Below are positions 1 to 64,000 of a DNA stretch of 64,000 bases, piece after piece (positions within the stretch are counted from its first letter, which is position 1; the number at the start of each line of letters is the position of its first letter). The DNA comes from Sphingomonas naphthae (GTDB lineage: Bacteria > Pseudomonadota > Alphaproteobacteria > Sphingomonadales > Sphingomonadaceae). The stretch lies in contig NZ_CP117411.1 in the NCBI RefSeq assembly GCF_028607085.1, positions 3,224,001 through 3,288,000 on the forward strand. The letters are read 5' to 3'. The notes under the pieces are model-generated. The model searched no databases. It was not told the origin of the DNA and was given only the letters and a program-made list of their open reading frames with translations. The translations under genes were made by a program, and so were the position numbers.

Positions 1-55
1 CCCATTGACCCGACTGGACCTCGGGCCACCAGTGATGTCGTTTGGGCTCGTTCAT
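1..55 (-). CDS. N-terminal fragment of a possible protein running off the left edge
   Basis: Only 18 codons are visible, from an ATG at 55 reading leftwards out of the window: MNEPKRHHWWPEVQSGQW. The KRHHWWP start is reminiscent of hypothetical proteins that begin with an RHH-aromatic-P motif (DUF4238-like), but 18 residues do not establish a family. No good Shine-Dalgarno sequence precedes the ATG. It is listed because the N-terminus looks protein-like rather than random, and the sequence left of the window would decide it. Confidence 0.3.
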   Translation of the reverse strand, partial: MNEPKRHHWWPEVQSGQW

Positions 56-379
56 AGGAAGAAACTAAAGCGGGGCGCCGATGTCGCAAGCAGGGTGCTT
101 ACGCACTAGCTGGAACAGGTTCACGTTTGCATTTGTCGTCGAGCTCGTACGGGCGGTCAGGGCCATCCAACCATCACGTAAACTTCCATATCGAAAGTCG
201 GCTTTCACACTACAGCGTTCCGAAACCCGCCAGTCCGCTACCGGCCCAAATTAGCTTTCGGGGCTTCGATCTTCAACGTCTGAAATTGGGGCGATAGCCG
301 TCATTGACCGTCATGCCGTTCTTCTCCCGGTCTCCACCGCGTCGCGAACATCCGGGCCGGTGTGTGGGCGGCACGGTGG

Positions 380-400
380 ACCCCGGAACAGGTCCGGGGT
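380..400. repeat. GC-rich palindrome (REP-like)
   Basis: ACCCCGGA and TCCGGGGT (8-bp perfect arms) flank a 5-base loop. Palindromes of this type are common intergenic repeats in sphingomonads. It is not adjacent to a gene end here, so a terminator role is unlikely. Confidence 0.5.
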
Positions 401-823
401 GACGGAAAGAAAAAATAGGATCGCATCGCGCGCACCTCTGCCGTCGTGTAGGAAGAAGCGTTTCGACCGGCGCGTCCTGCCACGGGCATCCGGGCGGACT
501 TTTACAGCACTGGTGCGGGCCGCCGCAGGCCCGCGCTGGGGGTGTCCGGTGACGGTGGCCCCTTGGGTTTTCGCCCTTGCGGGCTACTGGCCGGTTTGGC
601 TGGGCCGCCTGAGATAATCGCCGGACCTGTCGCGATGCATCGTCGGGGTGAACCGGATGACTTCGCGCCGGTCGTTCCGATGGCGGGCAAGCCCGTCAGC
701 GGATGCTTGCCGTTTCGCCTTGGCCTTTGGCGATTCGACGATGGCGTATGTTTACGTAATGTTCCTATTTGTCAAGGGATTTCTTGCGGGTGGGGTTTGA
801 AGAAGAAGAAGACCCTCACCCAA

Positions 824-849
824 CCCTCTCCCGCGAAGGTGGGAGAGGG
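824..849 (-). terminator. hairpin after the ThDP-enzyme gene, REP-like
   Basis: CCCTCTCCC and GGGAGAGGG pair perfectly around an 8-base loop, 20 bases beyond the stop of the minus-strand gene ending at 870. On the minus strand the hairpin is followed by a pyrimidine-rich run (TCTTCTTCTTCTT). It could be an intrinsic terminator, a widespread repeat reused as one, or both. Confidence 0.5.
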
Positions 850-869
850 CCAAGAGGCGGGCGGGTGCC

Positions 870-2651
870 TCAGTAACCGCTGCCCTGCCCCATCGGCGCT
901 TCGCCCGGCTTGGCGGCCGTCGCGGTGGGCGCGCCGCCGATGACGCCGAGATTGTCGCCTTCCTCGCCATACCAGGTGCGGAATTCGCCCATGCCGGGCA
1001 GGCCGACGAAGGTGCTGTTGGCCTCGCGATCGACCTCGACGTGGATCAGCGCCGGCCGGCCCGTGGCGATGGCGCGTTCGACGGCGGGGGCGATATCCTC
1101 GGCGCGGTCGACATATTCGCCATAGGCGCCGAAGCTCTCGGCCGTCTTGTCGAGCCGCACGGCGGGCGACCATCTGGCCTCCGGCGTCGGCGTGTCGGCG
1201 CCGAAATTCGCCTTGTAGGAGGCGACCTCGATGCCCCAGGCATGGTCCACCGCGACGATCACGATGACGGGCAAATTCTTGCGCACCGCCGTCTCCAGCT
1301 CGGCGATGTGGAACAGTACCGAGGAATCGCCCGTCAGCAGCACCGCCCGCCGATCCGGCCCGATCGCCATCTGCGCGCCGATCGCATAGGGCAGGCCGGG
1401 CCCGATCGCGCCGTAATTGCTGTTCCACATCGCATCGCGCGGGGTGATCTGCATCAGCGCGGAGAACCACATCGACGAGGCGCCGCCGTCGCGCACGATC
1501 ACGGCGTCCTTCGGCAGCACCCGCGTCGCCTCGATCGCGAGGCGGCCGGTGTGGATCGGCTGCGACACGGTGGAGATGGACGCGGTCAGCGCGGCTTTCT
1601 GATCGGCATGCGCCCTGGCCCAACCCGCCATCTCGGCCGGCACGGCGCGTGGCGCGCCGAGCGCCTTGGTCAACTGCGGCACGACGGCGAGCAGGTCGCC
1701 CACCAGCGGCACGTCGATCGGGCGGTTGACGCCGATCGCGGTCGGGTCGCGCTCGATATAGATCCACTTGCGATCGGCCTTGCCCTTCGCCCAGTGGACG
1801 CCCCGGCCGTAATGCATGTTCTCGCCGATCTCGGTGCCGATCGCGAGGACGACGTCGGCCCTGGCCACCGCCTCGGTCGCGGCGGCCGAGCCATAAGGGA
1901 AGCTGTGGCCGTCGAGCCCCTCCAGCACCGCCTCGACCGACGGGGTCGCCAGGATCGGGCAATTGAGCTTGCGGGCCAGCGCCGCCAGATCGGCATGGGC
2001 GCGAGAGGCGAAGGCGCCCTGGCCCACCAGCATCACCGGCATCTCCGCCTCGCCGAGCAGGCGCGCGGCCTCGGCCACGGCATCGGTGCCGGCCTGCTGG
2101 CGGACGAGGCGATAGCGGTGCGGCGGCGGCGCGGGCGGCAGATCGAGCTGCGCCTGCGCGACGCTCAAGGGCAGTTCCACCATCGTCGGGCCGGGCACGC
2201 CGTTGGTGGCGCGGCGGAACGCCTCGTGGAAAATCTCGTCGACCTGATCGGGATATTCGATCGTGCCGATATATTTCATCATGCCTTCGAACAGCGGCGG
2301 CTGGCTGAGATATTGCATCTTGCCGCGCCGGACGCGCTGTTCGTAGACGCGCTGGCGCTGCGCCATGATGAACACGGCGGGGACATTTTCCTTGACCAGA
2401 TAGGCCACGCCCGCCGCGATATTGGCGACACCCGGCCCCTTGTTGATCCCCATCACGCCGGGCTTGCCGGTCAGCCGATAGAGGCCGTCCGCCATCAGCG
2501 CGCCGGCCTGTTCGTGATGCGGCGCCACGACGTTCATGCCCCGCGCCTCGGCGGTCATGAACATCGCGAAGAAGCTGGGATCGGGGATGCCGAAGATGGT
2601 GTCGATCCCCTCCGCCTGAAGAAGTTCGACGATGCGCTCGTGCATCTTCAT
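870..2651 (-). CDS. thiamine-diphosphate-dependent enzyme, acetolactate synthase-like
   Basis: About 593 residues, with the three-domain layout of the acetolactate synthase/benzoylformate decarboxylase superfamily: N-terminal PYR domain (~1-165), central domain (~190-325) and C-terminal PP domain (~370-555). The cofactor-activating glutamate lies in HHEQAGALMADG near residue 47. The ThDP/Mg motif is GDSS...VDHAWG instead of the usual GDG...NN, so the metal-binding Asn is Asp. Nothing indicates the small regulatory subunit of a true acetolactate synthase nearby, so a catabolic decarboxylase, lyase or carboligase is at least as likely. The ATG at 2651 was chosen; a TTG at 2660 lies closer to the AGAGGAA element. 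The gene is divergent from a TonB receptor gene and may be functionally linked to it. The substrate is unknown. Confidence 0.85.
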   Translation of the reverse strand: MKMHERIVELLQAEGIDTIFGIPDPSFFAMFMTAEARGMNVVAPHHEQAGALMADGLYRLTGKPGVMGINKGPGVANIAAGVAYLVKENVPAVFIMAQRQRVYEQRVRRGKMQYLSQPPLFEGMMKYIGTIEYPDQVDEIFHEAFRRATNGVPGPTMVELPLSVAQAQLDLPPAPPPHRYRLVRQQAGTDAVAEAARLLGEAEMPVMLVGQGAFASRAHADLAALARKLNCPILATPSVEAVLEGLDGHSFPYGSAAATEAVARADVVLAIGTEIGENMHYGRGVHWAKGKADRKWIYIERDPTAIGVNRPIDVPLVGDLLAVVPQLTKALGAPRAVPAEMAGWARAHADQKAALTASISTVSQPIHTGRLAIEATRVLPKDAVIVRDGGASSMWFSALMQITPRDAMWNSNYGAIGPGLPYAIGAQMAIGPDRRAVLLTGDSSVLFHIAELETAVRKNLPVIVIVAVDHAWGIEVASYKANFGADTPTPEARWSPAVRLDKTAESFGAYGEYVDRAEDIAPAVERAIATGRPALIHVEVDREANSTFVGLPGMGEFRTWYGEEGDNLGVIGGAPTATAAKPGEAPMGQGSGY

Positions 2652-3035
2652 GGTGGCCAAGGTTCCTCTCCCGTCCGGTCATGCCGGCCTTCCCGCAACC
2701 CGCGCGGGGAGGCAATGCGGCCACGCGATTGATCGCCCCGACGGATTTTCCCGCGCGATTCCGCCGATGGCCGGACGATCGTGATGGACGGCGGAAAGCC
2801 GCGTCTTTCCGCGATTGGAAATCGTGTCTATAAACAAGGGGATAGCGCAATCCTCCCCAAGTCGGGCACGAGCTTTCAACTTTCCCTTTACAGTCAAGCG
2901 ACGGCAACATTACGATGGTGCGACGCGACATTCAGAACAAGCGGAAGTGGAGAGGACGCCAGCGAAAGTCACCGCCGGAACAGGCGCCCAGGGGGATATG
3001 GCGCGCTTTTCCGGATAACAGGGGGCAACATCATC
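2652..3035. other. divergent intergenic region
   Basis: These 384 bases separate the ThDP-enzyme gene (minus) from the TonB receptor gene (plus) and must carry both promoters. A TATAAA-like element lies near 2829, and the ribosome-binding stretch ACAGGGGG just before the ATG at 3036. No riboswitch (including TPP type), small gene or clear operator was recognised. Confidence 0.5.
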
Positions 3036-5510
3036 ATGGCTGACACTCGACCCGCGTTCGCAAAAGCTCCCGCTGCGCCGCAGCATGGGGCTGCGCGGCG
3101 AAGGCGCCTCCCGCTGTCGGCGGCGCTGCTCTGCTGTACCGCGATCGCCGCGCCCGCATGGTCGCAGACCACGACAGCCTCCGCGGAGGCCGCCCAGGAC
3201 GAAGAGATCGTCGTCACCGGCCAGCTCGACGCGCTGCCGAACAAGGATGTCGGCACGATCTTCGGCTTCAACAAGACGCTGGTCGATACGCCGCGCTCCG
3301 CCTCGACGATCAGCAAGGAGCAGATCGAGCGGTTCGGCATCACCGACATCTACGATCTGGTCGCGCAGGCGCCGGGCACCTTCACCAACTCCTTCTTCGG
3401 CGTCGGCGGCGCGCTCGATATTCGCGGCACGCCGGGCGAGGTCTATTTCCGGGGCGTCCGCCGCCTCGACAATCCGGGCAATTACCCGACCCCCATCGGC
3501 GCGTCCGACCGGATCGACATCGTGCGCGGCCCCGCATCGCCGATCTACGGCCCGTCAAAGACCGGCGGCTACATGAATTTCGTGCCGCTGTCGGCGCGGG
3601 TGAAGGGCGGCGCGCTGATGTCCGGCCCCGAGGGCGAGATCAGCTATACGCGTGGCAGCTGGGACAAGAATGTCCTGAAGGCGCAGCTGCGCGGCCCGGC
3701 CAAGATCGGCGGCTCGGAATTCGGCTACAGCCTGTATGCCGAGATCGAGGACAGCGGCAGTTACTACCGCAACATGTCGACCAACCAGACGATCCTGCAG
3801 GGCGCGTTCGACAATCAGCTGACCGACACCGTGCGCATCGAATTCGGCGGCATGTACCAGAAGTATGACGGCCAGCAGAACGGCGGCTGGAACCGCCTGA
3901 CGCAGGCGCTGGTCGACAACGGCACCTATATCACCGGCACCGCCCGCCCGCTCGACACCAGCGGCGACGGCCAGATCTCGCAGGGCGAATTCAACCGGGT
4001 CGGCGTGTTCAACCCGTTCGGCTCCTTCGCCTGCGGCGGCGGCAGCCCGTTCGCCGCCTCCTTCACCAACGCCTGCTTCACCTCGACCTACCCGTATCTC
4101 AGCCTTCAGAATGTCGGCACGACCACGCTCAGCCGCAAGAACGTGCTGACCGGCGAGACCGACGTTTTGAAGAACAAGGCGTGGACCGGCTATTTCGACA
4201 CCATCTTCGAGCCGGGCGACGATCTGGAGATCAAGAACCAGTTCTTCTACGATGGTTATCATAACCTCAACGAGAATGCCTACGGCTTCTCCCAATTCCA
4301 CAAGAGCTGGGTGATCGAGGACAAGATCGTCGCGTCCAAGACGGTCACCTCCGATCTGGGCAAATTCTCCTTCCAGCTCTCGCCGTCGATCCGCTACACG
4401 AAGTTCCTGCACGGCGACGACTTCAACTATGAATTCTTCCACCGCGTCGATCTCACCCAGGGCTATACCGCGCTGTCCGATCGCCTGCTGTCGACGGAAT
4501 GCGACTGCAATTACACCAATTACGCCAAGGGCCACTTTACCGATTATGGCTTCGCCGGCCTGACCGATCTCGATTTCGATTTCGGCCTCGATCTGGTGCT
4601 GGGCGCCCGCTACGACAGCATCCACGTCACCTCGCGCAACAATCCGGCCAAGCTGGAAATCGCGCCGGCGGTGGTGGCCGCCAAGGGTGACAAGGGCGCC
4701 TGGTCGTGGAACGGCAGCGTTTCGTACAAGCTGCCGTTCGGGCTGGTGCCCTATGTGACGCTGTCGAAGCAGTCGGTCGTCATCACCGGGCAGGGCGCGG
4801 AAATCTATCCGGCGGACGTGGTCGGCGGCACCTTCGTCTCGGCCTCGAAACTGCGCGAGGCGGGCATCAAGGGCAGCTTCCTCAACAACAAATTATATGC
4901 CGCCGTGTCGGTCTACAAACAGAAGCGCACCGATTTCAACATCCAGTCGATCACCGTGAACCAGGCGGTCGAGACCAAGGGCGTCGAGGCGGAATTCCGC
5001 TGGTCGGTGGACAAGCATTTCCTCGTCACCGGCGCCTATACCCACACCAACGTCTATAATCTGACGGCGCTCAACGATGGCACGTTGTTCAGCTTCTTCG
5101 GCATCCAGGATCTGGTCAATGTGACCAATCCGGCGCTGTATCTGGGCGGCCAGCCGATCGGCCTGGTGCCGATCCCCAACAAGAATGCCTCGCGCCGCGC
5201 CGGCATCCCGGAGAATCTCTACTCGCTGACCGCGACCTATTCGTTCGACAACGGCCTCGCCTTCAGCGGCAGCGTCGTGAAGGTGGATTCGGTCTTCTCC
5301 GGCCAGTCGCAGGCGGTGAAGCTGCCCGCCTATACGCTGCTCGACCTCGGCGCGTCCTTCCAGACGGGAAGCTGGCTGTTCCGCGGCACGGTGAAGAATG
5401 TGACCAACGAAACCTATTTCCGCGCCAACTTCACCGAGTTGTTCGGCAGCACGATCGTGTTGCCGGAGCGGCCGCGCAGCTTCCAGGCGTCGGTCATCTA
5501 TAAATTCTGA
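3036..5510 (+). CDS. TonB-dependent outer-membrane receptor
   Basis: A protein of 824 residues for active uptake of a ligand across the outer membrane, energised by TonB/ExbBD. It has a long basic n-region and hydrophobic core (LSAALLCCTAIAAPAWSQ), a TonB box-like DEEIVVTG, a plug domain (~60-190, with RGxxGEVYFRGVRR and DRIDIVRGPASPIYG) and a beta-barrel ending in the aromatic YKF. The ATG at 3036 was chosen because the signal peptide starts there and a G-rich ribosome-binding site precedes it; the frame is open further upstream without signal features. The EF-hand-like DTSGDGQISQGEF in the barrel may be a calcium-binding loop. The ligand is unknown. It ends at a hairpin shared with the convergent EAL gene. 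Confidence 0.9.
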   Translation: MADTRPAFAKAPAAPQHGAARRRRLPLSAALLCCTAIAAPAWSQTTTASAEAAQDEEIVVTGQLDALPNKDVGTIFGFNKTLVDTPRSASTISKEQIERFGITDIYDLVAQAPGTFTNSFFGVGGALDIRGTPGEVYFRGVRRLDNPGNYPTPIGASDRIDIVRGPASPIYGPSKTGGYMNFVPLSARVKGGALMSGPEGEISYTRGSWDKNVLKAQLRGPAKIGGSEFGYSLYAEIEDSGSYYRNMSTNQTILQGAFDNQLTDTVRIEFGGMYQKYDGQQNGGWNRLTQALVDNGTYITGTARPLDTSGDGQISQGEFNRVGVFNPFGSFACGGGSPFAASFTNACFTSTYPYLSLQNVGTTTLSRKNVLTGETDVLKNKAWTGYFDTIFEPGDDLEIKNQFFYDGYHNLNENAYGFSQFHKSWVIEDKIVASKTVTSDLGKFSFQLSPSIRYTKFLHGDDFNYEFFHRVDLTQGYTALSDRLLSTECDCNYTNYAKGHFTDYGFAGLTDLDFDFGLDLVLGARYDSIHVTSRNNPAKLEIAPAVVAAKGDKGAWSWNGSVSYKLPFGLVPYVTLSKQSVVITGQGAEIYPADVVGGTFVSASKLREAGIKGSFLNNKLYAAVSVYKQKRTDFNIQSITVNQAVETKGVEAEFRWSVDKHFLVTGAYTHTNVYNLTALNDGTLFSFFGIQDLVNVTNPALYLGGQPIGLVPIPNKNASRRAGIPENLYSLTATYSFDNGLAFSGSVVKVDSVFSGQSQAVKLPAYTLLDLGASFQTGSWLFRGTVKNVTNETYFRANFTELFGSTIVLPERPRSFQASVIYKF

Positions 5511-5516
5511 GCGGAC

Positions 5517-5546
5517 GGGGGAGGCGCCGCATCCACGGCGCCCCCC
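5517..5546. terminator. hairpin between convergent genes
   Basis: GGCGCCG and CGGCGCC pair around a 6-base loop and are extended by G and C runs. The hairpin lies between the stops of the TonB receptor gene (5510) and the EAL gene (5553), so it could stop transcription from both sides. It has no clear U tract. Confidence 0.45.
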
Positions 5547-5552
5547 TGCCCT

Positions 5553-7127
5553 TCAGGCCACCGCCATCAGTTTCGGGCGGCGCGCGTTATAGGCGTGATA
5601 GAAAGCGGTGAAATCCTCGGGCGGCAGCGCCTTCGAATAGAACCAGCCCTGCGCGAATTGCACCCCGGCCTTGCGGATATAGGCCTCCTGCTCGATCGTC
5701 TCGACACCCTCGGCGACGATCTTGAAGTTCAGCCCGTGCGCCATGTCGATGATGTGCGGCGTCACCACGCTGGTCGCGGCATCGCGGCCGATCGCGTCGA
5801 TGAAGCTCTTGTCGATCTTGAGCGTGTCGAGCGGCAGGCCCTCCAGCAGCGACAGGCTGGAATAGCCCGTCCCGAAATCGTCGATCGCGACGACATGGCC
5901 GCGCGCGCGGGCCGCCTCGATCGTGCGGCGGGCGGTGTCGGCGTGGAGGAAGCCGCGCTCGGTCGCCTCCAGCCAGATCTGCGGCGGGGCCACGCCCGAT
6001 CGCACCAGCGCGGCCTCCAGCACCGGCAGGAAGCCGCCATCCTCCATGTCCTGCGCCGACAGGTTGATCGCGATATGCGCGTCGGGCTCGTCGATCAGCA
6101 TCGGCGCCAGATCGCCCACCACCCGCTCGATCAGCTGGTTGGTGATGGCGGTGATGAGCCCGCTCTGCTCGGCCAGCGGGATGAACAGGTCCGGCGAGAC
6201 CCAGCTGCCGTCGGGCCGCTTCCAGCGGATCAGCGCCTCGGCGCCGATGCAGCGGCCCTTCGCCAGATCGATGATCGGCTGATATTGGAAGAAAAATTCG
6301 CGGCGGGCGACGGCGATCTCCAGCTCGCGTCGCGGCGACAGGCGCTGGCGCGACACCCACACGATCACGCCGACCAGCACGGCCGAGACGAACAGGCCGA
6401 CCGGGATCAGCAATTCCAGCTCGCGATTGATCTTGGCCTGCACCAGCGCGCGATCAGAGATGGCGAAGGCGATCAGGCCCGGCCCCCGCGCCGAGGCGAA
6501 GATGTGGCGATCGTCCAGCCCGGTCACGATCTGGCGGCTCAGTCGATGCACCAGCGCGGCATCCGCCTTGCCGTTGAGCGCGATCAAATCGCCTTTGGCG
6601 GTGGCGACGCCGACCGTCAGTTTGCCGTCGGTCAGCACGTCCACCATGCGGCGGGGGTTGATGAGCGCGTCGTCCGATCCGTTGCTCAGCACCAGCATCG
6701 GATCGCCGCCTAGGATTTCCGGCTTGATGCCGACATAGAGGCGGTGGCCGCCCGCCAGCCATTGATCCGGCTGGCTCGGCGTCATCGCCTTGCCGACCAC
6801 CGCCCAGCTGGTGCATTCGAGGCGGTCGCCGCGATAGAAGCCGATCTCCTCCACCACCTGCGACTCCAGCACCAATTGCCGCAGCCGGGCAATGTGCGCC
6901 GGCGAGCAATCGCGCGGGCGGGCGGCGGCGGCGAAGCGCAACACCTCCATGCCGTCGGCCAGCGTCTGGCTCGATCGCTTGAGCGCCCAGCGCGCATAAT
7001 CCGACAGATGCGCCTGCTCGGCCGCGATCGCCCGCTCGCGCGAGATATAGCCGCAGGCGACCAGCGGCAGGATCGCCGCGAGGATCGCCAGGCCCGTCGC
7101 CAGAATCAGGATCGTCCGTCTGCGCAT
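5553..7127 (-). CDS. membrane-anchored c-di-GMP phosphodiesterase (CSS-EAL)
   Basis: About 524 residues. A first membrane segment (TILILATGLAILAAILPLV) is followed by a periplasmic CSS-type domain with two cysteine sites (DCSP and ECTSW), a second membrane segment (LLIPVGLFVSAVLVGVIVWV) and a cytoplasmic EAL domain. The EAL domain keeps its catalytic signatures: EALIRW, NLSAQD, LEATE, DDFGTGYSSL, KIDKSF and EGVE. No GGDEF domain is present, so it should only hydrolyse c-di-GMP. In the characterised CSS-EAL family the periplasmic cysteine pair is redox-sensitive. The ATG at 7127 was preferred over a GTG at 7145 because a G-rich stretch precedes it. The gene stands alone. Confidence 0.9.
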   Translation of the reverse strand: MRRRTILILATGLAILAAILPLVACGYISRERAIAAEQAHLSDYARWALKRSSQTLADGMEVLRFAAAARPRDCSPAHIARLRQLVLESQVVEEIGFYRGDRLECTSWAVVGKAMTPSQPDQWLAGGHRLYVGIKPEILGGDPMLVLSNGSDDALINPRRMVDVLTDGKLTVGVATAKGDLIALNGKADAALVHRLSRQIVTGLDDRHIFASARGPGLIAFAISDRALVQAKINRELELLIPVGLFVSAVLVGVIVWVSRQRLSPRRELEIAVARREFFFQYQPIIDLAKGRCIGAEALIRWKRPDGSWVSPDLFIPLAEQSGLITAITNQLIERVVGDLAPMLIDEPDAHIAINLSAQDMEDGGFLPVLEAALVRSGVAPPQIWLEATERGFLHADTARRTIEAARARGHVVAIDDFGTGYSSLSLLEGLPLDTLKIDKSFIDAIGRDAATSVVTPHIIDMAHGLNFKIVAEGVETIEQEAYIRKAGVQFAQGWFYSKALPPEDFTAFYHAYNARRPKLMAVA

Positions 7128-7144
7128 GCGACTTGCCCCCCGCA

Positions 7145-7161
7145 CGACATCGCCGATGTCG
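7145..7161. promoter_or_regulatory. 17-bp perfect palindrome upstream of the CSS-EAL gene
   Basis: CGACATCG-C-CGATGTCG has perfect 8-bp arms and ends 18 bases before the ATG at 7127. It could be an operator or a hairpin in the leader of the mRNA. It overlaps the alternative GTG start at 7145, another reason to prefer the ATG. Confidence 0.4.
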
Positions 7162-7252
7162 GATCGGCGATGGGAGCATACATGCGGCTATGACAGAGGG
7201 GAAGGCTGGGAGCCGGCCGCGCGCGGCAATGCCGGCTGCCGCGAGATGATCG

Positions 7253-9100
7253 TCAGGCCGCCTCCGCCGGCTCGATCTTCACCAGCACCGTCCCTTCGCT
7301 CACCTGCCCACCCTCGCCGGCGTTGAGGGTGGCGACCACGCCGTCGAAGGGGGCGAGGAGGCTGTGTTCCATCTTCATCGCTTCGAGGGTGAGGAGCTTC
7401 TGGCCCTTGGTGACCGTCTCGCCCTGCGTCACGGCGACCGCGATGATGCGGCCGGGCATGGGGGAGAGGATCGCGCCGTCGGAGGCATCCGCCTTGCCGG
7501 CCCCGCCCGCGCGCCACGGCAGGAGCTGCCACACCTGCCCGGCCTCGGCGACGATCGCGCTGGTGGCGACATTGGTGGCGTCGGAGGGCGCGACGGCCAC
7601 TGTCACCGCCTCGCCATCGAGCAGGAACCGGCCTTCGTTGCGCGGGGCCGCGTTGAGGCGGAAGCCGCCGATCCGGCCGGGGGCAGCGAGCGTGGCGGCA
7701 CCTCTGGCCAGCGCGGCGGCGGACGGCGTGGCGTCGGGCAGCAGCGCATCGCCCTCGCGCGCGATCAGGCCGGTGTCGAGCCGCGCCTCGGCGAAGGCGG
7801 GGTGGTGGAGCGCCTTTACCAGAAAGCCGGCGTTGGTCTTGAGCGGCCAGATCGCGGTCGCCTCCAAGGTCGCCGCCAGCTTGCGGCGGGCGGCATCGCG
7901 ATCCGGGCCCCAGGCGATCAGCTTGGCGATCATCGGATCGTAGAAGGGCGAGATTTCGGCGCCCTGCTCGACCCCGGTATCGGTGCGGTAGGAGGGGCCG
8001 ATGTCGAACCGCTCCAGCGTGCCGATGCTCGGCAGGAAGCCCTTGGCCGGATCCTCGGCATAGAGGCGGGTTTCCATCGCCCAGCCGGTGATCGACAGTT
8101 CGTCCTGCGCCTTGGGCAACGGTTCGCCGGAGGCGACGCGGAGTTGCCATTCGACCAGATCCTGGCCGGTGATCTCCTCGGTCACCGGATGCTCGACCTG
8201 AAGCCGCGTGTTCATCTCCATGAACCAGATGCGGTCGGCGCGCAGGCCCTCCGATCCGTCGGCGATGAATTCGATCGTGCCCGCGCCGACATAATCGACC
8301 GCCCTGGCCGCATCGACCGCCGCCCGGCACACCGCCGCGCGCGTTTCGGCGTCCATGCCGGGGGCGGGCGCTTCCTCGATCACCTTCTGGTGGCGGCGCT
8401 GGAGCGAGCAGTCGCGCTCGAACAGATGGACGACGTTGCCATGCGTGTCGCCGAACACCTGCACCTCGATATGGCGCGGGTTGGTGACCCATTTTTCCAG
8501 CAGCACCTGTTCGTTGCCGAACGACGAGGCGGCCTCGCGCTGGCAGGAGGCGAGGGCATCGAGGAAGTCGGCGGCGTCATCCACCTTCCGCATCCCCTTG
8601 CCGCCGCCGCCCGCGACCGCCTTGATGAGCACCGGATAGCCGATCGCATCCGCCTCCGCTTTCAGCCGCGCCTCGCTCTGGTCCTCGCCGAGATAGCCGG
8701 GCGTGGTGGGCACGCCGGCTTCCTGCATCAGTTTCTTGGCGGCGTCCTTCAGGCCCATGGCGGTGATCGAGGCCGGGTTGGGGCCGACCCAGATCAGCCC
8801 GGCATCCAGCACCGCTTGCGCGAAGGCGGCGTTTTCGGAGAGGAAGCCGTAACCGGGATGGATCGCCTCGGCACCGGTCGCCTTGGCCGCCGCGATGATC
8901 CGATCGCCCAGCAGATAGCTCTCGCGCACCGGCGACGGGCCGATGTGCACCGCCTCGTCGGCGGAGCGGACGTGGAGCGCTTGGGCGTCCGCATCCGAAT
9001 AGACCGCGACGGTGCGGATACCGAGCCGCCGCGCGGTGCGGATGACACGACAGGCGATCTCGCCGCGATTGGCGATGAGGAGGGAACGGATCATCGGCAT
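7253..9100 (-). CDS. mccA: 3-methylcrotonyl-CoA carboxylase, biotin-containing alpha subunit
   Basis: A protein of 615 residues carrying biotin carboxylase and biotin carrier domains, which carboxylates biotin for transfer to 3-methylcrotonyl-CoA in leucine breakdown. Visible features are the N-terminal LLIANRGEIACRV, the ATP-grasp glycine loop GGGGKGMRK, HPGYGFLSE, the active-site stretch ERDCSLQRRHQK, and C-terminal LEAMKMEH with the biotinylated Lys near 576. Co-directional mccB and ivd support methylcrotonyl-CoA over other acyl-CoAs. The start ATG at 9100 has a strong ribosome-binding site, GGAGGAG with a 7-base spacer, which is the outer edge of the hairpin repeat inserted upstream. Confidence 0.93.
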   Translation of the reverse strand: MPMIRSLLIANRGEIACRVIRTARRLGIRTVAVYSDADAQALHVRSADEAVHIGPSPVRESYLLGDRIIAAAKATGAEAIHPGYGFLSENAAFAQAVLDAGLIWVGPNPASITAMGLKDAAKKLMQEAGVPTTPGYLGEDQSEARLKAEADAIGYPVLIKAVAGGGGKGMRKVDDAADFLDALASCQREAASSFGNEQVLLEKWVTNPRHIEVQVFGDTHGNVVHLFERDCSLQRRHQKVIEEAPAPGMDAETRAAVCRAAVDAARAVDYVGAGTIEFIADGSEGLRADRIWFMEMNTRLQVEHPVTEEITGQDLVEWQLRVASGEPLPKAQDELSITGWAMETRLYAEDPAKGFLPSIGTLERFDIGPSYRTDTGVEQGAEISPFYDPMIAKLIAWGPDRDAARRKLAATLEATAIWPLKTNAGFLVKALHHPAFAEARLDTGLIAREGDALLPDATPSAAALARGAATLAAPGRIGGFRLNAAPRNEGRFLLDGEAVTVAVAPSDATNVATSAIVAEAGQVWQLLPWRAGGAGKADASDGAILSPMPGRIIAVAVTQGETVTKGQKLLTLEAMKMEHSLLAPFDGVVATLNAGEGGQVSEGTVLVKIEPAEAA

Positions 9101-9107
9101 ATCCTAA

Positions 9108-9163
9108 CTCCTCCCCGAGCTTGTCTCGGGGAGGTGGCAGTGCGAAGCACTGACGGAGGGGTC
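9108..9163. repeat. left hairpin repeat of the DUF559 cassette
   Basis: Two hairpins in tandem: CCTCCCCGAG/CTCGGGGAGG (9110-9134, 5-base loop) and CAGTGC/GCACTG (9138-9152, loop GAA), followed by ACGGAGGGGTC. The same arrangement occurs in inverted orientation on the far side of the DUF559 gene. Its outer end supplies the ribosome-binding site of mccA. Confidence 0.75.
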
Positions 9164-9190
9164 ATCGCGACGCAGTGGGGCGCGGGCGGC

Positions 9191-9607
9191 ATGATTAGGG
9201 GCACGACCACGGCTTTCCGCCGATCGCGCGAATTGCGACGCGCGATGAGCTTGCCCGAAGTGCTGTTGTGGCAGCAGCTTCGCCGGCGCGGTGCGGGCCA
9301 TAAATGGCGCAAGCAGCACGCCGCCGGACCGTACACGCTCGACTTCTACTGCGACGCGGCCAAGCTGTGCGTCGAGGTGGATGGCGAGGCGCATGGTCGC
9401 GGCGACCGGCCGGAGGCGGATGCGCGCAGGGATGCGTGGCTGGCGGCACGGGGGATCGAGACGCTCAGGGTGCCGGCGGTTGACGTCCTGGGCAATCTGG
9501 AGGGTGTCGTCACGTTTATCGCGCAAGTGGCGGGGGGGCGCAGACCCCTCCACCACCCGGCTGCGCCGGGTGGTCCCCCTCCCCGAGCAAAGCTCGGGGA
9601 GGAATGA
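9191..9607 (+). CDS. DUF559 (Vsr-like PD-(D/E)XK) endonuclease-domain protein
   Basis: A small protein of 138 residues. The DUF559 core is visible: SLPEVLLWQQLRRR, then HKWRKQHAAGPYTLDFYC and LCVEVDGEAHG, giving the D...ExD(G) acidic pattern of very-short-patch-repair-like nuclease folds. A basic, Arg-rich N-terminus precedes it. The ATG at 9191 was chosen because the family homology begins shortly after it. The last ~24 residues (from GGRRPLHHPAAPGG to the stop) are encoded by the right-hand hairpin repeat, so the gene and repeat overlap. The gene lies antisense to the mcc operon. The biochemical function of DUF559 proteins is not established. Confidence 0.85.
   Translation: MIRGTTTAFRRSRELRRAMSLPEVLLWQQLRRRGAGHKWRKQHAAGPYTLDFYCDAAKLCVEVDGEAHGRGDRPEADARRDAWLAARGIETLRVPAVDVLGNLEGVVTFIAQVAGGRRPLHHPAAPGGPPPRAKLGEE
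9543..9602. repeat. right hairpin repeat of the DUF559 cassette
   Basis: Inverted relative to the left copy: GACCCCTCCAC, then hairpin CCACCCGGC/GCCGGGTGG (9553-9573, loop TGC), then CCTCCCCGAGC/GCTCGGGGAGG (9578-9602, loop AAA). The outer stem is nearly identical to that of the left repeat; the inner stem differs in sequence but keeps its position. The repeat also encodes the C-terminus of the DUF559 protein. Confidence 0.75.
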
Positions 9608-9627
9608 GGGCAGTCTAGCCACCCCCA

Positions 9628-11229
9628 TCACATCCGGAACACGCCGAACGCCGGGCGCTCCGCAATCGGGGCGTTCAGCGTGGCGGCGAAGGCGAGGCCG
9701 AGGACGTCGCGGGTTTGGGCGGGGTCGATGATGCCGTCGTCCCACAGGTTCGCGGTGGCGTACCAGGGGTTGCCCTCTTCCTCATATTTGGCGCGCACCG
9801 GCGCCTTGAAGGCTTCGGCTTCCTCCGGGCTCCACTTGGCGGCATCGCGGTGGACGGTGGCGAGCACCGAGGCGGCCTGCTCGCCGCCCATCACGCTGAT
9901 CCGGCTGTTCGGCCAGCTGAAGAGGAAGCGGGGGCCATAAGCCCGGCCGCACATGCCGTAATTGCCCGCGCCGAAGCTGCCGCCGATCAGCACGGTGATC
10001 TTGGGCACGGTCGCGGTGGCGACGGCGGTGACGAGTTTCGCGCCATGCTTGGCGATGCCCTCCGCCTCATATTTGCCGCCGACCATGAAGCCCGAGATAT
10101 TCTGGAGGAACAGCAGGGGGATGCGCCGCTGGCACGCCAGTTCGATGAAATGCGCGCCCTTCTGCGCGCTTTCCGAAAACAGCACGCCATTGTTGGCGAG
10201 GATCGCGACCGGAATGCCCCAGATATGGGCGAAGCCGCACACCAGCGACGTGCCGTACAGCGCCTTGAACTCGTGGAATTCCGATCCGTCGACCAGCCGC
10301 GCGATCACCTCATGCACGTCATAGGGCGCGCGCACGTCCTGCGGGACGATACCGTAGAGATCGGTGGGGTCGTATTTCGGCGGGCGCGGCTCGCGCAGGT
10401 TGACATCGGGCCGCGCGTCGGGGGCGAGCGACGAAACGATGTCGCGCACGATCGTCAGCGCATGCTCGTCATTCTCGGCGACATGATCGACCACGCCGGA
10501 GCGGCGGCCGTGCGTGTCAGCGCCGCCCAGTTCCTCGGCCGAGATGATCTCGCCCGTGGCGGCCTGCACCAGCGGCGGGCCGGCGAGGAAGATCGTGCCC
10601 TGGTTGCGGACGATGACGCTCTCGTCCGACATGGCGGGCACATAGGCGCCGCCGGCGGTGCAACTGCCCATCACGCAGGCGATCTGCGGGATGCCGCGCG
10701 CCGACATATTGGCCTGGTTGAAGAAGATGCGGCCGAAATGCTCGCGATCGGGAAAAACCTCGGCCTGGTTGGGCAGGTTCGCGCCGCCGCTGTCGACGAG
10801 GTAGATGCACGGCAGGCGGTTCTCCGCCGCGATCTCCTGCGCGCGCAGATGCTTCTTCACCGTCATCGGGAAATAAGTGCCGCCCTTCACGGTCGCGTCG
10901 TTGGAGGCGATCATGCAGGTGCGGCCGGAAACCTGGCCGATGCCGGCGATGATGCCGGCGCCGGGCACCTCGTCGCCATACATTCCATTGGCGGCGAGCT
11001 GGCCGACCTCGAGGAAGGACGAGCCCGGATCGAGCAGCCGCTCCACCCGATCGCGCGGCAGCAGCTTGCCGCGCGAGACATGGCGCTCGCGCGACGCCTC
11101 GGTGCCGCCCAGCGCCGCTTTCGCGACATCGGCGCGCAGCCGCTCGGCCAATGCGCGATTGTGCGCCGCATTGGCGCGGAAGCCGGCATCGTCGGCGGAG
11201 ACGAGGGTGGGGAGGACGGGGGCGCTCAT
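9628..11229 (-). CDS. mccB: 3-methylcrotonyl-CoA carboxylase, carboxyltransferase beta subunit
   Basis: About 533 residues, the usual length for this subunit. It transfers the carboxyl group from biotin to 3-methylcrotonyl-CoA. Typical carboxyltransferase stretches are present: [54 protein letters not shown] and [15 protein letters not shown]. The ATG at 11229 (MSAPVLPTL) was chosen over upstream in-frame starts because it gives the family length. It is followed after 20 bases by the inserted DUF559 cassette and then by mccA, so both subunits should still be co-transcribed if the hairpins do not block transcription. Confidence 0.93.
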
Positions 11230-11320
11230 GCGATCGGGCTTATCCACGGGCTCGAGGGGCGACAACATGCGGCGCGATCCGGCCCGCCACGCGCGGGCTT
11301 TCATCGCACCGGGGGTATTT

Positions 11321-12463
11321 TCAGCCGATCAGCTCGCGGCCGATCAGCATCCGGCGGATCTCGTTGGTGCCCGCGCCGATATCGAGCAGCTTGGCGTCGC
11401 GCATGAAGCGTTCGACCGGCCAGTCCTTGGTATAGCCGGCCCCGCCGAGCGCCTGCACAGCCTCCAGCGAAACCTTCATGGCATTTTCCGACGCCAGAAG
11501 GATCGCGCCGGCCGCGTCGAAGCGGGTCGTCCTGCCGGCATCGCAGGCGCGGGCGACGGCATAGACATAGGCGCGCGCCGAATTGAGCGCGACATACATG
11601 TCGGCGATCTTGGCCTGCATCAGCTGGAAGGCCCCGATCGGTTTGCCGAACTGCTTGCGCTCGCGGACATAGGGCAGCACCACGTCGAGGCAGGCCTGCA
11701 TGATGCCCAGCTGGATGCCCGACAGCACGGTGCGCTCATAATCGAGGCCGGACATCAGGATGCCGACGCCGCCGCCGACCGCACCCATCACATTCTCTTC
11801 CGGCACCTCGCAATCGTCGAACACCAGCTCGGCGGTGGGCGATCCGCGCATGCCCATCTTGTCGATCTTCTGGCCGATCGAGAAACCCTTGAAATCCTTC
11901 TCGATCAGGAAGGTGGTGATGCCCTTCGATCCCTCGCCCGTCTTGGCGTAGACGACCAAAGTGTCGGCATAGGCCGCGTTGGTGATCCAGAATTTGGTGC
12001 CGTTGAGGATGTAGCGGTCACCCTTCTTCTCGGCCTTCAGCTTCATGCCGACCACGTCGGAACCGGCGCCCGCCTCGGACATGGCGAGGCTGCCGACATG
12101 CTCGCCCGACACCAGCTTCGGCAGATATTTCGCCTTCTGCGCCGGGCTGCCCCAGCGGCGGATCTGGTTGACGCACAGGTTGGAGTGGGCGCCGTAGCTG
12201 AGCCCGATCGAGGCCGAGGCGCGCGCCACTTCCTCCTGCGCCACGACATGCTCGAGATAGCCGAGGCCGAGCCCGCCATAGTCCTCCTCCACGGTGATGC
12301 CGTGCAGGCCGAGCTCGCCCATCGCCGGCCACAGCTCGCGCGGGAACCAATCTTTGGCGTCGATCTCGGCGGCCAGCGGGGCGATGCGATCGGTGGCGAA
12401 ACGCGCGGTGCTCTCGCGGATCATGTCGGCGGTCTCGCCGAGGGCGAAATCGAAATCGGTCAT
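11321..12463 (-). CDS. ivd: isovaleryl-CoA dehydrogenase
   Basis: A protein of 380 residues, an acyl-CoA dehydrogenase that oxidises isovaleryl-CoA to 3-methylcrotonyl-CoA, the substrate of the carboxylase encoded downstream. FAD/substrate motifs [13 protein letters not shown] and [11 protein letters not shown] are present. The catalytic base is Glu243 in [11 protein letters not shown], the position characteristic of isovaleryl-CoA dehydrogenase rather than medium-chain enzymes. [16 protein letters not shown] and [11 protein letters not shown] complete the C-terminal FAD-binding region. It is first in the ivd-mccB-mccA operon and divergent from a LysR gene, whose product may control it. Confidence 0.93.
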
Positions 12464-12505
12464 GGGTTTGTCTCTCCTGCCGCCGCTTGTAGCGATCTTG
12501 CGCGC

Positions 12506-12520
12506 TTCATGAAAATTGAA
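12506..12520. promoter_or_regulatory. candidate LysR operator between ivd and a LysR gene
   Basis: TTCA-N7-TGAA (TTCATGAAAATTGAA) is an interrupted palindrome containing the T-N11-A spacing typical of LysR boxes. It lies 43 bases upstream of the ivd start and 34 bases upstream of the LysR start, where a divergently acting LysR regulator would bind. Confidence 0.4.
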
Positions 12521-12554
12521 CCTTCGCTAAGCACATCATTGACGATATCTATGC

Positions 12555-13457
12555 ATGATGCTCGATCGCTACCTGCTGCGCTACTTCCTCGCCGTGGTCG
12601 ATCAGGGCAATTTCTCGCGCGCCGCCAGCCATTGCGCCGTCTCCCAGCCGACGCTCTCGGTCGGCATCGCCAAGCTGGAGCGCACCTTGGGGCTGCCCCT
12701 GTTCGTCCGCTCCAACCAACGCGTGGAATTGACGGACGGGGGCACGCGCTTTCTCGGCCACGCGCGGCGGATCGAGCGTGAGTTCAATCTGGCGATGCAA
12801 TCGATGGGACAGGCGAGCGATCTGCCGACGCTGCGGCTGGGCGTGCTGGCGAGCATCCCCGCCGGCATCGTCGCCGCCTCGGTCGCCCACACCCGCCCCG
12901 GCCTGACCCATCGGTTCGAGCTGTTGTTCGGCAGCGAGCGCGAACTGGTCGGCCATCTCGCCAAGCGCCGCGTCGATATCGCGCTCACCCTGATCGCGCG
13001 CGGCGCCGATCGTTTCGCCGAGCGGCCGGTCTGTACCGAGGGCTATGCGCTGGCGATCGCGGCTGACCATCCGCTGGCGGCCCGCGACGCCATCGCGGCC
13101 GAGCAACTCGCCCACGAGGTGATGATCGTCCGCCGCCATTGCGAGGTCTTGTCGGAAACGAGCCGCTTCTTCACCGAACGCGGCGTCCGCCCCCATTTCG
13201 CCCTCCGCTCGACCAACGACGAACGGGTGATGCAGATGGTCGCGGCCGGCCTCGGCCTGACGGTGATGCCCCTGTCCTACCGCGCCGACGGCATCGCCCG
13301 GCCCCGCCTGATCGGCTTCGATCCGCTGCGCTCGATCGGCTGGGCGGCGACGCCCGAGGGGGAGCATCTGCTGGGCGATCTGCCGCCGGTGCTGGCGGAT
13401 ATCGCGGAAAGGGTGCGCGGCGCCGTACGGGACGGCCGACACCCCGCAAGGCCCTAA
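12555..13457 (+). CDS. LysR-family transcriptional regulator
   Basis: A protein of 300 residues. The N-terminal winged helix-turn-helix is clear (YFLAVVDQGNFSRAASHCAV, then SQPTLSVGIAKLERTLG), followed by the periplasmic-binding-like effector domain (~90-295). ATG codons at 12555 and 12558 are both possible starts. It is divergent from ivd, with a candidate LysR box in between, so it may regulate the leucine operon. That is unusual, since leucine catabolism in proteobacteria is often under a MerR-type LiuR. Its stop overlaps that of the convergent trmL by 3 bases. Confidence 0.88.
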   Translation: MMLDRYLLRYFLAVVDQGNFSRAASHCAVSQPTLSVGIAKLERTLGLPLFVRSNQRVELTDGGTRFLGHARRIEREFNLAMQSMGQASDLPTLRLGVLASIPAGIVAASVAHTRPGLTHRFELLFGSERELVGHLAKRRVDIALTLIARGADRFAERPVCTEGYALAIAADHPLAARDAIAAEQLAHEVMIVRRHCEVLSETSRFFTERGVRPHFALRSTNDERVMQMVAAGLGLTVMPLSYRADGIARPRLIGFDPLRSIGWAATPEGEHLLGDLPPVLADIAERVRGAVRDGRHPARP

Positions 13458-13906
13458 CCGGGCAGTGTGGCGGTCTGGCGCAAGGCTTCACCGAGCGCCA
13501 GCGCCGCCGTTGTGGCGAGATTCATCGACCGCACATGAGGCTGCATCGGAATACGAACCCGCGCATCGCAGGCATCCGCGACGGCGGCCGGCACGCCCGC
13601 GCTTTCCTTTCCGAAGAGCAGGATATCATCGGCGCGAAACCGGAAGTCATAGGATGATTGCCGGCTCCTGGTGGTGAACAGGATCAGCCTCTGCGCGCCG
13701 ACCGTCGCCCGGAAAGCGTCGAAGCCGGCGTGGCGCGTGACCATGACATGATCGATATAATCCATGGCGGTTCGCCGCACGCGGCGATCATCCCATGCAA
13801 ATCCCATCGGCTCGATGAGGTCCACGGCCGCACCCAGGCAGGCCCCCAGCCGCAGGACCGCACCGACGTTTCCGGCAATCTCGGGTTCAAACAGGGCAAG
13901 GCGCAT
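13454..13906 (-). CDS. trmL: tRNA (cytidine(34)/uridine(34)-2'-O)-methyltransferase
   Basis: A single-domain SPOUT methyltransferase of 150 residues that methylates the wobble ribose of tRNA-Leu isoacceptors, using S-adenosylmethionine. Knot-forming family motifs are visible: EPEIAGNVGAVLRLGAC near the N-terminus, LLFGKESAGVP around the SAM loop, and RIPMQPHVRSMNLATTAALAL at the C-terminus. The length matches TrmL. It converges on the LysR gene and is preceded by the DUF885 gene end, so it is probably transcribed alone. Confidence 0.93.
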   Translation of the reverse strand: MRLALFEPEIAGNVGAVLRLGACLGAAVDLIEPMGFAWDDRRVRRTAMDYIDHVMVTRHAGFDAFRATVGAQRLILFTTRSRQSSYDFRFRADDILLFGKESAGVPAAVADACDARVRIPMQPHVRSMNLATTAALALGEALRQTATLPG

Positions 13907-13944
13907 GCGGGCTGATTGGCGTCGGCGGGCGCGCCGTGCAAGCC

Positions 13945-15771
13945 TCAGGCGTTCCCACCCCCGATGTAGCGCGACACATTGCCCGCCAGCACGTCGAGCG
14001 GGACATTGCCGCCGTCGACTACCGTCTGGTTGAAATCCCGCAGATCGAAACGGGCGCCCAGCGCGGCCCGGGCCCGGTCGCGCTGCGCCACGATCTCCGC
14101 ATGGCCGATCTCATAGCCGCAGGCCTGCCCCGGCCACGCGCAATAGCGGTCGATCTCGCTCTCGGCATTGCTGCGCGGCAGGCCGGTCGCGGCGACGAAC
14201 TCGGCCAGCGCCTTGTCGCGCGACCAGCCCATCGCATGGATGCCGGTATCGACGATCAGCCGCACCGCGCGCCACGCCAGCCCCATCAGATAACCGAGCT
14301 GCCCGGCCGGATCGTCGGCATAGATGCCGAGTTCGTCGGCGAGCTGCTCGGCATAGAGCGCCCACCCCTCCGAATAAGCGTTGAACGCCAGGATCGAGCG
14401 GATCAGCGGCAGTTGCTGGGCATATTCCCCCTGCCAGACATGGCCGGGAATACCCTCGTGAAACAGCAGGTCGGGGATCGTCACCCGATTGTGGATCGAG
14501 GGATCGCCGAGATTGACCCACACCTTGCCCGGCACCCGGCCGTCGATCGAGCCGGGGCCGCCATAAGCGGCGGGCGCGCCGGGTTCCTGCGCGAGCGGCA
14601 TCCGCCGGATTTCGAGATTGCCGCGCGTCAGGCGGCGGAACACCTGGCCCAGGCGCGGGCGGATCGCATCGATCCGGCCCTGCATGTAGGCGACGATCTG
14701 GCGCCGGCCCTCGTCGCCATCGGGAAAGCCGATGCCGGGCCGGTGCTGGAGGGCGGTCGCGCGATCGGCGACGCTGCCCTCGGTCAGCCCCTGGCCGCGC
14801 AGGATCGGGTCCATCCGCGCCTGCAATTCGGCCAGCCGGGCGCGCCCGAAGGCGTGGATGTCGGCGGCGCTGCGCCGCGTGGTGGTGCCCGCGCGTAGCC
14901 CCCAGGCATACCATTCGGGCCCATGCGGCCGCACGCCGAGGCCGGGCGCGTCGCTCGCCACGGCGCGTTCGGCGCGCAATTCGGTGAGCTGCCGCTCCAG
15001 CGCGGGCACGATCGCCGACCGAGCGATGCCCTGCGCGCGATCGACCCATCGGCCGGGGATCGCCGCGACCTTGCGGGCGAGCGGCCCGACCAGCGCGCCA
15101 TCGGCCTTCGCCGCGTCGGCGATGGTGCGCGTCATGCCCGCGATCGTCTTGTCGAGCAGGAAGGCAGGCGGCACCAGACCCTGTTCGCGCGCCATGCGGA
15201 TGCGCGCGGTCTCCCCATCGAGCTGCGCGGGCATGGCGGCGAGGCGGGCGAGATAGGCCTCCGCATCCGCCGCGTCGCGCACCGGCTGGTCGCCATCGAG
15301 CAATTGCGGCACGTCGAGCCACGAACCGACATTCTGGATGACGCCATAAGGCGTGTTGCGCCAGTCGCCGATCGTGGCGACGCCATAGGGCAATGCCATG
15401 CCATCGAGCGCGGTGCGGAAGGCGCTTTCGGCCACGGCGAGGCTGGTGAGCGTGGTCGGGTCGAGCCCGGTGCGCGGCAGCCGCGCCAGTTCGGCCAGCG
15501 CGCCCCGGAGAAAGGCGCGCTGCGCCGCCACGCCGGCAGGCGATCGATCCTCCAGCTTGCGGCGCAGGCCCGCATGCGCGCCGCTATCCACGCCCAGCGC
15601 GGTGGCGCGCTCGGGGCCGATCTCCAGCAACCGCCAGGCGAAGCGATCGAGCAGCGCCGCCGCATCGGTCGCGGGCACCGCCGCGCGGGCGGCGACAGCG
15701 ACAGAGGTGGCGGCGACGGAGGTGGCGGCGATGCCGGCGAGGGCGCCACGGCGGGAGATTTCGGTGGTCAT
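13945..15771 (-). CDS. exported DUF885 family hydrolase (Tat substrate)
   Basis: About 608 residues. The start at 15771 opens a twin-arginine signal peptide (SRRGALAG, then an Ala/Val-rich stretch ending near AARAAVPA). The frame is open further upstream without signal features. The DUF885 signature FHEGIPGHVWQGEY (~500) resembles a zinc-metallopeptidase HExxxGH motif, and DUF885 proteins are generally regarded as likely metallopeptidases. The substrate is unknown. It is divergent from the siderophore receptor gene and shares its upstream region. Confidence 0.88.
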   Translation of the reverse strand: MTTEISRRGALAGIAATSVAATSVAVAARAAVPATDAAALLDRFAWRLLEIGPERATALGVDSGAHAGLRRKLEDRSPAGVAAQRAFLRGALAELARLPRTGLDPTTLTSLAVAESAFRTALDGMALPYGVATIGDWRNTPYGVIQNVGSWLDVPQLLDGDQPVRDAADAEAYLARLAAMPAQLDGETARIRMAREQGLVPPAFLLDKTIAGMTRTIADAAKADGALVGPLARKVAAIPGRWVDRAQGIARSAIVPALERQLTELRAERAVASDAPGLGVRPHGPEWYAWGLRAGTTTRRSAADIHAFGRARLAELQARMDPILRGQGLTEGSVADRATALQHRPGIGFPDGDEGRRQIVAYMQGRIDAIRPRLGQVFRRLTRGNLEIRRMPLAQEPGAPAAYGGPGSIDGRVPGKVWVNLGDPSIHNRVTIPDLLFHEGIPGHVWQGEYAQQLPLIRSILAFNAYSEGWALYAEQLADELGIYADDPAGQLGYLMGLAWRAVRLIVDTGIHAMGWSRDKALAEFVAATGLPRSNAESEIDRYCAWPGQACGYEIGHAEIVAQRDRARAALGARFDLRDFNQTVVDGGNVPLDVLAGNVSRYIGGGNA

Positions 15772-15929
15772 GACGATCAGATGGCCGGGCCGCCGCCCAG
15801 GGTCAATCGGGCATGCCACGGCCCCTCTCGTTACCGCGTGTGAGACCCGAGATGGGGGGTGGCTCGCATGCGCCTGCCATGATCCCGTGAACGCCACCCC
15901 ACAAAAGTTCGACCTCGCCCTTGACCTTA

Positions 15930-15948
15930 TTGCAAATCGCACTCAATA
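15930..15948 (+). promoter_or_regulatory. Fur-like iron box upstream of the siderophore receptor
   Basis: TTGCAAATCGCACTCAATA sits 50 bases before the GTG start at 15999. It matches 14 of 19 positions with a second box 53 bases before tonB. A further inverted pair TTGC-N6-GCAA follows at 15961-15974. Iron control by Fur is inferred from the genes served and the shared sequence, not from a tested site. Confidence 0.5.
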
Positions 15949-15998
15949 GCGCTTCGAAGATTGCGATAATGCAACTTAGTGTCGAAAGGGAAAGCTCC

Positions 15999-18467
15999 GT
16001 GGAAACCGCTGAAAAGTTCGGTCGTGCGCAGGCCAATCAGCCCGCCTTCCTGGCGATGAGCTGCGTGGGCCTGCTGGTCTCCGCGCCGGCGCTGGCGCAG
16101 GCGCAGCCGCCCAAGGAAGCCAAGCCGGCCGAACTGGGCGGCGTCACCGTCACCGATACCGCGATCGACGAGGGCAGCTACAAGACCGACAAGCTCGACA
16201 GCCCCAAGGCGACCGCGCCGCTGGTGAACACGCCGCGCTCGGTCACCGTGATCCCCGCGCAGGTCATCAAGGATACCGCCTCGGCGACGCTGTCGGAGGC
16301 GCTGCGCACGGTGCCGGGCATCACCATGGGCGCCGGCGAAGGCGGCAATCCGCTGGGCGACCGCCCCTTCATCCGCGGCTTCGACAGCCAGGCCAGCACC
16401 TATCTCGACGGCGTGCGCGACATCGGCGCGCAGAGCCGCGAGGTGTTCGCGGTGGAATCGATCGAGGTGGTCAAGGGATCGGACAGCGCGATGGGCGGGC
16501 GCGGCAACGCCGGCGGCACGCTCAACCTCGTCACCAAGATGCCGACCGCGGATCGCTTCGTCGCCGCCTCGGCCAGCTACGGCAACGCCGATTACAAGCG
16601 CGCCACGCTCGACGTGAACCAGCCGCTCGGCGACTTCGTCGGCGTGCGCTTCAACGCGATGTGGCACGATCAGGACGTCGCCGGCCGCGACGCCCTCTTC
16701 CAGAAGCGCTGGGGCATCGCCCCCTCGGTCAAGATCGGCCTGACCGGCCCGACCAGCCTGACCGCCAGCTACTATCACCTCGAGACCGACGAGCTGCCGG
16801 ATTCGGGCATCCCATATCTCTACACCGCCGCCAATTTCCCGGCGGGCGTCACCGAGACCAGCCCGGCGCGGAACTTCACCACGATCGGCGGCCGCACCGT
16901 CAGCGTACCGCGCGGCGCCTTCTACGGCCTGAAGGATCGCGACTTCCGCAAGACCAACGTCGACAATTTCACCCTGCGCGCCGAGCATGATTTCGGTGGC
17001 GTGACGCTGCGCAACACATCGCGTTACGGCCGCAGCAGCCAGGGCTATGTGTGGACCCAGCCGGACGACCAGCAGGGCAATGTCTATGGCACCAGCGCCG
17101 CCGCCACGGCGACCGCCGGCGGCCTCGTGTGGCGCCGCGCCAACACGCGCTACAGCACGTCGCAGGGCCTCATCAACCAGACCGATTTCTTCGGCACGTT
17201 CGATACCGGCGGCGTGAAGCACAGCTTCGCCGCCTCGCTGGAATATAGCAACGAGCGCTCGGCCAACGGCACCTATGTGTCGAATGCGCTGACCGGCGCG
17301 GCGATCGCGACCGGATCGACGATCTCGCCGCGCTGCTCGGCGGCGATGATCGCGCGCTACAATTGCACCACGATCGACGCGCCGAACCCGTCCGACCCGT
17401 GGGTGAGCTACGCCGCCGACGGTTCGACGGTGCAGGCGACGATCGAGAAGAGCCTGCCCAGGACGCGCACCCTGTCGCGCGCGACGACCAAGGGCGCCTC
17501 GCTGTTCGACACGATCACCATCACCGACGCGCTGCTGGTGAATCTGGGTGGCCGCTTCGATCGCTACCAGACGGCCATCCTGCCGGGTCTGGCCGCCACC
17601 GCGACCAACCTCGATCGCGCGACCTATACGCGCGAGGACGACCTGTGGACCTATCAGGCCGGCGTGGTCTTCAAGCCGACCGCCGAGAGCAGCCTCTACG
17701 CCTCGACCTCGACCTCGGCCACGCCGCCGGGCTCGTTCCTGGCGCAGGGATCGGAGGGCAATGCCGTCAACGTCACCTCGCAGGCGCTGACCGATGCGCT
17801 GAAGGTGGAGAAGACCAAATCCTACGAGATCGGCGCCAAGGCCAACCTGTTCCAGGAGAGCCTGTCGCTGACGATCGCGGCGTTCCGCACCGAGACCAAG
17901 AACGCCCGCGCCACCGCCGAGAACGGCGTCGTCGCCTATATCGGCGAGCGGCTCATCAAGGGCATCGAACTGGGCTTCAACGGCAACATCACCGAAGCCT
18001 GGAACGTGTTCGGCGGCTACACCTACATGGACTCCAAGATCGTCGATGGCGGCATCACCACCACCACCGTCAACGGCGTCAATTATTTCGCCCCCTCGGT
18101 GAACACGGGCAAGCAATTCCCCAACACGCCGAAGCACAGCATGACGGCCTTCACCAATTACAAGATCACCCCCGCCTTCACCCTCGGCGGTGGCGCGATC
18201 TACATGAGCAAGGTCTATGGCGGCTATTCGGACACGCGCGCCGTGACGAACGGCGCGCTCGTCATCACCCGCCCGTTCGCGCGCATGGTGCCGGGTTACT
18301 GGCGCTTCGACGCCAATGCCTCGTACAAGATCAGCGATGCGCTCCAGTTGCAGGTCAACGTCAACAACCTGACCAACAAGCGTTATTATGATCGCGCCTT
18401 CACGGCCCACTACGCCAACCAAGCGCCGGGGCGCACCGCGATCGCCACGCTCAGCGTGAAATACTGA
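15999..18467 (+). CDS. TonB-dependent catecholate-type siderophore receptor
   Basis: About 822 residues, for uptake of ferric siderophores through the outer membrane. Features are a signal region (LAMSCVGLLVSAPALAQAQ), a plug with NTPRSVTVIPAQVIKD, GDRPFIRGFDSQASTYLDGVRD and a long barrel with ERLIKGIELGFNG, ending in LSVKY. The overall look is that of the Fiu subgroup. The GTG at 15999 was chosen because GAAAGGGA lies 8 bases upstream; the in-frame ATG at 15969 has no such site. A Fur-like box lies 50 bases upstream. The Sel1 gene follows after 8 bases and tonB further on, so the cluster is an iron-uptake block. Confidence 0.9.
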   Translation: METAEKFGRAQANQPAFLAMSCVGLLVSAPALAQAQPPKEAKPAELGGVTVTDTAIDEGSYKTDKLDSPKATAPLVNTPRSVTVIPAQVIKDTASATLSEALRTVPGITMGAGEGGNPLGDRPFIRGFDSQASTYLDGVRDIGAQSREVFAVESIEVVKGSDSAMGGRGNAGGTLNLVTKMPTADRFVAASASYGNADYKRATLDVNQPLGDFVGVRFNAMWHDQDVAGRDALFQKRWGIAPSVKIGLTGPTSLTASYYHLETDELPDSGIPYLYTAANFPAGVTETSPARNFTTIGGRTVSVPRGAFYGLKDRDFRKTNVDNFTLRAEHDFGGVTLRNTSRYGRSSQGYVWTQPDDQQGNVYGTSAAATATAGGLVWRRANTRYSTSQGLINQTDFFGTFDTGGVKHSFAASLEYSNERSANGTYVSNALTGAAIATGSTISPRCSAAMIARYNCTTIDAPNPSDPWVSYAADGSTVQATIEKSLPRTRTLSRATTKGASLFDTITITDALLVNLGGRFDRYQTAILPGLAATATNLDRATYTREDDLWTYQAGVVFKPTAESSLYASTSTSATPPGSFLAQGSEGNAVNVTSQALTDALKVEKTKSYEIGAKANLFQESLSLTIAAFRTETKNARATAENGVVAYIGERLIKGIELGFNGNITEAWNVFGGYTYMDSKIVDGGITTTTVNGVNYFAPSVNTGKQFPNTPKHSMTAFTNYKITPAFTLGGGAIYMSKVYGGYSDTRAVTNGALVITRPFARMVPGYWRFDANASYKISDALQLQVNVNNLTNKRYYDRAFTAHYANQAPGRTAIATLSVKY

Positions 18468-18475
18468 GCGACCCC

Positions 18476-19198
18476 ATGACGACGATCGCCGACCTCAACG
18501 CGATGGATGCCGCCGGGCTGCGCGAGGCGCTGTCCGGGCCACCCGAGCGGACGGCGGCGATCGTGAAGGCGGCGGCCGAGCAGGGCTCGATCGAGGCGAT
18601 GCTGCTGTTCGGCCAGATGCTGCTCGACGGGCGCGGCGTCGCCCGCGCGCCGGGCGAGGCGGTGCGCTGGTTCGATCGGGCGGCGCGCGGCGGCCATGCC
18701 ATGGCGATGAACATGGTCGGCCGCTGTTGCGAGAAAGGCTGGGGGGTCAAGGCCGATCCGGCGCTTGCCGCCCGATGGTATCGCGCCGCAGCCGATCGCG
18801 GCCTCGACTGGGGCCTGTACAATCTCGCGACCCTGCTCTCGCTGGGCGAGGGCGTGACGCGGGATCGCCCGGCGGCGCTCGCGCTGTTCGAGAAGGCGGC
18901 GGCGCTGGGCCATGCCAAGTCGATCAACATGGTCGGCAGCTTCCACGAGGATGGCTGGGTGGTGGAGGCCGACATGGCCGCCGCCGCCGCCCATTATGCG
19001 CGCGCGGCCGAGGGTGGCGATTTCCGGGGCCAGTTCAACCATGCCCGGATGCGGATCGCGGCGGGCGACATCGCGGGCGCGACGCGCTGGATCATGGCGA
19101 TCCCGGCGACGGCCACGCCCGCCTTTCTCGCCAGGGTGCGGCTGTGGCTGGGCGAGCGCGCCGAGCCCGATCTGCGCCGCCTGGCCGACGTCCTGTAG
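18476..19198 (+). CDS. Sel1-repeat (tetratricopeptide-like) protein
   Basis: A protein of 240 residues made mostly of ~36-residue Sel1-like helical repeats, e.g. AMLLFGQMLLDGRGVARAP, GHAMAMNMVGRCCEKGWGV and LDWGLYNLATLLSLGEGV. Such repeats mediate protein-protein contacts. No signal peptide is visible, so it is probably cytoplasmic. It begins 8 bases after the siderophore receptor stop and is probably co-transcribed with it. In related loci a receptor of this type may be accompanied by a PiuC-like Fe(II) dioxygenase; none is present here. The molecular role is unknown. Confidence 0.88.
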   Translation: MTTIADLNAMDAAGLREALSGPPERTAAIVKAAAEQGSIEAMLLFGQMLLDGRGVARAPGEAVRWFDRAARGGHAMAMNMVGRCCEKGWGVKADPALAARWYRAAADRGLDWGLYNLATLLSLGEGVTRDRPAALALFEKAAALGHAKSINMVGSFHEDGWVVEADMAAAAAHYARAAEGGDFRGQFNHARMRIAAGDIAGATRWIMAIPATATPAFLARVRLWLGERAEPDLRRLADVL

Positions 19199-19255
19199 GC
19201 GGCGGGACACACGCCGTCACAAATTCAGGGCCGCGGGTGCGAATCCGGCTTGGCC

Positions 19256-19274
19256 TTGCGACTGCCTCTCAATA
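19256..19274 (+). promoter_or_regulatory. Fur-like iron box upstream of tonB
   Basis: TTGCGACTGCCTCTCAATA begins 72 bases before the tonB ATG at 19328 and ends 53 bases before it. It matches the box before the siderophore receptor at 14 of 19 positions and at nearly the same distance, which also supports both start choices. Confidence 0.5.
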
Positions 19275-19327
19275 GAAGCGACTCGGCCGCCAGGGGGTTT
19301 GCGGCCGGCCAGCCGATGGAAAGCCGG

Positions 19328-20038
19328 ATGGGACAGCAAAGCGCCATTACCGCAGGGATCGCCATCGACGGCAGCGGCATGCCGTTCGTCGCCTCGGGCC
19401 GCTATGGCGAGGACCGCCGGTTCGACTGGCCCTCCATGGCGCTGTCGGTCGGGCTGGTCGTGGCCTTGCTCTATGCCTTCGTCGCGCTCGATATCGTCCA
19501 CGTCCACAAGAAGCATCGCAGCCTGTCGGTCGTCGATCTCGCGATCGAGCCGCCCCCGCCACCGCCGCCGCCCGCCCCGCAGCCCGATCCGGCCGTGGTG
19601 AAGGTGCAGCCGGCGATCGTGACCCCGCCGCCGATCGTGCCGGTTTCGGCGCCCGCCCCGCCGCCGGTCGCCAGCACGCCGACGCCCCCGCCGCCGCAGG
19701 CGGTGATCGTCGCGCCCGCCGCCCCGGCCGCGCCGCAGCCGGCCGCCGGCCCCGCCGACGCGGGCGATCTGTCCTCCAAGATGATCTCCGCCAGCCCGCC
19801 GCGCTATCCGCTGGAATCGCGCCGCAAGCGTGAGCAGGGCATCGTCGTGCTGATGGTGCTGCTGGGCGAGGACGGCCGGGTGAGCGAGATCAGCGTGGCG
19901 CAGAGCAGCGGCGTCGACCTGCTCGACAAGGCGGCGCTGAGCGCGGTGAAGGGCTGGCGCTGGTCGCCGACGATGCGCGACGGCCATGGCGTGATGGTGC
20001 GCGGGCTGGTGAAGATCCCCTTCGTCCTGAAAGCCTGA
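19328..20038 (+). CDS. tonB: energy transducer TonB
   Basis: About 236 residues. One N-terminal membrane anchor (MALSVGLVVALLYAFVALDIV), a long Pro/Ala-rich periplasmic spacer starting with a run of eight prolines, and a C-terminal TonB domain (~150-235, with PRYPLESRRKREQGIVVLMV and GWRWSPTMRDG) are visible. It couples the proton-motive force, through ExbB/ExbD encoded elsewhere, to the outer-membrane receptors. The ATG at 19328 with GGAAAG upstream was chosen; it keeps the Fur-like box outside the coding region. An in-frame ATG at 19316 is possible. Confidence 0.92.
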   Translation: MGQQSAITAGIAIDGSGMPFVASGRYGEDRRFDWPSMALSVGLVVALLYAFVALDIVHVHKKHRSLSVVDLAIEPPPPPPPPAPQPDPAVVKVQPAIVTPPPIVPVSAPAPPPVASTPTPPPPQAVIVAPAAPAAPQPAAGPADAGDLSSKMISASPPRYPLESRRKREQGIVVLMVLLGEDGRVSEISVAQSSGVDLLDKAALSAVKGWRWSPTMRDGHGVMVRGLVKIPFVLKA

Positions 20039-20086
20039 CGGGCCAGCCTTCGCGACAGAGCAGCCGACCATCGACCGGGACGGCGA

Positions 20087-21124
20087 TCAGGCCGGCGCGC
20101 CCCAGCTGGACCGGACGAAGCGGGACACCTCGTCCGCCAGTTCGCGATCCTCGGGCGTGTTGCCCATGAAGCCGCCGTGCGGCATCGCCTCGAACACGTG
20201 CAGTTCGGCCGGCACGCCGGAGCGCCGCAGCGTCCGGTGCAGGCGCACGGCATTGGACAGAAACAGGTCGCGCGTTCCGGACTGGATGAAGGCGCGAGGC
20301 AGACCCCGCAGGTCGCCGAACAGCGGCGAAAGATAGGGATGCGCGAGATCGGCGCCGTGCGCGTACAACAGGTTGTTGGCCATCAGCGAACCGGGGAGCA
20401 CCACATCCGCCAGCCGGTTGACCTGGAAACTGTCACCGGATTCGGTCAGATCGACTTCGGGCGACAACAGGACCATCGCCGCCGGCATGGGCAAACCCTC
20501 GTCCCGCCCCCGCAGGAGCATGGCGACCGCCAGATTGCCACCGGCGGATCGGCCGCCGATCACGATGTTCGCCGGGGCATGATGCGCGAGAACATGGCGG
20601 TAGGCGGCCAGACAATCGTCGAGCGCCGCCGGATAGGGATGGTCGGGCGGCATGCGATAGTCCACGCCGTAGCAGACAACGCCGTGCTGGTCCGCCTGCA
20701 TCCGGGCGCCCGCCTTGCAGGCCTCCCCACCGCCCAGCACCAGCGCTCCGCCATGCAGGTCGATATAGGCGCAATCCGTCCGCTCGGGCGTCTCCGGGGT
20801 CGCGACATGGATCGTCGATTCACCGATCCGCATGGTCCGCGCGCTGGCCCTCAGAATTCCGGCAAGCCCCTTCACCGCGACGGCATATTGGGCATCCGCG
20901 GCGGCCTTGAGCAGACGCCAGGCGTCATGGTCCTCCGGTGGGGGCATGGCGTGGCGCGCGTTCAAGGGCGTGCCGTCCTCCCCGACAAGCCGCCGAAGCG
21001 CCGCCCCCGCCTCCGGGCTGATCGAGCGCGGAAACGGCAGAAGGCGTGGCGGCAGCCTTATCCCGGCATGCTTCTCGGTCATGGGGTCTTCAACCTCGTT
21101 GGCGCCTGACGGACGTTCGGTCAT
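20087..21124 (-). CDS. alpha/beta hydrolase of the hormone-sensitive-lipase family (esterase)
   Basis: About 345 residues. The family's oxyanion motif is HGGA (DLHGGALVLGGG), the nucleophile elbow is GGRSAGGN, the acid lies in SGTRDLF and the histidine in AMPHGGFMG. The substrate is a carboxylic ester of unknown type, in the cytoplasm (no signal peptide seen). The ATG at 21124 overlaps the pirin stop as ATGA, indicating translational coupling; a second ATG at 21082 is also possible. It is the last gene of the seven-gene minus-strand operon and converges on tonB. Confidence 0.88.
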   Translation of the reverse strand: MTERPSGANEVEDPMTEKHAGIRLPPRLLPFPRSISPEAGAALRRLVGEDGTPLNARHAMPPPEDHDAWRLLKAAADAQYAVAVKGLAGILRASARTMRIGESTIHVATPETPERTDCAYIDLHGGALVLGGGEACKAGARMQADQHGVVCYGVDYRMPPDHPYPAALDDCLAAYRHVLAHHAPANIVIGGRSAGGNLAVAMLLRGRDEGLPMPAAMVLLSPEVDLTESGDSFQVNRLADVVLPGSLMANNLLYAHGADLAHPYLSPLFGDLRGLPRAFIQSGTRDLFLSNAVRLHRTLRRSGVPAELHVFEAMPHGGFMGNTPEDRELADEVSRFVRSSWGAPA

Positions 21125-22011
21125 TTCACCGCTGCCGGAAAGGGCGGTTCGTCCGGCAGCGGCGTGAATTCGGCGTTGTCGGCGTCGGGCAGCTTCATCC
21201 GGCCCGCCTTCCAGTCGGCGGCCGCCTGCCCGAGCCGGTCCTTCGAGGACGAGACGAAGTTCCAGTAGAGGAAGCGCTCGCCGACCGGCTCGCCGCCGAG
21301 CAGCATCACGGTCGATCGCGCCAGCGCACGCACCCCCGACGCCGCCGCGTCGAGGACGAGCATCCGGCCGGCGTCGAAGCGTCGGCCGTCCATCTCGACG
21401 GCGCCCTCGGCGACATAGAGCGCGCGTTCGGGATGGCCGGCCGGGATCTCGGCGGCGGCGCCGGCCGCCATGTCGAGGTGGGCGTAGAAGAGCGGCGAGT
21501 GCGTCTCGGCACCGGCCGTCAGCCCGTACGCACTCCCAGCGATAAGATGACCGACGACGCCCGCCTCGGTCCATTGCGGCAGGTCGTCGCCGGAATGGTG
21601 GGAGAAGGACGGCGCGATCTCCTCCTTGCCGTCGGGCAGCGCGACCCACGCCTGGATGCCGTGCACGCGATCGCCCACCGCGCGGGCATGCTCGAAGCGT
21701 TCGCTGTGCGTGATGCCGCGTCCGGCGGTCATCCAGTTGACCTCGCGCGGGCGGACGACCTGCTCGATCCCCACGCTGTCGCGGTGCATGATCTCGCCGG
21801 AGAAAAGGTAGCTGACGGTCGACAGGCCGATATGCGGATGCGGCCGGATGTCCATGCGCGGATCGAGACCGGGCGGAAGATCGACCGGACCGATATGGTC
21901 GAAGAAGATGAACGGGCCGACCATGCGCCGTCTGGCGAAGGGCAGCACGCGCCCGACCTCGAAGCCGCCGCCCAGATCGCGCCGGCGTTGTTCGATGACC
22001 AGCTCGATCAT
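21121..22011 (-). CDS. pirin family protein
   Basis: A bicupin of 296 residues. The metal-binding His/Glu set of pirins is present: RPHPHIGLSTVSY and GRGITHSERFE. Bacterial pirins include quercetin 2,3-dioxygenases and regulatory proteins; this sequence does not tell which. A C-terminal stretch (YWNFVSSSKDRL) is also typical. The gene overlaps its neighbours on both sides by ATGA, between the GNAT and esterase genes. Confidence 0.9.
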   Translation of the reverse strand: MIELVIEQRRRDLGGGFEVGRVLPFARRRMVGPFIFFDHIGPVDLPPGLDPRMDIRPHPHIGLSTVSYLFSGEIMHRDSVGIEQVVRPREVNWMTAGRGITHSERFEHARAVGDRVHGIQAWVALPDGKEEIAPSFSHHSGDDLPQWTEAGVVGHLIAGSAYGLTAGAETHSPLFYAHLDMAAGAAAEIPAGHPERALYVAEGAVEMDGRRFDAGRMLVLDAAASGVRALARSTVMLLGGEPVGERFLYWNFVSSSKDRLGQAAADWKAGRMKLPDADNAEFTPLPDEPPFPAAVK

Positions 22012-22313
22012 GCCGCCTCTCCCGCGCCGGGCGCTGCGTCGACGATGTCGGCGTAATCCGGATGGCGCGCGAAGAAGGCGGTCATGAAGGGACAGACGAG
22101 GACCGCCTTTCGCCCGCTCGCGCGGATGCCGTCGAACACGCCACGCGCGAGCGCCGATCCGATCCCACGGCCGGAAAACCGCGCCGGAACGATGGTGTGG
22201 GTCAGGACGACGCGACCGCCTTCGAGGCGGTAGTAAGCGGCGGCGATGGCGCTGCCGCCGTCGATCGCCAGCTCGAAGCGGCTTTCGGCGGGATTGTCGA
22301 TGATGTCGCTCAT
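22008..22313 (-). CDS. small GNAT-family N-acetyltransferase (YjdJ-like)
   Basis: A protein of 101 residues, the short form of the acetyltransferase fold. THTIVPARFSGRGIGSALARG carries the acetyl-CoA pyrophosphate-binding loop (R/Q-x-x-G-x-G), and VCPFMTAFFARHPDY the family's C-terminal signature. The acceptor substrate is unknown. Its end overlaps the start of pirin (ATGA), and the SDR gene ends 25 bases upstream. Confidence 0.87.
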   Translation of the reverse strand: MSDIIDNPAESRFELAIDGGSAIAAAYYRLEGGRVVLTHTIVPARFSGRGIGSALARGVFDGIRASGRKAVLVCPFMTAFFARHPDYADIVDAAPGAGEAA

Positions 22314-22337
22314 GTCTTGCTCTCCGCGATGATGCTT

Positions 22338-23228
22338 TCAGGGCCCGGTCGATTGGGTCGCGAGTCCGGCGCGTTCGCGGGCCAGCATGCCGATCTCGGC
22401 GTCCGTCATCCCGCGCGCCGTCCTCAACATGGTCTCGGCGTCGGCGCCGATGGCGGTGACCGGCGGGGCGGGTCCGCTTTCGGCGATCCCGATCACGCGT
22501 GCCGCGGCGTCCGCCATCTCGATCTCCGACCCCCGCATGCCATCGAAATGGTCGGCCGCGATGCCGAGCCTCTTCCCGTAAAGGTCGCGCTCGGCGGGCG
22601 TCATGCCATCGACAAGCCGCGCCGCCGCCACCGCCGATGCGCTTGCCTCGTCCGCCGGCTTCCAGGCGCTGGTCGGCACGGTCAGCAATTCGATGCCGCA
22701 TGGCTCGAGTTCAGCCCGATAGACGGACATGAGTGTCTCGATCGCGGCGAGGGACGCGGCGGCCGCGCCGTCGAAGGGGAGCGGCACGGTCGCCGTCCAG
22801 CGGCTCATCTGGATGACCTTGCCTCGCGCGATGCGCAAGGCCGGGAGGAAGGCGTTGATGACGGAAATCGCGCCGAACACGTTCACCTCGAACGCGCGGC
22901 GCAGGGTGTCGAGCGACAACAGCTCGATCGGCCCGTACGGGCAGGCGCAGGCGGCGTTGACCAGAAGGTCGAGGCCGGCGCCGTCGACCGCATCGGCAAC
23001 GCCCCCGGCCCAGGCGCGCACGGCATCGATCCGTGACACATCGCAGACGGCGAGGCTCACACGGCGCCCCGACGCGGCCGTGAGATCCCTGACCTCGGCG
23101 ACCGACGACGCCGTGCCGAACACCACCCAGCCCTTCGCCGCGAACCCCAAGGCGATCTCACGACCGAGGCCCGTACCGGCGCCGGTGATCACGACCGACC
23201 GACGCCGCCGAACCGCGCGTGGCTTCAT
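22338..23228 (-). CDS. SDR-fold protein lacking the catalytic Tyr and Lys
   Basis: About 296 residues with a classical SDR Rossmann start (VVITGAGTGLGREIALGFA) and a conserved-looking LLVNAA strand. The active-site segment reads MSRWTATVPLPFDGAAAASLAAIE. Where active SDRs have GxYxxSKAA, this has GAAAASLAA: Tyr is Ala (GCC) and Lys is Leu (CTC). The dehydrogenase reaction is therefore not expected by the usual mechanism. The reading frame is intact, so it may serve in binding or regulation. The ATG at 23228, with GGGGAGACGGGAG upstream, was chosen. The gene sits inside an operon of otherwise normal-looking enzymes. Confidence 0.87.
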   Translation of the reverse strand: MKPRAVRRRRSVVITGAGTGLGREIALGFAAKGWVVFGTASSVAEVRDLTAASGRRVSLAVCDVSRIDAVRAWAGGVADAVDGAGLDLLVNAACACPYGPIELLSLDTLRRAFEVNVFGAISVINAFLPALRIARGKVIQMSRWTATVPLPFDGAAAASLAAIETLMSVYRAELEPCGIELLTVPTSAWKPADEASASAVAAARLVDGMTPAERDLYGKRLGIAADHFDGMRGSEIEMADAAARVIGIAESGPAPPVTAIGADAETMLRTARGMTDAEIGMLARERAGLATQSTGP

Positions 23229-23255
23229 CTCCCGTCTCCCCGGTAAACCTGCCAC

Positions 23256-24296
23256 TCAGCGCGCCGCCAGCGTCGCGCGAACCTTTGGCGCGACTTCGCC
23301 GCCGAGAAGTTCGATCGATCGCTTCATCGCGCTCGTCTCGAGCGATGCGGTGCTCATCTGGAAGGTGATCCGGGAGACCCCGCCCAGCACCTCGCCGGCG
23401 TGGAGCATCTTGGCGGCGACCGTGGCGGGCGCACCGATCAGGAACGCGCCTTCGGGGCTCGCCATGTCGTCGAACTGCGCCCGCGTCGGCGGCGACCAGC
23501 CGCGCTCGCGCCCGACCTTCGCGGTCAGATGCGCCCAGCCCGGAAAGAACGAGTCGCGCGCCTCTCCGTCGCTGTCGCCGACGAAGCCCATGGCGTGGAC
23601 CCCCACCTTCAACACGCCGGGGTCGTGTCCGGCCTGCCGGCCCGCCGCGCGATAGAGATCGACGAGGGGGCGGAAGCGATCGAACGTGCCGCCGATGATC
23701 GCCACCATCAGCGGCAGACCCAGCGCGCCGGCCCGCGCGAAGGATTGCGGCGTGCCCCCGACGCCGAGCCAGACCGGCAGGCGCGGTTGATGCGGACGCG
23801 GAAAGACGCCCTGGCCATCGAGCGGTGGCCGGAAGCGGCCGTTCCAGTTCAGGTGGGTCGTCTCGCCGAGTTTCAGGAACAGGTCGAGCTTCTCGGCGAA
23901 CAGGTCGTCGTAGGCGCGCGTATCCAGGCCGAACAGGGGAAAGGCCTCACCGAACGAGCCGCGCCCGACGACGAGTTCGGCGCGCCCCTTTGAGATCAGG
24001 TCCAGCGTCGCGAATTCCTGAAACACGCGCACCGGATCGGCCGCGCCGAGCACGGTGACGGCGCTCGCCAGCCGGATCCGGCGGGTGCGCGCGGCGGCCG
24101 CCGCGAGGATGATCGCGGGCGCCGAATCGAGGAATTCGGCGCGATGATGTTCGCCGATGCCGAAGACATCGAGCCCGACCCGGTCGGCCGTTTCGACCTC
24201 GTCGAGAAGATCGGCCATCCGCTCCGTCGCGGAGGGCAATATGCCCGTCGTGGGGTCGGGCAGGATGGCCGCGAAGCTGTCGATACCGATTTCCAT
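23256..24296 (-). CDS. LLM-class flavin-dependent oxidoreductase (luciferase-like)
   Basis: About 346 residues with the bacterial-luciferase-like TIM barrel: GLDVFGIGEHHRAEFLDSAP near the N-terminus, RIRLASAVTVLGAADPVRVF, GRAELVVGRGSFGEAFPLFG and LPVWLGVGG. Such enzymes use reduced FMN/F420 to oxidise diverse substrates. FMN is more likely here, given the HH/EH pattern and the organism. The start ATG at 24296 gives the family N-terminus (MEIGIDSF). It lies between the alginate-export-type porin and the inactive SDR gene. Confidence 0.9.
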   Translation of the reverse strand: MEIGIDSFAAILPDPTTGILPSATERMADLLDEVETADRVGLDVFGIGEHHRAEFLDSAPAIILAAAAARTRRIRLASAVTVLGAADPVRVFQEFATLDLISKGRAELVVGRGSFGEAFPLFGLDTRAYDDLFAEKLDLFLKLGETTHLNWNGRFRPPLDGQGVFPRPHQPRLPVWLGVGGTPQSFARAGALGLPLMVAIIGGTFDRFRPLVDLYRAAGRQAGHDPGVLKVGVHAMGFVGDSDGEARDSFFPGWAHLTAKVGRERGWSPPTRAQFDDMASPEGAFLIGAPATVAAKMLHAGEVLGGVSRITFQMSTASLETSAMKRSIELLGGEVAPKVRATLAAR

Positions 24297-24324
24297 GCGG
24301 GGCCCTTTCAAGGTCGTAATCTGG

Positions 24325-25713
24325 TCAGAACCGGAAGGTCGCCATCGTGCCGACCATCCTGATCGTTCGCGCGGCCCCCGTATCGCGGATGAAGGGGCCC
24401 GGATCGAACGCGCTTACCGAAGCCGACAGAGAAAGCTCGGTCGTGGCCTGCCAGGCGGCGGCCAGCTCGACCTGCTTGCCGATGAAACGGGCGTCACTCT
24501 CCCGGCCGCTGCGCGCGAGCAGGCCGGGGATCGCGTAGATCCCGTCGCGAATGCTCTCGCGCCAATAGGCCACCCCCGACAGCGAGAACGCGACATCCCG
24601 GCGCGGATGGATCGTGACCGAAGGATGGACGTGGATCAGGTTGCGCGGACCGATCGGGGTCAGCGCGCCGAAATATTTGCCCCGGGGGAAGAGCGGGTTG
24701 AGCGTCTGGAGCCTTGGATCATCCGGGTTCCTGTCGCCCGAGACGATATCGGTCGTGAGGCTGATCTCCGGGCGCAGCGGCGCCTTGAGGAACCGGTATC
24801 CGATCTCGCCGCCGCCGCCCCATGCGGCCACGCGATGGCCCGCGAAGGTGCCGCGCTGGATCGCGCTCTCGATGTTCCAATACCAGCGGCGGTGATCCCC
24901 GAAGATCCGGCCCCCGAAGGTGTGGACGACCTGCCGGCCGGCGCCCTGATCGAACACCGCGTTTCGATCGCGCGCGCCGAGATAGTAGACGTCGAACCCG
25001 TTGGCATGGCTGCCGCCGAGCCATCGCGTCGCATAGAGCCCCCATACGGACTTTCCGCGCGAGCGACGGTCGTCGAAATCGCCGGGCGCGGTATCGACGG
25101 GCCGGAGATACAGCGCCGTCAGCTGGACCGTCCTGCCCGTCAGCACCGCTTCGGCGCCGTCGAAGGGGAGCGGGATGCCGGGGCCGTAGCGCGTATCGAT
25201 GAACCGGCCGCCGCCGAGCGAGACCAGCTTGCGGCCGGCCGAAAGGCGAAGGGACGCGCCCCGCGCGATCGGGAACTCGACCTCGGCGAACGCCTGCATC
25301 ATGTCGATACCGGTCGTGTCGACCGGCTTCTTCGGCTTGTCGGCACCCGACATCGCCGACAGGATCGGTTGCGCGAACAGGCGCAGCTTGCCGACGTGGA
25401 GATCGGCATAAGGCATCAGGCGATGCCAGACATAGCCGTCGTCGGGCGCCGAGCCCCAGTTGACGTTGCGATAGCCCTCGAAACGCGACCGCGCCTCCAC
25501 GCCCGTGGTGAGCCAGGTCGATCCGCTTCCGTCGAGCGGGATATATTTGAACGCCTCCGTCCAGCGCCCGGTCCGGTTCGCGGGATCCGCGAGGCTGGAC
25601 CAATCCTCCGAATAGCGTTCGATCGTGAGCGTCGGCGCACGCTCCAGGTCGGTCGTGACCTGGGCATGCGCCGCGCCCGCGACGGCGGTGGCGAGCCCTG
25701 CCGCACCCCGCAT
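24325..25713 (-). CDS. outer-membrane beta-barrel protein, alginate-export (AlgE-like) family
   Basis: About 462 residues with a short signal peptide (GLATAVAGAAHAQ), followed by regularly alternating beta-strand segments and a terminal aromatic (TMATFRF). Features of the alginate-export family are VEARSRFEGYRNVNWG near the N-terminus, LRLSAGRKLVSLGGGRFIDTRYG and IHVHPSVTIHP. No alginate biosynthesis genes are near, so a general channel for an organic solute is more likely than alginate secretion. The ATG at 25713 has no clear ribosome-binding site; a GTG at 25734 may be the true start. Confidence 0.82.
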   Translation of the reverse strand: MRGAAGLATAVAGAAHAQVTTDLERAPTLTIERYSEDWSSLADPANRTGRWTEAFKYIPLDGSGSTWLTTGVEARSRFEGYRNVNWGSAPDDGYVWHRLMPYADLHVGKLRLFAQPILSAMSGADKPKKPVDTTGIDMMQAFAEVEFPIARGASLRLSAGRKLVSLGGGRFIDTRYGPGIPLPFDGAEAVLTGRTVQLTALYLRPVDTAPGDFDDRRSRGKSVWGLYATRWLGGSHANGFDVYYLGARDRNAVFDQGAGRQVVHTFGGRIFGDHRRWYWNIESAIQRGTFAGHRVAAWGGGGEIGYRFLKAPLRPEISLTTDIVSGDRNPDDPRLQTLNPLFPRGKYFGALTPIGPRNLIHVHPSVTIHPRRDVAFSLSGVAYWRESIRDGIYAIPGLLARSGRESDARFIGKQVELAAAWQATTELSLSASVSAFDPGPFIRDTGAARTIRMVGTMATFRF

Positions 25714-25772
25714 GAGAGGCGTGGAGATCGGCACGCGACGAGGCGCCTGTCCGATGTCCGTCCCCGCCGGGA

Positions 25773-26423
25773 TCAGCCGGCGGCGCCGACCGGGGTGTTG
25801 AGCAGCTGCTGCTCCCACATATAGGCGATGCCGCTGCCGCCGAAATGCTCGATCAGGATGTCGGGGAGCAGGGCGGCGGTATCGAGGCGCGCCCAGTCGC
25901 GCTGCCATTCGGACCCGACCGCCGCCCAGGTCAACATGTTCACGCCGGCCGCCACCATGCGCTGGATCGCGACCTGATGCGCCTCGACCGAGACGCCGCC
26001 CGATGCGTCGGTCACGACGGTCACGTCCCAGCCCTCGCCGGCGGCCTGGATGGCGGGCATGGCGACGCACACCTCGGTCCACAGGCCGGCGATGATGAGC
26101 TGCTTGCGCCCCGTCGCCTTCACCGCGTCCACGACCACCTTGTCCTGCCAGGTGTTGATGAAGGTGCGGTCGATCACCTCCTGATCGGGAAATACGTCGG
26201 TCAGCTGCTTGAAGAGCAGGCCGCCGCGATCGGCGATGACGCTGGTGAGGATGGTCGGCACGTTGAACGCCTTGGCCATCTTCGCCAGCGCGGTCGTGTT
26301 GTTCACCACCGCCTGCGGATCGTGGCTGTTCACGTTGGCGAGCTGGTAGGGCTGATGGTCGATCAGGACGAGGACCGAGTCTTCGGGGCGAAGGAGGGAG
26401 TCGAGGCCGTTGCGAAGGGTCAT
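25773..26423 (-). CDS. isochorismatase-fold cysteine hydrolase, YcaC-like
   Basis: A protein of 216 residues. The Asp-Lys-Cys type active site of the family is suggested by SVLVLIDHQPYQ (Asp), IDRTFINTWQDK and GLWTEVCVAMP (Cys). YcaC-like proteins form octamers and hydrolyse small amides or similar compounds; their true substrates are mostly unknown. The gene is first in the seven-gene minus-strand operon and divergent from the LysR gene at 26573, making it the likely direct target of that regulator. Confidence 0.9.
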   Translation of the reverse strand: MTLRNGLDSLLRPEDSVLVLIDHQPYQLANVNSHDPQAVVNNTTALAKMAKAFNVPTILTSVIADRGGLLFKQLTDVFPDQEVIDRTFINTWQDKVVVDAVKATGRKQLIIAGLWTEVCVAMPAIQAAGEGWDVTVVTDASGGVSVEAHQVAIQRMVAAGVNMLTWAAVGSEWQRDWARLDTAALLPDILIEHFGGSGIAYMWEQQLLNTPVGAAG

Positions 26424-26540
26424 GGTCTTTTCCTCTGCTGCCGCTGTTGTCTTGCATGGTTGCGATCGACACGCCGCAGACGCTGCCGTGTCCTGTGGAC
26501 AGTGCCCGCGCGATTTGTGATACGATAGCGCCTGGTCGCG

Positions 26541-26554
26541 GTACACTGTGTCGC
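26541..26554. promoter_or_regulatory. GCGACACAGTGT element in the divergent LysR promoter
   Basis: On the minus strand this reads GCGACACAGTGTAC and contains the palindrome ACACAGTGT. It lies 19 bases before the LysR start. A near copy with perfect arms lies just after the LysR gene (27489-27505). It is a candidate operator of this LysR protein. Confidence 0.4.
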
Positions 26555-26572
26555 ACTTTCAGGAACGCAGCG

Positions 26573-27466
26573 ATGGACATCGAAGAATTGCGGACATTCG
26601 TCGAGGTCGCCGACGCGGGCGGCGTGACGGCCGCGTCACGCCGGCTCGGCGTATCCAAGTCGATCGTCAGTCGCAGGCTCGCCCGGATCGAGGAGGATCT
26701 CGGCATCCAGCTGCTCGCGCGCACGACCCGAGGCGCCGCGCTGACGGAGGCCGGCGCCACGTTCCGCGATCACGCCGCCAGAATCTGCGCCGAAATCGAG
26801 ATTGCCCGGGAGACGATTCTGCCCGCGGGCGAACTTCGCGGTCGCCTGCGGATAGCGGCGCCGCTCACGTTCGGCCCGACCCACTTCGCCCCGGTGTTCG
26901 CGACGCTGGCGCAGCGGCATCCGAAACTGCATGTCCAGGCCAATTACACCGATCGGTTCGTCGATCTGATCGCCGAGGGATTCGATTGCGCGATCCGGGT
27001 CGGGCATCTTTCCGATTCAACGCTGCTCGCGCGGCGGGTGGGATGGACCACCGCGAAATATGTCGCCAGCCCCGACTATATCGAACGACACGGCGCGCCC
27101 GAAACGCCCGAGGAATTCGTGACGCATGAAGTCGTCATGCAAGGCACGGAAACCTGGATGGCGATGGACGGGGACAAAGCGATCCCGATGAAGCCACAGG
27201 GGCGGTTCAAGGCTGACAACGCTGTCGCGCTCGTCGCCGCCGCCCTCGCCGGAATCGGCCTCGCGGGTGTGCCGGAGGAGCTGATCGGCGAGCATCTGGC
27301 CTCGGGTGCGCTCGTCCCCGTCATGCCGCGCTACCCATGCCCCGATCTCGGCATCTACGTGATCCGGCCTCCGGGGCAGCATCCGGCGCGCAAGATACGG
27401 GTACTCACCGAGATGCTGCTCGAATGTTACGGCCACTACAGGCCGACGGCGACGGCGGAGCGCTAG
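26573..27466 (+). CDS. LysR-family transcriptional regulator
   Basis: A protein of 297 residues. The N-terminal helix-turn-helix (FVEVADAGGVTAASRRLGVS and SIVSRRLARIEEDLG) precedes an effector-binding domain (~90-290) with GRLRIAAPLTFGPTHFAPV, as in the CrgA/DsdC-like subgroup. The ATG at 26573 was chosen. It is divergent from the operon headed by the YcaC-like gene and presumably controls it. Related GCGACAC motifs lie on both sides of the gene. Confidence 0.9.
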   Translation: MDIEELRTFVEVADAGGVTAASRRLGVSKSIVSRRLARIEEDLGIQLLARTTRGAALTEAGATFRDHAARICAEIEIARETILPAGELRGRLRIAAPLTFGPTHFAPVFATLAQRHPKLHVQANYTDRFVDLIAEGFDCAIRVGHLSDSTLLARRVGWTTAKYVASPDYIERHGAPETPEEFVTHEVVMQGTETWMAMDGDKAIPMKPQGRFKADNAVALVAAALAGIGLAGVPEELIGEHLASGALVPVMPRYPCPDLGIYVIRPPGQHPARKIRVLTEMLLECYGHYRPTATAER

Positions 27467-27488
27467 CCCGCCCGGCGTTCCGCCAACT

Positions 27489-27505
27489 GCGACACAGAGT
27501 GTCGC
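27489..27505. promoter_or_regulatory. perfect inverted repeat GCGACAC-AGA-GTGTCGC
   Basis: Perfect 7-bp arms with a 3-base spacer, 22 bases after the LysR stop and 139 bases before the decayed kefB start. It shares GCGACACAG with the element upstream of the LysR gene. No U tract follows, so an operator is favoured over a terminator. Confidence 0.45.
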
Positions 27506-27643
27506 GCGGCGCCGCTACCGCACGCGGCGCGGGGATGACAGATTTCCGCCCGATCACCGCCGTCGACGGCGTCGGCGCCTGTCCGTGCCGGTTCGCCCGG
27601 GGCGGCGCGGGTCGTCGACTGACGCAAGGGAAAGGGCGCGATC

Positions 27644-28079
27644 GTGGCTGACGCAAGCCTTGGGCAGACGATTGGACCCGCGGTCACCCTGATGGCGGCC
27701 GCCGTCATCGCGGTGCCGCTGTTCCGCCGGCTGGGGCTGGGATCGGTTCTCGGCTACTTCACGGCTGGCGTGCTGGTCGGGCCATCGGTCCTCGGCTTCT
27801 TCACCGATACCCGTTCCATATTGCATTTCTCGGAACTGGGCGTGGTGATGTTCCTGTTCCTGTTCGTGATCGGGCTCGAACTGCGTCCCCACAAATTGTG
27901 GGCGATGCGGGGCCAGATCTTCGGGCTCGGGTCTTCGCGCGCTCGGCTTCGACGAGGCGGTCGACGATGTCCGACGCCGCGACAGCGAGCGGCTGACCGA
28001 GCAGGTGCAGGGGGACGAGATGTCGGGCCGCGACCGCCTGCATCTCTGCCCGACCGCCGGATCGCTGGCGACCCAATGA
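27644..28079 (+). pseudogene. KefB/CPA2-type cation:proton antiporter, internally deleted
   Basis: The first ~95 codons (GTG start, AAGGGAAAGGG upstream) encode the N-terminus of a monovalent cation:proton antiporter-2 protein: LGYFTAGVLVGPSVLGFFTD, then LGVVMFLFLFVIGLELRPHK. Just after GQIFGLG (~27930) the frame changes by one base, and the sequence resumes with the family's extreme C-terminus: ALGFDEAVDDVRRRDSERLT, ending at TGA 28077-28079. The rest of the membrane domain and the TrkA-N domain, probably over 400 codons, are missing. It should be non-functional. Confidence 0.8.
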
Positions 28080-28116
28080 CCTTCAAGCCCCATAACAGAG
28101 CAAGGATTCATCCGTC

Positions 28117-29067
28117 ATGAACAAGGATTGGCTGGCCGGCGTCATGGTCGTTGCCATGATGCAGGCATACGGCCCGGTCGGGCGGGCGGAAGCGCAGCCG
28201 CCCGATGCGACGGGCGACGCGCCGATACGCGCCCCTTCCCGGCCTGTCAGCATGCCGTTCGTGCTGCGCGACAATCTCGTCACGATCGACACCCTCATCA
28301 ACAATCGGCCGCAGCGCGCGGTGCTGGATAGCGGTGCGGGCTCGCTCGTGATCGATCGGAGCATGGTCCGGAAGCTGGGGCTCGGCGAGGGCACATCGGT
28401 CGGCGACGTCGCGGCCGCCGGCGGTCAGACGGAGCAGTTGCGGCCGATCGACATCGAAAGCCTGACCGTGGGGCCGCTGCACTTCGCGCATGTCGCGGGA
28501 CACTCCGTGAACCTCGGGCAATTGTCGGCATCCGCCGGCTTCCCCGTCGAGCTTCTGGTCGGCGCGCCGGCGTTCAGGCACGGTGCCGTGACGGTCGATT
28601 ACCGGAAGCGTCGCGTGACGTTCGGGCCGAGCGGGAGCGCGCCGGCATGCGCGGCCCCGATCCCGCTACGCATCGTCGAGAATGTCCCCGTCGTCGACGT
28701 GGATGTTCGGACGACGCCGGGCGCGGAGCCGGTCCGGCTCAAGCTCGTCGTGGATCTCGGGACGCGGCACAATGCGATGATGGTTGGCGGCCCCTTCCTG
28801 CGCAGCGAGGCGGGGCTGGCGTTGATGCGGTCGGGCCGCGCGCGGAAGGTGGGGCATGGCGTCGGAGGCGCGGTACAGGGCAATGTCGCGCGCATCGCGG
28901 CATTGCAGGCGGGCGCCTTTCAGGCCGCGGACGTCGAGGTCGCCCTGACGTCCGGCGCGGCGGCGTTCGAGGCCGGGATCGTCGATGGATCGCTGGGGAT
29001 GCCCCTCTGGGGCAAGGGGGTCATCACCTTCGACTATCCCGCCAGGCAATTGTGTATAGCGCGGTGA
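28117..29067 (+). CDS. exported retropepsin-like aspartyl protease
   Basis: A protein of 316 residues with an N-terminal signal peptide (WLAGVMVVAMMQAYGPVGRAEA). The first catalytic motif is VLDSGAGSLVIDRS (Asp71, the DSG/DTG loop); the second lobe carries LVVDLGTRHNAMMVGG, a less typical DLG. Single-chain two-lobed retropepsin-like proteins of this kind are common in alphaproteobacteria and of unknown substrate; weak activity or a structural role is possible. It starts 37 bases after the kefB remnant and is followed closely by an oxidoreductase gene. Confidence 0.8.
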   Translation: MNKDWLAGVMVVAMMQAYGPVGRAEAQPPDATGDAPIRAPSRPVSMPFVLRDNLVTIDTLINNRPQRAVLDSGAGSLVIDRSMVRKLGLGEGTSVGDVAAAGGQTEQLRPIDIESLTVGPLHFAHVAGHSVNLGQLSASAGFPVELLVGAPAFRHGAVTVDYRKRRVTFGPSGSAPACAAPIPLRIVENVPVVDVDVRTTPGAEPVRLKLVVDLGTRHNAMMVGGPFLRSEAGLALMRSGRARKVGHGVGGAVQGNVARIAALQAGAFQAADVEVALTSGAAAFEAGIVDGSLGMPLWGKGVITFDYPARQLCIAR

Positions 29068-29077
29068 GGGCGACCTG

Positions 29078-30034
29078 ATGCGTGCGGTGACCGTGATCGG
29101 CAGGCCCGGCGGCCAGCGGCTTGCGATCGAGACGGCCGACCGCCCCGTGCCGATGCCGGGTGAAGCGCTGGTGGCGGTCGAGGCGATCTCGCTCAACAAT
29201 GGAGAGGTGCGCACCGCGCTTGCCGGGGCGGCAGGCGCACGGCCCGGCTGGGACTTTGCCGGCGTGATCGAATCCGCGCCCGCCGGGTCCGCCTTTTGCG
29301 CGGGCGATCGCGTCGTCGGGCTGAAATTCGACGGCGCCTGGGCCGAGCGGGTCAGCGTTCCGACGAAATTCCTTGCACCCATCCCCGACAATGTCCCGTT
29401 TGAACTCGCAGCCGTGCTGCCGGTGGCCGGCCTCACGGCGACGATCGCGCTCTCGAAGAAGGCGCTGCGGGCAGGAGACAGACTGCTCGTCACGGCGGCG
29501 ACCGGCGGCGTCGGTCTGATCGCCGTGCAGCTGGCCGCCGCGACCGGCGCCCATGTCGTCGCGTTCGCCCGGCGCGAGGACGATGCCGCGCTGCTGCGGC
29601 GGCTCGGCGCGACCGCCGTCGCGGGCAGCGCCGAGGATGCCGCGCGCCTGGGGCCGTATGACCTCATTCTGGAAGGCGTGGGCGGCGAGCTGCTCGGGCA
29701 TGCCCTGTCGTGGCTCTCGCCGCGTGGCATGTGCGTCCAGTTCGGCGACGCGGGCGGCGATGACGTCACGACATTCAACGCCAAGGCCTTCCGCCTGGGT
29801 TCCGGCGGTGCGTTCGGCGGGACCTCGCTCTACGGCTTCGTCCTCGCCGAAGAGCTGACGCGGCTGGAGCCGGCCGACGCCGCCGCGCTGCTCGCGGGCC
29901 TCGCCGTGCGGCTCGGCACCGGAAAGCTGGATCCCGTGATCGGGAAGATCGGCTCCTGGCGCGAGATCGATCACGTCGCCCGCGCGCTCCTGTCTCGCGC
30001 CTTCAAGGGAAAGGCCGTCCTGCGGCTGGATTGA
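29078..30034 (+). CDS. zinc-independent medium-chain (quinone-type) oxidoreductase
   Basis: A protein of 318 residues, MDR superfamily. The GroES-like N-terminal domain (GEALVAVEAISLNNGEVRTA, GWDFAGVIE) precedes the NADPH-binding Rossmann domain with LLVTAATGGVGLIAVQLAAA. The structural-zinc cysteines of alcohol dehydrogenases are absent, as in quinone oxidoreductases. It probably reduces an electron-poor ketone, enone or quinone. It follows the protease gene after 10 bases and may share its transcript. Confidence 0.87.
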   Translation: MRAVTVIGRPGGQRLAIETADRPVPMPGEALVAVEAISLNNGEVRTALAGAAGARPGWDFAGVIESAPAGSAFCAGDRVVGLKFDGAWAERVSVPTKFLAPIPDNVPFELAAVLPVAGLTATIALSKKALRAGDRLLVTAATGGVGLIAVQLAAATGAHVVAFARREDDAALLRRLGATAVAGSAEDAARLGPYDLILEGVGGELLGHALSWLSPRGMCVQFGDAGGDDVTTFNAKAFRLGSGGAFGGTSLYGFVLAEELTRLEPADAAALLAGLAVRLGTGKLDPVIGKIGSWREIDHVARALLSRAFKGKAVLRLD

Positions 30035-30054
30035 GACGCCCTGCGGAGACGATC

Positions 30055-30283
30055 ATGCCCACTGAACCGCAACGCATCACCTTCAGGAACGACGGGCGGG
30101 ACATCGCCGGCCACCGTCGCCTGCCCGACAGTGTCGAGGAGCGGCGGGCCTATCCCGCCGCTGTCGTGGCCGGCCCCGGAAGCCGCGTGGAGGAGCAGGC
30201 GCGGCACCCGCGCGCGGCAGCTGGCCGGGCGCGGCTAGGTGACGCTCGTGAAAACGGCCCGTGCGGATCCTCGCTCGACATGA
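30055..30283 (+). pseudogene. truncated, frameshifted alpha/beta hydrolase
   Basis: The first ~45 codons (RITFRNDGRDIAGHRRLPDS, then YPAAVVAGPGSRVEEQA) match the N-terminus of dienelactone-hydrolase-like alpha/beta hydrolases, which usually read IAG-LYLP and VVAHPGGGVKEQ. After a one-base shift near 30203 the sequence continues recognisably as ARQLAGRG-stop-VTL, with a TAG at 30236-30238 where Tyr is expected. Similarity then fades and the shifted frame ends at 30283. The catalytic part is gone. It lies between two MDR genes. Confidence 0.65.
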
Positions 30284-30326
30284 CGAAGCCGACGATGACG
30301 CAACCCGACCAGAAAAGGAGCATGTC

Positions 30327-31328
30327 GTGACCAATTCCATGAAGGCCATCCTGCTTGTCAGGTTCGGGGGCTACGACGCCTTCGAGATGCGCGACGTGGC
30401 CGTCCCGGCCGTCGGACCCCGACAGGTCCGGGTGCGCGTCCACGCCACCGCCATCAATCCTCTGGACTACCAGATTCGGCGCGGCGATTACGTCGATCAT
30501 GTGCCGCTACCCGCCATCATCGGGCACGACGTCTCCGGGGTCGTGGAGGAGACGGGAGAGGCTGTCACCGAGTTCGGCGTGGGTGACGAGGTCTATTACA
30601 CGCCGAAGATCTTCGGTGGCCCCGGTTCCTATGCCGAACAGCACGTCGCCGACATTGATCTCGTCGCCAGGAAACCGCGCAATCTCAGCCACATCGAGGC
30701 GGCCAGCCTGACGCTGGTCGGCGGCACGGTCTGGGAGTCCCTGGTGACCCGCGCCCGGCTCACCGTTCAGGAAGCCATTCTGATCCACGGCGGCGCCGGT
30801 GGCGTGGGCACGATGGCGATCCAGCTTGCCAAGGCGATGGGCGCACGGGTCATCACCACGGCCCGCCAGGCCAACCATGATTTCGTGCGTTCGCTCGGCG
30901 CGGATGAGGCGATCGACCACACGCGCGACGACTATGTCGCGGCAGTAGCGGAACTGACGCAGGGCCGAGGGGTGGACGTCGTCTTCGATACGATCGGCGG
31001 CGATACGCTCACGCGGAGCGGGCTCGTGCTCGCGGACGCCGGGCGGGTGGTCAGCATCGTCGACATCGCGCAGCCGCAGAATCTGATCGAGGCCTGGGGC
31101 AAGAACGCCGCCTACCATTTCGTGTTCACCCGGCAGAATCGGGGCAAGCTCGATGCGCTGACAAATCTGGTCGAACGTGGCCTGATCAAGCCGGTGATCG
31201 GCGCGGTGCTGCCTCTGGCGCGCGTCGGCGACGCGCATGCGCTGCTCGAAGCCGGAGGCGCCCGTGGACTGAGAGGGAAAGTGGCGATCGACGTGATGGG
31301 CCAGACGGTCCGGCTCCCCGCGCCATAG
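30327..31328 (+). CDS. NADPH-dependent quinone/enone oxidoreductase (MDR family)
   Basis: About 333 residues. GroES-like N-terminus ([49 protein letters not shown]), NADPH-binding [20 protein letters not shown] and [13 protein letters not shown] follow the zeta-crystallin-like pattern, without zinc ligands. The GTG at 30327 was chosen because AAAAGGAG lies 6 bases upstream; the internal ATG at 30339 is too far from it. It is a second MDR gene in this short region, with a different substrate presumably. Confidence 0.88.
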
Positions 31329-31355
31329 CGGATACGAACTTCCGTTCCCGCCCGC

Positions 31356-31370
31356 GCAACACAGTTCGAC
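31356..31370 (+). promoter_or_regulatory. weak third copy of the GCGACACAGT element
   Basis: GCAACACAGTTCGAC resembles the GCGACACAGTGTAC and GCGACACAGAGTGTC elements that flank the LysR gene at 26.6-27.5 kb. It lies 121 bases before the SDR start at 31492. Similarity is partial, so this is a suggestion only. Confidence 0.22.
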
Positions 31371-31491
31371 ATTTCTCGATACCAAGACAATTCCCGCGGG
31401 ATCACTACCTCCGAAGAGCAGGTCGTCGTGGCCACCGCGACATGGCGGACGTCATCGGATCTGGTTTCAAACGGTAGGGAAGGGCGATTGC

Positions 31492-32232
31492 ATGATCGAT
31501 CTGGCCGGAAAGCGCGCATTGGTGGCGGGCGGGTCACGGGGCATCGGGGCCGCGATTGCCTCGGCATTGGCCGAAAACGGCGCCGACGTCGCGTTTACCT
31601 ATCGGGATTCGACGGAGCGCGCCCGGGAGGTGGCCGACGCCATCGAGAAGACCGGTCGTCGTGCCGTCGCCATCCAGGCGGACAGCGCCGACCCCGACGC
31701 CATCACCCGCGCGGTGGGCGACGCTGTCTCCGCCCTTGGCGGGCTCGACATCCTCGTCAACAGCGCGGCCATCGGCCACATGGGCACGATCGCCGAGACC
31801 GATATCGCCGACTATCAGGCCGTGATGGACGTGAACGTCCGGGCGCCGCTGCTGTTCGCCAAGGCGGTGATACCGCATCTCGGCGAGGGCGGGCGCATCG
31901 TCACGGTCGGATCGGCCTTGGGAGAGCGCGTGCCGTTCGCGGGCATCACCCTCTATGCGATGTCGAAGGCGGCGCTGACCTCTTTCACCCGTGGTCTCTC
32001 GCGGGAGCTGGGGCCGAGCGGCATCACCGTCAATCTCGTCCAGCCCGGCGCCACGGATACGGATGCCAATCCCGCCGGCGGCGAAGGCGCGGACGTCCAG
32101 CGCGGATTGACTTCGCTCGGCCGCTACGGGACGCCGCGCGAGATCGCGAACGCGGTGGTGTTTCTCGCAAGCCCGGCGGCGAGCATCATCACGGGCACGA
32201 CCCTGACCGCCGACGGGGGCGCGATCGCCTGA
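31492..32232 (+). CDS. classical SDR-family oxidoreductase
   Basis: A protein of 246 residues, similar to 3-oxoacyl-ACP reductase FabG-like SDRs. NAD(P)-binding ALVAGGSRGIGAAIASALAE, the ILVNSAAIG strand, the catalytic Ser in VTVGSALGE, an intact YAMSK and the C-terminal TADGGAIA are all present. YRDST after the second strand suggests NADPH. The substrate is unknown. The alpha/beta hydrolase gene follows 19 bases downstream, so the two probably act on the same compound. Confidence 0.9.
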   Translation: MIDLAGKRALVAGGSRGIGAAIASALAENGADVAFTYRDSTERAREVADAIEKTGRRAVAIQADSADPDAITRAVGDAVSALGGLDILVNSAAIGHMGTIAETDIADYQAVMDVNVRAPLLFAKAVIPHLGEGGRIVTVGSALGERVPFAGITLYAMSKAALTSFTRGLSRELGPSGITVNLVQPGATDTDANPAGGEGADVQRGLTSLGRYGTPREIANAVVFLASPAASIITGTTLTADGGAIA

Positions 32233-32251
32233 TCCACAGGGAGGAGAAACC

Positions 32252-33148
32252 ATGTCCACCGTACAGTATCGCACATTGCGGGTCGGCGCGGTCGAGGTCT
32301 TCTACCGGGAGGCCGGCGCGGCCGATGCGCCGGTCCTCCTTCTCCTCCACGGCTTTCCGTCCGCCAGCCACATGTTCCGCGATCTGATCCCGCGCCTGGC
32401 GGACCGCTATCGCCTGATCGCGCCGGACCTGCCGGGATTCGGCAAGACCAGAGCGCCCGAGCGTGGCGCTTTCACGTACAGTTTCGATGCGCTGGCGGGC
32501 GTTCTGGAGGGGTTCGTCGATGCGCTCGGGCTCGACCGCTTCGCGCTCTATATCTTCGATTATGGCGCGCCGGTCGGCCTGCGCCTCGCGATGCGGCATC
32601 CCGAGCGGATCAGCGCCATCATCTCCCAGAACGGCAACGCCTATGAGGATGGCTTCAGCGACGAATGGGGCGCGTGGCAGGCCTATTGGCGCGATCCGAG
32701 CGACGCCCATCGCGAGGCGTGCCGGGCGTCCCTGTCGCCCGACACGATCCGCAGCTGGCAATATGGCACCGGCGCCGACCCCGCCCTGCTGTCACCCGAC
32801 GGCTACGAACTCGACATCGCCTATATGGCGAGGCCCGGGGCGGAGGAGATCCAGCTCGACCTGATCCTCGACTATCGCAGCAATGTCGCGCTCTATCCGG
32901 CGTTTCACGCCTATTTTCGGGCGCATCGCCCGCCTTTGCTGGCGGTCTGGGGGCGGCACGATCCCGCGTTCATCCCCGCCGGCGCCCACGCTTATACGAA
33001 GGATCTGCCGGACGCGGAGGTGCACCTCCTCGATACCGGCCATTTCGCCCTGGAGACGCACCATCGCGAGATCGCCGACCATATCGGGGAATTTCTCGGA
33101 CGGACCGTCCGGCCGTATGAGCGAGCGATCGGCGCGAACGGCGCCTGA
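32252..33148 (+). CDS. alpha/beta hydrolase, haloalkane dehalogenase/epoxide hydrolase-like
   Basis: A protein of 298 residues. The oxyanion-hole motif HGFPSASHMFRDLIP and LIAPDLPGFGKT are typical of this group. The nucleophile elbow is YIFDYGAPVG, with Asp where esterases have Ser, so the mechanism should proceed through an aspartyl ester, as in epoxide hydrolases and haloalkane dehalogenases. WGRHDPAFIP supplies the acid region and TGHFALETH the histidine. AGGAGGAGAAAC-like purines precede the ATG. It is coupled to the SDR gene upstream. Confidence 0.88.
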   Translation: MSTVQYRTLRVGAVEVFYREAGAADAPVLLLLHGFPSASHMFRDLIPRLADRYRLIAPDLPGFGKTRAPERGAFTYSFDALAGVLEGFVDALGLDRFALYIFDYGAPVGLRLAMRHPERISAIISQNGNAYEDGFSDEWGAWQAYWRDPSDAHREACRASLSPDTIRSWQYGTGADPALLSPDGYELDIAYMARPGAEEIQLDLILDYRSNVALYPAFHAYFRAHRPPLLAVWGRHDPAFIPAGAHAYTKDLPDAEVHLLDTGHFALETHHREIADHIGEFLGRTVRPYERAIGANGA

Positions 33149-33162
33149 AGGGACGCAGCGGC

Positions 33163-33897
33163 CTATCGGGTGTCGAGGCTATTTCGTCCTTCGCGAACTC
33201 TGCGCGGCAGATAGAGGATGCGCCCCGCGTCGGGAGCGCTTTCCAGATCCACCCAGCCATCCTCGCGCCCCGGCCGGCCGGGGCGGTGGGCGAGCCACTG
33301 GCAGAGTTCGAGCAATTCGTGGGCTTCGGCGGGCGCGGTCATCGGCTGGCCCTCGACGTCGCGGCGCCCGTCCAGCCCGGCGCCGAGCAAGGCGGAAAGA
33401 TTGCGGCCGGCGATACGATCGAGCCGCTCCGACGCCAGTTCGGATGTGGTGACGACGATATCGGCATGGGCGAGCAGGGGGCGCAGGCGGCGCTCGGCGC
33501 GCCAGCGGCCGAGCAGATGGGGCGGCCCGAGATCGTCCTCGCCACCGAGGCGGGCGACGAGGCCCGGACGGCGGCGGCGCCGCGCGATCGAGGCGACGAC
33601 GCCCAGCACCGGCCAGCAATCGAGCGAGGGCGCGATCACCACGTCCATCGGCACGAGCAGGAAATAGGTGCAGGCCGCCGCCGCATAGGCGCCAAGCGAC
33701 TGGGGCAGGCGGCCGATCGGCAGGCTCGCCGCCGCCAACTCCACCCCATCCCGTTCGGGATCGAGCGCGGCAGGCGGGGCCTGGCCATGGACCAGCGTGA
33801 TGCTCGCGCCGCGCTCGGCCAAGCTGACGGCGATGCGGCGGATCGCGGCGATCGTGCCCTCGGGCAGCCCATCGGGCACGGTGATGCCGATCCTCAC
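33163..33897 (-). CDS. uncharacterised protein, half of a GT-B-like glycosyltransferase fold
   Basis: About 244 residues. The start RIGITVPDGLPEGTIAAIRR, then SLAERGASITLVHG, resembles the N-terminal Rossmann domain of GT4-type glycosyltransferases, with DVVIAPSLDCWPVLGVVAS and DIVVTTSELASERL further on. The donor-binding C-terminal half (with its EX7E motif) is absent, so glycosyl transfer is doubtful. The GTG at 33897 was chosen for the GAGGGG 7-8 bases upstream; the frame opens further back to 33975. It is divergent from the RND operon and convergent with the hydrolase gene. Confidence 0.55.
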   Translation of the reverse strand: MRIGITVPDGLPEGTIAAIRRIAVSLAERGASITLVHGQAPPAALDPERDGVELAAASLPIGRLPQSLGAYAAAACTYFLLVPMDVVIAPSLDCWPVLGVVASIARRRRRPGLVARLGGEDDLGPPHLLGRWRAERRLRPLLAHADIVVTTSELASERLDRIAGRNLSALLGAGLDGRRDVEGQPMTAPAEAHELLELCQWLAHRPGRPGREDGWVDLESAPDAGRILYLPRRVREGRNSLDTR

Positions 33898-34076
33898 GCG
33901 CGCGCCCCTCGCGACGGCGGGGCGGCGCGCCGGGGCATGGCGGATCGGGGGCGGGGCGGCGTCACGAAGCCCCAAATACTACGAATGATTGCTCCGGGGA
34001 TGGCTCCTCCCCAACATTGGGATATCGTATAGTCGGCGAGAGTTGCCCTCCATCGCCCGGCCCTAGCGTCCCGGCC

Positions 34077-35069
34077 ATGGTTCGCTTCCTCCCCCTCGCC
34101 TCGCTCCCGCTTTGCCTGTCGGCCTGTCAGGAAAGCCCGGCGCCGCCCACCGCGCCCAAGCCGGCCCTGCTCACGCCTGTCGCCCACGAAAGCGAGCTGC
34201 TGACGGTAGCGCTGACGCCCCAGGCGCGGCAGCGGCTGGGCATCGCCACCGTGACGGTCGGCGCCGGCGCGGCGGCGGCGGTGCGCGAGACGAGCGGCGA
34301 GATCGTGGTGCCGCCGATCGCGCCGGGCGGCGTGCCGACCACCTCGCTCTCCAACCTCGCCCAGATCGGCACCCAACAGGCCGCCGCCGATGGCGAGGTC
34401 GCCCGCACGACCGCCGCCGCCCGGCTGGCGCGCATCGCGCTCGGCCGCGCCGAGGCGCTGGTGCGCGAGGAGGCCGGCAGCATCCGGGCGCGCGACGAGG
34501 CGGCCGCCGCGCTCGCCTCGGCGGAGGCGGTGCGCGACGCCGCCGTCGCCCAGCGCCGCCTGCTGGGGCCGGGCATCGCCGCGATGGGCGGGCAGAGCCG
34601 GTTGTGGGTACGCGTGTCGGTGTTCGGCAGCGATCTGACCGCGATCCGCCGCGACCGTGCCGCCGCGATCCGCGCGCTCGGCGCCGACACCACGGCCCGC
34701 ACCGCGCAGCCGGTCGGCGCGCCCCCCTCGGCCAACGCCACCGCCGGCACGGTCGATCTCTATTACGCGCTCGACAATCGCGATCGGGCATGGCGGGTCG
34801 GCCAGCGGGTCGCGGTCGCCCTGCCGCTCGCCGCGCGGCACGATGGCGCGGGGCTGGCGGTGCCCGCCTCGGCGATCGTGCGCGACATCTATGGCGGCGA
34901 ATGGGTCTATCAGCGGACCGCGCCCGATACCTATCAGCGCCGCCGCATCGAGATCGTGGCGCAGGCGGATGGACAAGCCATCGTCGGCCGGGGTCTCGAG
35001 CCGGGGGCGGCGGTGGTGACGGCGGGGGCGGCCGAATTGTTCGGCACCGAGTTCGGCGCGGGCAAGTAA
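34077..35069 (+). CDS. RND efflux periplasmic adaptor (membrane-fusion lipoprotein), short
   Basis: About 330 residues with a lipoprotein signal (SLPLCLSAC, Cys lipidated). It would bridge the inner-membrane pump and the outer-membrane channel of a heavy-metal-type RND system. An alpha-hairpin of ~75 residues ([20 protein letters not shown], then [20 protein letters not shown]) and the beta-barrel part ([25 protein letters not shown]) are visible. The two half-motifs of the lipoyl/barrel-sandwich domain that normally flank the hairpin are not recognisable, and the protein is shorter than typical CusB/CzcB. The pump gene begins one base after its stop. Confidence 0.82.
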
Positions 35070-35070
35070 G

Positions 35071-38000
35071 ATGCTCGCCTGGCTCGTCCGCGCCGCGCTC
35101 ACCCAGCGCGTCCTCGTCCTCGCGATGGCGGGATTGCTCGTGCTGTTGGGGCTGCGCGCCTCGACCGCCGTGCCGCTCGACGTCTTCCCCGAATTCGCCC
35201 CGCCGATGGTGGAGATCCAGACCGAGGCGCCGGGCCTTTCCACCGAGGAGGTCGAGAGCCTCGTCACCGTGCCGATCGAGACGCAGGTCAACGGCGTGCC
35301 CGATCTCAAGACCCTGCGCTCCAAATCGGTGCTGGGCCTGTCGTCGGTGGTGATGCTGTTCGATCCCGGCACCGATGTGATCCGCGCGCGCCAATTGGTG
35401 CAGGAACGGGTGACGCAGGCGCAGGCCCGCCTGCCCGCCGCCGCCCGCCCGCCGGTGATGCTGCCGCCGCTTTCCTCGACCAGCCGGGCGATGAAGATCG
35501 GCATTTCCTCCAAGACGCTCGATCAGATGCAGCTTTCCGAACTGGTGCGCTGGACGATCCGGCCGCCGCTTATGGCGGTGCCGGGCGTCGCCAATGTCGC
35601 GCTCTGGGGTCAGCGCGACCGCCAACTCCAGATCCTGGCCGATCCCGATCGGCTGCGCGCCGCCGGCGTCACCCTGGCCGAATTGCGCGCTGCGGCGGGC
35701 GACGCGGTGCTGATCGGCGGCGGCGGCTTCGTCGACAGCGCCACCCAGCGGCTCGCGGTGCAGCAGGCCGCCCCCGTCCAGAGCGCCGACGATCTCGCCC
35801 GCACGCTCGTCAAGGTCGCGGGCGACGCGCCCGTACGCATCGGCGACGTGGCGCGCGTGGTGGACGGCTTCGCCGCGCCGATCGGCGATGCGATCATCAA
35901 CGACGGCCCCGGCCTGATGCTGATCGTCGAGAAGCAGCCGACCGGCAACACGCTGGACCTGACCCGCGCGGTCGAGGCCGCCATCGCCGAGCTGAAGCCC
36001 GGCCTGAAGGACGTGACGATCGACACCACCATCTTCCGCCCCGCCACCTTCATCGAACGATCGATCGACAATCTCGGCGAGGCGCTGATGATCGGCTGCG
36101 TGCTGGTTGCGATCGTGCTGTTCCTCTTCACGCGCGACTGGCGGCAGGCGGCCATCAGCCTCGTCGCCATCCCCCTGTCGTTGCTGGGCGCGGGGCTGGT
36201 GCTGCTGTGGAGCGGGGCGACGATCAACACGATGGTCATTGCCGGCCTCGTCATCGCGCTGGGCGAAGTGGTCGACGATGCGATCATCGACGTGGAGAAT
36301 ATCGCCCGCCGCCTGCGCCTCAACCGCGATGCCGGCACGCCCGATCGCCCGTTCGACGTGGTGCTGCGCGCCTCGCTGGAGGTGCGATCGGCGGTGGTGT
36401 TCGCCTCGCTGATCGTGATGCTGGTGTTCCTGCCGGTGTTCTTCCTGGGCGGCGTGGCCGGCACCTTCTTTCGCCCGCTCGCCATCGCCTATGTGCTGGC
36501 GATCGGCGCGTCGCTGCTGGTGGCGCTGGTGGTGACCCCCGCTTTGTGCCTGTGGCTGCTGCCCCACGCCCCGCTCAGGGCCGAGCGCGACACGCGCTTC
36601 GTGGCCGGGCTCAAGCGGCGTTACGCCGGGATGCTGCCGCCGATCGTCGGTCGGCCGAAGGTGGCGATGGGCATCGTCGCGGGCGGGCTGGCGCTGGCGG
36701 GGCTGGGCTATGCCAGCTTCCAGGATCAGTTCCTGCCGGACTTCCGCGAAACCGATTTCCTGATGCACTTCGTCGAGAAGCCCGGCACCTCGATCGAGGC
36801 GATGGACCGCATCACCATCCGCGTCTCGAAAGAATTGCGCGCCATTCCCGGCGTCCGCAACTTCGGCGCGCATATCGGCCGCGCCGAGGCGGCGGACGAG
36901 GTGGTCGGCCCCAATTTCACCGAATTGTGGATCAGCCTGGACGAGACCGCCGATTACGACGCCAGCGTGAAGCGCATCAAGGCGGTCGTGGACGGCTATC
37001 CCGGCCTCTTCCGCGACGTGCTGACCTATCTGCGCGAGCGCATCAAGGAGGTGCTGTCGGGCGCCGGCGCGACCATCGTCGTCCGCGTGTTCGGCCCCGA
37101 TCAGGTCGAGCTGCGCGCCGCCGCCGAGCGGGTGAAGGGCGCGATCGCGCCGATCGCGGGCGTCACCGATCTGAAGGTGGAGCAACAGGTGCTCGTCCCC
37201 CAGATCCAGATCCGCCCGCGCCCCGCCGACATGGCGACCCTCGGGCTGACGGCCGGCGAGGTGCGGCGGCAGGCGCAGACCCTGGTGGCGGGGCAGAAGG
37301 TCGGCGAAATCTATCGCGACCAGAAGTCCTTCGACGTCGCCCTGTGGGGCGAGCCGCGCGTGCGGGGCGATCTCCACGCGATCGGCGACCTGATGATCCA
37401 GGCCCCCACCGGCGCGCCCGTCCGCCTTCGCGACGTGGCCGACATCCGCGTGGTGCCCGCGCCGAACGAGATCAAGCGCGAGAACGGCCAGCGCCGCATC
37501 GACATCACGATGAACGTCGCCGGGGCCGATCTCGGCTCGGTCGCCCGCGCGGTGGAAGGCGCGGTCGGCACGGTGCCGTTCGCGCAGGGCTATCATCCGC
37601 AGGTGCTGGGCGAATATGCCGCGCTGAAGGACTCGCGCCAGCGGCTCGCGCTGACCGGGCTGCTGTGTCTGGCGGGCGTGCTGCTGCTGATCTGGCTGGA
37701 GTTCCGCTCGCGCCGGATCACCATGCTGGTCGGCCTCAGCCTGCCCTTCGCGCTGGTCGGCGGCGTGATCGGCGTGGCGCTGACCGGCGCGGTGCTGTCG
37801 CTCGGCTCGCTCGTGGGCTTCGTCACGGTGATCGGCATTTCGGCGCGCAACGGCATCATGCTGCTGTCGCATTACGATCACCTCCGCCGGGTGGAGGGCG
37901 AAACTCTCGGCCCGGCGCTGATCCTGCGCGGCGCGGAGGAACGGCTCGTCCCGATCCTGATGACCGCCACCTGCGCCGGCCTCGCGCTATTGCCGCTGAT

Positions 38001-38178
38001 CGTGCGCGGCAACGCGCCGGGGCACGAGATCGAGCATCCGATGGCGATCGTGATCCTCGGCGGGCTGATCTCCTCGACCGCGCTCAACCTGTTCCTGATG
38101 CCGGCGCTCTACGCGCGCTTCGGCTGGGAGGCGCGGCGCGAGCCCGAACCCGCCCCCGCGCGGGAGGCGATCGCATGA
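35071..38178 (+). CDS. RND efflux pump inner-membrane subunit, CusA/CzcA (heavy-metal) family
   Basis: A protein of 1035 residues with the HME-RND organisation: a first membrane helix ([17 protein letters not shown]), a periplasmic porter domain, a helix block around 340-530, a second porter domain and a final helix block. It is a proton-driven exporter. The TM4 region reads [21 protein letters not shown], with GEVVDD in place of the motifs of CzcA (DFGxxVDGAVVxVEN) or CusA (AIGAMVDAAIVxIEN), so the cation cannot be assigned from it. It is the second gene of the adaptor-pump-channel-regulator-kinase operon. Confidence 0.92.
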
Positions 38179-39560
38179 TCCGGCGCCTCGCCCCGCTCGC
38201 GGCGCTGCTGGCGACCGCCTGCGCCACCCCATCCGCCCCGCCGCCCGCCTCGGTCCCGGCCGGGCCGTTCGCGGCCTCGCCAGTCGCCGCGCTGGATGCC
38301 GTGCCGGAGGATTGGTGGCGCCTGTATGACGATCCGGTGCTGGACCGCCTCGTTCGCGCCAGCCTGGCGGCCAATGCCGATCTGCGCGTCGCCTTCGCCA
38401 ATCTGGATGGGGCGCGGGCGGCGCTGTCGCAGGCCCGCGCGCTGCGCCTGCCGCAGACGATGCTCGAAAGCGCCGCCACGGTCGATAATCCCTCCGCCCA
38501 GCCCAGCGCCGCCAACGTCTCCGCCACCGATTATGACGTGGCGGCGACCGCCAGCTGGGACATCGACCTGTTCGGCCGCCTGCGCGCGGGCGCGCTCGCC
38601 GCCAAGGCCGATGCCGATGCCAGCGCCGCCGCGCTCGACGGCGTTCGCGTCGCGGTCGTGGCCGATACGGTGGCGGCCTATGTCGATCTGTGCGGCGCCA
38701 CCGCCGCCGGCGATGTCGCCCGCCAGATCGTCGCCGCGCAAGAGCGATCCGTGGCGGCGGTGCGCGAGCAATATCGCGCCGGCGAAGTCTCCCCGCTGGA
38801 GGTGTCGCAGGCCGCCACCCTGCTGGAAGCGGCCCGCGCCACCCTGCCGCCGTTCGAGGCGGCGCGCGCCGGGGCGCTCTACCGGCTCGCCACGCTTCAG
38901 GGCCTGCCGCCCGCCGCCGCACGGGGCTGGCAACTCGGCTGCACGGCGCTGCCCCGGCTCGCCCGCCCGCTGCCGGTGGGCGACGGATCGGCATTATTGC
39001 TGCGCCGCCCCGACATCCGCGAGGCCGAGCGCAAGCTCGCCGCCGCCTCAGCGCGGATCGGCGTGGCGCGCGCCGATCTCTACCCGCGCGTCAACCTCGG
39101 CGGGGCGATCGGGCTGCTCGCCGGGGGCTTCGCCGCCACCGCCTCGCCGCTCATCAGCTGGGCCTTCCCCAACCAGGGGCCTGTCCGCGCCAAGCTCACC
39201 CAAGCGCGCGCCACCGAACGCGCCGCGCTCGCGAGCTGGGACGTCGCCATCCTGCGGGCCTTGCGCGAGGTGGAGAGCGGCCTCGCCACGCTCGACGGGG
39301 AGGTCCGCCGCAACCGCGCGCTGGGCGCCGCGTCGGGCGAGGCCGACACTTACGCCCGCCGCGCCGCCGCCCGCGTCCGGCTAGGCGATGCCGATCCGCT
39401 GATCCGCTACGATGCCGAACGCGCGCGGGCGAATGCCGCGCTCCAGCGGGTGCAATCCGATATCGCGATCGGCCAGGCGCAGGTCGCCCTGTTCCGCGCG
39501 CTCGGCGGCGGCTGGCAGGGTGCGCCCGTTCCGCTCGCGCCGGGCGTGGGGGTGCGCTAG
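38175..39560 (+). CDS. outer-membrane efflux channel lipoprotein, NodT family
   Basis: About 461 residues with a lipobox (LAALLATAC). TolC-like duplicated helical hairpins are present: [34 protein letters not shown], then [20 protein letters not shown] and [12 protein letters not shown]. It provides the trimeric exit duct for the RND pump. Its ATG overlaps the pump stop as ATGA, and the response-regulator gene starts directly after its stop, so the whole operon is tightly coupled. Confidence 0.92.
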
Positions 39561-40244
39561 ATGGCGGGGATGCGGATATTGATCGTCGAGGACGATGCCG
39601 AAACGCGCGCCTTCATCGCCCGTGGCCTGACCGAGGCGGGCAATCAGGTGACCGTGAGCGAGGACGGGCGCGACGGGCTGTTCAAGGCGACCGACGGCGG
39701 TTTCGACGCGATCGTCGTCGATCGGATGCTGCCGGGGCTCGATGGCCTCTCGATGGTGAAGATGCTGCGCGCCGCGCACAACAATACCCCGGTGCTGATG
39801 CTCACCGCCGTCAGCGGCGTCTCCGATCGGGTCGAGGGGCTGGAGGGCGGCGCCGACGATTATCTGGTCAAGCCCTTCGCTTTCTCCGAACTGGCCGCGC
39901 GCATCGTGGCGCTCGGCCGCCGCCCGGCCGCGCAGGTCGAGCCGTCGCGGCTGGCCCATGCCGATATCGAGGTGGATCTCCACCGCCGCACCGTGAAGCG
40001 CGCCGGCCGCCGCGTGACGCTCCAGCCGCGCGAGTTCGCCCTGCTCGCCGAACTGATGCGCAATCCCAATCGCATCCTCACCCGCACGATGCTGCTCGAA
40101 CGGGTGTGGGATTTCGATTTCGATCCCAAGACCAACATCGTCGAGACCCACCTCAGCCGGCTGCGCACCAAGCTGAATGCCGGGTTCGACGAGGATGCGA
40201 TCCAGACGGTGCGCGGCGCCGGCTATATGTTGCGCGAGCGATGA
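39561..40244 (+). CDS. OmpR-family response regulator
   Basis: A protein of 227 residues. The receiver domain (~4-120) has the acidic pair ED-D at 10-12, the phosphorylated Asp54 (VVDRMLPGLDG) and the Lys in YLVKPFA. The C-terminal winged helix (~130-225) carries LQPREFALLAELMRNPNRIL and DPKTNIVETHLSRLR. It presumably activates the efflux operon in which it lies, in response to the kinase encoded next. The ATG immediately follows the TAG of the channel gene; an in-frame ATG at 39570 is the alternative. Confidence 0.93.
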   Translation: MAGMRILIVEDDAETRAFIARGLTEAGNQVTVSEDGRDGLFKATDGGFDAIVVDRMLPGLDGLSMVKMLRAAHNNTPVLMLTAVSGVSDRVEGLEGGADDYLVKPFAFSELAARIVALGRRPAAQVEPSRLAHADIEVDLHRRTVKRAGRRVTLQPREFALLAELMRNPNRILTRTMLLERVWDFDFDPKTNIVETHLSRLRTKLNAGFDEDAIQTVRGAGYMLRER

Positions 40245-41590
40245 TCCGCCGCGCCTGGCGCTCCACCTTCGGGCTCGCCGCGATCGTCAGCCTCGCCTTC
40301 GCCTTCGCCACGCTGGCGGTGGGCGCCATCGTCTACGAAGTGGCGCACGAGGCGCTGGAGCAGCAACTCGACCACCGGGTCGCGCTGGAGACCCGCGCCC
40401 TGCTTGGCGTGCACCGGCAGGGCGGGCTGGCGGGCCTCGCCATCGTGATCCGCCAGCGGGACGCCGCGCGCAACAGCGCCAGCCTCGGCTATATCCTCAC
40501 CGACGCGCGGCACCGCCGCATCGCCGGCGACCTCGCCGCCGACGTGCCCCACAAGCCCGGCTATTGGGAATTCCTGCCCCACGGCCTCCACCGCGAGCGC
40601 GAGGCGCAGGCGCTGACCATGCCGCTGCCCGGCGGCGGCACGCTCGTCGTCGCGGCCGATCGGGCGATGGTGCACGAGATCGACGAGACGATCCTCCACC
40701 TGTTCGCCGTCGCCTTCGGGGTGATGCTGGTGCTGGGCGTCGGCAGCGCCTGGACGATCGGCACGATCACCCGGCGCCGGCTCGATCGCTTCGCGGGCGC
40801 GGCCGACGCGATCAACGCGGGCGATCTCGGCCGGCGGATGCGCGCCGACGGATCTGGCAGCGAGTTCGACCGGCTGGCGACCGCGCTCAACGCCATGCTC
40901 GACCGGATGGTGATGCTGGTCGACAATCTCCGCCACGTCTCGGGCGACATCGCCCACGATCTGCGCACGCCCCTCACGCGCCTGCAAAACCGGCTGGAGG
41001 AGGCGCTGGCGATGGAGGGGCAGGGGGACCAGCGCGCCGCGATCGAGGGCGCGGTGGCGCAGGGCCGCGAACTGCTCGAAATCTTCGCCGCGATGTTGCG
41101 CATCTCTGAGATCGAGGCGCTGCGCGTGCGCGAAGGTTTCCGCCCGGTCGATCTGAGCGCGCTGTGCGAGGCGATGATCGAAACCTATCAGCCCGACGCG
41201 GAGGCCGGCGGCCACCAGATGACCGCGCGCATCGCGCCTGGCCTCATGCTCGAAGGCGACCGCCGCCTGCTCCAGCAGATGCTCGCTAACCTGCTCGACA
41301 ACGCCCTGCGCCACACCCCGGCCGGCACGCAGGTGACCGTCACCCTGTCGCGCGTGGAGGACACGCTCGCCCTGCTGGTGGAGGATGACGGCCCCGGCGT
41401 CCCTCCCGAAGACGTGCCCCGCCTCTTCCAGCGCTTCAGCCGCTCCGAACGCAGCCGCTCGACCGAGGGCTATGGCCTGGGCCTCGCCCTGGTCGCGGCG
41501 ATCGCGACGGCGCATCGTGGCACGGCATCGGTCGGGCGGCATGAGGGAGGCTTGACCATCAGGATCACGCTGGGCACGGGCGACCGATGA
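40241..41590 (+). CDS. membrane sensor histidine kinase, HAMP type (CusS-like)
   Basis: About 449 residues. Two membrane segments (FGLAAIVSLAFAFATLAVGA and LFAVAFGVMLVLGVGSAWTI) enclose a periplasmic sensor of ~140 residues. HAMP, HisKA with SGDIAHDLRTPLTRLQNRLE, and HATPase motifs NLLDNALRHTP, VEDDGPGVP and GYGLGLALV follow. It is the partner of the upstream regulator, with which it overlaps by ATGA. The periplasmic domain is only moderately His-rich, so the sensed ion cannot be guessed. Confidence 0.93.
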   Translation: MIRRAWRSTFGLAAIVSLAFAFATLAVGAIVYEVAHEALEQQLDHRVALETRALLGVHRQGGLAGLAIVIRQRDAARNSASLGYILTDARHRRIAGDLAADVPHKPGYWEFLPHGLHREREAQALTMPLPGGGTLVVAADRAMVHEIDETILHLFAVAFGVMLVLGVGSAWTIGTITRRRLDRFAGAADAINAGDLGRRMRADGSGSEFDRLATALNAMLDRMVMLVDNLRHVSGDIAHDLRTPLTRLQNRLEEALAMEGQGDQRAAIEGAVAQGRELLEIFAAMLRISEIEALRVREGFRPVDLSALCEAMIETYQPDAEAGGHQMTARIAPGLMLEGDRRLLQQMLANLLDNALRHTPAGTQVTVTLSRVEDTLALLVEDDGPGVPPEDVPRLFQRFSRSERSRSTEGYGLGLALVAAIATAHRGTASVGRHEGGLTIRITLGTGDR

Positions 41591-41744
41591 CGCCCGCCCC
41601 TGAATGCCGAAGCTGATCGGACGACTTACCGCGCAGCCCCGGCATTCCAGCCCGCCCATTTCATACCGCACACCCGGCGACGGGTGCCCGGCGTTCAGCC
41701 CGACAGCCGAGCCATCCGATCCCGAGCCATCTACGCGGAACGTC

Positions 41745-44348
41745 TCAGCGATCGGCCGCCAGCAGGTCCGCCACCTGTGCCGTAAGCGTGTTCATCGCGA
41801 AGGGCTTGGTGACGAGCCGCATGCCGGGCTCCAGCTGCCCGTTGCCGACCACCGCATTCTCGGCGAAGCCGGTGATGAAGATCACCTTCAGGTCGGGCCG
41901 CCGCACCTTCGCGGCATCGGCGACCTGCCGCCCGTTCAGGCCGCCGGGCAGGCCGACGTCGGTGATGAGCAGATCGATCGCCGTGTTGGAATTGAGCAGC
42001 GTCACCGCCGTCGGCCCGTCCTGCGCCTCCAGCGAGGCATGGCCCATGTCCTCGAGCAATTCGCAGATCAGCATCCGCACCGTGGGCTCGTCGTCCACGA
42101 CGAGGACGGTGCGCTTGCCGGTCTTGGGAAGATCGGACACCGGTTCGGCGGTGCTGCCCATTTCCGCCTCGCCATAGTGTCGGGGTAGATAGAGGCACAT
42201 CGTCGTGCCCATGCCGACCTCGCTATAGGCGCGCACCTGCCCGCCCGATTGGCGGGCGAAGCCGTAGATCATCGAGAGGCCGAGCCCGGTCCCCTCGCCC
42301 AGCGGCTTGGTGGTGAAGAAGGGATCGAAGGCGCGCTTGATCGTCTCCGGCGTCATGCCGGTGCCGGTGTCCGACACGCAGAGCGAGAGATATTGGCCCT
42401 CCGGCAGATCGCGCTCGCGGCTGGCGCGGGGATCGAGCCATTTGTTGGCGGTCTCGATCGTGATCCGGCCGCCTTCGGGCATCGCGTCGCGCGCGTTGAT
42501 GCACAGGTTGAGCAACGCGTTTTCGAGCTGGTTCGGATCGACCAGCGTCGTCCAGAGGCCGCCCGCGCCAACCACCTCGACCTGCACCGCCGGGCCGACC
42601 GTGCGGCGGATCAGATCCTCCATGTCGGCGACGAGGCGGTTGATGTCGGTCGGCTTGGGATCGAGCGTCTGGCGGCGGGAGAAGGCCAGCAGGCGATGGG
42701 TCAAGGCGGCGGCGCGACGCGAGGCGCTCTGGGCGGCCGTCACATATTTCTCCAGCTCGCCGATCCGCCCCTGCGCGATGCGGACCTGCATCATCTCCAG
42801 CGATCCGACGATGCCGGCGAGCATATTGTTGAAATCGTGCGCGAGCCCCCCGGTCAGCTGGCCGACCGCCTCCATCTTCTGCGCCTGGCGGAGCTGCTCC
42901 TCGGCCGCCATCAGGCTGGCGGTCCGCTCCTCGACCTGTTGTTCCAGCGATTGGGTCAGCACGGCCAGTTCATGCTCCGCGCGACGGCGCTCGGTCGCGC
43001 TGCGGGTGCGCGCGGCCAGTTCCTCCATGAACAGCAGCTCCTCGGGCAACCAGACCCGCGGGGTGCCGTTGTTGATGTAGATCAGCGCGACGAACGCGCC
43101 ATTCTCATGCAGTGGCATGTTGATGAAGGAGTGGGCGGTGATGGCCTTCAGCACGTCCGCCTGATCGCGCGTGCGCAAATCCTCGTCGGCGTTGGTGCAC
43201 AGCACCGTTTCGCCGCGCTTCAGATCCTCGATATAGCTGCCATGGTCGCGGAATTGCAGCGTGCCCGCGATCGTCGTGACGCCCGGCGCGTTCCAGTCGC
43301 GCTCGACGGTGATGGTCTCGGCGATCGGATCGATCGTGCCGTAGCCGGCCCGGCTGACGCCGAGCGTCTGGCCGAGAATTTCCGAGGCCGCGAAGGCGAT
43401 GTCGGCGGGATCGTCCATGTCGCGCAGGATGTCGCTCAGGCGGAGCAGCGCCGCCTGCCGCGCTTCGGCGCTGCGCCGTTGGGTGATATCAAAGCTGACG
43501 CCGGGAAAATGCTTCGAGACACCATCGTCCGCGATCGTACATCGCCCCTCCGCCGCGACCCAACGGAATGATCCGTCCGGCTGGACCAGGCGATATTCCG
43601 CGAAGAAGGGCTCGAGCGTTTCCACCGCTTTGTCGACCCGCGCCATCAGATCGCTTCGGTCCTCGGGATGAACGTGGCGGAAGAAGGCCTCGATCGGCGC
43701 GCCCCGCGCCGCGCGCTCGGCATCCACGCCATAGAGGGCGGCGAAGCGGGGATCGGCGACGACGAGATCCTCGCCGACATGCCAATCCCACATCCCCACC
43801 GATCGCGAAGCGACGGCGAGCGTGTCGCGCCGACGCTGCAAGGTGCGCAGTTCGATCTGGGCGACCATTTGGGCACCGAGCGCGAGCAGCGTCGTGCGTT
43901 GCATCGCGTTCAGCCCCTCGGGGCGAGGCGCGGTGTCGATCACGCACAAGGTGCCGAGCGGCAGCCCGTCCGAGGTGACGAGCGGAACGCCGGCGTAGAA
44001 GCGGATGTGCGGCGCCCCCGTCACCAGCGAAAAATCCGCGGTGCGTGGATCGGCGGCCAGATCGGGGATCTCGAACAGGCCGGCATGGTGGATCGCGAGC
44101 GCGCAGACGGACGTGTCGATCGGGGTCTCATCCACGCCGACCCCGAATTTCGCCTTGAACCACTGGCGCTGCGCATCGACGAGGCTGACCAGCGCGATCG
44201 GCGTGTCACACGCCGTTTTGGCCAGCCAGACGATATCGTCGAACGCCGGTTCGGACGGCGTATCGAGGATTTCGGCCTGGATCAGGCAATCGAGGCGTTC
44301 CGATTCGGTCCACGCGGCGGAGCGCCGCTCGATCGATCCCGCCGTCAT
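41745..44348 (-). CDS. soluble hybrid histidine kinase (GAF-PAS-GAF-HisKA-HATPase-REC)
   Basis: A protein of 867 residues with no membrane segment. Order: GAF (~20-165, RLDCLIQAEILDTPSEPAFD), PAS (~185-295, SVGMWDWHVGEDLVVADPRF), second GAF (~305-450, with LGVSRAGYGTID), a short coiled coil, HisKA with GGLAHDFNNMLAGIVGS, HATPase with NARDAMPEGG and GEGTGLGLSM, and a C-terminal receiver with LLITDVGLPGGLNGRQV. This is the layout of Alphaproteobacterial general-stress or light/redox sensing hybrids, though no chromophore cysteine is identifiable. It is a lone gene, convergent with the kinase gene of the efflux operon. Confidence 0.9.
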   Translation of the reverse strand: MTAGSIERRSAAWTESERLDCLIQAEILDTPSEPAFDDIVWLAKTACDTPIALVSLVDAQRQWFKAKFGVGVDETPIDTSVCALAIHHAGLFEIPDLAADPRTADFSLVTGAPHIRFYAGVPLVTSDGLPLGTLCVIDTAPRPEGLNAMQRTTLLALGAQMVAQIELRTLQRRRDTLAVASRSVGMWDWHVGEDLVVADPRFAALYGVDAERAARGAPIEAFFRHVHPEDRSDLMARVDKAVETLEPFFAEYRLVQPDGSFRWVAAEGRCTIADDGVSKHFPGVSFDITQRRSAEARQAALLRLSDILRDMDDPADIAFAASEILGQTLGVSRAGYGTIDPIAETITVERDWNAPGVTTIAGTLQFRDHGSYIEDLKRGETVLCTNADEDLRTRDQADVLKAITAHSFINMPLHENGAFVALIYINNGTPRVWLPEELLFMEELAARTRSATERRRAEHELAVLTQSLEQQVEERTASLMAAEEQLRQAQKMEAVGQLTGGLAHDFNNMLAGIVGSLEMMQVRIAQGRIGELEKYVTAAQSASRRAAALTHRLLAFSRRQTLDPKPTDINRLVADMEDLIRRTVGPAVQVEVVGAGGLWTTLVDPNQLENALLNLCINARDAMPEGGRITIETANKWLDPRASRERDLPEGQYLSLCVSDTGTGMTPETIKRAFDPFFTTKPLGEGTGLGLSMIYGFARQSGGQVRAYSEVGMGTTMCLYLPRHYGEAEMGSTAEPVSDLPKTGKRTVLVVDDEPTVRMLICELLEDMGHASLEAQDGPTAVTLLNSNTAIDLLITDVGLPGGLNGRQVADAAKVRRPDLKVIFITGFAENAVVGNGQLEPGMRLVTKPFAMNTLTAQVADLLAADR

Positions 44349-44688
44349 CGGGGGCCGGCCGATCGATCGGCTCGCGATAAAATTGCCAAGGGAGTTCCGC
44401 CGTCCGTCATCATGATAGAGTTTGGGGAACGCACCATCGACCGCAATGGTCCGTGCCCATGCATCAGACCGGGCCGTGCCGCTACCTCATCCTGGCCCAA
44501 ATCAACAGCGGGCGCGCGGACCTGATGACCTTCGGCGCTTCAAATCCCACAGCACACCGGGCCTGATCCTCTTCAAGAAAAGGAAAGCATCGCAACGCCA
44601 AATCCTTGTTTTTGGATCGGCTGAAGCACCATAGTTCGCCTGCCCAGATCGGCATCCGATGATGTCGGCGCTATAAAGGGCGATCCGG
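44349..44688. other. intergenic region upstream of the flavin monooxygenase gene
   Basis: A stretch of 340 bases between the divergent hybrid-kinase and flavin-monooxygenase genes. It is less GC-rich near 44570-44620 and contains the AAAGGG ribosome-binding site 8 bases before 44689. No copy of the TCGTCAG operator found further right, no RNA gene and no convincing small gene was seen. Confidence 0.5.
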
Positions 44689-45927
44689 ATGCCGGCTGGG
44701 GCCATCAACACGCTTATCATCGGCGGCGGGCAAGCGGGGCTGGCGATGAGCGGCAATTTGCGCAAGCAGGGCGTATCGCATCTCGTCGTCGAGCGGGATC
44801 GGATCGCGGAGAGTTGGCGGACGCGGCGGTGGGATTCGCTCGTGGCCAACGGGCCGGCCTGGCATGACCGCTTTCCCGATCTGGAATTCGCCGGCATCGA
44901 CGCGGACGGGTTCGCCGCCAAGGATGCGGTGGTCGACTATTTCGAGACCTACGCGCGCCAGATCGATGCGCCGATCCAAAGCGGCGTCGATGTGCGGCGG
45001 CTGAGCCGACAGGATGGCAGATTCCTGATCGAGACATCGGGCGAGACGATCGTCGCCGATCGGGTGGTGGTGGCGACGGGGCCGTTCCAGCGACCGAGCA
45101 TCCCGGCGATCGTGCCGCGTGGCGTCGATATCCCGCAGATCCACTCGCACAGCTATCGCAACCCCGATCAGCTGCCGCCGGGCGCGGTGCTGGTGGTGGG
45201 GGCCGGATCGTCGGGCGTGCAGATCGCCGACGAGCTGCTGCGTGCCGGGCGGCGCGTCTGCCTGTCGGTGGGGCCGCACAACCGGCCGCCCCGCCGCTAT
45301 CGCGGCAAGGATTTCTGCTGGTGGCTGGGCGCGCTCGGCCATTGGGAGGCGCGGACGCCCAACCCCGGCACCGAACATGTCACGATCGCCGTGAGCGGCG
45401 CGCGCGGCGGCCATACGATCGATTTCCGCGAACTGGCCGAACGCGGCATGGTGCTGCTGGGCCGGGCCGAAGGCTGCGACGACGGCGGCGTGATGCGCTT
45501 CGCCGCCGATCTCGCCGGCAGTATCGCGGCGGGCGACGCGGATTATCTGTCGGTGCTGGATCAGGCCGATGCCTATGTGACCCGCGAGGGCCTCGATTTC
45601 CCCGAGGAGCCCGAGGCGCGGGCGATGCGCGCCGATCCCGCCTGCCTGACCGATCCGATCCTCAGCCTCGATCTCGCCGATGTCGGATCGATCGTCTGGG
45701 CGACGGGCTATACCTTCGATTTCGGCTGGATCGATATCGACACGTTCGACGCGGGCGGACGGCCGATCCACGACGCGGGCGTGTCGGCGGTGCCGGGGCT
45801 CTACTTCCTCGGCCTGCCCTGGCTGTCGCGCCGGGCCTCGGCCTTCATCTGGGGCGTGTGGGGCGATGCCGAGCGGCTTGCCGGCCATATCGCCGCGCAC
45901 ACGCCCGCCCCCGCCCCCGCCGCCTGA
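44689..45927 (+). CDS. FAD/NADPH-dependent flavin monooxygenase (CzcO/class B type)
   Basis: A protein of 412 residues. FAD-binding LIIGGGQAGLAMSG (12-17 GGGQAG), a second dinucleotide fold VLVVGAGSSGVQIADELL for NADPH, and the IVWATGYTFDF segment show a class B flavoprotein monooxygenase. Such enzymes N- or S-oxygenate, or oxygenate ketones, using O2. The frame runs into RidA and DUF1028 genes (24 bases, then an overlap), so all three probably form one unit with a shared substrate, likely nitrogen-containing. The substrate is unknown. Confidence 0.9.
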   Translation: MPAGAINTLIIGGGQAGLAMSGNLRKQGVSHLVVERDRIAESWRTRRWDSLVANGPAWHDRFPDLEFAGIDADGFAAKDAVVDYFETYARQIDAPIQSGVDVRRLSRQDGRFLIETSGETIVADRVVVATGPFQRPSIPAIVPRGVDIPQIHSHSYRNPDQLPPGAVLVVGAGSSGVQIADELLRAGRRVCLSVGPHNRPPRRYRGKDFCWWLGALGHWEARTPNPGTEHVTIAVSGARGGHTIDFRELAERGMVLLGRAEGCDDGGVMRFAADLAGSIAAGDADYLSVLDQADAYVTREGLDFPEEPEARAMRADPACLTDPILSLDLADVGSIVWATGYTFDFGWIDIDTFDAGGRPIHDAGVSAVPGLYFLGLPWLSRRASAFIWGVWGDAERLAGHIAAHTPAPAPAA

Positions 45928-45950
45928 CACCATCGAAGAGGGACAAGAGC

Positions 45951-46367
45951 ATGCCCGTCCACGACCGCATCCGCCCGTTCAACACGCGCGAGACCTATCC
46001 CGAGCAGAAGCTCGACAACGATCTGTGCCAGGCGGTGGTGGCGCGCGGCCGCACCGTCTTCGTGCGCGGGCAGATCGCGCAGGATCTCGACACGCGCGAG
46101 AGCCTGTTCCCCGGCGACGCGACGCTCCAGACGCGGCAGGCGATGGCGAACATCAAGATGCTGATGGAGGAGGCCGGCGGCGACATCTCCCATGTCTGCC
46201 GCGTCGTCGTCTACCTCATCGACATTCGGTATCGCGAGGATGTGTATCGCGAAATGGGTCAGTGGTTGCGTGGCGTATTCCCGGTTTCGACCGGGCTGGT
46301 GGTGTCGGCGCTGGCCCGGCCGGAATGGCTGGTCGAGATCGAGGCGACGGCGGTGATCCCCGAATGA
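45951..46367 (+). CDS. RidA family protein (enamine/imine deaminase-like)
   Basis: A protein of 138 residues with the YjgF/YER057c/UK114 fold. The family's substrate-binding Arg is retained in LARPEWLVEIEATAVIPE, and RTVFVRGQIAQDLDT and MANIKMLMEEAGGDISHVCR are typical. RidA-like proteins hydrolyse 2-iminoacids or related reactive imines. AAGAGGGACAAGAGC precedes the ATG at 45951. Its stop overlaps the start of the DUF1028 gene (ATGA). Its position after a flavin monooxygenase suggests it clears an imine from an N-oxidised product (inference). Confidence 0.92.
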   Translation: MPVHDRIRPFNTRETYPEQKLDNDLCQAVVARGRTVFVRGQIAQDLDTRESLFPGDATLQTRQAMANIKMLMEEAGGDISHVCRVVVYLIDIRYREDVYREMGQWLRGVFPVSTGLVVSALARPEWLVEIEATAVIPE

Positions 46368-47041
46368 CTTTCTCGGTCACCGCGCGCTGCGCCCGGGCGG
46401 GCATGTTCGGCATCGCCGTCTCCTCGTCGAGCCCGGCGGTGGCGGCGCGCTGCGCCCATGCGCGGGCGGGCGTGGGCGCGGTCTCGACGCAGAACATCAC
46501 CGATCCCCGGCTGGGTCCTGCGGGGCTGTACGAACTGGCGAGCGGCCTGCCCGCCGAAGCCGCGATCGCCGCCCTGTGCGAGCGCGCGGGGGACACGGCG
46601 GCCTATCGCCAGCTGACGGCAGTGGATGCCGAGGGGCGCAGCGCGGCGCACAGCGGGGCCCATTCGCTCGGCCGCCACGGCCATCATCTGGCGCCGGACG
46701 TGGCGGCGGCCGGCAATATGCTGACCACGCTCGACGTGCCGCCCGCGATGGTCGCGGCCTTCCTCTCCCGGCCCGAGGATCATCTGGCCGACCGGCTGCT
46801 GGCGGCGATGGACGCGGCACTGGCGGCGGGCGGCGAGGAAGGGCCGGTCCATTCGGCCGGGCTGCTGGTGGTGGACGATCAGGACTGGCCGCTGATCGAC
46901 CTGCGGATCGACTGGAGCGACGCGCCGATCGCCGACCTGCACCGCCTGTGGGCGATCTGGCGGCCGCAGATGCACGATTATGTCACGCGCGGCCTCGATC
47001 CCACCCGTGCTCCCAAATATGGGGTGCCCGGCGACCTGTGA
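46364..47041 (+). CDS. DUF1028 family protein
   Basis: A protein of 225 residues. The family signature is clear: TFSVTARCARAGMFGIAVSS, then ARAGVGAVSTQNITDPRLGP and AEGRSAAHSGAHSLG. DUF1028 proteins adopt an Ntn-hydrolase-like fold, and their reaction is unknown. Genes of this family often accompany RidA and amidohydrolase genes, as here. It is translationally coupled to RidA by an ATGA overlap and is probably the last gene of the flavin-monooxygenase unit. Confidence 0.88.
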   Translation: MTFSVTARCARAGMFGIAVSSSSPAVAARCAHARAGVGAVSTQNITDPRLGPAGLYELASGLPAEAAIAALCERAGDTAAYRQLTAVDAEGRSAAHSGAHSLGRHGHHLAPDVAAAGNMLTTLDVPPAMVAAFLSRPEDHLADRLLAAMDAALAAGGEEGPVHSAGLLVVDDQDWPLIDLRIDWSDAPIADLHRLWAIWRPQMHDYVTRGLDPTRAPKYGVPGDL

Positions 47042-47116
47042 CATCGCGGACGTGCATATCGGCCCGGCGGGGATTAGACAGGCGGACACAATTCGTCATG
47101 CTCAAGGCCGGCCGCG

Positions 47117-48037
47117 ATGCGCTTCACGTTGAAACAGCTCAGCTATTTCGTGGCGGCGGGTGAGGCGAACAGCATCACCCTCGCATCCGAACGGGTGCAT
47201 ATCTCGCAGCCGTCGATCTCCTCGGCGATCTCGCAGCTGGAGGCTGAGTTCGGCGTCCAGCTGTTCTTCCGCCACCACGCACAGGGCCTGTCGCTGACGC
47301 CCGCCGGGCAACGCTTCCTGATCGCGGCGCGCGAATTGCTCCAGCAGGCGGGCGCGCTCAACGATCTGGCGGACGAGATCACCACGACGATCGCGGGGCC
47401 GCTGCGTATCGGCGCCTTCCGCACCTTCGCGCCGCTGCTGCTGCCCGAATTGTGCGTCGATTTCGCCGAGGCGCATCCCAAGGTGTCGCTGGAGATGTTC
47501 GAGGATGACGAGGCCGAGCTGGTCGCCAAGATCCGCAAGGCCGAACTCGATATCGCGCTCACCTACGAGCAGGACGGGGTGGACCTGCATTTCGAGCAAC
47601 TGGCGCTGCTGCCGACCTATGTGCTGCTGCCCGCCGGCCACGGGCTGGCCAAGAGCGGGAGCCTGAGCCTCAAGGATCTGGCGAGCCAGCCCTTCGTGTT
47701 GCTCGATCTGCCGGTCAGCCGGGAATATTTCGCCTCGCTGTTCGAGAAGGCCGGCGTGCCGCTCAACATCGTGGCGCGCAGCCATCAGCCGGAGACGGTG
47801 CGCAGCTATGTGGCGTCGGGACTCGGCTTCTCGCTGCTGACGGCGCGGCCGAAGAATCTGACGGCGCTCAACGGCCGGCCGCTCGCCTACCTCTATCTCG
47901 ACGACGATTTCCCGCCGATGAAGCTGGGGATGATTACCGCTCGCACCATCCGCAAGACGCGCGCGGTGGCGGCGTTCGAGGAGCATTGCCGGAAATCGAT
48001 CTCGACCCGATCGATCCCCGGCATGATGAACTGGTAG
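47117..48037 (+). CDS. LysR-family transcriptional regulator
   Basis: A protein of 306 residues: helix-turn-helix (YFVAAGEANSITLASERVHIS, QPSISSAISQLEAEFG) and effector domain (~90-300). It is close to LysR regulators of aromatic or amine catabolism (GPLRIGAFRTFAPLLLPELC), but this is only a family impression. It stands 75 bases after the DUF1028 gene and may control the flavin-monooxygenase unit. Its stop is 3 bases from that of the convergent M20 gene. Confidence 0.9.
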   Translation: MRFTLKQLSYFVAAGEANSITLASERVHISQPSISSAISQLEAEFGVQLFFRHHAQGLSLTPAGQRFLIAARELLQQAGALNDLADEITTTIAGPLRIGAFRTFAPLLLPELCVDFAEAHPKVSLEMFEDDEAELVAKIRKAELDIALTYEQDGVDLHFEQLALLPTYVLLPAGHGLAKSGSLSLKDLASQPFVLLDLPVSREYFASLFEKAGVPLNIVARSHQPETVRSYVASGLGFSLLTARPKNLTALNGRPLAYLYLDDDFPPMKLGMITARTIRKTRAVAAFEEHCRKSISTRSIPGMMNW

Positions 48038-48040
48038 CGG

Positions 48041-49213
48041 TCAGTCTGGGGTCAGATCCCCGGCGCGGCACAGCCAGTCGACCAGTGCGCCCAGCATCGC
48101 GTCGCAGCGGGCGAGTTGATCGACGGTGACATATTCATCGGGCTTGTGGCCTTGGTCCATCGATCCGGGGCCGCAGATCATCACCGGGCGGCCGAGCTTG
48201 TCGTCGAACAGCCCGCCCTCCGTACCGAACGCCAGCTTGATGCGATCGTTGGCGCCGGTGAGCGAGGCCAGGAAGCGCAGCCATGGCCCATCGGGGCTGT
48301 CGAGGCCGGGGTAGGCGTTGAGCGGTTCGATCAGGATCGCGGCTTCGGGGAAATCGGCGGCGTGGTGCGCGACGATGGCGTCGGCGGCGTCGCGCAGGCG
48401 CGCCATGACGGCCTCGCCATCCTCGCCGGGGACGGTGCGGAGTTCGATATCGAGCGCGCAGCTGTCGGGCACGATGTTGAGCGCGGTGCCGCCCCGGATC
48501 GTGCCGACATGGAGCGTGGAGAAGGGCACCTCGAAGGCGTCGTCGCGCCGGCCGTCGCGCGCCAGCCGCTCCTGCTCGGCCCGCGCGGCCGTCACGAAAT
48601 CGGCGGCGAGGTGGATGGCGTTGAGGCCGAGGTGCGGCAGCGCCGAATGGGCCGCGCGGCCGGCGCAGGTGACGCGTGCGGCCAGCTTGCCCTTGTGCCC
48701 GGTGGCGAGGCGCATCGAAGTGGGCTCGCCGACGAGGCAGAAGAGCGGGCGGACGGGGAGACGCTCCAGCTCGTCGAGGAGCGAGCGGACGCCGACGCAG
48801 CCGACCTCCTCCTCGCACGACAAGGCCAGATGCAGCGGCGCGCGCAGGTCGGCGGCGCGCTCCGACGCACGCAGGAAGGCGGCGATCGCGCAGGCGACGA
48901 AGCCCTTCATATCTGCGGTGCCGCGTCCGAACAGCCGGTCGCCCTGCCGTGTCAGGGCGAAGGGCGGCATGGTCCAGGGCTGGCCGGCGACGGGGACGAC
49001 ATCGCTATGGCCCGACAGCACGATGCCCGGCCGGTCCGCCGGGCCGAGCGTGGCCCACAGGTTCCAGCTTCCCGGCAGCGGCCCGGTGATGCGGGTGACG
49101 CTCGCCCCCGCCGCGCGCAGCAGCCCCTCGACATGGTCGATCAGCTCCGCGTTCGGCGTACCGCTGACGGTGGGAAAGGCGATCAGCCGTTCGAGGATGT
49201 CGATGCTGGTCAT
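48041..49213 (-). CDS. M20-family amidohydrolase/deacylase, ArgE-like
   Basis: About 390 residues, a dizinc N-acyl-amino-acid deacylase/amidohydrolase. Zinc-site motifs are present: SGHSDVVPV (His), GTADMKG (Asp), CEEEVGCVG (Glu pair), VGEPT (Glu) and GSMDQGHKPDE (His). ArgE-like members deacetylate N-acetylornithine, but the position at the end of a sugar-import/catabolic operon makes another N-acyl substrate more likely. The ATG at 49213 was chosen because GAGG lies 6 bases upstream; an in-frame ATG at 49219 abuts it. It follows the dehydrogenase gene after 8 bases. Confidence 0.88.
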   Translation of the reverse strand: MTSIDILERLIAFPTVSGTPNAELIDHVEGLLRAAGASVTRITGPLPGSWNLWATLGPADRPGIVLSGHSDVVPVAGQPWTMPPFALTRQGDRLFGRGTADMKGFVACAIAAFLRASERAADLRAPLHLALSCEEEVGCVGVRSLLDELERLPVRPLFCLVGEPTSMRLATGHKGKLAARVTCAGRAAHSALPHLGLNAIHLAADFVTAARAEQERLARDGRRDDAFEVPFSTLHVGTIRGGTALNIVPDSCALDIELRTVPGEDGEAVMARLRDAADAIVAHHAADFPEAAILIEPLNAYPGLDSPDGPWLRFLASLTGANDRIKLAFGTEGGLFDDKLGRPVMICGPGSMDQGHKPDEYVTVDQLARCDAMLGALVDWLCRAGDLTPD

Positions 49214-49221
49214 GGTCATCC

Positions 49222-50154
49222 TCAATAGCCCCGGCTGCGGCTGACGGTGCCGATCGCGGGCAGCCCGGCGCTCACCCGCCGGACATTCTCCGCGATCTGC
49301 ACCGCCGCCGTCTCGGGCAGCGCGACGGACGCCAGATGCGGCGTCACCAGCACGCCCGGCATAGCCCAGAGCGGGCTATCCCTGGCCAGGGGCTCGGCGG
49401 CGAACACGTCGAGCGTGGCCGATCCGATCCGCCCCGAAAAGAGCGCGGCGATCAGCGCATTCTCGTCCACGACCTGCCCGCGCGAGACGTTCACGAAGGC
49501 GGCGCCCGGCTTCATCGCGGCGAAGCGATCCGCATCGAGCAGCCCGCGCGTCTCCACAGTCAGCGGCAGGAGCGATACGAGGATGTCGGCGCCCGCCAGT
49601 ACCGTATCGAGCGTGTCGCGGCCGTGATGCGTGGTCACGCCTTCGATCCGCTTGGGGCTGCGCGACCAGCCGTGGACGGTGAAGCCTAGCCGCGCCACCT
49701 CGGCGGCGGCCAGCGCGCCCAGTTCGCCGAGGCCGAGGATGGCGACGGTGATGTCGCGCGCCGGGCGCGGGTGGCGGTAGGTCCATTCGGCCTGCCGCTG
49801 GGCGATCTCGAAATGGGGGATGTCGCGGGCGTGGCGCAGCACCGCGAACAGCACGAAATTGGCCATCATCCGGCCCATTTCGGGATCGGACAGGCGGGTG
49901 ATCGGCACGTCGCCGATGTCCTCGCGCGCCACCAGCCGATCGACCCCCGCCCCCAGATTCACGACCAGCGCGAGGTTGGGGAAGCGCGCGAAGAAGCCCG
50001 GCGGCGGTTTCCAGACGAGCGCGGTGCGGACCCGTTCGGGATCGGTGACGGCATCGGCCGGCGATATCTCCACGTCGGGCAACAGCGGCGCCAGCGCCTC
50101 GGCCCAGGGCGCGAACGGGTCGACCGCGCTGTAGAAAGCGAGGATGTCGCGCAT
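49222..50154 (-). CDS. D-2-hydroxyacid dehydrogenase (GhrA-like glyoxylate/hydroxypyruvate reductase)
   Basis: A protein of 310 residues. The NAD(P)-binding GLGELGALAAAEVARLG with HGWSRSPK (Ser-Arg, suggesting NADPH), the catalytic Arg in NVSRGQVVDE, the Glu in VFAAEPL and the His in TPHLASV are intact. It reduces 2-oxoacids such as glyoxylate or hydroxypyruvate, or oxidises D-2-hydroxyacids. The ATG follows the aldolase TAG directly (TAGATG), so both proteins are probably made together; a 2-oxoacid produced by the aldolase could be its substrate (inference). Confidence 0.9.
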   Translation of the reverse strand: MRDILAFYSAVDPFAPWAEALAPLLPDVEISPADAVTDPERVRTALVWKPPPGFFARFPNLALVVNLGAGVDRLVAREDIGDVPITRLSDPEMGRMMANFVLFAVLRHARDIPHFEIAQRQAEWTYRHPRPARDITVAILGLGELGALAAAEVARLGFTVHGWSRSPKRIEGVTTHHGRDTLDTVLAGADILVSLLPLTVETRGLLDADRFAAMKPGAAFVNVSRGQVVDENALIAALFSGRIGSATLDVFAAEPLARDSPLWAMPGVLVTPHLASVALPETAAVQIAENVRRVSAGLPAIGTVSRSRGY

Positions 50155-50898
50155 CTAGCCCACGTAGCCGGGGTTCAGCCGGTCAAGCCGGCGCTTCATC
50201 GCCACCAGATGCGGGCGCGCGGCATAGCGCCGCTCCTCGACCATCTGTTCGGCCGCCAGCCGCACGGTCGCCGCGTCGATCAGGCGGAGCGGGCCGCCGG
50301 CGTTGCGCGCGAGCCACTGGTCGCGCGCCGCCACCTCGAAATAATGGAGGTCGTAGAGGCAGTCCGCCACGGTCGGGCCGATCGCCATCACGCCGTGATT
50401 GGCCATCAGCAGCAGATCCTTGTCCGCCAGCGCCTGCGCCACCGCATCCGCCTCGCCGCCGTCCAGCACGAGGCCGCCATAGCGGGTAAGATAGGCCGTC
50501 CGCTCGATGAAGCGCATCGCGCTCTGGTTGACGGGCAGCAGGCGCATGTCCTCCAGCGCGGACTGGGCGGTGGCATAGGGCATGTGACTGTGCATCACGC
50601 AATGCGCGCGCGGCACCGCCCGATGGATGCGCGAATGGATCTCGAACGCGGTCGGCTCCCAATGCCCCTCGCCCGCGACGATCCGCCCGGCGAGATCGAC
50701 CTTGATGAGGCTGTCGGCGGTCACTTCCTCGAACAAGGGGCCGAAGGGCTTGAGCAGAAAATGGCCCGGCTCGCCCGGCACCGCGCAGGAGAAATGGTTG
50801 AACAGCCCGTCGTCCAGCCCCTCCAGAGCGGCGATGCGATAGGCCGCCGCGAGGTCGATCCGCGCGGCGCGCTCGCCCTCCCCCATCGCCGCGCTCAC
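50155..50898 (-). CDS. class II aldolase/adducin-family protein
   Basis: A protein of 247 residues with the zinc-dependent fuculose/rhamnulose-phosphate-aldolase-like fold. Zinc-binding histidines are in VMHSHMPYAT and MANHGVMAIGP, and GLFNHFSCAVPG near the N-terminus is the substrate loop. Related enzymes also act as decarboxylases or epimerases, so an aldol cleavage is likely but not certain. The GTG start at 50898 overlaps the GH3 stop (GTGA), so translation is coupled. Confidence 0.87.
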   Translation of the reverse strand: MSAAMGEGERAARIDLAAAYRIAALEGLDDGLFNHFSCAVPGEPGHFLLKPFGPLFEEVTADSLIKVDLAGRIVAGEGHWEPTAFEIHSRIHRAVPRAHCVMHSHMPYATAQSALEDMRLLPVNQSAMRFIERTAYLTRYGGLVLDGGEADAVAQALADKDLLLMANHGVMAIGPTVADCLYDLHYFEVAARDQWLARNAGGPLRLIDAATVRLAAEQMVEERRYAARPHLVAMKRRLDRLNPGYVG

Positions 50899-53267
50899 GG
50901 CGCGACGGTCTCATCGGCGAGGATGCGGGCGTTGATGGCGTCAATCGTCGGCTGCGCCTCGGCACGGGTGATGCGCTGGCGCAGGCGCCGGTCGAGCGTC
51001 GTCAGGATGCCGAAGAAGGAGGAGCGGCAATGTTCGAGCATCTGCCCCGCCTCGGCCTCGCCGATGCCCAGCCGGTCGCGCAGGAAGGCGTTGAAGCCGT
51101 CGCGCGCGGCGGGCGTGTCGAGCACGATCGCGGGCTGCGTATCCCAGGCGATGAGACGATAGCGGGCGACGGCCGAGCGCGTCTCGAGCGGCGCCTCCAG
51201 CCGGATATCGCGCGACGAGGCGCCGACCTCGATCACGACATCGTCCTGATCGAGAATCCACGCCTGCCGGACGGGATCGTAATAGCGCAGGTCGTCGGCC
51301 GGGATGGCGATCTCGACGCGGCGGGTCTCGCCGGGCGCGATCGCGACCTTGGCGAAGCCCTTCAGTTCGTGGACCGGTCGGTGCAGGCGCGGCTTGCCGT
51401 AGCGGACGTAGATCTGGGCGATCTCCTGCCCCGCGACGTCGCCCGCGTTGGTGATGTCGAACGCGACGGTGAGCGTCTCGCCGTCGCGGATCATGGCGCG
51501 GTCGAGCGAGAGGTTGTCGTAGCGGAAGCGGGTGTAACTCAGGCCGTGGCCGAAGGGGAACAGCACCGGCATCGCGCGGCTGTCGTAGCTGCGATAGCCG
51601 ACGTGCAGCCCCTCGCTATAGACATGATCGCCATTCTCGCCGGGGTAGGTGAGATAGCCCGGAATATCGCGGATCGAGAGCGGGAAGCTGCTGGTCAGCT
51701 TGCCCGAGGGATTGACCTTGCCGAACAGGATGTCGGCCAGACCACCGCCCATCGCCTGACCCGACAGGAAGGTCTCGATCACGGCGGGCACGGCATCGAT
51801 CCACGGCATCACCACCGCGTCGGGGCTGGCCAGCACCACCACCGTCGCGGGATTGGCGGCGGCGACCGCGGCGATGAGGTCGTCATGGCCGGGGGCGAGC
51901 GCGAGGGTGGTGCGATCGGAACCCTCGCCGTCCCAGCCCACTTCGGTGTTGGCGAAGAGGATCACCACGTCGGCGCCGGCCGCCCCCGCGACCGCCTCGG
52001 CGATCAGCGCGTCGCGCTCGGCGGCGTCCTCGGTCGTGCCGGCGAAATGCTCCACCGTGACGCCCTCGCCGGCCAGCGCGCGGATTTCGTCGAGCGGGAT
52101 ATCGACCTGCGTCGGCGTGGTGGTGGCGCAGCCCGAGCCCTGGATCACCGCCTCGACCGCGCCCGCGCCGATCACGACGATGCGCCGCGCGGTGGCGGCG
52201 ATCGGCAGCAGCGCGCCCTCGTTCTTGAGCAGCACCATCGACTCGCCCGCGATCCGGCGCGCCAGCGCATGATGGGCGGCGGGGTCGAGCGGCAGCGCGG
52301 GCAGCGCCTCGCCCTGCTTGCAGCGGCGGACCAGTTCCAGCACGCGCAGGCACGCCCGGTCGACGATCGCCATCGACACCGCGCCCGTCTCCACGGCGGC
52401 GCGCAGATCGGCAAGCCGCGTCTCGCTCTCCGGCATGTCGAGGTCGTTGCCGGCGATCAGCGCGGCGGCGCGATCCTTGATGCCGTGCCAGTCGGACATG
52501 ACCAGCCCGGCGAAACCCCATTCGCCGCGCAGCACGTCATCGAGCAGCCAGCCATTCTCGGCCGCCTGCACGCCGTTGAGCCGATTGTAGCTGCTCATCA
52601 CGGTCCAGGGATCGCTCCTGGTGATCGCCCGCTCGAAGCCGCGCAGGTAGATTTCGCGCAGCGCGCGCATGTCCACCACCGAATTCATGCTCGTCCGCTC
52701 GATCTCGCAATTGTTGCAGGCGAAATGCTTGAGCGAGGCGCCGACGCCCTGCCCCTGAAGACCGAGGATCAAAGCGGCGGCGATGTCGCCGCTGACGACG
52801 GGATCTTCCGAATAATATTCGTAGGTGCGGCCGCCGAGCGGCGTGCGGCGGATGTTGATGCCCGGCCCGAGCAGGATGTTGACCCCCATAGCGCGACATT
52901 CGATGCCGAGCGCGCGGCCCATCGCCTCGGTCAGCTCGACATCCCACGAACAGCCGAGCGCCGATCCATTGGGGAAGCAGGTCGCGGGCTTCATCACGCC
53001 CCAGGCGGTCTCCACCTCCTGCGCCTTGCGGTTGACGACCGAGAGGAAACCCTCGAAATCCTGGCCCGCTTCCTCGTCGCCGTCGATCTGCGGGATCGAA
53101 TAGCGCACGCCATAGGTGCCGTCGGTCATCACCACCGCCGGGATGCCGAGCCGCTCGACGGCGTGGGTGCGCCACATGCGGTGGCCGGTCAGCAGATCGA
53201 CCTTCTCGTCGATCGTCAGGTCGGCGACGAGCGCGACGAGGTCGGCGCTTTCAAAGGATGACGTCAC
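50895..53267 (-). CDS. GH3-family beta-glucosidase (beta-glycosidase)
   Basis: A protein of 790 residues. The glycoside hydrolase family 3 N-terminal barrel has SLKHFACNN (Lys180-His181) and the nucleophile Asp259 in GLVMSDWHG; the second alpha/beta domain (~320-560) and a fibronectin-III-like C-terminal domain (VAFDITNAGDVAGQEIAQIY) follow. No signal peptide is visible, so it should act in the cytoplasm on a glycoside imported by the ABC transporter encoded next to it. GTG start with GGAG 9 bases upstream. Glucose specificity is an inference from family members. Confidence 0.92.
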   Translation of the reverse strand: MTSSFESADLVALVADLTIDEKVDLLTGHRMWRTHAVERLGIPAVVMTDGTYGVRYSIPQIDGDEEAGQDFEGFLSVVNRKAQEVETAWGVMKPATCFPNGSALGCSWDVELTEAMGRALGIECRAMGVNILLGPGINIRRTPLGGRTYEYYSEDPVVSGDIAAALILGLQGQGVGASLKHFACNNCEIERTSMNSVVDMRALREIYLRGFERAITRSDPWTVMSSYNRLNGVQAAENGWLLDDVLRGEWGFAGLVMSDWHGIKDRAAALIAGNDLDMPESETRLADLRAAVETGAVSMAIVDRACLRVLELVRRCKQGEALPALPLDPAAHHALARRIAGESMVLLKNEGALLPIAATARRIVVIGAGAVEAVIQGSGCATTTPTQVDIPLDEIRALAGEGVTVEHFAGTTEDAAERDALIAEAVAGAAGADVVILFANTEVGWDGEGSDRTTLALAPGHDDLIAAVAAANPATVVVLASPDAVVMPWIDAVPAVIETFLSGQAMGGGLADILFGKVNPSGKLTSSFPLSIRDIPGYLTYPGENGDHVYSEGLHVGYRSYDSRAMPVLFPFGHGLSYTRFRYDNLSLDRAMIRDGETLTVAFDITNAGDVAGQEIAQIYVRYGKPRLHRPVHELKGFAKVAIAPGETRRVEIAIPADDLRYYDPVRQAWILDQDDVVIEVGASSRDIRLEAPLETRSAVARYRLIAWDTQPAIVLDTPAARDGFNAFLRDRLGIGEAEAGQMLEHCRSSFFGILTTLDRRLRQRITRAEAQPTIDAINARILADETVAP

Positions 53268-53287
53268 GGGGGATTACTCCGGTAGGA

Positions 53288-54402
<1,115 letters not shown>

Positions 54403-54406
<4 letters not shown>

Positions 54407-55275
54407 CCCTTGACCGCCCCGGCAGCGATACCGCGAACGAAGTAGCGCCCCGACAGGAAATAGACCGCGAGCGGCGGAAGCCCCGCCAGCAGGGTCGCGG
54501 CCATGTTGACGTTATAGCGCGCCTCGCCCGTCTCGGTGTTGACGATATTGTTGAGGAGGACGGTGACCGGCGTATTGCCCGTGCCGCCCAGCACGAGGCC
54601 GAAGAGATAATCGTTCCAGATCGCCGTGGTCTGCATGATCGCCGCGACGACGAGGATGCTGGGCGACAGCGGCAGGATCAGCTGGAAGAAGATGCGGTAG
54701 AAGCCCGCCCCGTCGATCCGCGCCGCCTGCACGATCTCGTGCGGGAGGGCCGCGTAGAAGGTGCGGAAGATCATCGTGAGGATCGGCTGGCCGAGCAGGA
54801 TGTGGATCAGCACCAGCCCGCCGATCGTGCCGTACAGATCGAACAGCCCGAGGGTATGGACGATCGGATAGAGCAGGGCCTGATAGGGCACGAAGGCGCC
54901 CAGCAACAGCACGGCGGCGAGCTTGTCGGCATGCGGCACCGTCCAGCGCGCCAGCGCGAAGCCGTTGATCGCGGCCAGGAACACCGATCCCAGCACCGCC
55001 GGCACCACGATCTGGAAGGAGGTGACGAAACCCGGCTTCAGCCCCTCGCAATAAGCGCCGGTGCAGGCATGGCTCCACGCATCGCGCCAGGCCGACAGGT
55101 CGATCTGATGGGGCAGCGAGAAGATCGACCCCTGACGGATTTCCGCCATCGTCTTGAACGAGGTCGCCACCATCACGAACAGGGGCGCGGCAAAGGCCAG
55201 CGCCAGCACGATCAGCGCGGCATAAAGCAGGATGCGCCCGCCGATACCGCCCCGGCTCGCCATCGCGGGGGTCAT
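54403..55275 (-). CDS. ABC sugar transporter permease, MalG/UgpE type
   Basis: About 290 residues with six membrane segments (first LLYAALIVLALAFAAPLFV, last LLAGLPPLAVYFLSG). The cytoplasmic EAA loop LPHEIVQAARIDGAGFYRI, where the ATPase docks, is present. The C-terminal SGRYFVRGIAAGAVKG is characteristic of the MalG half of CUT1 importers. The ATG overlaps the stop of the other permease (ATGA), and its own stop overlaps the ATPase start in the same way. Confidence 0.92.
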
Positions 55276-56144
55276 TTCGGCTGCCTCCGCTGATAGAGGT
55301 AGAAGGGCACGAGGGCGGCGGCGACGATCAGCAGCAGCATCACGGCGGCGGCCGATCCGAGCGCGACATTGCCGCGCTCGAACATCGCATCCACCACGAA
55401 CTTCGCGGGCAGATCGGTCGAGGTGCCGGGGCCACCGCGCGTCATGGCGATGACGAGATCGTAGGCCTTCACCACATGGGTCACCAGCAGCACGACGCAG
55501 GTGGCGACGGTGGCGCGCATCGAGGGCAGGACGACGCTGGCATAGACCCGCCACACCGGAATGCCCTCGATCCGCGCGGCGCGCCAGATTTCGGGATCGA
55601 TGCCGCGCAGGCCCGCCAGCAGGATCGCCATCACATAGCCGGAGGCATGCCAGACGCCCGCGAACACCAGCGTGTAGATCGCCCGGTCCGGCCGGCCGAT
55701 CCAGTCGAAGGTGAAGCTCTGCCAGCCGAGGTCGCGGACGAATTGCTGCACGCCGGTCGAGGGGTTGAGCAGCCATTGCCACACCACGCCGGTGACGATG
55801 AAGGACATCGACAGCGGATAGAGATAGATGGTGCGGAAGATGCTCTCGCCGCGCGCCTGCCGGTCGAGCAGGATGGCCAGTGTACCGCCCAGCAGTAGGG
55901 TCAGCACGATATAGCCCGATCCGAAGATCAGCATGTTGGCGACCGACGTGTGCCAGCGATCCATCGACCACAGGCGGATATAATGGCCGATCCCGACCAG
56001 CCGGTAATTGGGAATCAGGTTGGAATCGGTGAAGCTGATGTAGATCGTCCACAGGATGCTGCCATAATAGGTCAGCAGCACCAGCAGGATCGCGGGCACC
56101 AGGATCAGGCCCGGCCCGGCGCTGTAGCCGCCCTCACGCCGCAT
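55272..56144 (-). CDS. ABC sugar transporter permease, MalF/UgpA type
   Basis: A protein of 290 residues with six membrane segments. It begins with GPGLILVPAILLVLLTYYGS. The EAA loop is GIDPEIWRAARIEGIPVWRV. Together with the MalG-type permease it forms the transmembrane channel of a CUT1 importer. Its start overlaps the binding-protein stop by 11 bases, so the importer genes are tightly coupled. Confidence 0.92.
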   Translation of the reverse strand: MRREGGYSAGPGLILVPAILLVLLTYYGSILWTIYISFTDSNLIPNYRLVGIGHYIRLWSMDRWHTSVANMLIFGSGYIVLTLLLGGTLAILLDRQARGESIFRTIYLYPLSMSFIVTGVVWQWLLNPSTGVQQFVRDLGWQSFTFDWIGRPDRAIYTLVFAGVWHASGYVMAILLAGLRGIDPEIWRAARIEGIPVWRVYASVVLPSMRATVATCVVLLVTHVVKAYDLVIAMTRGGPGTSTDLPAKFVVDAMFERGNVALGSAAAVMLLLIVAAALVPFYLYQRRQPK

Positions 56145-57384
56145 CGTGGATCACCTTGGCCATGGATCGGATCGCCGCGTCGGTCGAAAGCGAGCGCACC
56201 CAATATTGGGCGATGATGTCGCGCAATTCGCCTTCGGTATCGCTGTCCCACGCCAGCAGCCCGTTAGGCACCGGGGAATCGGGATCGGCGAGCGTTTCGG
56301 CCGCGAATCTGGTGCAGGCGTCGGCGTGGATCGGCTGCACGTCGAGCCGGGCGGGCACGCCGCCCTTCTTCGCGCTGAACCGCTGGATCAGGGCGGGATC
56401 GTTCAGCACGTCGAGCAGCATCTCGCGCGCGGCGCGCCCGCGATCGCCCCGGCCGAGCGGGAAGACGAGGGATTCGCCGTAAATGATATAGGCGCCGCGC
56501 GTGCCGGGGGTGGGGACGCAGGCGAAGTCGCGCCCCGCCTGCTGCCCGGCGGCGATGAATTCCGCCTTGGTCCAGTCGCCGCCGATCTGCATCGCCGCCT
56601 TGCCGGCGATCACCATGCCCGACGCGGCATTCCAGGTGCGCGACGAAACGCCGGCGTCCACCTCGTCGCGCAGCCGGCCGAAGATGTCGAACACCCGGCG
56701 CATGGTCGGGCTGGAGACGGCGGAAGCGTCGTGACGATCCATCACGCGGCGGTAGAAGGCCTTGCCGCCCACCCCCAGCATGACGTTGTAGAACACCAGC
56801 GTCTGGGTCCACGCCTCGCCCGAGAAGGCGAGCGGCACGAAGCCTTTCGCCCGCAGCCGGGCGGCGATGTCGAAGAATTCGTCCCAATTCTCAGGGGGCT
56901 TCGCGTCGATCGCGTCGAGCGCCTGGCGCGAGATGAAGAGCCAGTTGCCGCCGTGGATCGCCAGCGGCTCCATCACGATATGGCCGTTGGCCTGCATCTG
57001 GCGGTAGATGTAGGGGGAATAGCGGCCCTGCCAGCCTTCGCGCCGGGCGCGGGCGTCGAGCGGCTCCAGCACGCCCTGCTTGCCGAAATCCTGCACCGCG
57101 CGGCTCATCGCCCATTGCATCGCGGTCGGCGGCTGGCCCCCGGCGATGCGGCTGATCGCGAGCGCGCGGCCGGCGTGGATGCCGGTGACGGCGGTTTCGG
57201 TCCAGCGGCCGCCGCGCTTCTCGTAGGCGGCGACGATCTCGTGGATGGCGGCGGATTCACCGCCGCTCGTCCAGCTGTGGATCACCTCGGCCACGGGCCT
57301 GCCGTCGTCCTTGCGCCCGCATCCCGCGAGGCACAGCGCCAGAGCCGTGACGAAGCCGGCCCCCGCCCGCCGCCGCGATGTCAT
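56134..57384 (-). CDS. ABC transporter extracellular solute-binding lipoprotein (CUT1/UgpB-like)
   Basis: About 416 residues. A lipobox ends in LCLAGC, giving a lipidated Cys22. The mature part has the two-lobed binding-protein fold: EVIHSWTSGGESAAIHEIVA, RAVQDFGKQGVLEPLDA, AMQIGGDWTKAEF and RGAYIIYGESLVFP. It captures the glycoside in the periplasm and delivers it to the permeases encoded downstream. The ATG at 57384, with GAAGGGTGATGGG upstream, was chosen. The TonB receptor gene ends 67 bases upstream. Confidence 0.9.
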   Translation of the reverse strand: MTSRRRAGAGFVTALALCLAGCGRKDDGRPVAEVIHSWTSGGESAAIHEIVAAYEKRGGRWTETAVTGIHAGRALAISRIAGGQPPTAMQWAMSRAVQDFGKQGVLEPLDARARREGWQGRYSPYIYRQMQANGHIVMEPLAIHGGNWLFISRQALDAIDAKPPENWDEFFDIAARLRAKGFVPLAFSGEAWTQTLVFYNVMLGVGGKAFYRRVMDRHDASAVSSPTMRRVFDIFGRLRDEVDAGVSSRTWNAASGMVIAGKAAMQIGGDWTKAEFIAAGQQAGRDFACVPTPGTRGAYIIYGESLVFPLGRGDRGRAAREMLLDVLNDPALIQRFSAKKGGVPARLDVQPIHADACTRFAAETLADPDSPVPNGLLAWDSDTEGELRDIIAQYWVRSLSTDAAIRSMAKVIHDAA

Positions 57385-57451
57385 CCCATCACCCTTCGAT
57401 ATCCGGTCGGTCGCCGCCGCACCCCGAGGGTCAGGATGCGGCGGCGGGCCA

Positions 57452-59656
57452 TCAGAAGTTGACCGTGACGCGGCCACCGAAGGTGCGCGGCGGGGCATAT
57501 TGATAGACATAGGCCGATCGCGTGGCACCGGTCGGATCGAAAGCATAGCTCAGGATCAGCTTATCCTCGATATTGCGCACGAACGCATCCACCTGCCACG
57601 CGCCGCTGCGCGGCTTGTAGGTGAGGGTGAAATCGGAGCGGTGGTAGCCGCCCTGGCGATCGGTGCCCCGGTTGAAGAAGGTGAAGTAGGTCTCGGATTC
57701 GATGTGCGTCTGGAGGCGCGGGGTGAGCGTGCCCGACGCCAGCTCGAAATCGTGGCTGTAGCCCAGATTGACCGACCAGCGCGGCGCCTGCGGCGGGGTG
57801 TTGCCCGCCAGCTGGGTGTTCACGCCGTTAAAGAGCACCGCGAAGTTGGTATATTCGGCATGGGTGTAGCCGACGAAGGCATCGAAGCGATCGGCCGGGG
57901 TCGCCAGCCAGTTCAGCTCGACCTCGGCGCCTTTGTACCTCGACTTGCCGGCATTGACGACGAGGTTGCGGGCGGTGCCGTTGATGTTGACCGACTGGGT
58001 GACCTGCTGGTCCGAATAATCATACCAGAAGGCCGCCAGATTCACCTGGAGCGTGTTGCCGAAGAAGCGGTTCTTCGATCCGATCTCGTAAGCGGTGATC
58101 TTTTCGGGATCGTAGCTCGCCAGATCGGTGAAGCCGCCATCCTTGAAGCCCGTGTCGAACTTCGCATAAAGCAGGTGGCGCGGCGTCGCCTGCCAGTTGA
58201 GGCCGGCATGGTAGGTCCAGATCTTGGACGCCGCATCGCTCGCCTGCTGGGTCGTGGTGTAGTTGATCGCACCCGTGCTGTAGAAGGCATTGGTGTTGGT
58301 GATCTGGTTGAAACCCGTGCGGTGCTTGTCGTTATCCGAATAGCGCGTGCCGGCCTCCACCTCGACCGTGTCGGTCAGCTTGTAGCCGACCTGGCCGAAC
58401 AGCGCCTTCGATTCCGAGACCACGTCGGGATAGCGATAGCGCTGGAGCACCGACGCGGGCGCCAGCAGCGCGGCCTTGCCGGGATAATCCTCGATCAGGG
58501 TCGTCAGGTCGTTCTTCTCGCGGAAGTAGAAGCCGCCGATCTGCCACTTGAGCGGGCCGCCCGCCTTGGAGGTGAGGCGCAGTTCGTGGTTCCACGTCTC
58601 CGGCTTCTCGACCTGGTTGAACGACAGGTTCTGGCGGGGGCCGCCATAGACCGTGCCGTAATTGGCGAGGCGCTTGAAATCGACCGAGCGGAAGCCGCCG
58701 AGATAGGTGATGTTGGCGATGCCGAGATCATAATCCACGTTCCAGCGGATCGCGGTCGTCTCGAGGTGGAGGAAGCCGCCCTGCGTCAGCGAGAAGGTCT
58801 TGCCGTCGCCAGGGATGGCCGGCTTGTTCTCGAAATCGGTCGTGCCGTTCGCGCCGTTGCGCCAGGCGATCGCCTGCGGCACCGGGCCGACGCCGTTCTG
58901 GAAGGTATATTCGCCGCTGAGCGTGACCGAGAAGCGGTCGGTCGGCTTGAACAGCGCGGTCAGGCGGGCCGCCTTGCTATGCTCGTCGTCGCCGTCGCGC
59001 GCCGGATAATTCTCGCGATAGCCGCTATGGTCGCGCGTCTGGAAGGCGGCGCGGATCGCCAGCGTATCGGTGACGGGCAGGTTGACCATGCCCTTGGTGA
59101 TGAAGGCATCGTAATTGCCGGCTTCGGCCGAGACCGAGGCGGCGAAATGATCGAGCATCGGCTTGCCGGTGACGATATTCACCGCGCCGCCGGTGGCGTT
59201 GCGGCCGAGCAGCGTGCCCTGCGGGCCGCGCAGCACTTCGATCCGGTCGATATCGAAGATCGCCGCGTTCAGGCCGACGGCGCGCTGCGAATAGGTGCCG
59301 TCGATGCTGAGCGCGACGGCGGGATCGCCGATTTCCGACGTGTCGCGGCTGGAGACGCCGCGGATCGAGAGGATCGCCTGGGTGTGCTGGGCCTGGAAGC
59401 TGAAGCTGGGCGCGATGCGGGCGAGATCCTCGACCGAGCCGACATTGTTGCGCTTGATCGCCTCGGGATCGATCACGCTGATCGCGATCGGCGTCCGCTG
59501 GAGGACGGAGGGGCGCTTCTCGGCGGTGACGACGATGTCGCCGAGACCTTCGGCCGCCGGCTGCGCCGTGGTGGTCTGGGCGTAGACGGGCGTCAGTGCG
59601 ACGAGGCTTGTCGCGACCGGCAAGGCGGCGCGCGCGATCCGAAGTAGAGCATTCAT
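57452..59656 (-). CDS. TonB-dependent outer-membrane receptor, first gene of the glycoside-uptake operon
   Basis: A protein of 734 residues: signal peptide (RIARAALPVATSLVALTPVY), TonB-box-like DIVVTAEKR, plug (~45-160, with RTPIAISVID and IRGVSSRDTSEIGDPAV, DRIEVLRGPQGTLLGRNATG) and a barrel ending in GGRVTVNF. This plug type is the large CirA-like class of sphingomonads used for carbohydrates, aromatics and other organics rather than iron. The ATG at 59656 has AAGGGG 8 bases upstream. Two copies of the shared operator lie 231-275 bases upstream. Co-directional ABC importer and GH3 genes indicate an organic glycoside as ligand. Confidence 0.92.
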   Translation of the reverse strand: MNALLRIARAALPVATSLVALTPVYAQTTTAQPAAEGLGDIVVTAEKRPSVLQRTPIAISVIDPEAIKRNNVGSVEDLARIAPSFSFQAQHTQAILSIRGVSSRDTSEIGDPAVALSIDGTYSQRAVGLNAAIFDIDRIEVLRGPQGTLLGRNATGGAVNIVTGKPMLDHFAASVSAEAGNYDAFITKGMVNLPVTDTLAIRAAFQTRDHSGYRENYPARDGDDEHSKAARLTALFKPTDRFSVTLSGEYTFQNGVGPVPQAIAWRNGANGTTDFENKPAIPGDGKTFSLTQGGFLHLETTAIRWNVDYDLGIANITYLGGFRSVDFKRLANYGTVYGGPRQNLSFNQVEKPETWNHELRLTSKAGGPLKWQIGGFYFREKNDLTTLIEDYPGKAALLAPASVLQRYRYPDVVSESKALFGQVGYKLTDTVEVEAGTRYSDNDKHRTGFNQITNTNAFYSTGAINYTTTQQASDAASKIWTYHAGLNWQATPRHLLYAKFDTGFKDGGFTDLASYDPEKITAYEIGSKNRFFGNTLQVNLAAFWYDYSDQQVTQSVNINGTARNLVVNAGKSRYKGAEVELNWLATPADRFDAFVGYTHAEYTNFAVLFNGVNTQLAGNTPPQAPRWSVNLGYSHDFELASGTLTPRLQTHIESETYFTFFNRGTDRQGGYHRSDFTLTYKPRSGAWQVDAFVRNIEDKLILSYAFDPTGATRSAYVYQYAPPRTFGGRVTVNF

Positions 59657-59886
59657 ATCCAGTCCCCTTATCCCCAAAAGCTCTTGAAACTCCCCCGGCC
59701 TGCCGGACCCGACCGGCGAAACCCTAGCCATCGGAACGGTCTTCGGGACGTCGCCCTGCCCGGCGGGCAGCCCATGCCGCCCGCCCCGGACAGGCGCCAC
59801 CGCGCCGTTCCTTTTGGTTCACCCTGCTTTCAGCCGTTGTGCGGCCAGACGTTTCGACCTCTCGTCGGGGCCTTGTTTCGTCGGAA

Positions 59887-59904
59887 TGCACAGTAGGCTG
59901 ACGA
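59887..59904. promoter_or_regulatory. operator copy 1 (model TCGTCAG-N4-CTGACGA)
   Basis: TGCACAG-TAGG-CTGACGA. The right arm is perfect and the left matches in the inner CAG. It is 27 bases from copy 2, upstream of the TonB-receptor operon. Confidence 0.5.
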
Positions 59905-59913
59905 TTTTGAAAC

Positions 59914-59931
59914 TGTCCAGTGTGCTGACGA
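59914..59931. promoter_or_regulatory. operator copy 2 (model TCGTCAG-N4-CTGACGA)
   Basis: TGTCCAG-TGTG-CTGACGA. The right arm is perfect. With copy 1 it forms a tandem pair, as expected for cooperative binding by a dimeric FCD-type GntR regulator. A possible further half-site follows at 59938-59943. Confidence 0.5.
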
Positions 59932-60098
59932 ATATTTAATCAGCATACGTCTCTTTTTTGCAACAATCCTGTGATCCGCTTCCGTTGGCCGCCATGCTAT
60001 TGCGCGCCCGGCCAATGAGAATTCGTTTGCGCCGAGGCACCACCTCGAAAAAAGCGAAATGGCCGTCTGCCGCCAGTGTGGCGCCCTCGGCGCCTCGC

Positions 60099-61073
60099 TC
60101 AGAGGTCCAGCACGAGCGTCGATGACTTGGCCCGCGAGCAGCAGGGCATGATCGTGCCGAGCTGGTCGTGCGCGGCCGCCGTGCGGATCGAGTCGCGATG
60201 GTCGGGCTCGCCCGCCAGAACGCGCGTCTCGCACGCGCCGCAGATGCCCTGTTCGCAGGAATAGAGGATGTCGACGCCGGCGCCGATCAGCGCCTCCAGC
60301 ATCGTCTCCCCCGGTTCGACCCGCACGATCGTGCCCGACCGGGCGAGCGACACCTCGAACGCACCGTCGTCTTCCGAGAGTGGCGGGGCGTCCGCCGCGA
60401 ACCGCTCCAGCCGCACCTGATCGGCCGGCCGGTCGGCGCACAGCGCCTCGAACATCGCCGCCATCCGCTGCGGCCCGCAGCAATAGAGATAGGCGTCGGC
60501 CGGCACGTCGGCGATCACCGCCTCCAGGCTTCGCCGCGAGGGATCATCCGAGCCGTGGATGTGGCAATCCCCGCCCGCGCCGAGGATATCGGCGAAGGGC
60601 GCCGCACGGGCCTCCCTGCACCAATAATGCAGTTCGACCGGGCGGCCGAGCGCGCGCAGCCGTTCGAGCATCGACAGCACCGGCGTGATGCCGATGCCGC
60701 CGGCGATCAGCACGGTGCGCGGCGCATCCTCGTGCAGCGGGAAGAGATCGCGCGGGCGGCCGATCGCGATCGGCATGCCGACCTGCGCCTGTTCGTGCAG
60801 GAAGCGCGATCCGCCGCGCCCGGCCGTCTCGTGCTTGACCGCGAAGGCGTAGCGATCGCGCCGGGTGGCGGGCAGCAGCGAATATTGCCGCACCAGCCCG
60901 CCCGGCAGATGCACGTCGACATGCGCGCCGGGATTGGCCGGAGGCAGGCTCTCCGCGCCGTCCGCCGGCCCCACCTCGAACAGGCGGATCGTGTCGGTCA
61001 GCCAGCGGATCGCGTAGAGCCGCGCCGCGATCGGCGTGGCCACGGGCAGATCAATAGACACCGTAAGCGACAC
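60099..61073 (-). CDS. Rieske-oxygenase reductase, VanB-like (FMN/NAD plus 2Fe-2S)
   Basis: A protein of 324 residues: flavin-binding domain with the RQYSLLPA motif, NAD-binding domain with TVLIAGGIGITPVLSML and YCCGPQRM, and a C-terminal plant-type 2Fe-2S domain with CEQGICGAC and a fourth Cys in IMPCCS. It passes electrons from NAD(P)H to the Rieske oxygenase encoded directly upstream, whose 3' end it overlaps by 23 bases. The GTG at 61073 with AGGCAGG in front was used; a GTG at 61061 is also possible. Confidence 0.9.
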   Translation of the reverse strand: MSLTVSIDLPVATPIAARLYAIRWLTDTIRLFEVGPADGAESLPPANPGAHVDVHLPGGLVRQYSLLPATRRDRYAFAVKHETAGRGGSRFLHEQAQVGMPIAIGRPRDLFPLHEDAPRTVLIAGGIGITPVLSMLERLRALGRPVELHYWCREARAAPFADILGAGGDCHIHGSDDPSRRSLEAVIADVPADAYLYCCGPQRMAAMFEALCADRPADQVRLERFAADAPPLSEDDGAFEVSLARSGTIVRVEPGETMLEALIGAGVDILYSCEQGICGACETRVLAGEPDHRDSIRTAAAHDQLGTIMPCCSRAKSSTLVLDL

Positions 61074-62094
61074 CCTGCCTAGCGAGCCATGCGCGATATT
61101 TCATGCCGAGCAGGTCGGTGCGGTGGTGCAGTTCCTGCCGCAGATCGACCGGAATGCGCTCGGGCCGCTGCGTGTCCACGATCGCGGCATCCTGCGCGTA
61201 GACCAGATCCTGACGGCGGCGCACGTCGGCCGGGGTCGGCGCGGGATCGAAGTTCATCGCGCAGCAGATGCGGACGATGCTGGTCTGCTCGTCCACCATC
61301 TGCGCGGTGAGGAAGGTGCAGAAGCGATCCGCCTCATTCCCCTCATGCGCGCGCGCCGGATCCGAGATGATGAGCCGCTTTTTGAAATAGGCCACCAGCG
61401 GCCGCATGATCCGGTAGGCGTAGAAGGCGATCACCGGCACTTCGCGCGGATCGCCATAAGGCTGGGTCACCTGCACCTCGGAGGAGACGAGCCCCTCCTC
61501 GCCCTCGGTCACCTCGTACGGAAGGATCGGATCGGGATTGTCCATCAGCCCGTTGACCCCGGCGTGGACGAAGGGGAAGTGGCTGGGATCGACGAAATTC
61601 TCGAGCGCGCGATAGCCCGATTTGAAGCGATAGGGGCCGCACGACACCTTGATGAAACTGGCGTCATCCCATTCCGGGAACGCCGGAATGTCGCGCGCGG
61701 GCGTGCCGATGCAGGCCCAGACGAAATTATACTTTTCCTGCGCGTGATGCGTCAGCGCTTTGGCCTTCTTCATCGGCGGCTCGCCGGGGGCGGCCGGAAT
61801 CAGCACGCACTGGCCCGACCCCTCGTAATTCCAGCCGTGATAGGGGCAGATCACCCGATCGTTCCGGATGAAGCCCTTGGACAGGCGGGCGCCGCGATGG
61901 ATGCACAGATCCTCCCACACATGGACCGTGCCGCCGCTGTCGCGCCACGCGACCAGATCGCGCCCGAGCAGGGTGACGGGCACCAGTTCGCCGGCCGGAA
62001 AATCCTCCGCGAAGCCGATCGCGTGCCAGTCGTTGAGCATCACCTCGTCGGCGCAGGGCTCGGGATCGGCGACGATGGGTCTGACGAGATTCAT
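61051..62094 (-). CDS. Rieske 2Fe-2S aromatic oxygenase, terminal component (VanA-like)
   Basis: A protein of 347 residues. The Rieske centre is C64-I-H66 and C83-x2-H86 (CIHRG, CPYHGW). The mononuclear iron site is ENFVDPSHFPFVHAG (Asp169, His172, His177), and the third-ligand Asp is probably in AQDAAIVD. The length and layout suit single-component VanA-type O-demethylases and related monooxygenases acting on methoxy-aromatics or other ring substituents. It is in the middle of the GntR-Rieske-reductase operon, with its ATG overlapping the GntR stop. The substrate is not determined. Confidence 0.9.
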   Translation of the reverse strand: MNLVRPIVADPEPCADEVMLNDWHAIGFAEDFPAGELVPVTLLGRDLVAWRDSGGTVHVWEDLCIHRGARLSKGFIRNDRVICPYHGWNYEGSGQCVLIPAAPGEPPMKKAKALTHHAQEKYNFVWACIGTPARDIPAFPEWDDASFIKVSCGPYRFKSGYRALENFVDPSHFPFVHAGVNGLMDNPDPILPYEVTEGEEGLVSSEVQVTQPYGDPREVPVIAFYAYRIMRPLVAYFKKRLIISDPARAHEGNEADRFCTFLTAQMVDEQTSIVRICCAMNFDPAPTPADVRRRQDLVYAQDAAIVDTQRPERIPVDLRQELHHRTDLLGMKYRAWLARQGVAYGVY

Positions 62095-62855
62095 GCTTTG
62101 GCTCCGATGGTCGGGAGGGTCTGGCCGGCCGCGCGGGCCCGGCTGATCTGGTGAAGGGTGATCTTGCGGATTTCGATGCGCGACTGGCCGATATGGCCCC
62201 GGATCAGCCGCTCGGCCCTGGCCGCCTGACCCGCCTCGATCGCGCGCAGGATCGCGCTATGCTCGGCATAGGTGGCGGCGATGCGATCGGAGCGGACGAA
62301 ATCGAGGCGGCGGATCACGCGGATGCGATCGGTCAGCCGATCATAGGTCCGCAGCATCTCCGGGCTTTGCGCGAGGCGGATCAGCGAGCGGTGGAAATGC
62401 TCGTCCGCCTCGGCGACGGCCGGGCCCTCGACCTGCCGTTGCCCCTTGGGCGCGGTCCAGAAAGCCAGCAGGTCGGACAGGTCGGGCTTCTCGCCGGACG
62501 CGCAGATGCGGCGAACGGCAAGCGCCTCCAGATCGATGCGGAAGTCGTAGAGTTCCTCATAATAATCGCCATCGAGCGGCCGGATCTGCCAGCCGCTATG
62601 GCCACCGACATGCTCGAGCAGCCCGTCGTGGGCGAGGACGTGGAGCGCGAGGCGCAGCGGCGTGCGGGAGACGCCGAACATGTCCGCCAGCTCCTGCTCG
62701 GCATAACGCTGGCCGGGCGGGAGGGTGAAATCGAAGATGCTTTGGCGCAATTTCTCATAGGTGCCCTGCGCCAGCGAACTGCGCTGGCCATCCGCCTCCA
62801 CCGCCGGGGTGATGGGCAGGATCGCGCCGGTTTCGCTCGTTTCGACTCGCTTCAT
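62091..62855 (-). CDS. GntR-family regulator, FCD (FadR/VanR) subfamily
   Basis: About 254 residues. The winged helix (~30-95) has LADMFGVSRTPLRLALHVLA. The FCD effector domain (~105-240) has FRIDLEALAVRRI and metal-site histidines in HFHRSLIRLA, YAEHSAILRAIEAG and GHIGQSRIEI. FCD regulators are usually repressors released by a catabolic intermediate. As the first gene of its operon it is likely autoregulated. Operator copies 3 and 4 lie directly upstream, copies 1 and 2 before the TonB-receptor operon, making it the best candidate for the common regulator. ATG at 62855 used; an in-frame TTG at 62867 is less likely. Confidence 0.9.
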   Translation of the reverse strand: MKRVETSETGAILPITPAVEADGQRSSLAQGTYEKLRQSIFDFTLPPGQRYAEQELADMFGVSRTPLRLALHVLAHDGLLEHVGGHSGWQIRPLDGDYYEELYDFRIDLEALAVRRICASGEKPDLSDLLAFWTAPKGQRQVEGPAVAEADEHFHRSLIRLAQSPEMLRTYDRLTDRIRVIRRLDFVRSDRIAATYAEHSAILRAIEAGQAARAERLIRGHIGQSRIEIRKITLHQISRARAAGQTLPTIGAKA

Positions 62856-62883
62856 TCGGGATCCCAAACCGCATCCAATATGA

Positions 62884-62901
62884 TCGTCAGCAGGCTGATA
62901 T
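62884..62901. promoter_or_regulatory. operator copy 3 (model TCGTCAG-N4-CTGACGA)
   Basis: TCGTCAG-CAGG-CTGATAT. The left arm is perfect; the core TCAGCAGGCTGA is palindromic. It lies 28 bases upstream of the GntR start, as expected for autorepression. Confidence 0.55.
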
Positions 62902-62993
62902 TTTGGGCGATGGAAATCGTCAATCGGCCGAGAGGTCGGGTCGCTGTGAAAAACGCACGGTTCCGGACGCGGGGAAATTGCCGCAATGTCTTT

Positions 62994-63011
62994 TCGTCAG
63001 TATAGTGATGA
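62994..63011. promoter_or_regulatory. operator copy 4 (model TCGTCAG-N4-CTGACGA)
   Basis: TCGTCAG-TATA-GTGATGA, an imperfect palindrome with 8 of 10 pairs when extended by one base on each side. It lies 54 bases upstream of the DUF1116 ATG at 63066. Confidence 0.55.
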
Positions 63012-63065
63012 AAATGCCGCACCCGTTTCGCCGGGCCGGCCACCTCCAGCCGGACCGACCCCGCC

Positions 63066-64000
63066 ATGACCACGCCGCTCGAAACCCGGATGGAGCGGGC
63101 CGCCCCGATGCTCACCGGCGCCCTGACCCTGCGCGATGCGATCGGATCGGGCGAGGAACGGCTGCTGCTCCACGCGGGGCCGCCCTATGCCGGCCCCGAA
63201 GCGATCCCCGCCCCCGTCCGCAACGCGGCGATCGCGGCGATGTTATTCGAGGGCTGGGCGGCGTCTTTCGATGAAGCGGCCGAGGCGATCCGGCTTGGCG
63301 CGGTCAGGATCGCGGCCGCGCAGGATCATGGCGTCGTCACGCCGCTGGCGTTCGTCGTCTCGCCCTCGATGGCGGTGCTGCGGGTCGAGGACAGCGCCTC
63401 CGGCCTCAGCCGCTACGCCCCCGTGAACGACGGCAAGCCACAGGGCGCGCTGCGCTTCGGCGTGTTTTCGACCGAGGCGATCGCGCGGCTGCGGCGGATC
63501 GCCGACAGCGTGGCGACGCTCGATGTCGCTCTGTCCGAACCGATCGCCCTTCTGCCGCCGATGGCCGAGGGGCTGGCGGGCGGCGACGATCTGCACGGCG
63601 TGGTGGCCCACGCCAACGCCCTGCTCCGCGACCGCCTCCGGCCCCGCCTGAGCGGCGCGATGGCCGACCATCTCGATCAGGCCGACCAGTTCGCGCTCAA
63701 CGCCATCATGGCGGCCTGCGCCGTGCTGCTGGCCGCCTGGGGTGACGGGAGCGAGGGGATGGTGACCCGCCTCGGCGGAAATGGCGTGGAGGTCGGCTGG
63801 TCGATCGCCGGGGAAAGCCTGTGGCGCCGCGCGCCATCCGCCCCGCCGCGCGGCATCCTCTTTTCGGATACGGCGGCCACCCCCCTGCCCTCGATCGGCG
63901 ACAGCATGGTGATCGACGCCTGCGGCTTCGGCGCGGCGGCCCTGCGCCATGCCCCGGCGCTCCATGCCTCGCTGGAAGGGCATATCGACGAGACGGGCAG
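63066..64000 (+). CDS. DUF1116 family protein, cut by the window end
   Basis: 311 codons are visible before the right edge. The frame is open from ATG 63066 to 64000. The DUF1116 pattern is recognisable: AAAQDHGVVTPLAFVVSPSM, RYAPVNDGKPQGALRFGVFS, ALNAIMAACAVLLAAWGD and LGGNGVEVGWSIAG. Some DUF1116 proteins are linked to oxamate carbamoyltransferase (AllG/YlbE) with FdrA-like partners, which may lie beyond the window. The gene is divergent from the GntR gene and shares its regulatory region, including operator copy 4, so it is probably in the same regulon. Its role is unknown. Confidence 0.8.
   Translation, partial: MTTPLETRMERAAPMLTGALTLRDAIGSGEERLLLHAGPPYAGPEAIPAPVRNAAIAAMLFEGWAASFDEAAEAIRLGAVRIAAAQDHGVVTPLAFVVSPSMAVLRVEDSASGLSRYAPVNDGKPQGALRFGVFSTEAIARLRRIADSVATLDVALSEPIALLPPMAEGLAGGDDLHGVVAHANALLRDRLRPRLSGAMADHLDQADQFALNAIMAACAVLLAAWGDGSEGMVTRLGGNGVEVGWSIAGESLWRRAPSAPPRGILFSDTAATPLPSIGDSMVIDACGFGAAALRHAPALHASLEGHIDETG

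Follow-up and report, generated by a model that had tools for sequence, protein, structure and literature searches.

Introduction

Bacterial chromosomes commonly carry REPs; those for which a mover has been proposed are, to our knowledge, the ones linked to RAYTs. In the REPtron and REPIN–RAYT systems, as described in excerpts of two reports, a gene stands between inverted palindromes, copies are dispersed and inverted doublets constitute a mini-form; the RAYT enzyme and its palindrome co-evolve, and the enzyme gene is mostly vertically inherited (PMC3116915; PMC8266576). A second class, the CGTC REPs, comprises alphaproteobacterial palindromes that occur mostly as inverted dimers and were reported, in the excerpt available, without a dedicated transposase (PMC3733652). 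On the enzyme side, the DUF559 family has been assigned to the EDxHD homing family (excerpt of PMC9403480). The Caulobacter DUF559 protein VsrA has been tied to a solitary cytosine methyltransferase, with a proposed role in mismatch repair, and is needed for the DNA damage response seen without the cytosine methyltransferase; a word search of the accessible text of that report returned no instance of 'palindrom' (PMC12907096). Among the open-licence PMC papers searched, partly available as excerpts, we found none that connects DUF559 or GIY-YIG genes with REP-like repeats.

Here, we analysed a DUF559 gene of Sphingomonas naphthae that is bordered by inverted two-hairpin repeats; together they resemble a type of mobile DNA that has attracted little notice and that would depend on a homing-type nuclease. 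The unit shares the plan of a REPtron, in that inverted palindromes border a gene and recur elsewhere in the genome, both dispersed and as doublets. It differs in encoding a nuclease of the PD-(D/E)XK/EDxHD type and no HUH Y1 transposase, in that no GTAG tag was seen, and in the architecture of its repeat, which combines two hairpins with a G-rich tail pointing inward. In operation it would be like a REPtron, without being one. With the homing endonuclease I-Bth0305I the enzyme shares its predicted fold and the conserved acidic and His positions; I-Bth0305I, however, carries a long DNA-binding extension (excerpt of PMC3943268), whereas the present enzyme is a single small domain whose gene is palindrome-bordered and is present in multiple copies at separate sites. 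Nothing around the window gene suggests an intron or intein. Vsr likewise has the same predicted fold, and VsrA is itself a DUF559 protein, but the role proposed for VsrA in the excerpted report is mismatch repair (PMC12907096).

The locus and its repeats

The whole stretch of DNA analysed, 64 kb in length, is referred to below as the window. The features discussed are as follows.

7253–9100, minus strand: mccA homologue (biotin carboxylase subunit), the downstream host gene
9110–9134, plus strand: left repeat, outer hairpin CCTCCCCGAG-cttgt-CTCGGGGAGG
9138–9152, plus strand: left repeat, inner hairpin CAGTGC-gaa-GCACTG, the TGGC..GACGG variant
9155–9163, plus strand: left repeat, inward-facing G-rich tail GGAGGGGTC
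9191–9607, plus strand: gene for a DUF559 (PF04480) nuclease, predicted EDxHD/Vsr-like, 138 amino acids
9543–9551, minus strand: right repeat, inward-facing tail GGAGGGGTC, within the open reading frame
9552–9574, minus strand: right repeat, inner hairpin ACCACCCGGC-gca-GCCGGGTGGT, within the open reading frame
9578–9602, minus strand: right repeat, outer hairpin CCTCCCCGAGC-ttt-GCTCGGGGAGG, within the open reading frame
9628–11304, minus strand: mccB homologue (carboxyl transferase subunit), the upstream host gene

The mcc names were read from the sequence and are backed by the annotation of a homologous locus (L333). In relatives with an empty junction the mccB stop codon lies at most 20 nt from the mccA start; here the gap is occupied by the DUF559 gene, and the positions and strands of the open reading frames bear out the first-pass annotation, which had placed this gene inside an mcc operon and antisense to mccB and mccA. 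A consensus scan detected no promoters or terminators in 9000–9750, and the only Rfam match in 9000–9700 was a sub-threshold one to a mycobacterial sRNA (18 bits versus a gathering score of 37).

The right repeat is the mirror image of the left. Each window-type unit reads TCCTCCCC-x-GGGGAGG, a second hairpin and GGAGGGG, with the heads outward and the G-rich tail toward the gene. That both ends consist of a stem, a second stem inward of it and a G-rich tail or its complement had been claimed at the outset, and is confirmed by the coordinates and by DNA folding: the left unit folds at −19.0 kcal/mol (z = −4.6) and the right at −27.2 kcal/mol (z = −6.1), and 0 of 200 shuffles were equally stable. 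The outer stem pattern has two matches in the 64-kb window, both at this locus, versus a mean of 0.00 in 100 shuffles; the tail motif GGNGGAGGGG alone is not significant in the window (three matches versus a shuffle mean of 1.26). Variants of the inner hairpin similar to the left one occur around the DUF559 loci L089, L093 and L100 and on one side of L103. By reading, no GTAG tag is present in 9103–9165 or 9540–9610, and the YGTC/CGTC tag is absent from the window repeats.

The gene had been described as lying inside the inverted repeats. The enclosure stands, with one correction: the open reading frame does not end before the right repeat but runs through it to a stop codon at 9605–9607, beyond the outer hairpin, so the nuclease has a C-terminal tail that is translated from the right repeat. 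A repeat-type C-terminal tail (PLH or PPP motif) is present in 40 of the 65 genes of the window's clade.

The nuclease

The window protein belongs to PF04480 (77.6 bits versus a cut-off of 20.6), and residues E23, D51, E62, D64, H68 and D77 are invariant in an alignment of 20 sequences. A profile search matched 3hrl (1e-33) and 3r3p (1.3e-5), the latter being the catalytic domain of I-Bth0305I according to the Foldseek listing. The AlphaFold model (mean pLDDT 77.9) matched 3hrl with a Z score of 15.2, I-Bth0305I with 12.4 over 96 residues and Vsr with 11.0. As modelled, the window enzyme is EDxHD/Vsr-like in its predicted fold and its conserved acidic and His positions, and is predicted to be closest to the homing endonuclease I-Bth0305I and to Vsr. 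The dN/dS ratio was 0.04–0.28 in 12 of 12 gene pairs tested, which means that DUF559 genes remain under purifying selection.

The window protein has no match to Y1_Tnp among Pfam families up to an E value of 1. Pfam assigns no transposase or recombinase family to the only gene of the unit, which is therefore not classed as an insertion sequence. Phage records gave no match at 1e-5. Two other assignments were considered and set aside: in a defence library, residues 19–114 match a stretch of 91 positions in the DpdF model, which has 1078 (6e-8), and the match to NCBIfam PRK09767 falls under the cut-off of that model.

Enclosure of DUF559 genes by matched repeats

PF04480 was found in 129 of the 149 genomes of the window's family, with 332 matches in total and up to ten per genome. 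From the higher-scoring part of these, 162 family loci were read, a few of them possibly BLAST-only matches. Each locus was given an enclosure score, defined as the highest-scoring inverted match between its two 350-bp flanks, which were set by the domain boundaries; the threshold was 35. Matched inverted flanks with a score of at least 35 were present in 139 of the 162 loci (57 of 65 in the window's clade and 82 of 97 in the other clade) and reached at least 40 in 127; 23 loci scored below 35. The expectation that DUF559 genes are flanked by the repeat is thus largely upheld in the family, and the opposite outcome, in which they would mostly lack it, was not seen. At the same threshold the controls gave 0 of 30 UPF0102 genes (best score 29) and, after a shift of 900 bp within the family loci, 0 of 199 positions; the top score in 20 shuffles of each of 102 loci was 34.

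The 4.3-Mb genome of S. naphthae itself contains three PF04480 matches, all of which are enclosed. Besides the window gene, L001 is enclosed by CCCTCTCCCC..GGGGAGAGGG plus TTGGGAGAGGGG, and L002 by a two-hairpin repeat resembling that of the window. The genes on either side of L002 were read from the sequence as transhydrogenase subunit genes, and a Sphingomonas parapaucimobilis plasmid also has a DUF559 gene at this place. There are 15 plasmid records with a DUF559 relative; among the three examined, two sphingomonad loci are enclosed and one of Azospirillum is not, and two flank searches found no closely related records that differ by the presence of the DUF559 gene. In IMG/VR, five of five hand-picked DUF559 loci are enclosed. 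Loci L436, L437, L440, L442 and L443 are DUF559 genes with clusters of hairpin repeats on short IMG/VR contigs, representing viral or host-flank DNA.

Outside the family the association is weaker. PF04480 was present in 112 of 299 sampled genomes of the phylum, a set that includes family members, and 10 of the 28 top-scoring loci from outside the family reach a score of 35. The Azospirillum brasilense DUF559 gene has no flanking repeat pair at the locus examined, and its region is kept in seven records covering at least 80% of it, a retention that fits vertical inheritance as judged from the sequence records. A study of Legionella evolution, accessible in excerpt, lists among its mutational hotspots transposase and DUF559 segments and GIY-YIG homing endonuclease genes (PMC12308824).

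Repeat type follows the nuclease tree

The quick tree used here comprises 159 DUF559 proteins, one of them (row L188) on a very long branch. A single branch of this tree, with 98% SH-aLRT support, splits most genes with CCTCCCC-type repeats from genes with CCCTCTCCC/CCTTCTCCC-type repeats. For the 109 genes typed in both flanks, the split in repeat type amounts to one change on the tree. When one-sided labels are included, the window-type label requires eight changes, at least six of them forced by starred branches, versus a shuffled mean of 50, and six rows with this label sit in the other clade. The inner hairpin shows compensatory changes: 69 of 71 units retain four of four core pairs with 12 different stems, versus a mean of 17 of 71 when the halves are re-dealt.

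Filled and empty mcc junctions

A first set comprised 90 mccA loci, one per genome and including that of the window; mccB adjoins mccA in 55. Of these junctions, 20 have a gap of at most 20 nt, six a gap of 21–150 nt, 13 hold DUF559 and 16 hold other inserts. DUF559 occurs there in both orientations, eight versus five, the window's gene being among the five; one of the 13 (L188) is a mere 277-nt gap and looks decayed. Six of the 16 other inserts (L147, L151, L154, L162, L163 and L166) are bounded by GTCA(C/T)-CTGAACTTGTTT(C/T)AG-like palindromes, and a GIY-YIG match lies at the junctions of L154 and L166. A second set of 80 named MccB loci has mccA downstream in 53, with 16 gaps of at most 20 nt, six short gaps, 28 other arrangements and three DUF559-filled junctions (Sphingomonas sp. 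Leaf33, Sphingopyxis microcysteis and Sphingomonas sp. Leaf343). The proposal that mccB–mccA would be uninterrupted in relatives accordingly holds for 20 of 55 and 16 of 53 junctions, and the junction seems, from these sequence comparisons, to be a recurrent landing place. In Sphingomonas zeae (L367) an apparent lone and degenerate window-type repeat lies in a 72-nt mcc gap with no gene, and is perhaps a remnant.

The empty junction of Sphingopyxis bauzanensis and the filled one of S. microcysteis are identical at 530 of 599 aligned flank positions (88%). The S. microcysteis locus (L376) and locus L161 of genome G037 have identical junctions and are possibly from one genome. Placing the mcc location of 18 rows on the protein tree requires 11 changes, at least four of them forced by well supported branches (shuffled mean 17), which indicates that this location was gained or lost more than once and is somewhat clustered on the tree.

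Copies of the whole unit

One genome (G040) contains three copies of the whole unit at different sites (L094, L335 and L336). Their identities are 97.9% over 516 bp, 91.6% over 510 bp and, in the third pairing, 85.8% over 683 bp. The first two matches begin and end about 20–40 bp beyond the outer hairpins; the third extends further on one side. No target-site duplication was noticed by eye in the aligned copies and the filled and empty pairs, the sites being much diverged. These three loci and L096 have common outer flanks with GGGTGG..GCGGACA, perhaps another dispersed repeat as the insertion site.

Dispersed and gene-less repeats

A genome-wide search, as the first-pass annotation had recommended, showed the repeat to be dispersed: the second hairpin of the window type has 70 matches in the S. 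naphthae genome, and the backward-read pattern none. Four further outer-stem loci in this genome comprise three inverted short-linker pairs without a gene (L005, L008 and L009) and a lone stem (L004). Across the family, 70 of 149 genomes contain the window-type pattern, with up to 123 matches, and the backward control has none in any genome. Forty dispersed window-type loci from six genomes, chosen from listed places of which some were listed as pairs, included 15 strict tail-inward pairs with linkers of 20–90 bp and none of the opposite layout; six of the 40 lack a strict unit.

The abundance of the repeat is associated with the gene. With window-like DUF559 defined by a score of at least 95 bits, at least ten window-type matches were found in 28 of 51 genomes with such a gene versus 9 of 98 without (p = 2e-9), and each of the 20 genomes without any DUF559 has at most two. 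Exceptions exist in both directions: four or more matches occur in 16 of the 98 genomes that lack a window-like gene (G009 has 113, G115 54, G071 31 and G010 30), and four of the 51 with one have zero (G002, G022, G063 and G129). For the second-type pattern, genomes with a strong PF04480 match were positive in 42 of 58 cases, those with a weaker match in 12 of 71 and those with none in 0 of 20; the control gave a single match (in G130). Since the copies that flank DUF559 genes are included in both repeat counts, thresholds of one match and the second-type correlation are partly trivial; ten window-type matches are not.

GIY-YIG genes and CGTC repeats

GIY-YIG is another class that includes homing nucleases. 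Among single-domain GIY-YIG genes of the family (L262–L291), 21 of the 30 top loci reach an enclosure score of 35, with other palindromes. CGTC-tagged repeats with a CC tail lie on both sides of 5 of 29 such genes and on at least one side of 11 of 29; at UPF0102 loci a CGTC-tagged repeat was found in 1 of 30, on one side. A CGTC-tagged hairpin with a CC tail was found at 0 of 134 family and 0 of 28 outside DUF559 loci. The window-type repeats share with the CGTC REPs their alphaproteobacterial host and the mostly inverted-dimer arrangement but lack the YGTC tag that is given for that class, along with an 8–9 bp stem and a CCA tail, in the excerpted report (PMC3733652); CGTC-tagged repeats instead flank some GIY-YIG genes. 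This offers a lead: the GIY-YIG genes are candidates for the missing partner of the CGTC REPs.

Discussion

The first reading of this locus had envisaged a self-contained element that pairs a nuclease-fold protein with its own REP-like repeats, on the plan of REP and RAYT but with an unrelated protein. Enclosure, empty sites, copies of the unit, agreement between tree and repeat type and gene-less pairs all support it. We hold with moderate confidence that the hairpins–DUF559–hairpins unit is one copy of a small mobile element, REP/REPIN-like in organization, in which an EDxHD homing-type nuclease takes the place of the HUH transposase. In such an element the structured palindromic ends would evolve together with the enzyme. 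The nuclease would recognize palindromes of its own type, probably folded into a hairpin that is extruded or single-stranded, and would nick or cut at the repeat or at the target; host repair or replication would then copy the palindrome-bounded segment into intergenic gaps. The gene-less inverted pairs would be a non-autonomous mini-form moved in trans. That the DUF559 enzyme mobilizes the repeats, that it is the cutter, what it cuts and where copying ends are the parts of this scheme that we infer.

The strongest alternative is that the repeats are older and were moved by something else, and that DUF559 is a homing endonuclease that cleaves gene-less pairs in their linker, its gene then being copied into the cut pair. 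The gene-less pairs are indeed laid out as the unit would be without its gene, a homing endonuclease is the closest enzyme with a known function, DUF559 has been placed in the EDxHD homing family (excerpt of PMC9403480), and some repeat-rich genomes lack the matching gene. The single change that reconciles repeat type with nuclease clade where both flanks are typed would, however, be unexpected under free homing into any pair. The three whole-unit copies carry some outer flank with them to different sites of one genome, and repeats are scarce in the genomes devoid of DUF559. The filled and empty Sphingopyxis junctions also point to joint arrival of hairpins and gene; at their level of flank identity they do not represent a single observed insertion step. 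We consider homing into pre-existing pairs rather unlikely.

Less probable still is a host repair enzyme, a Vsr-like mismatch endonuclease whose neighbouring hairpins would be regulatory, termination structures or insertion-tolerant spacers. The link of Caulobacter VsrA to a solitary cytosine methyltransferase in the excerpted text (PMC12907096), the fold match to Vsr, purifying selection and the long retention in Azospirillum are in line with such a role. It accords poorly with the region having no terminator-like site, with the unenclosed UPF0102 genes, with the patchy presence at the mcc junction in both orientations and the multiple PF04480 matches per genome, and with the agreement between repeat and nuclease clades.

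A passenger role, in which DUF559 would be cargo and a RAYT or some other transposase would move the repeats, appears very improbable. Y1_Tnp is enriched in repeat-rich genomes: at least ten window-type matches occur in 14 of 26 genomes with Y1_Tnp versus 23 of 123 without, and any second-type match in 18 of 26 versus 36 of 123. Among genomes with window-like DUF559 the median number of matches is 34 with Y1_Tnp versus 7.5 in the 38 without (p = 0.09; p = 0.014 in the other genomes). Y1_Tnp is nevertheless found in just 26 of 149 genomes, S. naphthae having one weak match, and the 38 genomes that lack it still have repeats; the two Y1_Tnp loci long enough to test have none of the three repeat types, and the window repeats have no GTAG tag. 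An artefact of chance or composition in G+C-rich genomes with common G-rich palindromes has a negligible probability, for although crossed flanks from different loci reach a score of 40 in 258 of 2000 pairs, because repeats are common in these genomes, the median is 64 for true pairs versus 23 for crossed pairs, and the slid, unrelated-gene and backward-pattern controls (the last in all 149 genomes) are zero.

The reading as a nuclease-run mobile element may extend beyond DUF559. As a tentative generalization, which we put forward with less confidence than the element itself, small homing-type nucleases may be the missing partners of whole classes of palindromic repeats, DUF559 for the G-rich untagged REPs and single-domain GIY-YIG for the CGTC REPs, in a transposase-free REP/REPIN world that would operate through hairpin nicking and host copying. 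The GIY-YIG link provides a direct test for the published question of what spreads the CGTC repeats. If a homing-type nuclease can mobilize palindrome-bounded DNA, REP/REPIN-like systems would have originated on more than one occasion around unrelated enzymes, and a large protein family of unknown function would gain a role.
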